64,000 bases of DNA, taken from Taiwanofungus camphoratus (taxonomy: Eukaryota > Basidiomycota > Agaricomycetes > Polyporales > Taiwanofungaceae). The stretch is taken from contig CP021233.1 of assembly GCA_003999685.1 (NCBI GenBank), positions 806,001 to 870,000 of the forward strand. The letters run 5' to 3'. Positions 1 to 64,000 of the stretch are shown here, piece after piece (positions within the stretch are counted from its first letter, which is position 1; the number at the start of each line of letters is the position of its first letter). The position numbers were made by a program, and so were the translations under genes. The notes under the pieces are model-generated. The model ran no database searches, was not told where the DNA came from, and was given only the letters and a program-made list of their open reading frames with translations.

Positions 1-1713
1 GGGTAGTGTGATAACTGTGAGGGTGTGAGGGTAGGAGCTACAACCTGTATGATACCGGGAAACCTGTATGTCTTGTTTTTGTAAGTAGGGGAGTAAGGGG
101 CCAAGGGTCCTGCTCAACAGGATCTTGTTCCTAAGTGCTATACAATCCCTAAGGCCTTGCGAGGCCCTCCGAAGTACACGAAGTCCTTCGAGATTCTGCG
201 AAGTCCTTCGAAGTTTTAGCTAAATCGCGCGAGCTGACTTCGTAGGCTGTATAGAGTTAGGGAGCAATAAGCCAATGGACTATAATTTCTACCAAGCGGC
301 AGAGGGTACAAGACTGCTGCGAAGTCCCTTTTAGCTAGAGTTAGCTAAAGGGCGTAAGGCTTAGAGGTTTGTTAGAGCGAAGTGGGCGAGGTTTGGCCGG
401 CGTAGGAGACTTGTAGGAGAGGTCGGATGGTTCGGAGAGCTAATACTTGGAATAGGAATGAGGGAACGAGGTTTCTGGAAGCTCTGAAGTGTCTGATGAC
501 GTCGAGGTGTGGGTCGGAGAGTTCGAGGGCGTAGAGAGATGTACTATAGCCTGTAATGAAGGTTATGGGGGAGTCGTAGGGTTATTCGTAGGACGTAGGG
601 ATGACGCAACGTGAGCCTAAGGGTATAACTAAGGTGGAGGCCCACCGGATAGGTGCTATAAGAGGTGCTGAAGGGCACGAAGTCACGGCGACTTCATAGA
701 TCGTAGTGCGTAGTTCGGGAAGCGTAGACGTAGTTCGTAGATATATCGCGAGCGTAGACGTAGTTCAAAGGTACTGAAACGAAGCTGGGGTGGAGACTTA
801 GGGACCTTAGGACCGTTCCTAAGGTTGTACTCACGGCGCTTTCCTAAGATCGGAGCTACAGGGGAACTGGTATTCCAAAGAGAGAAGCGTGCACTGAGGG
901 GTCTCTCTTGTACATAGTAAACTACCTCTGACTAAATAGGGGAGCGTGAGGTGAACTAATCTTGCGCGAAGTGATCCTTACGAGTCCGAAATGTGTACTA
1001 AAGCGCATGGACTCCGAAGTGAACACGAGGAGGATAGGAACTAATTAGGAACTGAAACAGGGGAACTACGTACGGTAGAAAGGTGACCAAGTTCATTCAC
1101 AAGGGCGGGATGACTATCCGAGAGCAGCCATGCACCGTGATCACCTATCTTAGTGGGCTAAGAGCGCACAAAGTCCTTAGCAGCGGGACTTGGCCTAGTC
1201 GGGGCAGGAGGTGTCCTAAATGGGTGGAGGGTCATATGGATATGCCCTAGGATGACCTTATGGCATAGGATCGAGACCCATGGGGGTGCACAAGGCTTCC
1301 TAAGTCCAACTTCTGGAACTTCGGACCGTTTCGGAGCCTATCGGAGGTAGCTGCAATCACAAGAGCTAGGAGAGACTTAGCTAAGACTTCTTAGCTAAGC
1401 CCGGGATGAGTGACGTAGTAGATAGGACCTAGATCCAATGGAACAGTATGGGAGGGCCGGCAGTGTCCGATAGTGGACTTAGCAGGAGTTAGGGACTTCG
1501 CGTCTAGCATTCGAAATCTCGTAGCACCTCGTGTGACTTCGCAAGACTTCGTAGGGTGTTAGGAGGGTTTAGGAAGGAGAGGGGGCGTTAGGAATATTAT
1601 AGGAACCTATCCCTCCTGTCGTAGGCTGTAGGAGAGTCTTAGAGTGGTCGGTTGGGGGATTAGAAAGCTCCTAAAATCGCGATTCGGGGCCCAGGAGGCT
1701 ACAGGACTCATCA
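1..1713 (-). repeat. Solo LTR, left copy, minus orientation, outer end off the window
   Basis: This block is the reverse complement of 3367-4973: its first bases match the complement of 4910-4919 and its inner end matches the complement of 3367 onward. Read on the minus strand it starts TGATGAGTCC at 1713. The other copy ends GTATCA, so the unit has the TG...CA ends of an LTR. No gag-pol lies next to it, so it is a solo LTR or the remnant of one. By comparison with the right copy about 54 bp of its outer end lie beyond the window. It carries roughly 160 nt more than the right copy, in two blocks (about 265-331 and 430-525). Small differences between the copies look mostly like transitions. 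It contains no convincing ORF. The inner flank is ACGT at 1714-1717. Confidence 0.85.
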
Positions 1714-2204
1714 ACGTTCAGGACATTGAAGTCTCCGGACGGAAGCTTAAGCGCGACCAAAAGGCAATCCTTATGGGAGACACTATGGGTGACAACTTGC
1801 GGAGAGGCCGAAGCCCACCGCTTGTTGACATAAACGGCAACTCGGGAATCATTCGATGCCCCGAGGCACTTGAACGAGGCATGGGCAGACGTATTCTCAT
1901 ACACCTCCCCATCTCGTGACTTTGCTGATGCCACATTCTTGATGCGTCCCCAGTATATTTTTTGGATACAGATTATATCGGCATCTCTGTGTCTTTCCAG
2001 CAAAATACCAGTATTTTCCGCCGATTTCTGGACATTTGCGCTGATAATAGTGAGGACAGGCCAATTATTCGGTTCATTCTCAATTTGTTCGCCTCCAGCC
2101 AACGGGCTAGGTGTGCGTTTAGGGTCCGGTGCCTCAAATGGAGACTCAGATCTATCATGTGTGATATTTACAACTGATCTTTGCGTTGTACTATACATAG
2201 GCAA
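1714..2204 (-). pseudogene. LINE ORF2 5' fragment (start of APE-type endonuclease)
   Basis: The frame encodes the first part of an apurinic-type endonuclease domain: the ISANVQKSAEN strand, the DADIIC strand and the SRVAVYVNKRW segment. It then runs into LTR sequence after FNVLNV. In LINE copy 2 the metal-binding Glu lies in VQEIFW; here the same place reads IQKIYW, a Glu to Lys change that should inactivate the nuclease. The stretch upstream of the endonuclease has only a faint match to copy 2 (DP-RTPSP), and the first 100-130 nt of the domain differ more from copy 2 than the rest does. The continuation of this ORF is at 4974 on the other strand. Confidence 0.8.
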
Positions 2205-2220
2205 CTATAGAATTGTCCGC

Positions 2221-3366
2221 TTATGCGGCAGAACTTCCAGCACCTCGAGGCCTGGGCGTGCTTGAGTCGCTGGAATGAATTTCTCCGCTTTCGTGACCAG
2301 ATACGCCTTCTGCATCAGAAGGGTCCGTGATCTCAAACGACTCACCCGAAGGTCCGGGGCGAGCTGGCTGTTTGCCGCGTGCCTTTTCAGATAGGCCACG
2401 TAACTTTCCTCTGGTGGCAGCTTTCGCTGCTGCCGCCCTTCCTTTAGCAACAGACACCACCGGCGGATGGGCCTTATGCCATTGTTGATCTCTTCGCTTC
2501 TTCACCCACTGGCACTTGGGTGAGTCAGCTTGGTGTCTGTCGTCGCCAGTTTTGCCACAATTAGGGCAGCTGGCGTGCTCTGGTGGGCATGCGATGGTTT
2601 TCACCGACATTGCAGCCCTTCGTTGCGCACAACACGAAGATTGTTCTTCGTGTAATGCCAAGATATGAGGCTCGCCACATTTGACGCAACACTCATGGGC
2701 AGATTGGCATAATGGGGCAATATGACCCCATCGCCAACACCGGAGGCAGAGCGGGACGGCTGAAGTCTCGATCCACGGTTGTAAGCGGTATGTCTTGCCG
2801 AATAGATGGACCGGTTTCTTCATGATCCAGATAGCCGTTGAGCCAGACCAGGTGTCAAAGATGGCGAATATAAATAAGCCACTGCCTCCTGAGGCCGATT
2901 GATATCGGGCCTTCGGCAAATGATGTGGGTGTAGGACCATTTCCTCCGCCCATTCGTTGTTTCGCACCAGTTCTTGATAAACTTCAAGCGGCGTGTATTT
3001 GATCCTAGTGCCGTTCCGGTACAGCGGGAACGCCTTGATCGCCATCTGAGTGATGATATGTGTCCAATCAAGCGAAAGCCCGACCGGGTTCATTCCATCC
3101 GGTGCCACATGGGGTGCGACTAGTCGTCCTATGCCAGCTCGAAGGGCGCCCATTTCCAATGTGTTGGGTCGTTCACTGCATACCAAATGTATCTCCCCGT
3201 TTCCGGGTGGTACAATGGCATTAACTAAATAGTTGACGGAGCCTCCTGCTCCTGCCAGCAGTTGTTGAACGACTACCTTGAGGTTGTCGATGTCTAGAAG
3301 ATCTCCGAGTTCTAAGGCTCGGTCAAATCTAAGAACCACGGTTTTGGGGCTCGCACCCCTGGCCGG
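2221..3366 (-). pseudogene. LINE ORF1 (gag-like, CCHC zinc knuckles), 5' end cut off by LTR
   Basis: The reading frame is open from the LTR junction at 3366 to a TAA at 2221-2223, about 380 codons, with no start of its own; the first in-frame codons near the LTR are non-ATG. The C-terminal half holds a CX2CX4HX4C zinc knuckle (CLRCWRWGHIAPLC), a second CVKC...H cluster and a CPNC...H...C cluster, followed by a basic, Ser/Pro-rich tail. This is the usual layout of LINE ORF1 RNA-binding proteins in fungal Tad1-like elements. ORF1 would coat the element RNA in the retrotransposition particle. The N-terminal part must lie to the left of the window if the inversion model is right. ORF1 is absent from LINE copy 2. 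Confidence 0.75.
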
Positions 3367-4973
3367 TGATGAGTCCCGTAGCCTCCTGGGCCCCGAATCG
3401 CGATTTTAGGAGCTTTCTAATCCCCCAACCGACCACTCTAAGACTCTCCTACAGCCTACGACAGGAGGGATAGGTTCCTATAATATTCCTAACGCCCCCT
3501 CTCCTTCCTAAACCCTCCTAACACCCTACGAAGTCTTGCGAAGTCACACGAGGTGCTACGAGATTTCGAATGCTAGACGCGAAGTCCCTAACTCCTGCTA
3601 AGTCCACTATCGGACACTGCCGGCCCTCCCATACTGTTCCATTGGATCTAGGTCCTATCTACTACGTCACTCATCCCGGGCTTAGCTAAGAAGTCTTAGC
3701 TAAGTCTCTCCTAGCTCTTGTGATTGCAGCTACCTCCGATAGGCTCCGAAACGGTCCGAAGTTCCAGAAGTTGGACTTAGGAAGCCTTGTGCACCCCCAT
3801 GGGTCTCGATCCTATGCCATAAGGTCATCCTAGGGCATATCCATATGACCCTCCACCCATTTAGGACACCTCCTGCCCCGACTAGGCCAAGTCCCGCTGC
3901 TAAGGACTTTGTGCGCTCTTAGCCCACTAAGATAGGTGATCACGGTGCATGGCTGCTCTCGGATAGTCATCCCGCCCTTGTGAATGAACTTGGTCACCTT
4001 TCTACCGTACGTAGTTCCCCTGTTTCAGTTCCTAATTAGTTCCTATCCTCCTCGTGTTCACTTCGGAGTCCATGTGCTTTAGTACACATTTCGGACTCGT
4101 AAGGATCACTTCGCACAAGATTAGTTCACCTCACGTTCCCCTATTTAGTCAGAGGTAGTTTACTATGTACAAGAGAGACCCCTCAGTGCACGCTTCTCTC
4201 TTTGGAATACCAGTTCCCCTGTAGCTCCGATCTCAGGAAAGCGCCGCGAGTACAGCCTTAGGAACGGTCCTAAGGTCCCTAAGTCTCCACCCCAGCTTCG
4301 TTTCAGTACCTTTGAACTACGTCTACGATCGCGATATATCTACGAACCACGTCTACGCTTCCCGAACTACGCACTACGATCCACGAAGTCGCCGTGACTT
4401 CGCACCTTTCGGCACCTCATATAGCATCTACCCGGTGGGCCTCCGCCTTAGTTATACCCTTAGGCTCACGTTGCGTCATCCCTACGTCCTACAAATAGCC
4501 CTACGACTCTCCCATAGCCTTAGTTTCAGGCTATAGTACATCTCTCTACGCCCTCGAACTCTCCGACCTCTCCTACAGGTCTCTTACGCTAGCCAAACCT
4601 CGCCCACCTCGCTCTAACAAACCTCTAAACCTTACGCCCTTTAGCTAACTCTAGCTAAAAGGACTTCGCAGCATCTACGAAGTCAGCTCGTGCGACTTAG
4701 CTAAAACTTCGAAGGACTTCGCAGAATCTCGAAGAACTTCGCGTACTTTGGAGGGCCTCGCAAGGCCTTAGGGATAGTATAGCACTTAGGAACAAGATCC
4801 TGTTGTGCAGGACCCTTGACCCCTTACTTCCCTACTTACAAAAACAAGACATACAGGTTTCCCGGTATCATACAGGTTGTAGCTCCTACCCTCACACCCT
4901 CACAGTTATCACACTACCCCACAGCCACGTTGCGGAGCACTCCCTAGATACCAGGGTCCCCTAGGTCGTATCA
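3367..4973 (+). repeat. Solo LTR, right copy, plus orientation
   Basis: Begins TGATGAGTCC and ends TCGTATCA. The next bases, ACGT (4974-4977), repeat the ACGT found at the inner edge of the left LTR (1714-1717). LINE copy 2, which has no insertion here, reads AACGTGTACAACG across the site, so this LTR interrupts ORF2 with a 4-bp target duplication (5 bp, AACGT, if the LTR ends at TATC). The other side of this LTR is preceded by ORF1 sequence ending CCGG (3363-3366). There is no internal retrotransposon sequence, so the element has already been reduced to a solo LTR. At about 1.6 kb it is long for a fungal LTR. Confidence 0.85.
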
Positions 4974-4977
4974 ACGT
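4974..4977. repeat. Target-site duplication ACGT (partner at 1714-1717)
   Basis: ACGT directly follows the right LTR and, in inverted context, directly borders the left LTR inside the flipped segment. The uninterrupted ORF2 of copy 2 has a single AACGT at this position. The site is palindromic, as is CCGG at the other LTR-ORF1 junction. Confidence 0.7.
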
Positions 4978-7900
4978 GTACAACGACAGCACCACCTTTG
5001 ATGCTGTCAGATATTTGGAAACACGTGTCCACGCGCTTCCACCCATTGCATGCATGTGTGGGGATTATAATCTCCGCCACCCATTGTGGGATGCACGTGC
5101 TGTGGGATCTCAGATGCAGCCTCCGCACTACACTGATTCCAATCGCCTTATCGAGCTGGCCCAGGCCGAACTCGATCTGGTCTTGCTGAATGCCCAGGAC
5201 GGTCCAGTCACTTGGCGTTCTCACAATATCGCTCTCACGCCTGGAGTCATTGACTTGGTGTGGATCGACCCAGTGTACTATGAAGGCCAAGACCTTCATA
5301 TACTCATGTCACATCACCACAACAGCGACCATGCGGTCCTGCGGTGGGAGATGCCGATTGAAGTTGAGCCAGAACCGGTGCGGGATATACCTCGCACTGG
5401 CGATGCGGCCCAATAATTCGTGATGGCAACGGCGAAATTGTTCGCTGATTACCCTACACATTTCAGCAGTGCTCAAGGCGTTGAACGGATGGGGGACCGC
5501 CTTGAGCGGGACCTCCAACGACTATGGATGGAGTTTTCATCAGAAAAGTGTCCATCCAAACGCTCAAAGTCGTGGTGGGATGCTGCATGCTCCCGTGCGG
5601 CCACTAAGCTGGCGAACACCCAGCACCGTCTTAGTGTGGCGTCTGAGCAGTACTGCTACACACGTCATCAGTTGGGACCTGGCGCACAGGCCACTGCAGA
5701 TGCATATGATGTTGCCGCTGAACTTCGGTCCGAGCAGCATAAACAACGTGCAACACTCTGCCTTGCCACGAAGCGGGCGAAGCGTGCACACTTTGATCGG
5801 ATCATGGATGAATCCAATCCCCAATTGATCTCAGACTTTGTTGCCTGGACAAAGCCGAGACGACAAGAGGCCACTATTCAGCTGCGGCAAGCTGATGGTG
5901 CACCAGTCCAAAGTGCGGCTGATCTCAGTCATGCTTTTCAAGCTCAGTTCACACCTGCCAACCCACGGCCGGTGGACCTGTCATTTGTGGACGAAATTCC
6001 TCAACGGGAGGAATTGACTCTACCAGACATTAGTGAGTTTGAGATTCGTGAGAATCTTAAATCCACTAGCAATACATCTGCACCCGGTCCCGATCACGTG
6101 AACTGGATGTGGATTAAATGGTTGGTGGACCGGATCGAGCGCTCTGAGGAGGGCATCGAGACCGATCTCGGTATACACGTGCGGCAGTGGCTGCGTGCGT
6201 ACTATAACGCTTGCCTCAATTTCGAGGTCTATCCGAGCATATTCAAACGGTCTGTTACGGTGGTTTTACCCAAACCGAACAAACCGGACTATACGCTAGC
6301 GAAGGCCTATAGGCCTATTTGCTTGCTGAACTGTTTTGGCAAACTGTTCGAAAAGATCATTGTCAAACAAATGCAGTGGGATGCCCAGAAATGGGGAATC
6401 CTACACCCATGTCAGTTTGGTGGGGCTATGCAACATAGTACCACTGACGCTGGCATCCAGCTTGTGCACAATGTCAAAGAGGCATGGGTGCGCAACCTTA
6501 TCCCATCGGTGCTATTGCTCGATGTATCACAGTTCTACCCATCCATCAATCATGATGTGCTGGTAGGAATCATGCAAAAGCAGGGTTTCAATAGCAAGCT
6601 CTGCAATTTCATGGCAAATTACTTGATCGGGCGAAAAACCCGATTCTTGTTCAATGGCACCTTGACCGATCCATCTGACTTTGATGTCGGAGTCGGTCAG
6701 GGATCAAGTTTATCCCCAATTCTATCTGGGGTTTACATTGCACCGGTCATACACAAGTGGGTGCCAGTCCATTTGGTACAACTGGGCCGAACCGGGACCC
6801 AGTTCTACGTGGACGACGGTCTCATCATGGCGGTTTCGCCAAAGGCTGTTGATGACAGCCCGCAAGCCCTTGTCCTGAAGAACAACGCTATTTTGGCGGA
6901 TGTCTTCCATGATCTTGTTGGCGATCTAAACCGTTTAGGTTTAGGTGTCGAAGAAGATAAACTGGAGCTGATGCACTTCTGGAAGCGCCAGAAGGGGTAT
7001 TCGACTTCACGACCCCTTGGCCCAAATCTAACCATCCGGACTGATGGACATGACGTCACTTTGCGAGCAAAGGACACAATGCGCTATCTTGGGTTCTTTT
7101 TAGATCCTAAGCTTAGCTTCCATGCACATGTGCGGTTTTACGCCAATAAGGCGGCCAGCACGTGCAATGCACTTCACATGCTCAGTAATTTGGCACGCGG
7201 ATTCCATCCCATCAACAAAAGGCGGCTCTATATAGCGCACGTCGTTCCGTTGATGCTATACGGCGCTCAACTGTGGTGGAATCCACAGTGGAAGGGCCTC
7301 AAATGGGCTGCAAAAGAACTGCAGACCGCCCAGTCGAGAGCAGCTAGGTGGATCACCGGCTGTTTTAAGACCACACCGATCAGGGCGATGGAGATGTTGG
7401 GTGGATTGGTCCCCATCCGCATCCAGGTCGACCGGTACATGGAAAAAGCTGCGCTTAGAGCACGGTGAGTTCATGAAGGGCACCCAATGAGGGCCGCTCT
7501 TCCATCTTATTGGGCGACTAACATCACCAATATTACTGCGACATGGCTGCTTAATTCGCACCGTGGCAAAAAACAGGCTGTCACCCCCATGATGTTCATA
7601 GATCGCATCGGGCGGCAGTCATCAGAAGACTTTGCACCACTCCATTCAGAGGCACGGCCCGGTGATCGGGTCGTGGATCGGTACATTGATCGCTTCGAGC
7701 GGGTGTTCCTGGACGGAAAGGGTCCAAACAAACGCTCTCCTGAATTCGCCGACTGGTTGGAGTTCACCTGATGGCTGGAATTCCGGCGCCAGCTGACCCA
7801 GCCAGAAGGGCGAATGCTGTTCACTGACGGGTCGTATGCAAATGCGCCAACAGTGAGATCTGGTAGCGCGTGGCTCGTCATTGATGGGGAAGATCACGTT

Positions 7901-8992
7901 GCCCATGGAAAGTTCGGGGCTGGCAAGGTCCAGAGTTTCGATGCAGAGATGCTGGCATTGGCGCGCGGGCTGCGTGAAGTGGTCCGTGACGTCCCTGCCC
8001 ACATCACCACCCTCATAGTCTGTTCCGATAACCAATCAGCACTCGACAGAATATTCAAGCCGGAAGTTGGGCCGTCGCAGATGGTGGCGGTCATGGCTTC
8101 TCAACACGTAAGAGCATTTCTCGATGCGGATGAACGCCGACACATTGTCCTTTTTTGGGTTCCATCCCATAAAGGCATTTTTCAGAACGAGTTCGTTGAT
8201 GAACTCGCGAAGAAGGCATTGGATGATCCCCAACCAGAATTCATCTCACAATCAATGGCCCTTGCTCACGTCAAGGCAAGGGTCAAAAAGCGCTGGGGGA
8301 CACTAGTCGACAATCCCAGCTATCACGGTCGTCAGTTATGGAAAGTAACCGAGGACACCCTACCGCTGCATGGGACCACGGCCAAGGGTACATGGGTCTT
8401 GAAGGCAGCTGGCAAGTCCAACAAGGAGGTGGCACGCGTGTGTCGTGTGCTCACCAACCATTTCCCAGGCGGTGAATACTGATCTAGGTTCAACATCCCA
8501 GGCCCTCACCTCTGCTTGTGTGGAGTGGAGGAAACCAGGGAACATGTGCTATTCGACTGTCCATTCTGGATCAGGACGAAGCGCCAACAGGGTCCTTGTG
8601 ATCCGCTTCTGATGGGGCCCCCTGAACAAAGGGGATGGACCTCGGATGACATAATGGAGTTCCTTCGGCTGAACCCGATGGTCTCCACCTTTGATTGGGC
8701 GGAGATTCTGGTGGAATCTCTGCTTGAAGCTGAAGCTGCACGCACGAGAACATTCACTCGTGCTCGTCTTATGTGCCACACTGTCGGAAGACAAGCGGCT
8801 TGGCAGCGGTTCCATGCGGACCGACATTTAGATCCCGGTATGACCACTGCCCTGGGTGGAAAATACCGGGATTTCTGTGAGTGGTATGACGCTGAAACAA
8901 AGGCATTTGAATTATACCATAATTGGGTAGATGAGGGGGTAGCGGAACCCAGTATCCGCGACGACCCTCCCGTCTACCCGAATGATAACTGA
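4974..8992 (+). pseudogene. LINE ORF2 3' part: endonuclease end, reverse transcriptase, RNase H
   Basis: Close homologue of the intact ORF2 at 23104-28056 but split by four in-frame stops: TAA 5414-5416, TGA 7466-7468, TGA 7769-7771 and TGA 8480-8482. Compared with copy 2 the first three are CAA to TAA, CGA to TGA and TGG to TGA, all C-to-T or G-to-A. The fourth faces CGC and fits a CGA intermediate. Visible motifs are GDYNLRHPLWD and SDHAVLRWE of the endonuclease, LLLDVSQFYPS, GQGSSLSPIL and FYVDDG of the reverse transcriptase, and TDGSY, DAEML, CSDNQSAL and NEFVDELAK of RNase H. It ends with a CLCG...H...C zinc cluster. It cannot make a full protein. Confidence 0.92.
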
Positions 8993-9571
8993 GGCCCGAA
9001 ACCTGTAGGGCTAAACTCAGTTCGAAGGGTGTATTACTGACGACACGGGATCACCGGGCCGGGTAAAACACACAGAGCGTGAAAAGTGGGTCGGGCGGGG
9101 GATGGGTACGGCGTCCTATGGATGACTGTACCTTTCCTTTTGCAGGCCTTACTGGATTATATGCCCACGCCACATAACGAGGCCACCAAAACCTATAGAT
9201 GTGCCGCTCATGCGGGCGCGGATGCCCACTTATTATCATTATTACTCTACATGTACCTACGTCGTATGGAGTATAAACTTGAGGAATTAAAAAAAAAAAA
9301 AAAAAAGAGTCAAATCACCATTTGATACTTATGCATGCATGAGTTTGATGCTACAGTCCATTTTATGATACCATACTTAAAGGGGTGAAAAGGATCGATA
9401 CTGTAGAACTTCCTAGTCAGCAGTCAAGAAATTTGCATAAAGATACATGAGACATATTGTTGGTCGGGAATCTACATTGAGGCATGATGAATCTCAAGAC
9501 GTTAGCGCTACAATGTAATAATAACTTAGCAGGTTGCAAAAAGGTTACGAGTGATAAGGGAAAGCAGGTTG

Positions 9572-12500
9572 TCAAATCTCATGTCTCGACTGGTGTCCTA
9601 CCGCAGTTGCTAGAATTGTCTTGAGCTCGATGCGAGGCGAGAGTATCGTATCTTGTCGCTGCATTTCGTGCAAAACCTGCTGGAAACGAAGAGTCCACCA
9701 TCCCCTTTCCTCCCGTTCCTGCAGTGTTTGATCTTCAGGTTCACAATGTGGGGATTCCTGAAGCTGCATGGATGGGCTTTTGGGCAATGGAAGCCCACAA
9801 GCGAGGATAGAGGTAAGAGTGTGACGGGTATCAAGCTCAGTATCAGAGTAGTGCGGTCGACGATCTACAGAACTCGCAGTAAGTGAGAGAGAGCGGATTG
9901 TATGTTCTTGACATCGTCTGAATGCCGTCAACCAGGGCAAAGCAGACGTCTCCAAGGCAGACTCAGGAGGCAAGATCAGAGTGACCTCAATGGAAGCTGT
10001 CTCGAGGACAATCTCGGTCTGAAACTGATCGATACGCAACGGCAAAAGATCAAGAATCACTAGATGGTCGGATTCTACGTAGAGTCAATCAATGAGGTGC
10101 AAATATATTCATTATTATTACTCACCAAGATCTTCATGTCGTTCTGTGACACCAAGGATTCTCGACAGACCGACGTCACTGAGCAAGCACCATCTGTCTT
10201 CGTCATCAATATCTGAATAGCCGCCGCCCTTCGCACCAACAGGTGCTGCTAGCAGAATGATATCGGTGAAAACGAATATCTGCACTGGGATAGAGCACTG
10301 TGTCTCACAGGCTCTGTTGTGCGACTCGGATTGTGTACATAGTTCAGACGTTGGAACAATGGATGAAAGTGCTCTTGGAGGAACAGTATCGTGCGATTGG
10401 ACGGATGTTGTAGCAGACTCCGATGAGCTCACAGAACCGGATTTGGCCCGTCGAATATACCACTTGTGAATTGCGGATGCAAGCCTCGACGTCTGCGAGG
10501 TTTCTTGCGTCTGGCGTGCCTTCGGAGGTGTAAGATCGGGTAAGAACATGGTGCTCTCTGACGTCGATTCGGCTAGATTCGCTTTCAGCTGTGCGCCTTT
10601 ACTCCCATCAATCAAATGGAGTTCGCCATGATGAAGAAGTCTTCGTTCTCGTTTGGCAATTGGCGCCGAAGTAGGCAGGCCCGCAATCCTTGAGACAACA
10701 TCCTTCACAAATTCATATTCGTCTTCCTGGATTCTTACTTCGTCCATGACGTGGATGATGGTTTTTGTCGAATAAAGGAGAGAGACCGTAGCGAGATAGT
10801 CAGCGTGGTGTTTCGGGGTAAGGCCAAGAAGCCGCTAAGGACACTTCCATTAAGGCCTTGAATGCTACGTATAAAAGGATGACATTACCTCAAAGATTTC
10901 AGGATAGGCAACTAGCCTGTTCACCGGTTCCTGCAAGATTGTCTCCAGCGTGGACCCAACCCATTCCTCTTCCTGCTCTCTCATTCGGACATACTCCCCA
11001 AATTCGTCGCCGGCATTGCTTGCACACTCAGCTATCATCTCCCTGACTTCATCCACTCGGATAAGATACGGCTGATATATTTCCAATCTCGACATCAGAG
11101 GCATGAGTGCTTTTGCCACTCTTTCGACGAGCGCTCCTGCTTGCCAAACGTGTGTGACAGTTTTCAAGCTGCGAGCAATCCCGAAATGTAGGTTGACAAT
11201 GTCCTCTAACCAGTCGAATAAGCAAGAAATTTCCAACGGTGTTCCAGGCAGCCACGCCGTACTGTCTCGGTACCGAAGAGGCAGGATGAAAGATTGGATA
11301 ACGGAGCGCAGACGTCGGGCAAAGGCTTGCTCCGTCCTAAGCAGATCATAAATCAACTCCTGTCTCTGTATCTCTAGAGGCCCGTAATGTGAGAGAAGAG
11401 TATCGTAAACGGGAGCCTGGAGGGTCGAGCGCCACGATGCACCAAAAGACGATCCTGTAGGGCTGCGCGCCCGATTTCGTGTTGACTGGTCAGTATATAT
11501 GGAAGAGGAGATAGAGACAGATGAAGGAGTCGAATCCTGTAAGCGTGTTCGTCTACACTTCCGACCATTGCTATCCTCAATATCGAGAAACCCAGGACTC
11601 GCCGAGGGGTTGTAGCTCTGCTTGGTATCGAATTGCCATGGAGCGCGGCTAATACGGCGCGAGCCTCCGATGGTCAAGTTCTCGAACAACGCTTCCGCCC
11701 CTTTACTGAGCCCTTCGTCGCCAGTCCGTTTCTGCCATCTGTCATCACCAACAGGGGACAAATTGCTGTTAATATTGGGAAGTTCGGCATCCAATAGAGA
11801 CTCATCGTCCGTATTGGAAGCTATACTCTGCTCACAACCACCGTCTGCCACATTCGAGTGGGAACCTATCGGCGAGCTGCTAGCGCCATATGAAAGTGAA
11901 TGAGGAATACCGAAAGCCTCTCGTTCACGATCAGAAATATCCTTTCCGCGCGCGTTAGTGTTCATTTTATAGGAATTGTATCGTTGATCTGGAGACTGCT
12001 CCTTCGAAGCATCAGGACGAGCGACTAGACTCTCGGCCTGGCACATCGATTGACGGTTTGAAGACGGGTCTGTGACCGTAGTGGAAGTTATGTATTTCTT
12101 CTGCTGAACTTCGTGTTCCTTTGATGAAGCAAAATTCTCGGTAGGAAGCGTAGCGACTTTGCTGCCTCTAAAGAGTATCTTGTCGGAAGCTGCCGGAATT
12201 GAAGGAGTACAGGATTGCTGATCTGGCGATGATTCACTGGTAGCGGAGGTGGACAGCTTTGGTGGACAATTGTCTCCACTTGTAGTCCAGGATGAAGTTT
12301 CTCCGTGAGATTCATATCCATATCGACGACTAGTTCGCAGAGACGAGTAAATATTAGCTGATGACTGGCGACAAATTTCATCCTTCGGTGGTCTTGTGTG
12401 CCGACTCATTTTCCACTCGCCTTCGCCCTCGTACATCTCGCCTGCATCGTCTTCGGAATAGATGGACTCGTCATCAAGGCTGGCATTGTCTTCTTGCGTT

Positions 12501-14582
12501 CGCTGTTCCTCCACTGTGGGCAGTCGTGGTGAGCCCGCCACGTTCGCATCTCCAACTTCACCAGATACTGTGATCGCAAGCCCCTGCGCATATTGGCCGT
12601 CGCTCTCGCTCTGACTGAGCACGCTTTGTCTCATTATCGCAGACCGCTTGCCAATGTCGAGCTGAAGACCGTCGACAATGCCCAGGATCGCCTCATGTCT
12701 CCGCCGGTATCCTTCGTCCCCGGTATTACTTTCCGTATACTCGTGAAATCGACGTTGACGGACAGCACCAATCCCTACGTTTGGATCAACTACGACTTCA
12801 TCGTCGTAACTGGTTTTTTCCTTGCTTCCATACTGATCGAAGTCTTCAGATACTTCCCGGAGAAGGTGATTAGATGGCTCTTCATCGTATATATCCTCCT
12901 CGCCTCCACCAGTGCCGACGAGACGTTGTGTTTTCAAATCGTTTGACTGGGGACCCATCTGCAAACCCAGGCCAACCGGACGTCCAGGCAATGCGTTGAT
13001 TGGCCGTTGCCAGCGTTCAGAGGGCTGTATATATGCTAGTTCTTGCCATTTGCTTCGTATCGGGATGCCCGTGTTTTGCAGCGTTCTTTGTCGCTGCTTA
13101 GATATCCATGGCCCGTGGGAATCAACTACCTCCTTTTCAATTTCCTCACTATCAGAGGAGCTGGGATCAACCGTCGCGTTCGTCACCACAAGCCTTCCCG
13201 GAATGAGAGAGCGTGGTAATATTCGTTCCAAGTCGGAGCTACTATCGCTCGAAGAAGTGGACGATCCACTCGGTCGATGCAGATGTAAACGTGGAACCGA
13301 GGTGAAAGCTACACTTTGAGCAGGCTGTGGAGTAGCAAAAGTTGGGAATTTCGCTGGAGACTGAGGTGTACTTGGATTAGATTTGGATTTGGATTTGGAT
13401 CTTGGTTGCGGCAAAAAACTCCTGGGTCGATTATGCAACAACATCGTGTCCTCTGCTCTTGAACGAGTTCCGTAAGAAGTGACGTTTACAGCGGACGCTG
13501 CGGAAAATGAGCTCTGCAAACACGACAGCATTGTCAGATTAGAGTCTGATCTCCTTAGGACCATCACATACGAGTACTTCCTGATGGGCACCCAACGGGA
13601 CATTCGCAGTCTTAGCAACCATGCTCTTGACTGTCCGCAAGGATTTCGCAGGAGTGGCTCGGAACGATGAGTCCTCGGGAATGGCGGGGGTTGATGAGGG
13701 ATTGACACGCAACGCAGATTTGAGAGGTGTCTTTGGCGTGCTTGAAGCTTTTGGTGTGGACCGAGGAGAGTAATATGGCGATGATGAAACACGTGGAGTC
13801 GAAGAGACTATCGGAGTGGGCATGAGACGTGGCGTTGAAGACTGATGCATGGGTAAAAAGGAAGCAGATGAGTTCGGGTGAGGATTTGGTGTGGACGCGG
13901 AGATACGAGCGGATGAAGGAGACGAGTAAATCGTAGCGACCGAAGCTGAGTTATCAGCAGGAAGTTTCCGCGATGCCTTCGACCTTGAAGACGACATAAC
14001 CTGTGTTCTTTCTTCACCACTACCATCCACACTAGATTTGGGTTTGGGCGGATGTGTCATTCTCTCAACTGTGTCCTTTAACGTAGGAATCAGTTGCATT
14101 TCCAAAAGCGGTATATCGTACAGTTCACTCTTCCTGTTATCTTCCTGTCCTTGAGATTTCTCATGTTTGCCGTTTTTCGAACCAGAACGACGAAGAGAAA
14201 TGGAAGCTGTTCTGCTTGGACTTCGGGAAATCAATCGGCTGACGCGATTTAAATGCGATGCGGAAGGAGTAGTGGTTGTAACGGGGGAATCTATCTGGGA
14301 GGATTGAGGCTGAACTGTATCAGGAAGTCGAACTACTGGAGATTTGCTAGTGTGTGGATCCGATACTGCTTGTGAGCCGGGAGAATCGTGTCGCCATCGA
14401 GAGCCCTTGTCGCGACTGTCATGTGTCAAGGCCGGATAGCTCAGACCTGCAGCAGCTGCATAATGCGATGGTGGTAAGAATGCCGGGGGACGTGAAGGCG
14501 GCAACGTGAACGAAGACGATGTAAGGGTGTTCGGGGCAGGACTGCGGGACTTGCTTCGCATGTGTGAGCGCGAAAGTGGCAT
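9572..14582 (-). CDS. Rho guanine nucleotide exchange factor (DH-PH protein)
   Basis: Four exons: 13572-14582, 10889-13513, 10126-10834 and 9572-10059, giving 1610 residues. Introns of 58, 54 and 66 nt are GT-AG and join in phase. The first 1000 or so residues are Ser/Pro/Thr-rich and look disordered, with a short SKSKSKS repeat. The catalytic Dbl-homology domain spans about residues 1050-1250: RQELIYDLLRTEQAFARRLR is its first helix, and EPVNRLVAYPEIFE joined across an intron to RLLGLTPKHHADY is the conserved third region that contacts the GTPase. A PH domain follows (KRERRLLHHGELHLIDG ... QIFVFTDIILLA) and runs into the last exon. DH-PH proteins load GTP on Rho/Rac/Cdc42 at the membrane and steer polarity and wall growth. 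The target GTPase cannot be read from sequence. The start is the first ATG of a long open exon. Confidence 0.88.
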
Positions 14583-16584
14583 TAAGTGAGTGGATTAAGA
14601 AATTAATATGCCAGCGATTTGTATGATTTTAGGAGCATGCACTGGATGAGGAACATCAATTCGAAGTGAGTCTGTTGAAACGGGTGAATACGAACTTGTG
14701 TGACAACGTTACACATCCATCGAGGAGAGTTGCCTATTTTGGATGCACATGTCAAGATTCAAGAATGGCAGATCGATATTTTTTAACATTGAGTGTTTCA
14801 AACCCTCATAAGGGTCTACGACGTCCTAGGCATGCAGATTGTGATTACCCATATCTGCTTAAATATGAGCACAGCGTCCTAGAGAGATGTTGACTCAGAA
14901 AAGCCTAGCTGACTTGGCAAGTTGGCAGCGGCCTTCGAAGATGCATGATGAGGCACTGGTGGATGACACGGATGGTAGTAGTTGGTGCAAACAGATCCTA
15001 GGTAACTTGAACACAAGATACATAAACGTTAAACACTGGCATCTAAAACTCAGCGAAGTGCGTACTTGAATAGTTTTACACTGGTAGCCATGGATGAGTC
15101 TCTGTCCCGTGATCTTTTTACCAGGCACTATTTGTAAGACACCCAAATCGAGAAAGTGGGAACTTGTACTTGTCTCACTACTCCGAATCTCTCATTCCCT
15201 GGGTCTTTGGCAAACATCTGTCGTGCGGACGTTTAGGTCTCTGCATAACAACTATGAAGGATATCGATGATCTTTGCTTATTGCTTATCGAAATTTCAAC
15301 GAGGGTTCGAGACAAGCCTAGGATGTCAGATTTGCTTATGTAGACGCAGCACTGAAGCAGGTGAGACCCACGAACATCATTGTTGGAAATCAATTCCTTG
15401 CCATGGTTCTGCGGGTGAAGATTATCAGACCGCTTACTTCTTGAAGTCATCAGAAATATTATATCAGTCCAAACGTGAACTCAGGTCCCAGCTGCTAGCT
15501 TGATATGTGGTCCTCTTGGATTTGGACTGTCCTCGGCAGAAAAACCAAACAGACTGGATTCACCCGTGATTTTGGCGCCCCTCTATTCCCGGTTGTCTTA
15601 TAGAGCGTTGTGGTCATTCGTTGTTGGTGTATATGCAGACTACCCAGACGCTTTCAACATCACACAGCTTCTATCCTTCGTGAAAGGTGTAGGGGAAAAC
15701 ATAGGACAACCAATAGGGAGGGATTAATTTGAACCGGTAGTATCCAATCAGACCATCCATATGATATTTTGGGTTGGCGATCGAAGAGCCAGTGTAAGCT
15801 CTACTTGTCAGGTGGACCGAAATATGACCTCACTGTTTGAATTCAAAACATGTCTTTCCCCCTGATCTGGTCTACCCAGGAGATGCTCATCTAAGGTGCA
15901 CTATTCTTCCAGGGTAAACCTCATCCTCTAGGGCTTGAGATCCAGTTTTCTTGTTGCCTGATCCAGATGAACGTGCCCTTCGCATACAAGACGTTATCAT
16001 CGGAATCTGTGGGATTTCAATTCGAGATGTCTGTGTGTGTACCTAGGTTCGCAGTTTCTTCAGATCTGATCTAGGCCGCAAGTCCACATTGGGAACAGCT
16101 GTTGTCGAGTCAACGACAAGTACCGAGATTCTAATTTGCGATGATATCACAATGCTAGCTGCCATTTACATGGCAGCTGCTCAAATTACAAAAGCACATT
16201 CGTAATCGTTATGCCGCTGATCAATGATGCGCTGTATAGACGATTCCAAGTATTCGGAAATGCTAGATTTGAAGTAGGGTTAATTTTGTGTCATTTCTTT
16301 CCATGAAGCGAGAGATTGGGACATGGTTGACTAGTTTCAGCCCTTGAACCTTACATATCCCTTTTTCCATTGCAATCAACAACAAATTGCTATCAACGTA
16401 AGTTCTGGATTCGACGTATACAGCGTTGGCATGATGGGTCAGACTCAACAACAATGTTCTTTTAGGCGGAAAGTGATCGCACGATGTTTGAAAGTTCAGC
16501 TGCCCGATACGCGTTCTAGGTTTCAGTCAGCTTACAAGACATTCGAGTGAGCCGAGCAGACATTCTGCCCTTCCAATACATCTA
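14583..16584. other. Intergenic, no supported gene
   Basis: Two kilobases upstream of the RhoGEF gene. Only ORFs below about 95 codons occur and none resembles a known family or splices into a longer frame. A 9-bp inverted repeat with a 4-nt loop (AGCTGCCAT-TTAC-ATGGCAGCT) lies near 16154-16175. The proximal part presumably holds the RhoGEF promoter. Confidence 0.5.
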
Positions 16585-17134
16585 TCTATCTACTTGACGT
16601 TGTCCCTTGCTTTCGTCCATTCTTCGACCTCTGAAGCCCAGTGCGGTGTGATTATGACCCTTCATTGACAACGGCTCCTCATTGCGTCTAGTTCTCTTGT
16701 TCAAAGTCTTCAGGAAATCCGTACTGAAGGCCTTGGGTAAATCTGGATCTCTTTCGCTTTCCATCACGATATCTGGTACACACTGTATGATCTGTTCTGG
16801 GGCAAGGTGAGAGGCATGCTGTCGCGTATGTCGTTCCAGGAGCCACAATGCTGCAGAGACGGGTCAGCATCGCTTAGGGCCACTCGCGGTGAAACTTGTA
16901 CATCCTGCTTTAGTGAATCAACTCGCGGATGCCAGAGCGAAGATCGCGCGAAAGTAATCTGGGGGAAAACATCATTGTGACTGCACGGTATGCCCCAACC
17001 GAACAGGCCATCATGAACATACCCTGGAAGTCAGCCTGGACACCTGTATCGCTGGTGACTTATTCAGCATTACTCACAATCCATCCAATAGCCACTCTAA
17101 CGTTCTCGACCGGTTGCGAAGTCACCGCACAAAC
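16585..17134 (-). pseudogene. Decayed alpha/beta-hydrolase, paralogue of 17833-18927
   Basis: Minus-strand reading gives a recognisable but broken copy of the neighbouring hydrolase. PVENVRVAIGW aligns with PVEDVRDAIGW, RDLRSGIREL with QDLRSCIRGL, VMESERDPD with MMASEREPA, and PLSMKGHNH with TLSLMKEHNH. There is an in-frame TAA at 17060-17062. The nucleophile elbow SHSAGSA is replaced by ACSVGAY, so the catalytic Ser is gone. The N-terminal exons with the oxyanion motif were not found. It sits about 0.7 kb downstream of the intact gene in the same orientation, as expected for one half of an old tandem duplication. Confidence 0.75.
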
Positions 17135-17832
17135 GAATATCAGAAGCGGCGTTTTCGCCGATGTGCTTATGATAGGCGCATAATATACGTCAAGCCGGTT
17201 ACAAGACAGAGCTTAAAGGTGGAAAGGGAAATACACGTATTTAATGTCTGCCGCTTTCACCACACTTAAAAGGTCGTCTGTTTGATACTCTTGACCTCTG
17301 TTCTGCGTGCCTCCAAGAGACTCAGGAAGGCTTGCTTAGCTGTGTGGTGGATATATCAATCCCATAACATCGGGCAGGAAGATCTCGGAGCTGTAAAAAT
17401 AACGTACTTGGACTAAGGACAATGTCATCTATGTTCTGTTCAGCGGCAAATACCTCCATGATCGTGTTACAATCAATACAGGTGTAATTCCTACAATGGC
17501 TACGGTCCAGATTGATTGCCGGGGTACTTTCCTTATTTTCTGATCCCTGAAATATGCGAAACCAGGAGCATGTTGCTACTCGCTTTCATACCCATCCCGC
17601 ATTTCTCGGAAAACGGGCTTTATACAAGCTGATAGAGTGTCCCGCTTGGCTAGATGGCCAGGGAAATCTGACCCCTTCTTAATTTCAGAGAAGATTAGGC
17701 CATAGGACGCATCGGGGTTATGCACTGCCCACCGAAATTCTACACGTGTGGTCGTACCTTGAAAGGGCCTACATATAAGCTTCTCGGCGAACATGATTCG
17801 CCGTAAAACTGTTGCCTACCTGGTAATCATAA
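17135..17832. other. Spacer between hydrolase gene and its relic
   Basis: Contains one 72-codon minus-strand ORF (17576-17794) with no recognisable domain. It may be noise or another relic of the duplicated locus. Confidence 0.4.
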
Positions 17833-18927
17833 CTACTCGGATCGGATGTTATCTTTGATCCACTTCTCGACCTGTGCAGCCCAATCTTCACCCTGCCCAC
17901 TTCCCAACGCCCAGTGCGGGCTGATATGGTTATGTTCCTTCATGAGCGATAACGTCACATCCCTCCCGAGCTTCTCTCCCAATGCTTCGACGAACTGCTT
18001 GTTCCCTGCCATGATGTCTGCGGGCTCCCGTTCACTAGCCATCATCAGCACCTCGGGGAAGCTCTCCACGATCGCGCTCGGGGCGCGCTGGAGTAGTGTC
18101 AATGGCATCTTGTCGTGTACTTCCTGCCACGTGCCGTATAGCAGGTAGAGGACGTCTGGGTCGGCTGAAGGCAGCTCGGGTGTGAAAGCATACGCTCCGC
18201 CCTTGAGGATCAGACCACGAATACAAGAGCGGAGGTCCTGCGGGAGAATACCGGGGTAGAGCATCAGCGAGGAGACGTAGGCTGAGCCTGCGGAGTGGCT
18301 CATGATGAAAAGGTTATGAAAGTCGCCTTGGACGTCGCCATTGCCGACGACCTCAGCATTCTTCACGGCCCAACCTATCGCGTCCCTCACGTCTTCCACT
18401 GGTTCGGGAAATTTCACATGCGGCACCAGGCGATAATCAGGTATGACGGTCATGAAGCTTAATTGGTATCTCTCATTTAACGATCACCTATATTTTAGGA
18501 AAGGCTGATCTACGCACCCACGCTTGGCAAAGAATGACCCTACGTTGATGTAGCCAAGGTCGTACGGCGGTGGAAAGGCCCGCTCGCCTCCCACAAACCC
18601 GCCGCCATATACGAAGAACAGGATTGGCACTTTCCCAGTCTCAAGGACAGGAGGAGGGTAGTACACATCAAGCTGCTCCAGTCAAGCCAGTGCACATCAT
18701 TGTGGCCAGAGCGACCTACTTGGTGTCTGTCGGTCTCACCATACCTGAATGTTTTGCGCTTGATGCTTTCGATCTCTGTCCGATGCTCTTCCAAGTGAGG
18801 TACAAAAGCATTCCTAGCTATATGGGCAAAAGAAACCAAAGCAGGGAAACGTTGGTAACAAATAGCACGTACTGTACGTAAAGATCTCGGGGATCGTAAC
18901 CTCCTTCTGAGCAGCTACTAGATCCAT
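17833..18927 (-). CDS. Alpha/beta-hydrolase (abhydrolase-3 / esterase-like)
   Basis: Four exons: 18873-18927, 18720-18817, 18518-18672 and 17833-18457, giving 310 residues. The introns (55, 47 and 60 nt) are GT-AG and in phase. The oxyanion loop reads VYGGGFVGGER, a variant of the HGGG motif with Tyr for His. It is followed by DYRLVPHVKFPEPVEDV, typical of fold-3 hydrolases. The nucleophile elbow is SHSAGSA (Ser in the middle), the acid lies in MMASEREPADI, and the base is a His in KEHNHIS. There is no signal peptide, so it is probably cytosolic. Related fungal proteins hydrolyse small esters, amides or N-formylkynurenine; the substrate cannot be assigned. A decayed paralogue lies just downstream. 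Confidence 0.85.
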
Positions 18928-19438
18928 GTCTGTTAAAAATGCGGGCTAATAAGATTGCCTTCGAGCGTTCGCTTGAAAGAGGGATCAAGCTGATTTGTAC
19001 GATTCCTTCAATTCACAACGATTCGGAGTATCTTCCTGACTACAATAGAAGGTGGAAATGCTGGTCAAATGAGCTATAAACAAAATATCACGCCTTCTAC
19101 TGCTTCTCGTAGTCTCGTGTGATCACGAGTTGGCAGACGGTGGCTAGCCCGAACTGGCGTTTCGCAAACACCAACTTGCAGTCTTTTATTGACGCAGACT
19201 TTACTGTAGTCGTCAAAGTTAAGGGCCGTAGTCCTCTCCCGAGGCCACTTTAGCACTATCTAAAGCAAACTAAGGTGTGAAGTCAGGCATTCCACTGACT
19301 CGGAAGAAATTTCTATCAATTTACAAATTGGGTGATGCCTCCAGGACTATGATGTGATGGATATTAGATGTAATAACTTTACATATATTTGATTCGCAGT
19401 ATGTATATGGACCGCTGAAATGCTTTAACTTGCGAATG
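18928..19438. other. Intergenic, no supported gene
   Basis: Upstream of the hydrolase and downstream of the AA9 gene, both on the minus strand. Only short shadow ORFs are present. Confidence 0.5.
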
Positions 19439-20705
19439 TCACCCGAACAAAGCAAGCCCTGCGTGTGGATTTGAGTGTACACGCCCCATTACCCGACTAT
19501 GGTAGAGGTGTCTAGGCAAGACGGGCTCGATTGCACTTGTAGAATCCCATTTGTCATCTCCAGCAGAGGTGTCACTAATGGGATCGCTCTGTCTTGCATC
19601 TTCAGTAGGAAAGGCCGGTAAGGAAGCCCAGTTCATTTCTGTAGCCGCATCTACAAGGGTCGCAATGGGTGGTCCCGGGAATACGTACACCGCATGCGGA
19701 TCGGTGTAGACCTGGCATAAGAGTATCTTTAATCAAGTCTATCAGAGAGATCTATATACATACATCAACTAGGATTCCCGGGTCCGATGCGTTGTACGCG
19801 CCGGGGAAATGGACGGTAGATGTAGATGAGCCAGTTCCACTGCCAATGATTTGTAGCTGTGTGCAGGAGGGGAAGAACTCGGCACCACCTGGCGCCATCG
19901 CATTCTGCAAACTAATTATCTACAATCGGATTTGTTTAGCGGCAAAGTCAGCAATATGATATAACCAAATAGGTACGTGCCTCATTACGAATCAGATAGC
20001 TTCCCGCCGCAAGGTCGCTGGGAATTGTGACATTGATAGGTGCACCGTTCACTGCCGATCATATTGAAAAGAAGCAAGGACAGAAAGGAAACGAATACGC
20101 ACTTATATCTTCCTGAACCCAACCAGCATCGTCGTTCTTCTTCCCAACCTGGTCGATCTTGAACCACTGAGCGCCAGACGCGTTGAAGTCCGCGCACGTA
20201 GTTGAGCTGCCGCAGAGCGCCATGTACGTCAGTATGGGCCCGGTTTCGTGCTCCCACTGCCAAGGACACACTGATCAGTGCCTATAAGAAAAGGGAGGAG
20301 AAATAGGGAAAATGATTGTGAGTTTTGGGTTGCGTACATTTCCACCTGCGCCTGACACCCAGGCGAAGCTTACGACGCTCCCTGGTGCCACTTGTGCGTC
20401 TAGTTGCGCGCTCTGTGCACCCCTGCCGCACGCAAGATCTAGATCAGAGATGTTCTGCACAGGGCCATTATTGGAGACCATGCGGATCGGGCTGGCGACT
20501 GGGGATATTGGACGACAGCATTTAGTGACACACTGAGCTGAACATGCTTAGGTCGCTGACTGGTATAGTGCCCTGGGGCGTTGCCTGGATAGACGGTCTC
20601 GCCATCTATGACGATTCCGTTCACGTATCCATGAGCGGACACATCTTGGACCACGACAAGAGACATCGCCAGCGCTACAACCAATGCGTTGGTCATAGTA
20701 GACAT
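19439..20705 (-). CDS. AA9-family lytic polysaccharide monooxygenase-like protein
   Basis: Six exons: 20561-20705, 20338-20498, 20103-20256, 19981-20051, 19764-19919 and 19439-19711, giving 319 residues. The intron at 19920-19980 is GC-AG (GCACGT...TTGTAG). A signal peptide ends at VSA, so the mature protein starts HGYVNGIVIDG with the N-terminal His (residue 25) of the copper brace. The second brace His is in WEHETGP (His105). AA9 enzymes are secreted and oxidatively cleave cellulose or hemicellulose. Oddly, the region that normally carries a second-shell His, a Gln and the axial Tyr reads SLQNA...GGAEFFPSC: these become Gln182, Glu191 and Phe193. The fold should be intact and copper may bind, but oxidative activity is uncertain. 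The C-terminal tail after the YVFPGPP motif is a Ser/Asp-rich extension without a cellulose-binding module. Confidence 0.87.
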
Positions 20706-21319
20706 TCGGCTACGCAATGATGGGGGATGCCAGCACCCTTCAAAGGAAGAAAAAGCAAACAGAGCGCTCCTCAAGAGCTAGAGCTGGATCCAGGGGAGAC
20801 ACGAGCTAGATCAAGCATACTTAACAGTCTCAGTGACTGAATGCGGCTGACTCTGAGAGAAGCGATCATGATCGTACCAGGCGAGAACGAAATGGGGTCA
20901 GCGAAATTGCAATAGCACATGCCCCGTCACACTGAAGAGTTGGAAAAACCTAGAGACTCATAGTTCCGAAGATCAATGAGCGAAAGAGACCCGAACATAG
21001 CCCACTCACCGAAACATGTGAAACAAAACGCATGAACACCAACAAAGCACAAACAACTCAAACCCACTTGTCCATCGGTGCCATAAGTAAGTGCACCAGA
21101 AGCGTTTTTCGAGATACATTACTCTTGGACATTTACGTTGCGTCCATACTGATCAAATACAAGTTCGATTTGAGACACGTGAACTGATACACATCGGGTA
21201 TTACCAAGATCACCCATATTGAAAATTGACAGTGCACGATAACTGACGAAATAGACTAGCTCGAGAGGGAACATCAGGAGAAAATGTCCAATTACGCAGA
21301 GGAGTTTTGAGACATGAAG
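20706..21319. other. Intergenic, promoter side of AA9 gene
   Basis: Lies between the AA9 start and the NUDT21 stop. No ORF of note. I could not identify specific regulator sites with confidence. Confidence 0.45.
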
Positions 21320-22425
<1,106 letters not shown>

Positions 22426-23034
22426 ATTGCTTGAAACCTGTAGCTGATACAATGCCACGCCGAGGAATTCAGAGCAATCTAAGTATACTCACTTGCAGCA
22501 CTGATAATAGGTTTCGCGACGGTCTATTTGCCTCGAACAAACAACTCTGCGCCACATGCACAAGATCGAGCTATCCTTACCTGCAAAATATTCTAGAACA
22601 TCTGCAGCGGCAAGTGGTTTCTGGCCATTTCCAAGAAGGAAATCCATTCTCGGTTGCTCGACGTAAGTGTAGAGTGTGGCCCGTGTTCGTGAATATGCAA
22701 GACACAGAGACGCGAGGGAACTTCAGCACGCGCAAGCCAAACCTAGCGTGGAGTACACCGAGAGGATCGTTGGCATCTGGGCTATATTGAAGTCAAGAAG
22801 GAAGAAGAACCTCTTGTGCGCAGTACGGATGTCCTGATCTCCGAAGACGCCTTTGATCAGGTATAATTTTATCATGGTATGGTATGGCAAGAGTTCTGAT
22901 AGCATGTACTACAGCCGCTACGGTCTTCGCATGGAATAAAACGAAAGAAACCACCGGTCGCTGAAGCTGGAGCCGAACCACCAGCAAAGCGGTCTCATAC
23001 GACGTACGCTGAGATCATCAATGTATCAAGCTTC
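22426..23034. other. Intergenic, promoter side of NUDT21, ends at LINE insertion
   Basis: Contains only short ORFs. Minus-strand frames at 22723-22987 may belong to a sequence that was contiguous with 28395-28546 before the LINE inserted, but no protein family is recognisable. Confidence 0.4.
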
Positions 23035-23048
23035 AAGGCTGATCGATC
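23035..23048. repeat. 5' target-site duplication of LINE copy 2
   Basis: AAGGCTGATCGATC here is repeated exactly at 28381-28394, directly after the poly(A) tail (the first two A are shared with the tail, so 12-14 bp). This length is normal for target-primed reverse transcription. Confidence 0.9.
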
Positions 23049-26000
23049 GGGCCGCTCCTTGAACCAGTACCACCACCATCTCGATTTAGCGCCCGTGTCT
23101 GGCATGTCTAAATCCCATCGTTTCCTTCCCTATTCTCCCCATACTGGTGCCCTTATAGCCGCTGTTGGTCCTAGGACTGATAGTGCACCCACCTCGTCGA
23201 GTGCGATGTCGGTGCATGGCGGCTGCCCTGCTCATCGCACTCAAGCTGACTCGGACCACCCGAGATCTCGTCCTTTGGACACACCTTTGAACTCACCCTA
23301 TCATGGGGAGAGTTCCACTTCGAGCTCCTCTCTTTCGAGAGGTCCTCTCTTTGAATCGACGGCCATAGTGCCCGACGATTCACAAAGGACTCGTAGGCCC
23401 TCTCCCTCTGAGGGAGGGGGTAACGAATACCATGGTATTGGAGGCAGCCATGCTGTCTCCATGCCCCTTGCCCACGCTGGAAGTGCATGGCACTCCAGTT
23501 CAGGCCAAGCGCCAATAAACCCGTATGGGCTTAATGAGTCAGTGTGTGAACCGGAAATTTCCGACGGTGCTTCGGCCCCACCGTTTGGAACTCCGCCGGA
23601 GTCACAAAATAATGAACGGCCCGATTCCCCCATGGAGGTGGAAGCGGACCCCTCCCGTACGCCCAGCCCAACGGCTGATGGCGACAATCTGAGAGGCGAA
23701 CCTACTAGGCTCGCACTCACATGCATAAGTGCAAATGTCCAGAAATCTGCGGAGAATATGGGCATTTTGCTTGAGAGACATAGGGACGCCGACATTATCT
23801 GCGTCCAGGAGATATTCTGGGGTCGTATCAAGGATGTGGCCTCAGCTAAGTCACGGGACGGGGAGGCGTATGAGAATACGTCTGCCCATGCCTCGTTTAA
23901 GTGCCTCGGGGCATCGAAAGATTCCCGAGTCGCAGTCTATGTCAACAAGCGGTGGGCCGCGGCCTCCCCGCAAGTTGTCACCCACAGCGTCTCCCATAAG
24001 GACTGCCTTATGGTAGCGCTTAAGCTTCCGTCCGGGGACTTTAATGTCCTGAACGTGTACAACGACAGCACCACCTTTGATGCTGTCAGATATCTGGAAA
24101 CACGTGTACACACGCTTCCACCCATTGCGTGTATGTGCGGGGATTTCAATCTCCGCCACCCATTGTGGGATGCACGAGCTGCGGGATCTCGGGTGCGGCC
24201 TCCGCATTACGCTGATTCCAATCGCCTCATCGAGCTGGCCCAGACCGAACTCGATCTGGTTTTGATGAACGCCCAGGACGGTTCAGTCACTTGGTGTTCC
24301 CACAACATCACTCTCACACCTGGAGTCATAGACTTGGTGTGGATCGACCCAGCGTACTATGAAGGCCAAGACCTTCATGTACTCATGTCACATCGTCACA
24401 ACAGCGACCACGCGGTCCTGCGGTGGGAGATGCCGATTGAAGTTGAACCAGAAACGGTGCGGGGGATTCCTCGTACCGGTGACACGGCCCAACAATTTGT
24501 GACGGCAACGGCGAAACTGTTCGTCGATTACCCTACACACTTCAGCAGCGCCCAGGGCGTTGAACGAATGGGGGATCGTCTCGAGCGAGACCTCCAACGA
24601 CTATGGATGGAATTTTCAGCAGTAAAACGTCCATCCAAACATTCAAAGTCGTGGTGGGATGCTGCATGCTCCCGCGCGGCTACTCAGTTGGCGAACACCC
24701 AACACCGCCTCAGTGCGGCGTCGGGGCAGTATCGCTACATACGTCATCAGTCGGGACCTGGCGCTCAGGCCACTGCAGACGCATACGACATTGCTGCCGA
24801 ACTTCGGTCCGAACGGCATAAACAACGTGCAACACTCCGCCTTGCCACGAAGCGGGCGAAGCGAGCACACTTTGATCGGATCATGGATGAATCCAATCCC
24901 CAATCGATCTCAGACTTTGTCGCATGGACAAAGCCGAGACGACAAGAGGCCACTATTCAGCTGCGGCAAGCTGATGGTGCGCCAGTTCAAAGTGCGGCTG
25001 ATCTCAGTCGTGCTTTCCAAGCTCAGTTCACGCCTGCCAACCCACGGCCGGTGGATCTGACGTTCGTAGACGAAATTCCTCAAAGGGAGGAATTGACTCT
25101 ACCAGACATTAGTGAGACTGAGATTCGCGAGAATCTCAAATCCACTAGTAATACGTCCGCAGCCGGTCCCGATCACGTGAACTGGATGTGGATTAAATGG
25201 ATGGTGGACCGGATCGAGCGCTCCGAGGAGGGCATCGAGACCAATCTCGGCATACACGTGCGGCAGTGGCTGCGCGCGTACTATAACGCTTGCCTCGATT
25301 TCAAGGTTTATCCGAGCATCTTTAAGCGGTCTGTTACGGTGGTGTTACCCAAACCGAACAAACCAGACTATACGCTAGCGAAGGCCTATAGGCCTATCTG
25401 CTTGCTGAACTGCTTCGGCAAATTGTTCGAAAAGATCATTGCCAAGCGAATGCAGTGGGATGCCCAGAAGTGGGAAATCCTACACCCATGCCAGTTCGGT
25501 GGGGCTATGCAGCATAGCACCACTGACGCCGGTATCCAACTTGTACACAATGTCAAAGAGGTATGGGCGCGCAACCTTATCCCATCGGTGCTATTGCTCG
25601 ATGTGTCCCAATTCTACCCGTCCATCAATCATGATGCGCTGGTAGGAATCATGCGAAAGCAGGGCTTCAATAGTAAGCTCTGCAATTTCATGGCAAATTA
25701 CTTGATTGGGCGTAAAACCCGATTCTTGTTCAACGGTACCCTGACCGATCCATCTGACTTTGATGTCGGAGTTGGTCAGGGTTCTAGCTTATCCCCGATC
25801 TTATCTGGGATTTACATTGCACCGGTCATACACAAGTGGGCGCCAGTCCATTTGGTACAACCGGGCCGAACCGGGACTCAGTTCTATGTGGACGACGGTC
25901 TCATCATGGCAGCTTCGCCGAAGGCTGTCGACGACAGCCCGCAAGCCCTTGTCCTGAAGAATAACGTCATATTGGCGGATATCTTCCACAATCTCGTAGG

Positions 26001-28382
26001 TGACCTAAACCGGTTAGGTTTAGGCGTCGAAGGAGACAAGCTGGAGCTGATGCACTTCTGGAAGCGCCAGAAGGGGTATTCGACTTCCCGACCCCTCGGT
26101 CCGGATCTTACCATCCGGACTGATGGACATGATGTCACTTTGCGAGCAAAGGACACGATGCGCTATCTTGGGTTCTTTTTAGACCCCAAGCTTAGCTTCC
26201 ATGCACACGTGCGGTTCTACGCTAACAAGGCGGCCAGCACGTGCAATGCACTCCGCATGCTCGGTAACTCGGCACGCGGATTCCATCCTATCAACAAGCG
26301 GCGGCTCTATATAGCGCACATCGTTCCGTTGATGCTATACGGCGCTCAACTGTGGTGGAACCCACAGTGGAAGGGCCTCAAATGGGCTGCAAAAGAACTG
26401 CAGACCGCTCAGTCAAGAGCAGCTCGGTGGATAACCGGCTGCTTTAAGACCACACCGATCGGGGCAATGGAGATGTTGGGTGGGTTGGTCCCCATCCGCA
26501 TCCAGGTTGACCGGTACATGGAAAAGGCTGCACTTAGAGCGCGGCGAATTCATGAAGGGCACCCAATGAGGGCCGCTCTCCCACCATATTGGGCGACCAA
26601 CGTCACCAATATCACTGCGCCATGGCCGCTCAACTCGCGACGTGGCAAAAAACAGGCTGTCACCCCCATGACATTCATAGATCGCATCGGGAGACAGTCA
26701 TCAGAAGAATTTGCACCACTCCACCCGGAGGCGCGGCCCGGTGATCGGGTCGTGGATCGGTACATTGATCACTTCGAGCGGGTGTTTTTGGACGGAAAAG
26801 GTCCAAACAAAAGCTCTCCTGAATTCGCCGACTGGTTGGAGTTCACCTGGTGGCCGGAATTCCGGCGCCAGTTGGCCCAGCCAGAAGGGCGAATGTTATT
26901 CACTGATGGGTCGTATAAGAATGCACCCACAGTAAGATCTGGTAGCGCGTGGCTCGTCATTGATGGGGAAGATCACGTTGCCCATGGAAGATTTGGGGCC
27001 GGAAAGGTCCAAAGCTTCGATGCGGAGATGCTGGCATTGGCGCGCGGGCTGCGAGAAGCGGTCCGTGACGTCCCTGCCCACATCACCACCCTCACGGTCT
27101 GTTCCGATAACCAATCGGCACTTGACCGAATTTTCAAGCCGGAAGTTGGACCGTCACAGATGGCGGCGGTCATGGCTTCTCAGCACGTCCGAGCGTTCCT
27201 CGATGCAGATGAACGCCGACGCATTGTCCTTTTATGGGTTCCATCCCATAAAGGCATTTTTCAGAACGAGTTCGTCGATGAACTCGCAAAGAAAGCATTG
27301 GATGATCCCCAACCGGAATTCATCTCACAATCGATGGCTCTTGCCCGGGTCAAGGCAAGGGTCAAAAGGCGCTGGGGAACGCTAGTCGATAACCCCAGCT
27401 ATCGCGGTCGACGGTTATGGAAAGTAACCGAGGACGCCTCACCGCTGCACGGGACTACGGCCAAGGGCACGTGGGTCTTGAAGGCAGCTGGCAAGTCCAA
27501 CAAGGAGGTGGCACGCGTATGTCGCGTGCTTACCAACCATTTCCCTGGCGGTGAATACCGCTCTCGGTTCAATATCCCTGGACCTCACCTCTGCCTATGT
27601 GGAGCGGAGGAAACTAGGGAACATGTTCTCTTCGACTGTCCGTTTTGGATCAGGACGAAGCGCCAACAGGGTCCTCGTGATCCGCTTCTGATGGGGCCCC
27701 CTGAACAAAAGGGATGGACCCCGGATGACATCATGGAGTTCCTTCGGCTCAACCCGATGGTCTCCACATTTGACTGGGCAGAGATTCTAGCTGAATCTCT
27801 GCTTGAAGCTGAAGCTGCGCGCACGAGGACATTAACTCGTGCCCGTTTAATGTGCCACACTGTCGGAAGACAAGCGGCCTGGCAACGGTTCCATACGGAC
27901 CGACATTTAGATCCCGGTATGACCACCGCCCTGGGTGGAAAGTACCGAGATTTCTGCGAGTGGTACGACGCCGAGGCAAAGGCGTTCGAAATGTACCATA
28001 ACTGGATAGATGAGGGGATAGCGGAACCTAGTATCCGCGACGACCCTCCCGTCTAACCAACAGACAACTGAGGCCCGAAACCTGTAGGGCTAGACTCAGT
28101 TCCTTACGTGATTTACTAACGGTACGGGATTACCGAGCCGAGTAAACACATAGAGCGTGAAAAACGGGTCGGGGTCGGGTATGGCGTCGTATGGCGACTG
28201 TACGCTTCCTTTAGACCTTGTTGGATTACATGCCCACGCCATATAACGAGGCCACCGAAAACAGTAGGTGTGCCGCTCATGCGGGCGCGGATGCCCACTT
28301 ACTATCATTATTACTCTACATGTACCTACGTCGTATGGAGTATAAACCCGAAGAATTAAAAAAAAAAAAAAAAAAAAAAAAA
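23049..28382 (+). mobile_element. LINE copy 2, young insertion with intact ORF2
   Basis: Flanked by a 12-14 bp target duplication (23035-23048 and 28381-28394) and ending in 25 A (28358-28382). It starts just ahead of ORF2 and has no ORF1, so it is probably 5' truncated, as is common for LINEs. The 3' UTR matches that of copy 1. The perfect duplication, long A tail and stop-free ORF2 show a recent insertion. The domain order (APE endonuclease, RT, RNase H, C-terminal zinc cluster) fits fungal Tad1-like LINEs. Confidence 0.95.
23104..28056 (+). CDS. LINE ORF2: endonuclease, reverse transcriptase, RNase H
   Basis: The frame is open from the insertion edge. The first ATG is at 23104, giving 1650 residues; an N-terminal extension is possible if the element is 5' truncated. 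Residue numbers below count from the codon at 23059. After about 220 Ser/Pro-rich residues comes an APE-type endonuclease (ISANVQKSAEN, VQEIFW, GDFNLRHPLWD with Asp362, SDHAVLRWE). The reverse transcriptase follows with LLLDVSQFYPS, GQGSSLSPIL and YVDD at 943-946. RNase H has TDGSY (Asp1283), DAEML, CSDNQSAL and NEFVDELAK. A CLCG...H...C zinc cluster lies near 1511-1530. All catalytic residues I can identify are present and there is no stop or frameshift. The protein nicks DNA and copies the element RNA at the nick. Confidence 0.95.
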   Translation: MSKSHRFLPYSPHTGALIAAVGPRTDSAPTSSSAMSVHGGCPAHRTQADSDHPRSRPLDTPLNSPYHGESSTSSSSLSRGPLFESTAIVPDDSQRTRRPSPSEGGGNEYHGIGGSHAVSMPLAHAGSAWHSSSGQAPINPYGLNESVCEPEISDGASAPPFGTPPESQNNERPDSPMEVEADPSRTPSPTADGDNLRGEPTRLALTCISANVQKSAENMGILLERHRDADIICVQEIFWGRIKDVASAKSRDGEAYENTSAHASFKCLGASKDSRVAVYVNKRWAAASPQVVTHSVSHKDCLMVALKLPSGDFNVLNVYNDSTTFDAVRYLETRVHTLPPIACMCGDFNLRHPLWDARAAGSRVRPPHYADSNRLIELAQTELDLVLMNAQDGSVTWCSHNITLTPGVIDLVWIDPAYYEGQDLHVLMSHRHNSDHAVLRWEMPIEVEPETVRGIPRTGDTAQQFVTATAKLFVDYPTHFSSAQGVERMGDRLERDLQRLWMEFSAVKRPSKHSKSWWDAACSRAATQLANTQHRLSAASGQYRYIRHQSGPGAQATADAYDIAAELRSERHKQRATLRLATKRAKRAHFDRIMDESNPQSISDFVAWTKPRRQEATIQLRQADGAPVQSAADLSRAFQAQFTPANPRPVDLTFVDEIPQREELTLPDISETEIRENLKSTSNTSAAGPDHVNWMWIKWMVDRIERSEEGIETNLGIHVRQWLRAYYNACLDFKVYPSIFKRSVTVVLPKPNKPDYTLAKAYRPICLLNCFGKLFEKIIAKRMQWDAQKWEILHPCQFGGAMQHSTTDAGIQLVHNVKEVWARNLIPSVLLLDVSQFYPSINHDALVGIMRKQGFNSKLCNFMANYLIGRKTRFLFNGTLTDPSDFDVGVGQGSSLSPILSGIYIAPVIHKWAPVHLVQPGRTGTQFYVDDGLIMAASPKAVDDSPQALVLKNNVILADIFHNLVGDLNRLGLGVEGDKLELMHFWKRQKGYSTSRPLGPDLTIRTDGHDVTLRAKDTMRYLGFFLDPKLSFHAHVRFYANKAASTCNALRMLGNSARGFHPINKRRLYIAHIVPLMLYGAQLWWNPQWKGLKWAAKELQTAQSRAARWITGCFKTTPIGAMEMLGGLVPIRIQVDRYMEKAALRARRIHEGHPMRAALPPYWATNVTNITAPWPLNSRRGKKQAVTPMTFIDRIGRQSSEEFAPLHPEARPGDRVVDRYIDHFERVFLDGKGPNKSSPEFADWLEFTWWPEFRRQLAQPEGRMLFTDGSYKNAPTVRSGSAWLVIDGEDHVAHGRFGAGKVQSFDAEMLALARGLREAVRDVPAHITTLTVCSDNQSALDRIFKPEVGPSQMAAVMASQHVRAFLDADERRRIVLLWVPSHKGIFQNEFVDELAKKALDDPQPEFISQSMALARVKARVKRRWGTLVDNPSYRGRRLWKVTEDASPLHGTTAKGTWVLKAAGKSNKEVARVCRVLTNHFPGGEYRSRFNIPGPHLCLCGAEETREHVLFDCPFWIRTKRQQGPRDPLLMGPPEQKGWTPDDIMEFLRLNPMVSTFDWAEILAESLLEAEAARTRTLTRARLMCHTVGRQAAWQRFHTDRHLDPGMTTALGGKYRDFCEWYDAEAKAFEMYHNWIDEGIAEPSIRDDPPV

Positions 28383-28394
28383 GGCTGATCGATC
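28381..28394. repeat. 3' target-site duplication of LINE copy 2
   Basis: Exact repeat of 23035-23048. Confidence 0.9.
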
Positions 28395-28742
28395 AGTTGA
28401 TGAGAGACAACCGACCTGCCATACATATAATTTTCACCAACAGTTTCCGGTCTTCTGTAGATGACGACATCGTGCATATCAGATCCTTCGCAGTTGAGTC
28501 CGACTATGAGACAGACAATGAACATTGTTGCCGTGGTGTCGCACACCGCCTTTGGGCGGGAAAAAAGAAATGAGTGGACAAAGTGAATGATTAGTGCTGC
28601 TAATGACTATGTAATGTTATGGGAAAGTGAAATAAGAGTATAATCCTAGTCATGTCCTGGTTATAGTGAGGCAAGTACAGTACAAGGAACAGTGGAAAAA
28701 AATAACGATACTACGGAGTAGCGACTATGAGAAATTACAATT
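28395..28742. other. Spacer; possible small minus-strand coding fragment cut by the LINE
   Basis: A minus-strand frame from an ATG near 28525 encodes a hydrophobic start (MFIVCLIVGLN) and about 45 codons up to the LINE edge. With the LINE removed, a GT...AG stretch of about 65 nt would span the insertion point, so the LINE could sit in an intron, but the downstream frame is short and unrecognised. No gene is claimed. Confidence 0.25.
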
Positions 28743-29587
28743 CTACGCGCACGTCTCGGCAAGTCGTATAGCATGACGCATCTTCTCCCGTGTTGCCGCC
28801 ATCTGCCAGGATGTGTAGGCAGCGTATCCCATTGCGCCGCACATAGTGAGGAGCCAGTTTTCGAGCACCTGGCGAGTCCACTGCACACCCCGCTGGCGGC
28901 GCCCGAGACGCAAGATATTCGCTATATCGTACGGGTCATACTTTTCGTATCGCACTAGCTTGAGCGCGACTGCCCAGCTCCAGCTCACACCAACGAGTAC
29001 AAGACCCGGCGAAATAAAGATAGTGTTGACGCGCATATTGTTCGCGCTTGTGGCGTCGTGCCAGACAGGATCGTAGTACTTGCCATACGGACTATACAAG
29101 GGCACCAACGAAGGCGTTGCCACAATCCCGAAGGGAATCCAGTCAGCACGAGCGTAATGAAGTGCTCAACTACTCACTCTTTGGACATCGGCAAAGCAAC
29201 GTCTGCGCATGAGTTCATCCAGTCCGCGCCGAGCTGGAATTTGTGCGCGGTCGCAGCAATACATGCACAGAGGCGTTCGCCTGCATCATATACTCCGCGC
29301 TGCCGCCACTCCAGTATAAAGGAGCGGTGATTGTAGTCCACATCCCTTGTGCTCTGTCTACAGCCAAGCCCGGGATGGAGCACCATGATGACACCGCCAT
29401 GCACGACGAGGCGTACGGTGCACCGGAATGACTGGAGTAGTCGCGATGAGAGGTCGTTCAATACTGTGAAGAGTAGCTCTCGTGTAAGCTGCACATCATT
29501 GTATAGTTTCAAAGTAGACGGTGAAGAACGAGTCTGCGTTGGTGTATGTGTCTGTGGCATCCGAGGTTCTGAAACAACGAAAGCCAT
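28743..29587 (-). CDS. Conserved fungal protein with nucleotidyltransferase-like fold
   Basis: Two exons, 29178-29587 and 28743-29091, joined across an 86-nt GT-AG intron, giving 252 residues. Residues 60-90 read as a strand, a Gly-Gly turn (Gly64-Gly65), a second strand, then R-Q-S-T-R-D-V-D (Arg77 to Asp84). This GG...R-x-x-T-x-D-x-D pattern is the signature of the minimal nucleotidyltransferase fold, with Asp82 and Asp84 as likely metal ligands. The C-terminal half is helical and conserved-looking (LGADWMNSCADVALPM, YDPVWHDAT, RRQRGVQWTRQVLENWL). There is no signal peptide. I recognise it as a conserved basidiomycete hypothetical family; its substrate is unknown. It could nucleotidylate a protein or RNA, or be a dead version. 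Confidence 0.75.
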
Positions 29588-30903
29588 TCACGCTGTTGCG
29601 GGACTAGCGGGACTAGAGACGGCTCTGACTCCAGCAGCGGACGCTGAGAAATAGCAAGGTCATCGATATAGGAGTACAATAGGACATGCAAGAAGCCCTT
29701 GTAGGTACAACAAGTTAGTGCGAGAAGTGCACGCTTTGTTGAAAGTTGACGGTCCAAGCGAGCGTTTGGGAGATTTCTTATGCATGATTCAAGTCCTTGC
29801 ATTTATGTTACAACGTGCATCATACATGTCAAGTGGCTGTTGGTGGCGTTGCCCACACCGCCTTTTCGAATTCCGACCAAATGGATACCTCAGGAAAAGG
29901 GCCTTGCCAGTAGTACGTCAGGTTCATGCTGAGCAACTCTCCTGAAGATCAGTCCAAGAACTTCCGCTGACTGTCGTCTCAACACAGTTCTCTGCGATGC
30001 AACGGGAAAACCGGGATTCTGCGCAGCACGGGGCAAACTGTAACCTCCGAGGGATGACTTGAGATGACTTGAGCGCGCGATATTACTGATCGTTCATGAG
30101 TAAAGGAAGATATCGACAGGACCTTAATATGCTCTTACACATGTATAGAGTTGAACAATATTGACATTTAATCTGATAGCTATAGTAGTTTCGGTTCAAA
30201 GCATATGGAGCAGAGGTGCAATTAGAAACCAACAACCGGCACCGAGTCACGACAAAGTATACGAGCTTTGATCCCAAATCATCGAAAATGGGAGCCGAAA
30301 TGTTCGAATTTCTGATCCGCTGGGCCGCATTGTTGGGTGCCAAAATCATCCAAAATGGACCGATAAACCGGAGGTCCGGTGTATAACCACCGAAATGGGG
30401 GGTTTCCGGCCGTGGAGATACCCATTACAGTCATGCTTCTGGTCAAGTGCCGATTTAAAAAGGTTTTTTCGGAAAAATGGGGTGGTGCTCCAGCACCACA
30501 GAACCTGAGGGGTAAAAATGCCAGGAAAATCAGCTTTTTTGGACGTCTATTTTCAACCAAAAATAACCATTTTCGGCCAATGTTATGTGAAAACCCACCG
30601 AAATTGACCAGACCAAAAAGGGATATGTTCAGAATCAAAGCTCTTATAGGGTGGTCCTACCTATACGCACAGGTAGAATTCGAAGTCGCCACCGGACTTG
30701 TCCACGCCACAGCTAGCTTCTGAGGGGCATGAATTGTGGTGTCCGGAGCAATCTCCGAAGGCGAAGACAGTTGCAACTGAGACCGCCGCAAATAAAAAGT
30801 ACTCAACCTCACAGGAAAAAAAGTTTGACGTACGCTTTTGGTAACGCTTTAACAAGACGTGGCACTAATAATCCATATTACGCTTGCACTCATACGCGTC
30901 GTG
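29588..30903. other. Intergenic, with an odd A/G-rich block at 30290-30720
   Basis: No splice-consistent gene found. The block 30290-30720 differs in composition from its surroundings, with many AAA/TTTT runs and GGTGGT/CCACC stretches, and gives overlapping ORFs on both strands with no family resemblance. It looks like an unidentified repeat rather than a gene. Confidence 0.4.
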
Positions 30904-30911
30904 TATGCACG

Positions 30912-31226
30912 TAGTGTTGCGGTCGAGTCGAGTAACTCGCTCGACAACTCGACGAGTTGGTGTTTCTGATAACATAAGCATGATCTCACGCAGTGATTGG
31001 CTAGCTTGCTTCTCTTACATAAGCACCATCAATCCAGACTCAGCACGTGAGCTGGGACATCGAAGGTGAGCTCTTGCCCTCCGGTGCTTGGATTCTATTG
31101 GCTGCCTGACACGGCCCGGTTTCACCGTAACTCGCGAGTCAACTCGCAACTCGCCTCGAAGAAACTCGGATTTTCGAGTTTTGTCGAGTTTGTGACTCGA
31201 CTCGAACTCGACTCGTCGCAACACTA
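30912..31226. mobile_element. hAT-type MITE (315 bp) with 8-bp target duplication
   Basis: The element begins TAGTGTTGCGGTCGAGTCGA and the complement of its right end begins TAGTGTTGCGACGAGTCGAG, giving imperfect terminal inverted repeats. It is flanked on both sides by TATGCACG (30904-30911 and 31227-31234). An 8-bp duplication and TAGTG termini are hallmarks of the hAT superfamily. The subterminal regions are full of CGAGT/ACTCG units, which may be transposase-binding repeats. There is no coding capacity, so it would depend on a transposase elsewhere in the genome. Confidence 0.92.
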
Positions 31227-31234
31227 TATGCACG

Positions 31235-33503
31235 TCGGTGAAAGGGGGCAACCGGTAGAAGAAGCGAACATCTGGCACAAAGAACGATCCTACAGACGAC
31301 CATCGACAAATATGCCGTCCGATTAGAAACGGAGATAACCAATTGTTTTCGCGCCCGCAGGAGATAATAAGCATCCAACAAGACATTGCGCGCCACATCA
31401 TCGACCAGGCGGTAGAAAAAAGTCAGCAGGAAGCATAGCACAGGGGAAAGAAGCTGGTCATGATGTCCTTATCTCGTGGAGTGGCACATCAGCGCCTATC
31501 CATGCGTTCTATGCCAAGCTTGCCTGAGGTTCACCACCAGCATCGATGTTCTCATGTGAATTCGTAATTAGTCTGACACTAGATGCTGACATGATACAGC
31601 TTACTGAGTTTCCACGTATAAAGACCAATAATCATACGTCAGTCAACTATCCCACCATGCCACCAGGTCTCTCGTCCATTTGATCATATGATAATAGATG
31701 AATGGTAGGTGGGGGTAAAATTGTTGTACTGCTCATGCATTGCCCCGACTATCTAGTCGAGTGTAATGGCAGGGACAATGATTCAGCCGACAAGTCTGTG
31801 AATGAATGGACTCGTGGGCTGTATCGCACTGCCCCTGTCCCCAAATAAACAACTGTTCGCCGGAATATACCGCAGTGTTCTCGAAAGCTAACGGAACAAC
31901 GACCACCCAGAATTCACCAGATTCAGACTTCAATGGTCTCAATAACATATCTCCGCCGGCAAAAGAAGTGATGGTGAGTCAAGAAGATGGTATGTAAGAA
32001 GACGTGCCTATTATATTCCAATTGTCGCACTGCAAACACGGTATAAGATTCTAACGTCCGAAAAATGTACGCCACACTTCCACGAGTTATTGAGATGCCT
32101 GGGATTCATTCTCAGAAGTGGAGCTGCGCAGAACTGACTGCTTAGCTGACATCCCTGTTAGCACCAATCGCAGCGTCCTCGACAACCTCAACCGGGTGGC
32201 GCCATTCGTTCAGACCACGTTGAAATGTGCGATCGTCCATTCCACTAGACGCAAGGCAGAACGTGACGCCTACGAGAAGCATGGGCCTTCAGTTATGCGT
32301 TTATACAGACAGAAGTGTCAGGTAGTGCGACGAACCCAGTGCCTCAACTTCGCTATTTCGGCGCTCGTCGTCGAAGAATAACTGCAAATACGTCAGATGG
32401 CCAACTTCAAAACCAAAGTGAAGGAGAAGGGAACGAAGAGCAAGCGACCGCACACACCATCTCGGAGTAGGTTAGCCCCGTCTTTTCGTGCAGCTTCTTG
32501 AAGTGCTTTATCTTCGATCCTGCTCACGTATGACAGCATCAGCCTCCGCAACGTGACACGAAATGTACAGATAGGTGGCCGATGCCCACGTACGAACCTG
32601 GATAAATCTCTTGCTGATCGAAGAACTCGATTGCAGGTACAGGCGAACCGTGCTTGTCGCTCGAGGGAACCAAGAGTAGTGACAAGGCCTGACGCGCTCT
32701 ATATCGGCGGTCTGGCATGAAGCAACGATTTATGAGATGGAGACATACAGGGCCGGAGTGCCCGTTCTCGAGCATGCCGCTATGATCACGCCTGCCGCAC
32801 GGAGGCGGTGGAGGATCCCTGGCACATCTGGATAGAAGGCAATTTCCTTGTGATATCTGACGTTTAAAGGGCGCATGTCTGGGCCCGCAAAAATGGACAT
32901 TAGCGTTGGTGCTCACCTGTCGCGGACGCAGTTCACAATATTTCCTTCTCGTTGTAGAGGAGCTAGGACAATTTTCAGAACAAAGTAGACCATCGGCCGA
33001 GTAGAGTACACAAGACATACGGGTGACATGAGTGTCTATCCAAAGGTCCCAGAGAGTATAACTGTGCTACCACAGGATGCGAAGATATCAGAGCTCTAGC
33101 TTGCAGATTGATGGCAACGGAAGAAATCCAGGCTGTCTCGTACGCACTCGAGATCTAAAGCAATGAGCTTTGGCAGCCGGCTTGTCATGGTCGAAGCTGG
33201 CCGAAATTGTATTTAGTGTAATACCGATCGGTCAAAGAACCCTATTTTTGAGTGAGAGTGCGTCACATAATTTGGATAGGTCAAAATCCCGTTCTCTGAT
33301 TGGCTCAAAAGCACTAAACTGTGACTCTTGTGAATTCATTCGTTTCTGAAAATAACAATAAGTAATGGTTTTTGGAGTGCTGGTCCACCACGACTTCGCC
33401 GCTTGATTCTTACTACTTGTACCAAGTAGCTCATTAAAACGCTGCAATATTCACGTACCACTGGCAGCGGCAAGGGCGCATACATCATAAAGTCTGGATA
33501 GGA
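31235..33503. other. Intergenic, no supported gene
   Basis: A 159-codon minus-strand ORF (32539-33018) is the longest frame; it has no recognisable domain, is rich in Cys, Pro and Arg and does not extend by splicing. Near 31360-31427 a plus-strand frame after an AG acceptor would encode a 25-residue helical tail ending at TAG, but no upstream exon was found. Confidence 0.4.
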
Positions 33504-36500
33504 ATGAGTACTTCTTCCAAGCGAATCAAACTGGAGTCTTCGCCGTCTCCAAGTGTTATCGAGGTGACACCTCCAAATGCCAACTCAAGCACTCGATCTA
33601 CAATTGAAGAGGATGCTGAGCTTGACGGCGAGCATTGCAGCATTTGTCTTCAGTCCATCACAGATCGTACCGTTGTTCCCACCTGTTCGCATGAGTTCTG
33701 TTTCGAGTGTCTACTTATATGGACCGGTATGTACAGATTATTCTGTCGATCTTTTCTCCGACTCAGCCCGGAGTTGATATAATGTATGTGTTAACCGACA
33801 CGATCTATTCATATACAGAACAATCCCGTCGATGTCCTCTCTGTTCCCAGAACATCGGAGAGTACGTCATCCACCAAATCCGCTCTAAATATGACTACCA
33901 GAAACATTACCTTACTCCGTTGCGGACTTCACCTAAACCGCGCGACGCCACTGCAACTGCTCGACAGATTGCAAGGAGGCGTGCTGAAATAAGAAGGGAA
34001 CGCGAGTGGGGACGGAGGCAACATAGAGAGCAGGAAGAGGCCGACGAACTGGAGAGAGCCATCGAGAAGAGACGATGGGTCTATCGACATCATTTATATG
34101 CCAAGGTAAGTGCAAGGTACAAAGACAGATGCCATTCATTTTTTTTCGTTCTAGTTACAGCCGGCCAATTTCAGGTGATAACCCCGAGTTTCCCGTGCAT
34201 TGTACCCGAAATTGCTATGTTCTTTGAAGCTACGCCTTTTCCTTGTGACTTTTTGTCGGATGTACACGTCTTATTTACCTCCATGTGTTTCGAACATAAC
34301 GCTGTTCTTAGAACTGCTGTATATCCGAATATTTTTGTCATCTATGGAACATTAGATGATCGTTTTTATCTCCCATCTGAACCCGCATTGCTATTTCAGC
34401 AGTTCTCTTTTCCTGTTCCTTGACTAGTCGATATTAAGCTAAAACACGCTTTTCAGCATGTCGCTTCCAATCCTTACACGCGCTATCGACCTTTCCCGAC
34501 GCCGGCACAGTTTGCAGCGTCGCCAAACCTCATCAGTCGTGCAACGGCATTTGTTCGACGTGAGCTGAGGGTATGGGTTGCTCTCGATGTTGAGGTGGGT
34601 AGCCTTTCACTTCATTCCTACCACGTCACCGCCCCTTTTACCTACCCGCACTTCTGCGTGCGGTTTATATGCATCTCCACAGCTTGCAAATTGTGTACTT
34701 GGACGGCTGACATCGTTTTAATGTTTTGGACATCTATACTCAATCCTTCAATCATGTTCCATCTTATCGTGCTTCCTGCTGATGATCACCCATCCACTGC
34801 CGTCATTCTGATGTACACCCGACCGGTTGTGATTGCTTCCCCCTCATATGTGGTGATGTTCCAAATTTCTCGCCTTCTGTGATTCCGGCACCATCTCCTG
34901 GTCTCCATTTGTCCCAATTGACCTGACCGTTCCGGTCGTCGTATTCACATTACTCACGTTTGATCTGTATATGTCACTGTACCTCACAACTCATTCGCGC
35001 TGGCACCACACAACGAACCCTACCCCTGCACGTCATTGATTCTTCGATCCTTCGATCCTGCCTCGTGTGCTCCATGCTATCTACAATGTAGTTCCTCACA
35101 ACCTTCACCCTCTCTCTAATGAAGTCCATCGATATCCGCTCCGAACCAGCAGTGCGGCTCCTCGCCGAGTTTCTCGACATGGACAGCGGCGGCGAACGCG
35201 TGAATGCGGAACACTTTGCGCATGGTGAGTCGACCGTCCATAAACCTTTCAATACCTATATGAGACCATGTATGATGTTCCGTCCTTGCTATGGATTTTG
35301 CAAAGGTAGCGGCAGTCAAGCTATCATGATTCTATCAGCTTCATTTGAAAGTTGAAGCGACTAACTAATGACAAGCATTTGTCATGTGCACCTTTGTAGG
35401 AAATCAGTTCTCTGACTCGCTTGTATACGAGATGCAACTCTAGATATGACACAAAAATTCTTGACAGGACGATTGTGTCTTATCACAATTTTGTGTCATG
35501 CTCATAATTCAGTCTCTGCCGCGAAAGCATCCCAAGTTGACACTCTGTGAAAGAGAAGCGGCGCGCAATCATCTAGCCGCATCGTGTCTCCCTTGTCGAA
35601 GTCTTCACGGGGAATTTCTGACCTCTAACTTCCCACGACAGAACTTTATAGCTATCTCCGTTCCCCCTATCACGATCTTGCAGTATATGACACTGTCGTG
35701 CAGGTGCGTTTTGACTCCATAGGGGGATCACGCGAATCTTCGAGTTGTCTCCTACGGAAACTCATAAAATTTCTCTAGTATGACATCCGCGAGGATTTAC
35801 CGCCCCCATTAAGCCAAGAGCGGATTAGCCGTTGGCGTTCGCGACATCGTGAGGGCTCATGGTCTCACCCAGAAATACTTTCCAGATCTTCTCGCTCATC
35901 CTCACAGGATTCTGAACATCCATCGGGACGACATCTTTCTCGCCGTTCGTCACGTTCACCTCTGCGCTCTTATTACTCAGACGAACGATCTCACTCTCGC
36001 ATGCGGAATAGGAGAGGAAATCTGGTTCGCTCACAACCTGATCGTCATGAGCCAATGTCTGAGAGAGAACAAGGGCCAAGCAGAGGTTATGACCACGATG
36101 GTAGGCACCATGGAGAAACTGGCAGCGGGGGAGAAATCAATCCACACCGGCAGGATAGATTTCATGAACAGTTGGCCGTGACGGGAAAAACGCAGGCAGA
36201 AGTAGATATAGCAACGCCATCAACGAGGAATGATGACGTTGCGGATGCAAAATCTAATCCGAAAAGTTCTCACTCTTTGGCAAACGCAGCCGCCGTGGGA
36301 TTGCGGATGGATACATGCACGCCTAATGGTCTCCCTCGCTCCGAGACTACATTGATCTCATTCCCGGCTGGTTTGGGTGGCCCAGGGGTGTCCTCTTCCT
36401 CGAGCTCAGCAAGTGATCAGCCTAGTGCAGGCTTGCCACATGGCGTGAACGGGTTGAATGTCACAGAGTCTCATACTATTGACGAAGCGCGGTTGAGAGG

Positions 36501-37410
36501 AACCCCACGATCTTGCGAACAGAAGACTATGTCAGTAGGCGTCCGATCACACAACTTGCAGGCCTCTGTACATGCATACCTTAACAAAAATTCCACGCCC
36601 TCCAATCCAACGCCCCGACAAAGAGGGTACATGGCTGGAAAGTCATCTGGCTCTGGAAGCTCTTGTTCACCGCACATGTTGAGCGGATCTTCACGGGAAC
36701 AGACGAATTCCATGAAAACCGAGATGTCACCACCAGCGATCATGGCCCGATGGCGCGCACGGATGGCCAAACATCGGCAGCAGCGTGCGCCGCACTCTCC
36801 TGGACTGGGAGTTGTGCAAATGCAAAGTACCGAAATGTGGGAGGACGAGAACTCACTCAGCGCAGCCGGCATCTCTATCGAGCACGACGTACTGGAACAC
36901 ACGGGTGAAGATTACGACACTGCCTCTGACGTCTCGAATTCATTGACTCCTCATGTTCCTTCCGTCAATCTAGACCTAGCTACTACTGATACCCCGAAAT
37001 CGCGCAGTATCGTTCTGTCCCCATTTCCGACCGAGCAGCACAAGGCAAACGAGCAACGCAATGACAGTTATCAGATACCTTCATCTGTCAATAATTCCCA
37101 GCCTCTGGATTCCTCCATTCAAACAGCCGTTCATATGGATGTTGCCAATGACAACAATGAAAACCACCCTCCCGAGGAGGGTGTGCAACCGCAGACACCG
37201 GCGGAACGGGTTGCCCAGAGAGAAGCAATTCTTCGTAGCCAGGCACAGCTACGGATCCGACTCGCGGCCGCCAAGAAAGTTGCTGCTAGTCAGAGCATCA
37301 CAGTCCAGGAGAGCACCTTAGAAAGCGGGAGTACGGCGAGATCAGATGTAACGGACATGACATCCAGGGAAGAATTGCTCAAAATTAAATTGGCACAGAG
37401 ACGGAGATGA
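33504..37410 (+). CDS. Topors-like RING-finger E3 ubiquitin ligase
   Basis: Six exons: 33504-33726, 33819-34105, 34457-34594, 35092-35224, 35642-35703 and 35779-37410, giving 824 residues. A C3HC4 RING spans residues 45-83: CSIC, then CSHEFCFEC, then CPLC, with the last pair supplied by exon 2. It is followed by the HQIRSKYDYQKHYL segment seen after the RING in Topors proteins. A helical block comes next (VRRELRVWVALDVE, SLMKSIDIRSEPAVRLLAEFLD, ELYSYLRSPYHDL), also characteristic of the family. The last exon encodes a long Arg/Ser-rich then disordered tail and ends in a basic helix. Animal Topors is a nuclear ubiquitin and SUMO ligase. The fungal role is inferred to be nuclear protein modification; the substrate is unknown. 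Confidence 0.88.
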
Positions 37411-37798
37411 GTGTTATATGATATCAGCATTGTAGACTATGAATCTGTTGACAGTTAATGAAATACTATTCTGACATTGCGATCGTAATGTATGTAGGAT
37501 TGATCTATGAGAAATCTGAGATGGCAAGGAAGGAGGTAATATAGCTCCATCGTGAGGTCCGAGGATGGTATGAGTACGGATGAATAGGTATACGTTAAGG
37601 TTCAATTAGCATTGAGACTACAGATGAATGCGAAGCTGTTCGACAGCGAGCGACTATTAGATGTTGATAACGTGCCTGATTAAGCATACCTCTCGTGTAC
37701 CATACGTTGTCGAGTTCGTGATAGACGTGGAAAAAAGATCGTGGGAGGTAATCTACAAGTGCGAACCTGTGCTCAGGCTCATAGGCGTTGACGGGTCG
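37411..37798. other. Convergent 3' region between RING and homeobox genes
   Basis: Less than 400 bp separates the stops of two converging genes. It contains only short frames and AT-rich stretches suitable for both 3' ends. Confidence 0.5.
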
Positions 37799-39573
37799 TC
37801 AACGATTAGCGTGCTGTTCATCTGCTTCATCGTCGTATCCCGGAATTTCCGGTCCATGAGGGCTTCTCGGGTGAAAAGAGGGTGTTTGATGGGGGCGAGT
37901 CCGAGATGGCAACAAACCGGAAAGGGGCTGAGAAATTTCTGGCAGTCTAGATTGGCTGAGCATAGGAGACGGTAAGCCACTACTCGGGCCTGAAGCATGC
38001 TCTACCGGAGGAAGACTATATACATCTCCAGTTGTAATACGATATGAGCTGCTGGGGCGAGACAGCGACGATGGCCCTGGGCGTGAGAAAGGAGAAAAGG
38101 CAGGATCGTCCCATTGTGGACGTGGCTGCAATGTAAACGGGGGAGGGATGTTCAGGGAAGGCTGATGTCTGAAGGGAGACTCGAATTGCTGTGAAGCATA
38201 CTGTCGGCCATGTCGGTCGGTCATGTAAGGTGCGGATGGAACAGGAACTAGTGAATGGATAGGGGCCAGAGGGGGATATCGGTTGCTTGTGGTCGTACTA
38301 GGCAAACCTGCACGGGGATCTACCGGATCCAGCGCAATTGGAGGGAGCGTTACAGGAATATCACTGTGTCGGGCCCTAACGTCCTCGGAAAACGGTGCAC
38401 GGGACGGCCGGACTGGCCGAGGAGTTGGACGATACATTTCCAACGACTCGCCAGCAGTCGGCGGACGCAGGGAGGTAGGCTGCACGTCTGGATAGTTCAC
38501 TGTGTGTGCTAACCCCTCTGATCTAATCATGGTCATGTCTCGCAATTCTCTCGGGAGTGGATAGGACGTCCGTAGCGCACAACTCGGGCCAGGAATGCCC
38601 GGTCCAGAGAGCTGTGATGAGCTCACATTTCTAGGATAGCCTTGGGCCACATAGGGCTCCGCTTGCCCAATCCGATCTAAAGTTGGGCTTCGCAGCCCGC
38701 TGGGTCCTGCTGCGATAGACGATGGTCCCACAGTTAAGGACATTGAGGCGTGACTCTCCAAAGTGGAGCCGCCATGTGCGGATGATCCGGTGCTTACTTC
38801 ACTTGAAGCTGACCCGGGAGGAGCGTTAGGGAAAGGCCCATACTGCGGTGGCCGTGTTAAAGGTGCTCCTGACTGCCCACGAGGACGTCTCGCTTTCTGG
38901 CGCTGGTTCTGCAATTGGACAAAAATCTCATTCAGAACCAAAGACAAATTCTAGGCAAATTGCAACTTGCCTGAAACCAAATCTACACAATAAATGTGAG
39001 TTCATAGCGTGGTGCGATCACTGTAGGAATGCGTACCTGCACTTTGCGGGCGCTCAACCCAATGGAACGCCCAACCTCCTCACGCATTGCCGTTGTCGGA
39101 AAGCGGGACTGAGGAATTATATGAGTCCATCCGGAATGAAGTGAGCCAAGATAAGTTACCTGAGCGAGGAGGGCGTGGAGCACCGCAGACTGATGAGGCG
39201 TGGTCAGCGTCCGCGTTCGTTTCTTCTTGGGCGGTGGTGCAGCTGGTGCTGGTTGCTCAGAGGGTTGACTCGGCCCAGCTTCCATTTCATTATCCGCGAT
39301 GTCACCCTGAGAGGATGAGACCGACGGACTTGAAAGCTCCGCACTATGCTCCCCTTCCCCTTGTTCCATTCCTCCGGGACGGTGTTGGACACCAGATTCC
39401 TCAAAGACCGTGCCTGTAGAAACGATGTTGCTTGCAGGTGAAGCTCCCTGGAGACTTTGAGCTGCTGGGTGGGAAAGGAGCGTGCGTCTTGTAGGAGAAG
39501 GAGGACATCTTTGACTCCTTTGTTCGTCGGAAGGATTACCGGAAGTTGAAGATCCTATGTTCGAAATATTCAT
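37799..39573 (-). CDS. Homeodomain transcription factor
   Basis: Four exons: 39160-39573, 39037-39108, 38971-38982 and 37799-38908, giving 535 residues. The homeodomain spans about residues 116-175: KKKRTRTLTTPHQ (basic arm and helix 1), SRFPTTAMREEVGRSIGL (helix 2) and SARKVQ-IWFQ-NQRQKARR (recognition helix with WFQNQR). The invariant Trp-Phe is encoded by a 12-nt microexon (IWFQ), flanked by a GT-AG intron (38983-39036) and a GC-AG intron (38909-38970, donor GCAAGT). The regions outside the homeodomain are Pro/Ser-rich and presumably regulatory. The protein should bind DNA in the nucleus. It does not look like a mating-type HD1/HD2 pair, as there is no divergent partner. The intron at 39109-39159 is 51 nt and stop-free in frame. 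Confidence 0.88.
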
Positions 39574-42500
39574 AGCAAGACAGATATTATCATGTAGTAA
39601 ATTAAGCGTCGAATTAGATGAATGAGAATAGGATGTCGAAGGAGATAAAACCTTCGCAAAAGGAAGTGTTACAAGCAGGTCCAGGGAGCTTCAGAACATC
39701 GAAGTAGGAGAGATCGCCAGACTCGGGGACGAAGCCAGAAAAAGTATAAATACGTGAAAGGGACGATCGGAAACCTTATGCGTGGACCTTCATAATGAGT
39801 TGAGGCTAGTTCTACGACAAAATAAAGCCGATATCAACATTATCGTCATGAATTTGACAGAAGGCCTCTGTCAAACATCGGGTCGTTGTCAGAGCACTAT
39901 GCCTGTTTAGAGATGAAACGCCGGTGCCAAATCCGGCTCCTGGCTTCGCTGAGACCAGAGCAGTCGCATAAAGCCTTTAGCTCGCCCCTCTCCGATCTAG
40001 AGCCCGTAACTATGATATGAGCGACGCCCCGGCGGTGGCCGGTAACGGTCTCTAGGTGCCGCAAGCGGTCGCGTCGCGACTGTTGCAATCAATATATATG
40101 CTCCCGTCCTCGTCATAGTCAATCCCCATTCGAGCGCATGCACGCCAGGCGGGCCCAGCGGTGGCCTCTCGTTTTTACACCTATGTTAGCGCATCAGTTG
40201 AACGTACATACACTCGCGAAGCCCCGACGTCGCAGGGCGCCACGTGCATCTTGCCTCAAATGGCAATAATCCAGGATCGGCGTCAGTCAGATTGCAGATC
40301 ATGCTGGCGTAGTAGTCGTTGACCCCTGACGCACGAGCAAAAATTACGACGTTGCGAGGCATTCATCCCGTTCGCATGGACCTGTGGACACAACGCTGAC
40401 CCTGGTTGCTTAGCAGCTACAGTCCAGGCATACGGCAGCATGTGATATGGGTGATAGTGCGGCGAACACTATGGAAACAGAGACATACATACGGGATTGT
40501 ACGTAGTTCGATGGCTTCTTTCCTGGTGGATCACGACGACAAGTTAGTAAGAACTCTCATGAGTGAGTACAACCGGAATCCATTCACTTTGCCTTTTGAC
40601 ATCAAATTAGTCGGTGGTAATGTGGCTAAGACATTACGGAGAACCCTGTCACACCTTGGGAAGAATGCGTGACAAAGCAAAGAGGACGTTGCTCCGGGCG
40701 GCAATCCACGGTGAACTCGTTATCGATTTGAAATGCAGCAGACCGAGGAAGAGTGTCTTGATCCGAACGGAGTCAGATGATAGTCCAGGAAAAGCTTCGC
40801 AGTGTTAGCAAGAAGCTGCGGATTAAAGATAGAACTCCTGGAGGATGTCTCGAGTATTGTCCGCAATGAAACGATTGGGAGCCATATATGCATAGAGAGT
40901 GCATGGCCAAGACCGTGAATCAGAACTAGCTGTATATCGGTTAGTGAGGGTTTGCATATAAAACACGAGAGGGAAGGACTACCCTGCACACGACTAGCAC
41001 TTAATGAAGGAACCTACGGACCTAGTAGTGGATGTAAGTTGAGGAAGGATCCGTGGTGAGTAACAGGACATACATGATAGGCCGCAGGCCGATGATCTAT
41101 GGGAAGTATGGCCATGCAGTCAAGAAGTACATAACGCAAATGTGCAAGACGAGATCTTGCTCCAGCCGAACAAGGCTGGAACCTATACGATGCTGTTCAT
41201 ATTGTGACCGCATCACATAAAGAACTCGATTGTTTGCATTTTCCTGACTTCAGAAACGATCCAGGGCTTTTATATATAGTGTGGAAAACAGGAGATATAC
41301 TGATGTTCTGGCACGTCACTTGTTGGTTGGCGACCACTCCGAGTAGTTGTATGACAGGCAAATGGGCTGATAGCTGATTGTTGATGGACACACAATAGTT
41401 ATTGCAAACAGATTAATGGCAAGGTGACCGAAAATAATATAGCATTGCTTGCGCGGAAAATGGAACGAGCGGACGCCGCAAAGCGAACACGATTTGTGAC
41501 CGTTAATTGTGACACATGCATACATTCGTGACAAGCGCCGAGTGAGACCTGAGTCACACTTCAGTCTTCGGGCTACTTGACTCAGTCAAGTGAAAGCGGA
41601 CGCTGGCTGCTCCTACGCAGCTTGATTATCTATCAAGCTTCTTGAACAGCCTGTTGACAGGGTGGTCGAGAGGTGTATGTAAAAATTTTCGGGTGTAGTT
41701 GGTACGGCTGCGATCCAGGCAACTATCTTACGCTCCTCGAGGCTTCTGTGGTGAGTGCTTCATTACCTTGCTCATGGGATGACTCTTTATGTCCAGAGGA
41801 TGTTAAAACGACTTTCACGCTGATCTTTCGGATATGGATGCAAAGGTGTACGTACTATTGATCCCTTCTCGCCATGGTTTCAGTACTCACGCGAAAGAGC
41901 GTCTGTCGAATATATTCCGTGACCGCAGTACGCAATTGATAAAAAAGGATTTTAAGAGCGTTGCATTAGTCCCTGGCACAGAAGTTGCATGTATGGTGCT
42001 TCTCCTTTGCTAGCATAGGCCACGTGGTTTCCCGCTTTCATAGACCACAATAAGGTTAGTCACAGCACTTGATGATTCATTTAATGAGAACGACGGTATG
42101 GCCCGTCGCAGTTCTGACGAAGATAGGCATGTTGGCATGCGTTTTCCGACTTACTATTGAATGCAAATACGCCGGTTGAAATCCCTTTTTCATATTGTGA
42201 ATCAGCATAGAGTCATCTACACTGCATGCATGATCGTCGAAACTGGATACTTGGACATCAGGAACGAAACCTTGGTGCAGCTACAGCGTGTTCTTTGAAC
42301 GGTGACTTCACCACTGTACCTTGTCAATAAGTATGTGACCTCTTCACGTTATCATGTGGTCCAACTTTTGCAGAGCTAACCTTGTGTCGCAATCTGATTC
42401 TTGATGTATTTGCGCCGCTACACCTACTTTTGCCTAGTTTCATACCGGTCCTTGTCATCTCGCACCCTCAGGAGCGTCTGATTGTAGAATTCGGCATTGT

Positions 42501-43544
42501 TGGTGACCCAGAAGACCATGAAACCACTTTCGCTGGAAGTCGATTAACAGGTGAAAGTATAACGAGTTATATTGTGAAATCCGACAAGATATGAACAATT
42601 GAAACGTATCAGAACCGGCACATTGGCTTGAATTGTTAGGTAAGTCTTTTACTATGTAGTCTCAAAGCTATCAATGCGGCTCAGACTAGTGATTATCAGA
42701 TAGCGGAGCTAGACCTGACGACAATAGTAGATGCGTCGTGCAGTCACTTTTCCCCTTCGATTGAAACAGCTTGAGAATCCAAGACTGATCCATGAAGATC
42801 ACCAGGAGTAGAATGGGTCATAAAATATGCAAAACTCCAGTCTCTTTCATACCTGAATGGAATAGGTTGTGCAACGTCCATGTAGACGATTTTGATGTGT
42901 AGCGTACCGTGACAAGTCCTGAACGAATATCGGCACCATCGTTCTGTCATTGATCAGGTAAACTGATGCAGTCGGACGGCGGCGGCGGTAGCTGAGCCTC
43001 AGTGAAACAAATTATCACTGCTGGCAGTCGTCTACTCGCTGAGAAGTTCCTGCTATTATCAGTGACGACACTTCCGTAGTCATGCTCAGAATTTAAACAC
43101 CTTACGTCGAATCTCAAAATTAATGACCTGAGGGAAGGGTGCTGCAATTCTCGTACTGTAACGACCTAGTCGTAATCTGAAAGTGGAATGCATTGGCATC
43201 GTCACCTTGCCTCCCATCTGGTTCACACTGTGATTTTTTGTATCTCAGGAAGGTTACAAATGCGACTCGGAGAACCGATGAGGTATCCTATTTTGCTATA
43301 TGATGTCAGTGCCAATGACTGATGACTTAGAAGCACTGCAACTGCAACATACTCTTTGTATCGGAAGCCACCTGGTAAAGCTGCTATGTAACCGTGATTT
43401 ATTTCTTTGGGTTTTTACCAATGGTTTCTCCGATTGCAATAGCGTGACTTCAAATGCGACCTACTGGATCTCAAACACCTCTCATTGTGTGGTGATACTA
43501 TCTTATCGGTGCTCCCTGCACTCATATTCAAGTTAGTCGTAGAT
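39574..43544. other. Four-kilobase stretch without supported genes
   Basis: Only ORFs below 90 codons, none with a family resemblance. A GC-rich patch (about 39900-40260) stands out from its AT-richer surroundings and carries no long frame. This may be a large promoter region for the homeobox gene, an undetected non-coding RNA locus or decayed mobile DNA. Confidence 0.4.
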
Positions 43545-44142
43545 ATGGTCGGTGTCGTTGACAGCTGCAGCTTTGAAGTTACCGACGCGACTGACCGCTG
43601 TCTACTGTCTATTATACTCATAGGCTGACGCGATCTCCCCTGGTCTTCCGCAGGAGACAATTGAGTTTGCGCATAGGATGTTTGACGCCGCTCGTAATGG
43701 AGACGCAGATGTCCTGCTACAGGCCGTTGATGCAGGACTCCCAGCAAACCTCACAAACGATGCAGGTGCACAATGTTTACTCAGAGGGGAAAGCTTACCT
43801 GTTGCTCACTATTCGTAACACTTCATGGCAGGCAATACTCTCCTGATGCTAGCGGCCTATAGTGGCCATGCCGTGCTCACTCGAGAGCTTATCTCGAAGG
43901 GAGCAGATCCTAATCGTGTCAATGACAGGGGACAATCTCCATTGGCAGGAGCTGTATTTAAGGGGGAAGACGAGGTCGTCCGTGTACTTGTAGCTGGCGG
44001 CGCCGACCCTCGCTTGGGCACACCCACAGCCATCCAAACCGCACGCATGTTCAACAAAAAGGAAGTTGTTGCAATGTTAGGGGCTTCAGAGGAAGATATG
44101 AGGAAACCTGTTCCATTCCTCTTCGGGCTATCAGGAGCGTGA
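43545..44142 (+). CDS. Small ankyrin-repeat protein
   Basis: Model of three exons: 43545-43577, 43624-43765 and 43832-44142, giving 161 residues. The last two are firm (LPQETIEFAHRMFDAARNGD, then NTLLMLAAYSGH). The first exon and its GTTACC donor are tentative; translation could instead start at the ATG at 43678. Three to four ankyrin units are visible: ARNGDADVLLQAVDAG, NTLLMLAAYSGHAVLTRELI, GQSPLAGAVFKGEDEVVRVL and TPTAIQTARMFNKKEVVAML. No other domain is present. Ankyrin repeats mediate protein contacts; the partner is unknown. It converges on MON2, with 136 bp between stops. Confidence 0.8.
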
Positions 44143-44278
44143 TGAATAGCAAAAAATTATGAAGCGAAAGACCTCATGCTGGAAAGTTTCCGTGTTGAAT
44201 AGGATCCAATGTACAGAATAGTGATGTAACCAAGCTACCATGCAGTCCAACAAACAGACAAAAATAACCCTGACTTAT

Positions 44279-47200
44279 CTATCGCCCAACTCCCATTTCT
44301 TTCCCGAGCTCCCTGAGACATTCTTTCGCCAACGTCCTGGCATCCACTTCCACTGCTCTCCCTTCATTGACCTCGCCAGTAGTCACCTCGCTCCAACTGA
44401 AACTTTTTCTGGCATCTTCGGGACTGGCAGAACTTGAAAGAGATCTTCGAGGTGCATTTGTTATTACCCATGCGACAGGCGTCTTATGCGGGATAGAAAC
44501 AATCTCGCAGAAGACAGGATAGAAATGGAACAAATGGGCTTTTGGTGATCGCTTGACTGCATCTGCAACTAATTCCGACGGCTTAAGTGATGGGTCAATA
44601 TCTACTCGACAGTATAAGTTCGTGTAACAGTATGGGAAAAATTGAATTTACCAGGTTGATCGACGCCATATTTCGACGGCGACTCAGACAGTGCAGCCCA
44701 TAACGTTCCCGGCCACAAGGATAGTGTGAGTAGCTTTCGCAATACATACAGCAATTCTTCCTCGCGGATTCTGCGCGACTCATCAATGAGGCCCTGAGCC
44801 TACTTTCTAGCTTGTACTTGGCTTACCTAGGAAATGGCAAATTTCCACGCAAGGCTTCATCTCCTACATACCCTACAAGAGTCGCACGACATCGCTCGAT
44901 CAATGACGGGATACTCAATGCTGCTATACGTTTTCGTGATGGTATCCGATCTGCGAGTATACATAGTGATCAACACCAAGAATAGTAACACTTAACGACA
45001 AAAGTAGGGAATTAGGGTAGGACATACCCTTGACAGCGTCGGAACAAATCAAGAAGAGTAAATCAAAGCACCAATACGAGAATCGTTCCCGAGGAAGGAA
45101 GTGCCCGTCCTCTGTGGTGCCCATGGTTAGTTCTGTCTCACCGAATTTCTCGAATTCTTGGGACACTCGATCGCTTTCGATGTCATTTCTTCGATAACCT
45201 TTCGGTTGTGATCCAGAATTTGATATTGCGATCGTTGCAGGTGAATGAGGTAAGTGACTGTCAGCATCGCGCAATTGACTACCTTGGTGCAGCATCTTTG
45301 CCAGTTGAATAATCAGATAGTCTGGTATGCACGGCTCCCCTAGGTGTGGAATAACGTCTATTTCTAGCGCAGCAATGAGCGCTAGGTCGAAATTCTCTTC
45401 CGCGTCTTGGATATCTAAAGGAAATGTTTCTGCTAGAGAGCTTTCGCCCATCAAAGCCATATTATTATCAGTCATAGATGTCTCAACATCTTACGGAGCT
45501 TACCAATCTGCCAGTATACCTCCACGGAAAGTCTCGAGGACTTGTCGCCAGATCCCCTCCTGCCGACTGTCGGGTATGTCTGCTCACGATGAACATGAGG
45601 TGATTAGTGATACTAACGGAATCGCGAGGCGGGAGTCCTCACATGTCAAGAGACTACGCATCTGTGCTCCACATTCCTTCACGATGCGTAAAAAGCTTGT
45701 CGTGGCTGTCTTCCATAAGGGTGGATCTTTGCCAAATTTGGACGGTGCCGGACATTCATACTTCATCTTGATAGGTATCGCATAAGCCTATCAATTTTGA
45801 TCAATTAGTTGTCAGAATGCCACATGTTCTGAAAATAAAATTGAGAACGAACTGAGAGAACGGTCTCCAACGTGCCGTCGACGTAGATAGTGATTTGACC
45901 TTTGAATCGCAGAAATAAGTCCACAAGCATAGGCATGGTTTTCTTGGACAATGCAACGTATGTCACACGTTTCTGAGCAGGATACACTTGTTTCGATGCA
46001 GAAATAGTCGAATTTAACAACGGAGGATCTTGAACGTCGAAGGCAGCCAAATATGCAAGGGTTGCATATTCAGATAGATCACGTAGCACCAGAGAAGGAG
46101 CACCGTCAATCGACAAGTCGATGCTGTCGACGACTTCCATAACAGCAGCCTAAAGTTGATATATATAGTTCATCAAATAACAATAATGGTCGAGTCTGTA
46201 GAACTTTACCTGTACAGGACTCAATGCATCTATATCTGGCCTAAAGTCTGGGGAGTCGTAGTATGTCAGAACACCTACATAAGCAGCAATGGTGAGTTGC
46301 GGTGATCTCAGGAAACCAACGAAACCAACCTTTGATAATGGACATAAGACGACTGAGCCGTTCCAAAGACCACTCAGTGCCGCTGAATCCCTTATCTACT
46401 GATCTGATACTCCGAATCACGTCCACGAATGTCATCAGACTTTCTTGAGTGAACGGTTTGATGAGTGACTCGTTCTCTCCAGATAACTTGGTTAAAGCAA
46501 TTAAGGAGCGTCGTTCCAGAATCATTCCACCCATCTCGTTACATGCTCCCCATGCCCTCTCCAGTGCCTGGATGGTACTGTTTTTCAAACCATCTTCTGC
46601 GTGCGCACAAGCTTTGACAGCCTTGTCCAAGCAGCGTAGGGCAGTGGTACTTATGTTACGATTGTCATTGATCCATGAGTCTTGAATATGGTTCACGAAC
46701 ACATCCCAAGCTTTAGCGAAGGACTCCAGTCGCATGATCTTCGTGGTCAAAAAATCATGAAATAGAGAACCAGTCGATTGCAGCGCAAGTATTTTTGACT
46801 CGCCCCACTGCAAGTCAGGTACATCCTGATGATCTATAATGCCTACATCGGGAAGTGTTTGATTGACAGCAATCTTCATAGAATCCAAGAGAGGAAATGT
46901 TATTTTCCAGATGCACTCGTCCCAGGTTGCCAAGCTCAGTGTCGCACCATAAAGCTGCAGTGCACGGAAGAGGGTTTGTATAGCACCTATGCGGACTTCC
47001 GGTCGTGCATCAGTACACAAACCTAGCACCTCTTGCAGGAGGAACATCCATAAAGTGCTATATTCTGGCTCTTTCTCTACGTCTTTACGTTTCGCTTGTA
47101 TTGAGTCCGAGACACCCCAAAGTAGGCTCTCCGCTGCGGTAAGGGCAATATTCGTATCAGCTTGCCGGCCGAACTGGCCAAGGGTACTGATGCAGAGACG

Positions 47201-50200
47201 TAAATGCTCTGAAGAGAGTGAAGATAACGAGTCGCAGACCAGTGTCAACGATTGGAAGGCAATTTTGACTAAAGAGGTATACCCCTTTTCAATAGTGTAT
47301 CCCAGTGGAGGAGGCAAACCTGCCGATCTCTCAGGTATTGAGGGAGTAACGGCAATAGCCTCCACGGAAGCTGAGGACATAGTGATTGAAGGCTTACAAA
47401 CACTGCTGAGCATTTGGAATATGGTCTCCCATCCTACTACGAGCGTGTGCCCAGACGCCTGCAAGATTTGATGGAGCGTCTCGAAGCCCATACGTCGCAG
47501 CTCGACATTTGCACTACTGTTCACGATGGTGTCATTATCAGGAATGACTTGCTGCGCCAGCGCATCTAAAACTCGTCGCTGAACCTGAGGTTGGAGATCG
47601 CCAGTGGTTGAGAGATTTCGGGGCACGACTACTAGAATGTCGTCGAGTATACGTGCTGCTTGAATGCGAATTGAAGCAGGGGCTGTCGGCGTTCGAATGA
47701 CTGATAAGAGATGGCCAGTGATTGGATACCATGCAACATCGGCAGATCGATAGATAAGACGATGTATATTGAGCGAGGCCACCCCTCCTAATTTGCTGAT
47801 ACCGAAGTCCCCAGAGCGCTGCAAAGAGCGTTAACTGGCGTTGAAACCTCATTTCAAAGCGAGCGAAACATACTGGAGTCCGGGGTAAGTGGATGCCGCT
47901 GACCCTCCTGCGATGTGCAGATTCAGAAGGCGGCGACAGACTTGGGCTGCTCACCAACTCTTCTGCAGACTCCGATCCGGTCATCAGTAAGTCACCCTCA
48001 GATTGCATCCCGATCATGGCGGCGCTGAGTTTGCACAACGCACTGACGAAGCAGCGGAAAGCGCCATCATCTAGATTTCGTGATGCATCGAAAAGACGTT
48101 GCATTGCATGGTGCACGCTCTCCGCATCCAAATCAACTAATAACGGATGCCGAGAATGTGGCTGTTGTTGCTGTATGTTACCGGCGCTAGTGCCGGTACT
48201 GGTATTTCCTGCCGGGGAAGCCGTTTGTGAGCTGCTCAGCGAAGTAGCTCGACCGCCGAGTGAACTTGCGGACGCTGGTATGGACGAATTACGTTTATTT
48301 ACAGGGATCCTTGAACCTCTGACAGTGAGCACATAGTCCGCGTTTTGCAGAGCCTCGAGGATGTCAAACCAACTATCACCAAGGCTGCCGGCGAGAAAAA
48401 GCGCACTAGCAATGAGAACCTTGAGGCATGCCATGTTTCGCTCAGACAGACTTGGCGGGTGCGCAGGCGCCGATCCAGTCAGCGAGAGTCCAAGATTCTC
48501 CGAGATTGTGCTAGTCGCACTCCGAGGTGTCGTAGGCTCAGCATGAACGCTTACATGCGAGTACGAGTCGAGACTAGAGACGACACGTGTAGGGATAGCA
48601 AGCCGTGCGAGGCTGGTGAAAAAGGCGTCTCTAGGAGTAGAGAGTCCAAGCATGCCTGCAATAGTTGTCAAGGCCTGGTAGCTGGCAAGGACATCGACAA
48701 AGAGCTCGTCAGAGAGATTTGTTGAGATTACAAAAGAAAGGGCGGCAAGAAGGGCAGGCCATCCACTTTCGACCATATCATGCACAGTCCGAAGTTGCTT
48801 CGTCACAAGCTCATCTGGTGGAAGGTTGGACAAATCAAGGGCGGGAGGTGCGCGAATGACAGGCTCGCCTGCAGCGCGCGGTCTCTGGACCATAATGGAG
48901 TTATACAAAGGCACTGTGAAGGAAGCAAGGCCTTCACAAATTGCAACGAGGCTCTGAACACCGAGAAGATAAATATATGACTCTGGGATAGTTGGTGAAT
49001 CAGCTTTGTCGAGTTGATCTATGCTAGAAGTGAAACCAATTAGTCACGTTATGCTTGAATCACGGACCAAGGGTCGCACAGCTTACCACTGTAACTTCAT
49101 TGCAGACGTTTGCAGACTCAATCCTGCTTCAGCACTAATCATGCTGGCGACTCCTGACACGGTCGCACTTGCGGCAGTGGCAACCATTCCTGCCACACCC
49201 CCAACATCCAGGCCATAAGCGCTCAGGTCAGGGTTCGAGCCGGTGCTCGCAGACCCGCCCACCCCAAACATTTGCATACCAACCCCCATGAGTGCAGGCT
49301 TTTCGGTGACAAGGCGCTTTAACGCAGTAATGAGGGACGTGAAAACCTTGGAGCCCCCCTGCTCAGCATCGTAACGATCCCATACGTTACGCATGAGCTC
49401 AGCGTCGCTACACAGCCTGTAAAGACGAGATGTCGAATAACGATGAATGGAAATATTGTACTCATGTAGGAAGCAAACTCACCCTCGTATTATCTCCATT
49501 GCGAGCACCCGCATCCAAGAAGGGCGTGGCCCTTGAAAATGAGGTACCTCTGCTGACTCAGTATCAACGCCTTCTGAGCCCACCATTCTGATCAAGAACA
49601 TTAAGAAGACCTCAGCTTCCGTCTTGAGCTCCAATGAGAATTGCTTCAATAGAAGGAATACAACACGGGTCGCGCGTAGTGTCAATGGAAAACTTGGACG
49701 GTCCGACAATGCTTTCAAAAGTAGAGGTGATAGATGATGCTTCAGGAGTAGGAGCAGCTCAGTATGCTATGGTGACAGCTATGAACGCGCACGACATCCA
49801 GTATAGAAGGAAGATTACCTTGCGGAATAGATCGTGATAATTCGTAAGCACGCTCTCGATCAACTCGAGAGCAAATGTTTTACGGAGCACTTCAAGCTTG
49901 AGGAATAGCGGTCGCTCCGCATTTGCAAGTAGACACAGGTCCTGGAATACCGCGAACGTGTCCTGCGCGGACGGACCCAGTGTTTTCGTAGTCCCATCGG
50001 GGAGCGCCGTGTCAACAAGGGTAGCGACCTCGACTTCGTCACGCCGGCCTTCGTCTACCATCTTGTCAACAACGAACATCACCAACTGGCGGAGGGTCGC
50101 AGCAGCGGTCGAAGAAACTACCGCAATACGCGACTCTTGCAGCTTGAAGCATAGCAACAGAGCCTAATGAGCAGAAAATCAGCCCCATTGTCATCGGTCA

Positions 50201-50817
50201 TGACTCGGGTACATACATCACCCAGCAGTTGACCATGCACAGCGGGAAAATTGGTAATGAGCGAGAGAAGAGTCTGTAGAATACGTAGCTGGATGTCAAC
50301 CCCTTGATTCATGCAATCGTTCATGGTGCTGATGACAACGGGCACTGCAGACAGAGGCACCGCTTTGAGAGCGATAAGGCGCTGCAGGGAGCCGAGTGAT
50401 ATTGCAACAACCTTTGCATTCTTCGTCGCACAGCCCATAAACACCGGACGGAGTAAGTCGTCTGATTCTGGACCATCTAGAGTATACACCAGTAGCATCG
50501 CTCGCAATATCTGATGGATCATAATACGTACCCGCTGCCAAGTTGGCGGTAGCTTGTTCAGGGGACGAACGTAGAATAGTGAGAGACTTTTCTGCGGCCT
50601 GCGCGAGAAAGCGAAAGCATGAAAACACGAATGTCAGCGACGGCCCCAGAAACCCAGCAGATAAGAGGAACAGGCACCTCTCGGACGTCAGGATGTTTTC
50701 TACGAGTCTCGCTCGCCAAAGCCTACCGCGAGTAACCAATAGATCAGGTTGACGTTGGGAGATTATAGCTGATTTATGCACCTGCAACTCCGTGACCAGA
50801 AACGCTAGAGAGCTCAT
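44279..50817 (-). CDS. MON2: MON2 / Mon2p, Arf-GEF-related Golgi-endosome trafficking scaffold
   Basis: Seventeen exons: 50782-50817, 50678-50722, 50532-50598, 50217-50476, 49819-50163, 49483-49766, 49087-49416, 47874-49023, 46330-47818, 46210-46274, 45853-46149, 45643-45787, 45504-45579, 45028-45440, 44827-44950, 44652-44770 and 44279-44601. These give 1855 residues with all junctions in phase. The N-terminus MSSLAFLVTELQ-ALASETRRKHPDVREAAEKS is the Mon2 DCB region, with DDLLRPVFMGCATKNAKVV following. Later landmarks are FGISKLGGVASLNIHRL, GVLTYYDSPDF, and the C-terminal EEELLYVLRKLL and WPGTLWAALSE. Mon2 proteins resemble large Arf-GEFs but lack the Sec7 catalytic domain, and none is visible here. 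In yeast Mon2 works with Dop1 and Neo1 in endosome-to-Golgi recycling. The start is shared with the divergent bromodomain promoter. Confidence 0.93.
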
Positions 50818-51203
50818 GACCTGAATCGTTCGCACCTGGACAGTGTGCGTCCTTGTTTCAGAGACTAGGTGTTCTGAGATATCGGTTACCTGAGCCTGCC
50901 GCTGTGAATTATTGGGAAATCATAACTACCAAGTGGAAGTTACCTGCGTTACTGTGCAGGTTCTGGTCCTCTCTGCAGGTGCTAATGAAATTATCGGAGC
51001 TCGAACATGGTCTAAACGTCCTATCATTAAATTTAATGCACGGAGTGTGCTCGGAGTGCCAAATACTCCCGCTATTTTCAGAATAAATAGTCGGGGGCGC
51101 ACCTCGGCCCGTCTTACTCCCTTTATGGATGGGGGCTCCGCTACATGCTGTAATCTCGGCCGGAGACTTGCCGCTACGCCGAACCGCAACTATCTCGCAG
51201 AAG
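50818..51203. promoter_or_regulatory. Divergent promoter region between MON2 and bromodomain gene
   Basis: The 386 bp between two divergent start codons must carry both promoters and 5' UTRs. I saw no unambiguous TATA box or factor site. The assignment rests on gene orientation only. Confidence 0.6.
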
Positions 51204-53800
51204 ATGGACAACGGGCTGGAGCAAGACGACTACGCTCAAAGTTCACAAAATGCAGGCGGAGGGTCGGGCCTTAAGCTCATCTTGCCCTCGCTTAAATCGG
51301 TGCAGGCCCTCAAGGGGAAGAAGAAGCACAAGAACCTCACACTGGCACCGGTACAAGACGAGGCGGTGAAGAGGCCAACAAGACCTGTCAAGCTCAAACC
51401 CCTCAAAGAGGTCCTCACAAAGTTGATTGCACAAATTAGAAAGTACGTACGTTGTGCGTGTCTGAAAAAAAGGGAAAAAATTGACAAACGGACTGGCGGC
51501 AGGAAAGACGACTATGCGTTCTTCCTCGAGCCAGTGGATGTCACGAAAGTGTCGGGGTATACGGATGTAGTCAAGCGTCCAATGGACCTCGGAACAATGA
51601 CTACGAAGGTGGAGAAAGGCAAGTACCGCTCGCTGGAGGAATTTGCGGTGCGTCCGTCCGTTCTGCTCTGTGTAGTGGTCTGACGCCGCGCAGGAGGACC
51701 TGCGACTGGTAACGACGAACGCCAAGACGTTCAATCTGCCGGGTAGTATCTATCACACGGAGGCAGAGCGAATTGAGGCTTGGGCGCTGGAGCATATCGC
51801 CAAGGCGGCGGCGAGCGTGATTGAGTACGAGACAGACTGGAACATCGAGATCGAGCGGGACGATCTGCCGGTACGGGGAGAGGACGATGACGGCACGCAG
51901 GTGCAGGCGATCGGGGATGCGGGCACGGGAGAGAAGGCCGTACCGATGGATGTCGATGAGGGCGGCCGCGGGCGCTCGCCGTCGGTGGCATCGACACATA
52001 CGCCGGTGCCTGGACAAGTGGGCAGCAGGCGAGCAGGACGAGGCGGTGCGTCAGCCAAAAAGCCCCCAGGAGCGCTGTCAGAGAGCTTAGAGCCCGACGG
52101 CGGCCTTCCTGGAGCCAAGGATGGTCTTGGCGTGTTCCCGCCCGGGTCTGACTGGGCAGAGCTCATGCTGGCACTCAAGTTGAAGGGTGAGTCAAGCGAC
52201 GTCCACTAATGATTTGGCTAAACATCATCTAGGCAAGCGGTACCGTACAAAGAAAGAACGACTGCGTATGGAGCGAGGCGGGCCCCCTTACAGTGCAGAT
52301 GGCAGTTTGGATTATGCGGAAAGTACGTCTACATGTGCCTTTTCAATGGTGTTGCGTTGACTTGTTGGCAGTGGAGGACCCGTTTTCCGTACTCTCATTC
52401 TTTGTGCCAGACCCACCTTCTCGACCTCTGCTCACTCCGCTCTACCCCACACTTCCACCCTCAGACCTGACACAACCGTCCCTTCCCGCACCAGTGAATG
52501 TTCCTCCCACCCCAATTCTACCGTCTCTATCATCATCGAACTCCACACAGTCAACAAACGGCCGTTGCAAGACTAAGAGACAGCACTGGGCGATCATTCG
52601 GAACGCACCAGGGCGAGGGCGTGTGAAGGACAAAGATGATGACGATTATGTTCCGCTGTGGAAGGTGCCGCGCGAAGCGTCTGCCACAGATTACGGCGCT
52701 TTCGGGACTCTCGTAGGGCTGCTTGCCAAGGAGAGGGGTGTTAGGGATGTCGGCGCTGGCTTAGGCTCAGAAGAGCGGCTCTATAAAACAATACGGACCA
52801 GCCTTGACGAAACCACCGAGCCTACCAAACATCGACTAGAAATCGATATCAAGGATGTGGAGATGCAAGATGTAGATCAGCAATATTGGAAATGGAAAGA
52901 CCGAGTAGCTGAGGAATATGTAAGAGATATAGTTTACGGCGGTGTCGATGGACTCGCTTATGTGCTAAGTCTTGCCGAATTTGTCGATCGTTCTGCGCCT
53001 TTGGTCAGTGTTTATTCCGCCTGATTTATACCGGACGCTCACCGTAAAGCGGCGTGCAGGAGAGCAGTTGCGAGCCTCCCGCCTACGCCGCGCTTGGTTC
53101 TCCACTGGCGCGCTGGGTCGAACAGCTCATTGTTGATCCGCTTACTGATGGGCGACATCGTGTTCTAGCGGAAGCTGCCCGTCATCTTTGCCACCCTCAA
53201 TATCCAACGGATCCTTCCATCGTCGCACAGGTCGACCTCTCAACGAAGGTGTTTCCTCGTGCCGCACGGGAGCTCGCCGCACTGCAACAAATCGCACATG
53301 AGCAGATAGATATGGCCGCCCTGATCCGCACGCCTGCAGAGCTCTTCCAAGCGGAGGATGTGTGGGCGGGCGCGGAGTACAAGCGGCGGCTGCGGCAGGC
53401 AGCGGAGGAAGCGCGTGAGCGCGCGCTCACCGAGGCGCCGGCGAAACATGCAGCAGAGTATCTCCAGTTCGCTATTGACAGTCATCGCGAGGCGGAAGCT
53501 GCAAGTTCGAATGCAGAGGATCCGGCAGTGCTGCAGCATGCGCTTGAGTCTGCCGCTGAATCCATTGTGAACTTGAACAAGAGAGTTTCTGATGGAAGTC
53601 CACTGCTGAAGGAGGGTGAAGGGGCTAAGACGCTGGCGGCAGATGGCGGGATCGAGCAAAACGAACATTCAGCGTTGAGGGGGCTGAGATTGAACCTGCT
53701 TGCACTTGCGAAGAGAGCACCGTTGGACAAGATCACGAAACTGCCCGCCGAGCTTGTCCCTGACCATCTGAGAAGCGTGGTACCTACTATTGATGCATGA
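51204..53800 (+). CDS. Bromodomain protein (BRD7/BRD9-like)
   Basis: Six exons: 51204-51442, 51503-51647, 51694-52186, 52233-52322, 52372-53003 and 53060-53800, giving 779 residues. The bromodomain occupies about residues 65-165: LKEVLTKLIAQIRKKDDYAFF, then VSGYTDVVKRPMDLGTM (the ZA-loop PMDL motif) and LVTTNAKTFNLPGSIYHTEA (the acetyl-lysine Asn lies in FN). A long acidic and Ser/Pro-rich middle follows, and then a helical C-terminal half. BRD7/9-type proteins read acetylated histones as subunits of SWI/SNF-type remodellers. Here the remodeller link is inferred from domain type only. The start ATG follows an in-frame open stretch without a better upstream ATG in context. Confidence 0.85.
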
Positions 53801-54632
53801 TGTCACTTCACTCGTGCGCAAGTAGATGTCTCAATAGTGAGCAGTTGTATTCATTCTGTTGCATCATTTTTGTCTTCAACTTGATACTCTGTCGATGGTC
53901 ATAGCATTCACAATACAGGATTGGCAATACTGGCTAGCCTTCTGGCCGGATTACTTATGCAAGCCCTATTTCTTCCAACATTGGGTCGCATTGCTATGCT
54001 ACCGTGACATTGGGAGCAACTTTGAGAATCCCTTCAGGCTCGCAGGATGTTGTATATGCCAGTATGTTGGCCCTGACAAATCCGATCCAGGCTGCGAGAC
54101 CGGGCGCACTCCAAGTGATGTTTAGATGTATAACCGAGGACGCTCAAAGGATCTTTCTCAACAATGTTCCTACGGCTAAGCGACATTAGGCCTCTTCACT
54201 TGGTACTCCTCACTCGGTACTCCGTGCTAAGTTGAGGAACCAGGCGTTCAATCTACTTAATAGTTGGTACATAGTGTCTGTGAAGTGCCAGTGCTTGAAC
54301 ATAGCAGAACCATATAAATATACATATCATCATTCTGACCAATTATCTGATAAGATAAGATATGATTACTATGACAGTGCCCGCAGCAGAAACTCAGTGG
54401 CTGACGCCGTGCAGTGCTGTGCAGGGGCTCCACAGCCTAAAGCTGGCAACTTTATTGTCCGGCCCAAGGCCATCGCTATCGATATCCGGATTCCAGTTCG
54501 TTCAGCCCTCACTTACTATTACCATAGACTTTTTTTCCGCTTTTTCTTGCAGACCGAGCTAAACGGGTTTCTGCACTAACCCGACAACTCGAAAATTAGA
54601 CTACAATTACTACTACAGAACCGTGACTCACG
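53801..54632. other. Intergenic, no supported gene
   Basis: Lies between two plus-strand genes. Contains an AT-rich segment near 54310-54370 and ORFs up to 115 codons with no family resemblance. It presumably includes the promoter of the mannosyltransferase. Confidence 0.45.
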
Positions 54633-56590
54633 ATGATGCTCAAAATGAACACGACCACGCGCTATGTTCTCGTTGTTCTATTCGTAATCGTATGTTCTCT
54701 GGTTCTGTTCGTGTTCGCGTCCTGAGACGAGGCTGATATCTGTCAATCAGCTCGGCATACATTCTATTCTCAGCCTCACTCACGAAGACTACGGCAGAGC
54801 GACGTCCTTCTCGAATATTGCATCGAAGCTGTCTTGGTCATCCTCTTCGCTTGAAACAATCCCTGAGGAGTACTATGCTCCTCCCGAACGCGCTTCGAAC
54901 GTAACGGGAACTCTCATTACCCGTAAAGCAAATGCAACACTCCTGATGCTTGCGCGGAATAGCGATACAGACAGCGCCGTACGTAGCGTACGTGAGGTTG
55001 AAGACCGCTTCAATAGGAAGTTCCATTATCCTTGGGTGTTCTTGAACGAGGTAGAGTTCTCTGATGACTTCAAAAAGTAAGCGCTGCTTGAGCTACCCTC
55101 TTCTTAATCTATGGAGCTTATGACGGACATATCATTGTTGACTGTTCCCCTGAAGACGGATTAGTAATGTTGTCTCAGGTCTAGTTTCTTTTGGTCTGAT
55201 ACCACATGATCACTGGTATCAGCCAGGCTGGATTGACGAGGAGAAGGCAACTGAGAGTCGCAATAAGATGGTTGCCGACAACATTATTTATGGCGGTACG
55301 TCTGTATATAGCTTTTTTATACCCCGCTTTCGCTTGCTCATTCACTTCTACTTCACACGACAGGAAGTGTTTCGTAGGTGTCACTTGCCTTGTGTGAACA
55401 GCTATGTTTATTCATCTTTGCAAGGTACCGAAATATGTGTCGTTTTAATTCAGGCGTATGTTTATTTTTTCTCCTTCCCTGCGAGTCACTTGACGTAATT
55501 TCATGTCATGTAGTTCTTCTACCGGCATGATCTTTTGCAGCAGTACAAGTGGTACTGGCGTGTTGAGTGAGCAATGATATCGTTAGCTTCTGGTCGTATG
55601 ATGCTGAAGAATTTGTGACTTGTGCAGACCTGACGTCCACTTTCATTGTGATATCGATTTCGATCCATTTCTCTATATGGAGGATCATAACAAGATCTAC
55701 GGCTTGTATCTGTTCGTTGGAATAATGAACACTGCAACTGATACTGGAAATTTGCACCGATTGCCACAGGATTCACGATTACCATGTACGAGTACCATGC
55801 GACGATCCCGACATTGTGGGACACAACAAAGGGTACGTATCTCAGTTCTCTACTGCTGAACTCAGGTCAAACTAACATTTGTTCGCAATCTCGGTACAAC
55901 TCTGACCCGTTGACCAGATTTCATCCGAGAGCACCCGGAATACATTTCGCCGGATAATGCGATGGGATACCTATCAGATAACGGAGGCGAATCCTATAAT
56001 CTGTGTCACTGTGATCCTTTCTGCTCCTGTCTAGTACGAATGTTCGTTACTCATCGATTACGCAGTCTGGAGCAACTTTGAGATCGCAAACATGGACTTC
56101 TGGCGCGGGGAAGCATACTCAGCGTACTTTGACTACCTCGACTCCAAGGGTGGGTTCTACTACGAGGTGCGTCCAACCATACCTCACTGCACCCATCATG
56201 ATTGACGTACACTATTCGCTCATATTCTCTTTGATAACGCTGGGACAACGTTACCTCTGCCTTACGGCTTCCATGTCTCCCTTGTTGCATCATGTTCAAC
56301 TTCGGTTCAGCGATGGGGAGACGCTCCTGTTCACAGTATCGCAGCTGCACTCTTTACTCGGAAGGACCAAATCCACTTCTTCGACGAGATCGGATACGAA
56401 CACAATCCCTATACGCACTGTCCGCGGGGATTAGGTGCATGGGACCGCGGGCACTGCGCGTGCGATCAGAGACGGAGTTTTGGTAGGTTTTCGTGTATCG
56501 TGCCTCAGTCGAAGAACATATCATAACGTCTTTCAATTTATAGACTACGATGGCTACTCTTGCATGCGCCAGTGGGACCGTATCCAATAA
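54633..56590 (+). CDS. GT15 alpha-1,2-mannosyltransferase (Kre2/Mnt1/Ktr family)
   Basis: Twelve exons: 54633-54689, 54751-55076, 55156-55295, 55364-55373, 55425-55455, 55514-55566, 55628-55701, 55770-55832, 55918-56010, 56066-56166, 56311-56482 and 56544-56590, giving 388 residues. The N-terminus is a type II signal anchor ([16 protein letters not shown]), so the enzyme should sit in the Golgi lumen. Family motifs run in order: [97 protein letters not shown] and [17 protein letters not shown]15 enzymes add alpha-1,2-mannose from GDP-mannose to O- and N-glycans. Exon 4 has only 10 nt. The intron at 55702-55769 has a non-standard GC donor (GCTTGT), forced by the conserved GFTI junction. Confidence 0.92.
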
Positions 56591-57157
56591 GCAGTCGTAA
56601 AGTGTGGCGATGGCGATCCCACTTTTATGACGTCGTTAATATGTTGCGGAGGGGTAGGGACGGTAGTCACAGGAAGAAGTGAGGACGACACGGGAGCTTG
56701 AAGCCCGGAAATCTAAATTATTATCATGCTTTCTACTCGCTTTGCTCAATTACAAATCACGTTGCAGTGCCTCACTGCTCGGATTATTTGCAGGACCATC
56801 GTTTAGCGAGAAAGCGCGGTCACGCACTAGTCGCGCCAGCCAACTGCGTCAATTAATTACTCATTCCAAATTCAGGCAGTGGACTGCGAGATGTACGCCG
56901 ACAAGCGCCGAGACTGCGCAGGCATTACTTGTGCGGGCGAGATGTGTCTACTTATCGTGCTTTCGTTTGCCAAAATCTGATGATCAGCAACTAGTCGTAT
57001 CTTTCTTTCCCTACAATATCCCCAAAATGTCCCTACAGAGCTTCCGTTCTCACATGTGATCCAACATGCTGTGTCCTGTTGCTCAAGTAGCCCATGCTAC
57101 CCGTGCCGCTGCGTTCTCTGCGAGCTAGATTCTCACCAGACCCTCACCAAGTACCAA
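56591..57157. other. Intergenic, no supported gene
   Basis: One 126-codon ORF (56679-57059) has no recognisable domain. Nothing else is seen. Confidence 0.45.
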
Positions 57158-57900
57158 ATGGCGACAGCTCCCAAAAGCGTCCTTATCACTGGGTGTGTAC
57201 GTTCTGACACTGCATGCTGTCTATTCTTCCAATGCTCATGCTTCCATAAAGGTGTAGTATTGGAGGCATAGGCGGTGCTCTTGCAAGGCAATTCCATGAA
57301 CAAGGTAATGTACAATTCATGCTCTTCTGTCGTCGATCATCTTATTGGCGTGTCAGGCTTACACGTTTTTGCAACTTCTCGTACCCTCGATAGTATGGAG
57401 TGCCTGTCTGCGCTCGGTATCAAGACGTTGGCCTTAAACGTCACTGATCTAAATGCCATACGCCGAGTAAGAAGTCAGGTTGAAGAAATTACGAGAGGGA
57501 AGCTGGACGTACTGGTTAAAAACACGTATGTGCCCTATTTCGATTCTGGTCAAAATGAGGTTCTTTACGAAATGGCTCCATTCAGGGGTCAAGGTATGAG
57601 TGCAATGTGTCTCAACTTCACAGCTGGTGCTATATGTAGTCGTGCTTGAACAGCTTATCCCGTGGCAGCTACGGATTTTGACATGTCGGAAGTCCGTGCT
57701 CTCTTCGAAGTCAATATTTTTGCCGCCATGGTGATGGTACGGGAATTCGTACACATGCTAATTGCGTCCGGAAATGGGCGTATTTTTCAGACAGGAAGTC
57801 TGTCGGGCATCATGCCTATACCGTTCAGTGCGGCGTGCAACGCTTCCAAGGACTTGAATGAAACACTTTCACATGTGAGAGTTTGTATCGAACTTGATCC
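57158..57900 (+). pseudogene. Short-chain dehydrogenase/reductase, decaying copy
   Basis: The first three exons are clean: 57158-57192, 57252-57304 and 57357-57525. They encode MATAPKSVLITG-CSIGGIGGALA, the Gly-rich NAD(P)-binding motif of classical SDRs, then HVFATSRT and LDVLVKN. After that no splice pattern keeps frame: the NNAG motif is KNT, and the piece that should follow (AGA-Y) is out of phase. A later block, 57660-57850, again matches the family (LFEVNIFAAMVMVREF, GRIFQTGSLSG) but the catalytic Tyr of YxxxK is Cys (TGC 57836-57838, with Lys at 57848-57850). The expected substrate-binding C-terminus is missing. The intact ancestor would have been an NAD(P)H-dependent reductase of about 280 residues. 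Confidence 0.75.
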
Positions 57901-58101
57901 AGCACACAAGATCATGCCTTCATTGTCTCTACGCAACAGCCCAATTAATCATAGCAATAGCTGTATGCTAACAATCTCGAGTGATACCAGAAGAAAAAGT
58001 CGCGAACTTGGTGCACCTGAACTGTCACTATCACTTTTAATGTACAGATGACGCACTAAGAGAAGTATTCAAAGAGACAAACGTTCGAATAAGTTTCTAA
58101 A

Positions 58102-59379
58102 TCAATAGACAGCCTGCGGAAACCGGGATTGAGAATGTGCGTCTGTAACACTGTCAATGCCAGACTCGGACCCCTTGCCCTGCAGGTGGGAGTTCGAACC
58201 GCTCTTGAAGGTCGTCGTGGATTTGACATCCCTGCTTTCAACCATTACAGCAGTCGCTAGCTCCAGATCATCGTGTCTCGAAGTGGATTTCATCAAGTTC
58301 GCCTCAGTGATGATTTGACTCGACATGGCACGCTCTCCCGCAACTCTGAGGATAATAAGCTCCGGAGTGATGCACTGGAATGCGACGTTGCTTAGTTATG
58401 CAGATACCCTTATCGTGACCATCACCAGATGAAGATGATACGTACCGCAACTTGCAATAGCAACGGGATGAATAAATTTGCAGCGGTATTGTTCAAGCCG
58501 TACAACACGATAAACACGAACGAAACGAGAAAGTAGGGAAGTGCGGATTCAAGCACGACCATGGCGACTCCTGTGTATGCACTACCAAGACTGTGCCCAA
58601 GTGGTGTCGATAGGATCATACGGCGCAGATACAAAAGGCGCGAAATAAGCAGGATAGTGAGGAGGAGGTTAAGTGTTATTGAGAGAGACCAGTAAGGTAC
58701 AGAGAAGTTCAGTGTGTTGTTGGCCCACAGGCTCGAATTGGGTCGAGCAGCTTGGATTGTGGTAAGAATGGACAGTGCTATGTGAAAGTAACATTGGTCA
58801 GTAATTAAAGTACGGAGCAGCTATAAGTAGAGTGACCTGCTGACGCCAGCCACATAAGCACAGGAATCACCAAAATATACCGTTTCATCCAGACAACATG
58901 AACACGATATATCTAAGTGCAGTGTGAGCCTGTTACAGTGAGCCACATTGAAATACCACGCACCAGGATACCATCAGCTAAGAAGGTAGCTATGAAAGAT
59001 GCTGAGTTTCCAGCAGTGTTGATTGGATTGGCCTGCTGCTCAAGTAAGAACGCAAGCGGTCCACCAGGATAGTTGCGATCGTCAATCCATGCCATCTCAT
59101 TGAAGTGGATATTCATGCAAATATTCACAGTGGCCATGGAAAATAGTATGGAGATAACTGGGAGCCATTTCCAATGCGTTCGTTTCCCGGTAACGATGTA
59201 ATAAGCACACATGAAGAAGATTACTGTGTGCACACCTAGGAGACAATAAGGGTACATCAACAATGGGAATCAAACGCATGCTTACCATACGCAATTGCAC
59301 CAATATAGACAGCTGCATTGTTCGTTTGTTCAAACCATATTTCAGCGGGAGATTCGTCGGGAGCATATTGGCTGTGCAT
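58102..59379 (-). CDS. Fungal multi-TM (seven-helix type) membrane protein
   Basis: Five exons: 59286-59379, 58964-59235, 58837-58912, 58446-58777 and 58102-58374, giving 348 residues. The N-terminus is short and acidic (MHSQYAPDESPAEIWFEQ). About seven hydrophobic helices follow, among them VHTVIFFMCAYYIV, WLPVISILFSMATV, YILVIPVLMWLAS, WSLSITLNLLLTILLIS and LVSFVFIVLYGL. A soluble Ser/Thr-rich tail begins at the CITPELIILRVAGERA motif. The layout is that of a basidiomycete-specific TM family with no known ligand. Transport or receptor roles are both possible. The protein at 63087-64000 is a paralogue in the same orientation, sharing YPGGPLAF/FPGGPLAF and VVLESALPY/IIVESALPY. Confidence 0.85.
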
Positions 59380-60713
59380 CTTGTACGACGTTGTAAAGGA
59401 TAACTGCTGTCTGGATTGGTTCTAGATATAACCAAAAGCAACGCAATGCTTGGGAGGATTAATGGTGACCTCCAAAGATTAAACGAGAATGGGCCATGAA
59501 AGAGTCTCCGAGGGGGGAGAAGACTGCTGGCCGCGGGTCGATGAATTACAGTATAAGGAGAACCTCCCTTGGAGTCATATCGCCGCTGTCAGCGGGCGTC
59601 TAGAGAGAGACGTGATACGTTGACCAAAATGTCTATAAGAAAGCCCAAAAAGCGTGTGTCGGCAGAGTTTGGAACTCGATTAAAACTAAACTCAGGATTG
59701 CGACAGAACTCTAACACGATAGGAAACGGCCGTTGGCGCTCCGCCGTCCACGCGAATTGCACGCGTGCCACTCACTCGAATCTAGCCTGGAGGGAGAGGA
59801 TGCTCAGAGCCGGAACATACCCAAAACAGGGGGAATCCGGGTCAACCTGTACACCGGCGCGACAGGCTTGGTCGTCTATTTGGACGATGTTTTTGGCAAA
59901 GCGTCTGATTGAACGATCGTTATTAACATCCTTTCAATCAACTCACCTAAAAGGAGGGAAAAATCTGGAACCAGATCCATATTTGCAGGCCTGCCGTTAG
60001 CTTATGCGGCAGGGGCCAATATTCCAATACTCGTGTCAGGTCTTGTCCAAGGTCACGCTCAAATGCAGTAGCTCAGTATAGACCAGTACCTAAGATTAAG
60101 CGCTGGCCTCGTGGCGTGATCGATATACGATCTATCAGACAAAACGGAAGCATCTCCAAATACCAATCTGAGCAAAATTCATTTTATGCTTGTTGGCGTA
60201 CGGTATTATTAATATCATATCCCACGCAAGTTCCTTGCTGCACACGGTGACGCTCAGCGCCGTGACGGCACCTACTATGTACATACTCAAAAGTAAACAC
60301 TGGCAGCCGATTCGAACAAGGGGAAACCGCACAAAGTGCGATTGTACACTCCATGCAGTGAGCGGTACCCATTTGACCCTATCAAAGAACCAGTTATGTG
60401 GAAGATCAGATGGTCTGGCAACCGCAGGATGTGGGCTCGAAGTGGCCCCGTTCCGCCTTTGTCCACACAACTCGAACTGTCATATCTGAGACTCTGATGG
60501 AACGCATCGCCGGACTTGATGCACGGTACTGATAAATCGTGGAAAGTATGCGTGCATAGAACATGAGTGTGTCTGCGTACTTGCATAAAGCTCGATTACA
60601 TATGGTGGTGTTGGCATCAGCTACTAAAGCACGAATTCCGTCAACAGCGAGTGAGTCGTGCGAATCACTGCCGCAGCAAAATAACGTTGGAGGGTGCCCC
60701 ACATATCCTGTGC
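59380..60713. other. Intergenic, possible relics only
   Basis: A plus-strand stretch around 59840-59910 gives an open frame with LYTGATGLVVYLDDVFG and a later frame with GLPLAYAAGANIP; these look protein-like but do not connect. A hydrophobic minus-strand frame at 60135-60470 could be a relic of the multi-TM family (SKELAW versus FNEMAW). Neither is strong enough to call. Confidence 0.3.
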
Positions 60714-61649
60714 TCACTCCAAATTCAAGAACTCATCGACGAGCTTCATGTACCTCTCTCGCTCCTCCCAGAAAGGCGTGTGGCTTGAATTCTCGAAAGT
60801 GACCCATTTCACCTTGCGGATCTTCTCGAAGAAGGGCGCAACAACAAAGTCCTGCGCTATGTCCTTTCTGCCGTTGATCACAAATGTTGATGCTCGCACG
60901 AGATGTAAGCGGTCAATGATCGACCAGTCCTTGAGGATGCTAGACATTGGAATAAGCAGAAGAATATTCAGAAAGGGAACTCCTTACGGAGCACTGGCAA
61001 CGGTTGGATCACCGTTTTCGCCAAAGATTTGATCAAAAGAGTGCCAGTTCTCCTTCGGGTACGGTTTCACCGTGCAACCATACGTCGCATGGAATTGCTT
61101 GATTGCGGCATGGAACCTCGGGGGATCTTTCATCCCGCCTGCCATACCCTCCTGAACGTCCTTGGGAAACGTCTGCAACAATTGCATATTCGACTTGTTC
61201 CACAGACTCGATGCCGCGAGTGAGTCCGAGAGCACGAGGTGCTTCAGCCCAGAAGGCTGCCGACGCACCTCGAACTCCGAGCCTAAAATTCCACCCCAGG
61301 AATGGCCCAAAAGGTCGAATGCGTCCTGGATCTTGAAGTATTGGAGGAGATTGACAAGCTCGTCTATGAACAAGTCGATCGTCCAGAACGTGGGCGGCTT
61401 CTCCCTGAGGTGAGTGGATAACCCGTTGCCTAACTGATCGTACAGGATCACTGGGATCGATGCAGACGCGAGGTCTGAGAGGGGGAGCATGCAGTCATGC
61501 GTGAGACCCGGACCTCCGTGCAAAACGATGAGCGGAGTGCGCGTGCGGTTGGCCAAATCACCGAAGAGCTTGTAATAGGTGTGGAAGGTTTCGCCTTGGT
61601 ATTTAAAAGGCACCTTTCCCTCCGTCATCTTTGCAGCTGTAGTAGTCAT
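60714..61649 (-). CDS. Proline iminopeptidase-type alpha/beta-hydrolase (S33)
   Basis: Two exons, 60988-61649 and 60714-60939, joined across a 48-nt GT-AG intron, giving 295 residues, the usual size for the family. The oxyanion motif is HGGPG (residues 44-48), the nucleophile elbow GHSWGG (Ser117), the acid NGRKD (Asp247) and the base SSHTPF (His274), so the triad is complete. The frame is open further upstream to 61880, with a hydrophobic stretch (IAFFAWLG) but no ATG in context, so I start at ATG 61649 (MTTTAAKM). Related fungal enzymes release N-terminal proline or hydrolyse L-amino-acid amides in the cytosol; the two cannot be told apart here. Confidence 0.88.
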
Positions 61650-63086
61650 GCCGGCGTATTTGAATGCAGTGCTGTAGTGGGTGCAACGCCACAACGATGA
61701 TACAGCGCGATTAACATAAGGACTTGTGCGACAGCGGTTGTATGGCTCACCTGTGTGAGAATCTCTGCTGGTTGCGAACGAGGCTGGTTGCGCCAAAGAC
61801 TGAGAATCGATGGCTGGGTGAGAGAGACGGCCCAACCAGGCGAAGAATGCTATAAGACCGAGCGAACAGCCAATGGGCAATTGGAAGCTGGTGCATCATG
61901 ATCCAGGCCATATCCGTAACAAGTATTTGGGCAGAGAAGTCGACTTACATGTCCTGTTTTGTATCGATCATAGTGGAATCCTCGCTGCCGCAAGCCGTAT
62001 CCTTGATGCCAAACCTTCGGATTGCATCCCTCCTATCGCGAGATGTTGTAGTTCGTTCCTCCGCCAAGAATGGCACTCGTCACCCTCATTAATCATTATG
62101 CGTACACCCTTGGCGCTCGAAGTCTTCTCGGAGAACAGCTCCGCGAGTTGATCAGCGCTCTTAGAGCGAGGCATCAGCACGGCCAGACGTTCTGATCATA
62201 CTCGTATCTAGTTGATCATGGTTTGACATGCGTGTAGTTGGTGGTCCGATTCCTTGTCACGAGGTTTTCCATCGGCGACAGATCGGAGTGACAGGAGATC
62301 AATCAGGTAATAATCAATTATCACTCCGAGCTCGGGACGTAAATAATAAACTCTGCTCCTAGTAACGCTTGAGATCACTGGACCGCATTCTCGTTCTGAT
62401 GCATCCATCGATCGCGGACCTGGATGAGATCCGGAGAACACAAGCATCAAACAAACTGCGATACCATATCACCAGTAGAACGTATGTCATATATAGTACC
62501 ATACTTGGGTACCCTTGAACATGGAACGTTCACATCGAACTCGTGAGTTTGCACCATCCTTGCGCGTCGAAGATTCGTCTGTGCTTGCTTGGCATGCGTA
62601 TGCCAAAAAGACGCCTCCATTGAGTCTCCACCGATTGTCAACGTGTGTTGGTATCCTAAGTATGTCGTGGTAAGAAAAAGTGTCAACAATAAGAAGTATT
62701 CCATTTCCGACGCTGTACATGAAGCTCAAGCATTGTAATCCCATCTTGGCTGACCGATAAAAATGTTCTCATGAAGTACCACATGCATACCGAGAGGCTG
62801 AGAGAGCTTCTAAAACTTAGCTAATTGACATTACATCCAAGTCAACGTTGTTCAGGTCCACGCCCACTGGCATGACCATGACCAAGTTAATCACGAGCAT
62901 GCATGCCAGCAGTTATCAGAACCAGGAAATACGATGATGAACAAGTTTCATTATGCCACGGGAATACACCTTTCACTACCGTAAATGAGAGAATTTTCCG
63001 AGACATCACTCTCGTGAATGTGTCTTTTCCAATTCAAACGCCTCGTGTCAGAAGAGAACCCACAGAAGAAAAGCTTGTGCCAAATG
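61650..63086. other. Intergenic, possible relics only
   Basis: A minus-strand frame at 61968-62180 (AELFSEKTSSAKGVRIMINEGDE) faintly recalls the end of an alpha/beta-hydrolase. Minus-strand ORFs at 62447-62744 are unrecognised. No complete gene could be assembled. Confidence 0.35.
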
Positions 63087-64000
63087 TCAGACCAGAACGT
63101 CTGGTACTTTTGTATCTGCCAAGCGTTCAACTCCATTGTTGAGTGTGGCCATTGCGAGACTGTTCGATGCCGAGGCGTCCGTTATCCGCCCAAGATCTTC
63201 CCGGAAAGTGAAATTACGGAGTCCGGCCTGCCGAATCGTGTCCAGGGACCATGCATGCCCATTCGTCATGCGAATGACAATAAGACCTGAGACTATACCC
63301 TACGATCGATCGTAAGATGGTTGGAAGCTGTCCTGTTCTCTTTCTTTTCAGCAAATAGGGACATACCTCGAGCTGCACAATCAACGAGAGAAAGAGGTTC
63401 GCACCAATGTTGCGTACACCATACAAAACCAGGAAAATGAAGGAGGCAATCCCGTATGGCAATGCAGATTCAACTATGATAGTCTCCACACTGAAGTAGT
63501 TTGCTTTAGTTTCGGGTTTAAGAGTCGGAGGCACCCTACGACGCAGATCGACAAGTCGCCACAGTAGACAAACAACGAGAAGTACGTTCAGCGTCATGGC
63601 CAGGGATGCATAAGGCACGGACAAGCTGAGAGTGTTCTCGTCCCAGGCGCCATTCAGTGCATGGGTAGCCTGGATGCAATGGAGAACAGACACGACTATC
63701 ATACGTACGTTAATAAGCACCACAGCACCACAGGAGATGCATTTGTGAGGACTTACTTGTAGAGGCGACTAAGACAGCGCAGAGGAAAAGAGTAATATAA
63801 AGGTTCTTCCACAGTGCGTGGCAGCGGTAGATCTAACCAAAATCAAGAGTTCAAGCGGCTCGAACATCATCAGTTCCATGCTCACACTCACCAAAAGACT
63901 GTCTGCGAGGAATAGGGTAATCACAGATGTCGCAATGGACGCAACGTTGACTGGAAGAGATTGCCGTTCTGAAAAGAAAGCTAGCGGCCCTCCGGGAAAG
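63087..64000 (-). CDS. Multi-TM membrane protein, paralogue of 58102-59379, 5' end off window
   Basis: Four exons are visible: 63892 to beyond 64000, 63757-63832, 63367-63695 and 63087-63299. Introns are GT-AG and join in phase. The sequence enters at FPGGPLAFFSERQ, continues with SVITLFLADSLL, YITLFLCAVLVAS, YASLAMTLNVLLVVCLLW and ESALPYGIASFIFLVLYG, and ends with a soluble tail after LIVIRMTNGHAW. Helix order and intron positions match the paralogue at 58102-59379. The N-terminal exon or exons lie beyond the window. Function is unknown, as for the paralogue. Confidence 0.85.

Follow-up and report, generated by a model that had tools for sequence, protein, structure and literature searches.

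At the left end of the analysed window, a 64,000-nucleotide stretch of Taiwanofungus camphoratus DNA (C14:806001-870000, with C14 as the host contig in a 33.2-Mb, 15-contig assembly), we found a segment of a LINE that lies in reverse between two opposed solo LTRs. Very probably, two LTR insertions in opposite orientations entered one LINE, both were reduced to solo LTRs, and recombination between these LTRs flipped the interval that they enclose. The inverted arrangement itself is confirmed as real in the assembly and is far beyond chance. The LINE DNA runs on the minus strand at 1714-3366 and on the plus strand again from 4974, as a first-pass annotation made from the letters had read it, and the exact ends and the colinearity in five other loci bear this out. 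Comparison of inverted repeats and ends places homologous copies in opposite orientation on both sides of the inverted segment, and the inverted arms at the left end of the window measure 1211 nt (98%), 245 nt (96%), and 108 nt (93%). These arms, together with the ends of the blocks and the other copies of the family, agree with the annotation in making the flanking blocks one LTR family in opposite orientations. The annotation had also predicted what would lie left of the window, and the stretch fetched there (L009, in which position 6947 is C14:805947, 54 bp outside the window) bears the prediction out: the LTR extends 54 bp further, CCGG stands next to it, and beyond that comes plus-strand ORF1 sequence. 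This ORF1 sequence is in frame with the minus-strand part. The reading frame runs on across the left LTR, from ...ATQP before it to PARGASP after it, where P is the duplicated CCG.

The whole LINE insertion occupies approximately C14:804403-815306, with both ends read on plus and the middle on minus. A perfect 14-bp repeat, GAGTCAAATCACCA, brackets the LINE; its 3' copy adjoins the A-run, and alignments with other LINE copies begin at L009:5405-5406, just after its 5' copy. We take this repeat as the LINE's own target duplication. As the duplication stands on both sides, a single LINE insertion spans the locus: the ORF1 part on the left is one of its ends and the ORF2 part on the right is the other, which makes the minus-strand middle the displaced piece. 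The order ORF1a, middle, ORF2b, all in a single orientation, is found in each of the five further LINE loci that were aligned (L013, L014 = L097, L015, L099, and L100, from 42 listed matches to the ORF1 piece), with overlaps of 2-4 bases at the joints. An LTR of the family seen in the window interrupts the ORF1a piece in both L099 and L100. The colinear order is the ancestral orientation, as read from these five loci and from the LINE's own duplication rather than from the same locus in another strain.

Once both LTRs and the extra copy of each of their target duplications are subtracted, about 7.5 kb of LINE remains (7522). Pfam domains in its ORF2 are Exo_endo_phos_2 (endonuclease), RVT_1, and RNase_H; the endonuclease is of the apurinic type, and the element shows a poly-A tail along with its target duplication. 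Stop codons break the reading frame of the plus-strand remainder (4976-9306), and the three LINE pieces are 86-91% identical to a copy on C4.

Table 1. Features of the inverted LINE locus. Window positions count from C14:806001; L009 is the stretch fetched to the left of the window.
Feature	Position	Strand	Remark
Left solo LTR, Ty3/Gypsy-like, long subfamily	L009:6947 (C14:805947) to window 1713, 1767 bp	minus	3' terminal 54 bp at C14:805947-806000
Right solo LTR, short subfamily	window 3367-4973, 1607 bp	plus	TGATGAG...CGTATCA; bases 12-708 same as left LTR
Inverted LINE segment	window 1714-3366	minus	one copy of each LTR target duplication inside
ORF1 3' part within inverted segment	window 2224-3366	minus	
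ORF2 5' part within inverted segment	window 1716-2204	minus	
ACGT, inner side of left LTR	window 1714-1717		target duplication from LTR insertion in ORF2
ACGT, outer side of right LTR	window 4974-4977		second copy of the ORF2-site duplication
CCGG, inner side of right LTR	window 3363-3366		target duplication from LTR insertion in ORF1
CCGG, other ORF1-site copy	L009:6943-6946, outside window		directly left of left LTR
LINE remainder	window 4976-9306	plus	rest of endonuclease domain, reverse transcriptase, RNase H, tail with A-run
LINE 14-bp target duplication, 3' copy	window 9307-9320		GAGTCAAATCACCA; directly after A-run
LINE 14-bp target duplication, 5' copy	L009:5389-5402 = C14:804389-804402		GAGTCAAATCACCA; outside window

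An inversion by recombination between two LTRs predicts that their target duplications are swapped, and the flanks therefore support the flip: read in LTR orientation, the left LTR has ACGT/CCGG and the right LTR has CCGG/ACGT, which is a reciprocal exchange. CCGG marks the insertion site in ORF1 and ACGT the one in ORF2. Both sites are empty in other LINE copies. At the ORF1 site, a query with a single CCGG aligns without gaps to three of three copies, and at the ORF2 site, a query with a double ACGT is longer by 4 bases than four of four copies; the LINE copy at 23.0-28.4 kb in the window has its ORF2 site intact. The LTR-LINE junctions showed no additional small insertions or deletions. The 4-bp duplications, the empty sites, and the reciprocal exchange all speak for the annotation's proposal of two LTR insertions into one LINE, in ORF1 and in ORF2, with a subsequent flip by recombination.

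Non-matching flanks are carried by 17 of the 72 solo LTRs examined, a sample enriched for close neighbours, and among the 136 pairings of these 17 the window's pair is the sole reciprocal one. The chance of reciprocal flanks in a given other LTR is about 2%, as calculated from the frequencies of CCGG and ACGT at 272 listed ends (exact matches followed by NCG, with GCGA left out) and with frame continuity not counted. Forty opposed neighbouring LTR pairs within 12 kb occur among the 272 ends. All four flanks were read for 12 of these, and only the window's pair is exchanged among them; exchanged flanks are absent from the 11 others. One of these others, C8:846082/848131, has flanks that match after CpG decay, and C3:1641468/1642822 was excluded from the pair count, since each member is the 3' LTR of a longer element. 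Stretches L105, L106, L113, L116, L120, L122, L123, L128, L129, and L140 showed no LTR 5' end; L140 had been cut at a 3' end, where no 5' end was expected.

The two LTRs show 0 differences over the 697 positions of LTR bases 12-708, the side that faces the inverted segment, and their outer halves differ at 43 sites. The closest match among the other 60 aligned LTRs has 6 differences in this tract, and the left-right pair gives the only zero among 928 pairs of a long with a short subfamily LTR (median 18). On these statistics, conversion during the exchange likely accounts for the identical tract. We grade conversion as likely rather than shown because private alleles are absent, other pairs also have zero differences, and the neighbours L051 and L052 are identical as well. 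Private shared alleles were considered as proof of conversion, and none was found in the tract; it contains two rare alleles, each also present in 2 of the 60 other LTRs. Five other LTR pairs, each within one subfamily, likewise have 0 differences there. Three rows had been removed before alignment for whole-LTR identity with another row, two of them as paired LTRs of one element and the third from the opposed neighbours L051/L052 (C4:1249766, C4:1243126). L052 is solo with matching flanks, CCGG/CCGG, and L051 is a 5' LTR, so identity between opposed LTRs arises without exchanged flanks. Each LTR may be chimeric: the inner tract is identical and the outer halves come from two subfamilies, but the inner half has no diagnostic sites (none before LTR base 932, hence none in 12-708).

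The flanking blocks are LTRs of a Ty3/Gypsy-like family. They start with TGATGAG and end with CGTATCA; among 64 LTRs extracted from 86 loci, all 64 start with TGATGAGT and 62 end with TCGTATCA, while L027 ends with TCATATCA and L092 was dropped as a false 3' end. L092 and the three rows identical to others were left out of the alignment. In one sample of LTRs, the stretches taken for minus-strand LTRs lay on the wrong side in 11 of 20 cases. At up to 3 mismatches, the genome has 449 LTR 3' ends (100 of the 449 listed), and three candidate searches of the genome had 40 candidates scored out of 527, 525, and 536, respectively. The family comprises hundreds of copies and also elements of about 12 kb, and some LTR pairs stand about 10.5 kb apart in direct orientation (40 of 527 candidates scored). 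With repeats removed, TTTCTGG follows 8 LTRs and GGAGG precedes 10; these constant sequences mark where 5' and 3' LTRs, respectively, meet the interior, at the putative primer site and the polypurine tract. No tRNA primer was matched.

Ty3/Gypsy elements have the domain order protease, RT/RNase H, integrase, and the interior of one copy of about 12 kb (L096) has aspartyl protease, RT_RNaseH, and Integrase_H2C2 in that order, the last being a zinc-binding domain of integrases. In two rescanned ORFs of the element interior, neither RVT_1 nor rve appeared among the model matches at E up to 1. By their outer parts, the left LTR falls into a subfamily of about 1765 bp and the right LTR into one of about 1607 bp, in which two stretches (about 91 and 68 bp) are missing; these outer parts are 98.4% and 97.5% identical, respectively, to their nearest sampled relatives. 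The 4-bp, CG-centred duplications had raised the idea that the blocks are a Ginger-type DNA transposon, which is ruled out by the paired copies, the constant inner junctions, and the protease/RNase H/integrase interior. No long terminal inverted repeat of the Ginger1 type (40-270 bp) was seen in the block ends as read, which share only TGAT/ATCA. In the passages that describe them, Ginger1 transposons resemble the present family in their 4-bp CG-centred duplications (CCGG or CCGT/ACGG) and their Gypsy-type integrase, whereas they have terminal inverted repeats of 40-270 bp in place of LTRs and a protease/RNase H/integrase interior (PMC2836005).

The history of the locus may be laid out in four steps. 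The LINE inserted at C14, where its 14-bp duplication and A-tail are observed. Two LTR retrotransposons of one Ty3/Gypsy-like family then entered the LINE in opposite orientations, in ORF1 at CCGG and in ORF2 at ACGT, as the 4-bp duplications and the empty sites in other LINE copies show. To judge from the solo state, each element would have lost its interior and one LTR by recombination. Homologous recombination between the opposed LTRs very probably reversed the 1.65-kb interval; the reversal and the exchanged duplications are seen in the assembly, and the exchange probably fell inside LTR bases 12-708, where conversion is likely to have left the tract identical. The time order of LINE, LTRs, and flip fits the divergence, since the LINE stands at 86-91% identity, the outer LTRs at 98.4% and 97.5%, and the inner tracts are undiverged.

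Two variants of this history concern how the flip came about. It is possible, although we hold it to be the less probable course, that the elements were still full-length at the flip and that each was reduced to a solo LTR later: the present sequence gives no date for solo formation, and copies of about 12 kb exist in the family. On parsimony only, two solo LTRs flipping calls for fewer intermediate states. Replication template switching at the inverted repeats, instead of crossing-over between intact LTRs, seems quite unlikely to have made the flip. It would give the same product, and opposed repeats of about 1.6 kb with a 1.65-kb spacer may be suitable substrates, but nothing in the product requires template switching, and the junctions are free of the extra small changes mentioned above. 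Crossing-over between opposed solo LTRs is our preferred reading of the flip. That these LTRs are a still-active flip switch, in which repeated recombination would keep the 697 bp identical and both orientations would occur among nuclei or strains, is unlikely; the locus is a scar without evident function.

An error of assembly would make the inversion itself disappear: the true locus would not be inverted, and the interval would have been joined backwards through the identical 697-bp tract. A tract of this length exceeds short reads and approaches the length of a Sanger read, the sequence by itself fits either orientation, and part of the unmatched flanks among the solo LTRs could be misjoins. 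We nevertheless consider such an error very unlikely, given the absence of N from 286,338 fetched bases (a total in which overlapping stretches recur) and the 11 other opposed neighbouring pairs whose flanks are not exchanged. Moreover, all five elements of about 12 kb with both outer flanks read (L020/L021; L007/L008; L083 with C8:1740022; L095 with C4:457771; L045 with C4:723740) have matching duplications across near-identical LTRs; the assembly therefore resolves longer repeats there, which is no proof for the present locus. That separate LINE fragments came to lie side by side in opposite orientations by chance, with no inversion at all, is hardly conceivable. LINE copies are numerous, with the 42 listed matches to the ORF1 piece, and some of them contain LTRs, but here the frame and the target duplications continue across both LTRs and a single 14-bp duplication encloses the whole LINE.

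Inversion through opposed repeats has well-described counterparts. According to the relevant passages of two Drosophila studies, when opposed copies of a transposon recombine ectopically, the resulting copies are chimeric and their duplications are exchanged (PMC2775673, PMC3355041). For Galileo at inversion 2z3, both copies are described there as chimeric (PMC2775673), and for BuT5 at inversion 2s, one breakpoint is described as retaining only a footprint-like remnant (PMC3355041). Galileo and BuT5 share with our locus the opposed copies of one transposon, the exchanged target duplications, and the inverted segment between them, whereas they are DNA transposons that are associated with chromosomal inversions and the present case is a 1.65-kb flip between solo LTRs inside a LINE (PMC2775673, PMC3355041). 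In Saccharomyces cerevisiae, inversions, deletions, and translocations are attributed to copies of the LTR retrotransposon Ty1; that study selects laboratory rearrangements between Ty elements, in contrast to the fixed, nested solo-LTR scar found here (PMC3102749). The crapaud element of Podospora anserina is similar in that solo LTRs are common and subfamily LTRs are mixed by conversion or ectopic recombination, although it is a different element and the passages on it contain no inversion with exchanged duplications (PMC10787394).

As a mechanism, the inversion is already textbook and adds nothing new. Its value lies in four steps recorded clearly at one locus, namely the insertion of a LINE, the arrival of two LTR elements, their reduction to solo LTRs, and the flip. 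It also cautions against taking every minus-strand coding piece between LTRs for an insertion of its own. The proportion of solo LTRs with unmatched flanks (17 of 72) suggests that LTR-LTR recombination often rearranges the genome of Taiwanofungus camphoratus.

The target of the LTR family forms a further observation. CG occupies the two central positions in 99 of 108 LTR flanks sampled regardless of flank, and the remaining 9 have CA or TG there; CG makes up 5.9% of the dinucleotides in the window. CG decays to CA or TG. Because CG or its decay products stand at the centre of all 108 flanks, compared with 5.9% in the window, the integrase of this family seems to make its staggered cut, 4 bases wide, around CpG. 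LTR elements with a CpG-centred target were not found in the literature searched, which was covered by titles and by passages of some papers. The CpG-centred target of this LTR family may merit more attention than the inversion.

NCGN appears to be the sole insertion target of the Ty3/Gypsy-like LTR family, with a central CG in 99 of 108 flanks sampled genome-wide, irrespective of the flank itself, and CA or TG in the other nine. This target choice is like that of Ginger1, the DNA transposons with a Gypsy-type integrase and CG-centred 4-bp target duplications, though here it is found in an LTR element.

Further features at this locus and elsewhere (4-bp flanks given upstream/downstream in LTR orientation; C4 and C11, host contigs)
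Feature	Coordinates	Detail
Opposed LTR pair	C11:1505868 (-), C11:1510591 (+)	flanks GCGT/ACGG and CCGA/CCGT
Opposed LTR pair	C4:1243126 (-) = L052, C4:1249766 (+) = L051	identical sequence
Second LINE copy	window 23035-28394	own 14-bp duplication and A-run
NCGN-type target sites of the LTR family	window 1714-1717, 3363-3366, 4974-4977	

L100 (C10:528300-538200) offers a natural contrast to the present locus: this other LINE copy holds a pair of LTRs from the family that point the same way, of which the second runs past the locus end, yet its middle segment is not inverted. The second LINE copy in the window, bounded by AAGGCTGATCGATC at 23035-23048 and 28381-28394, has an open frame of 1717 aa with ORF2 domains; no ORF1 match was found in it, and its resemblance to the start of the disrupted LINE is confined to roughly the first 36 bp.

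Opposed LTRs also occur elsewhere. For the C11 pair, each LTR's own flanks mismatch, while the outermost flanks agree (CCGT...CCGT on the plus strand). The C4 pair shows no difference along its whole 1747 bp; L052 is a solo LTR with matching CCGG flanks, and L051 is a 5' LTR. At C8:848131-853405 and C3:1632108-1652182, the LTR ends are mirrored and evenly spaced (2518 and 2518 at C8; 9360 and 9360 at C3), a pattern suggestive of inverted duplications. In addition, the two C8 LTRs have the same decayed upstream flank, in opposite orientation. Genome-wide, flanks were unmatched in 17 of the 72 solo LTRs examined, a sample enriched for close neighbours and with CpG decay already allowed for, suggesting that recombination between different elements is frequent.
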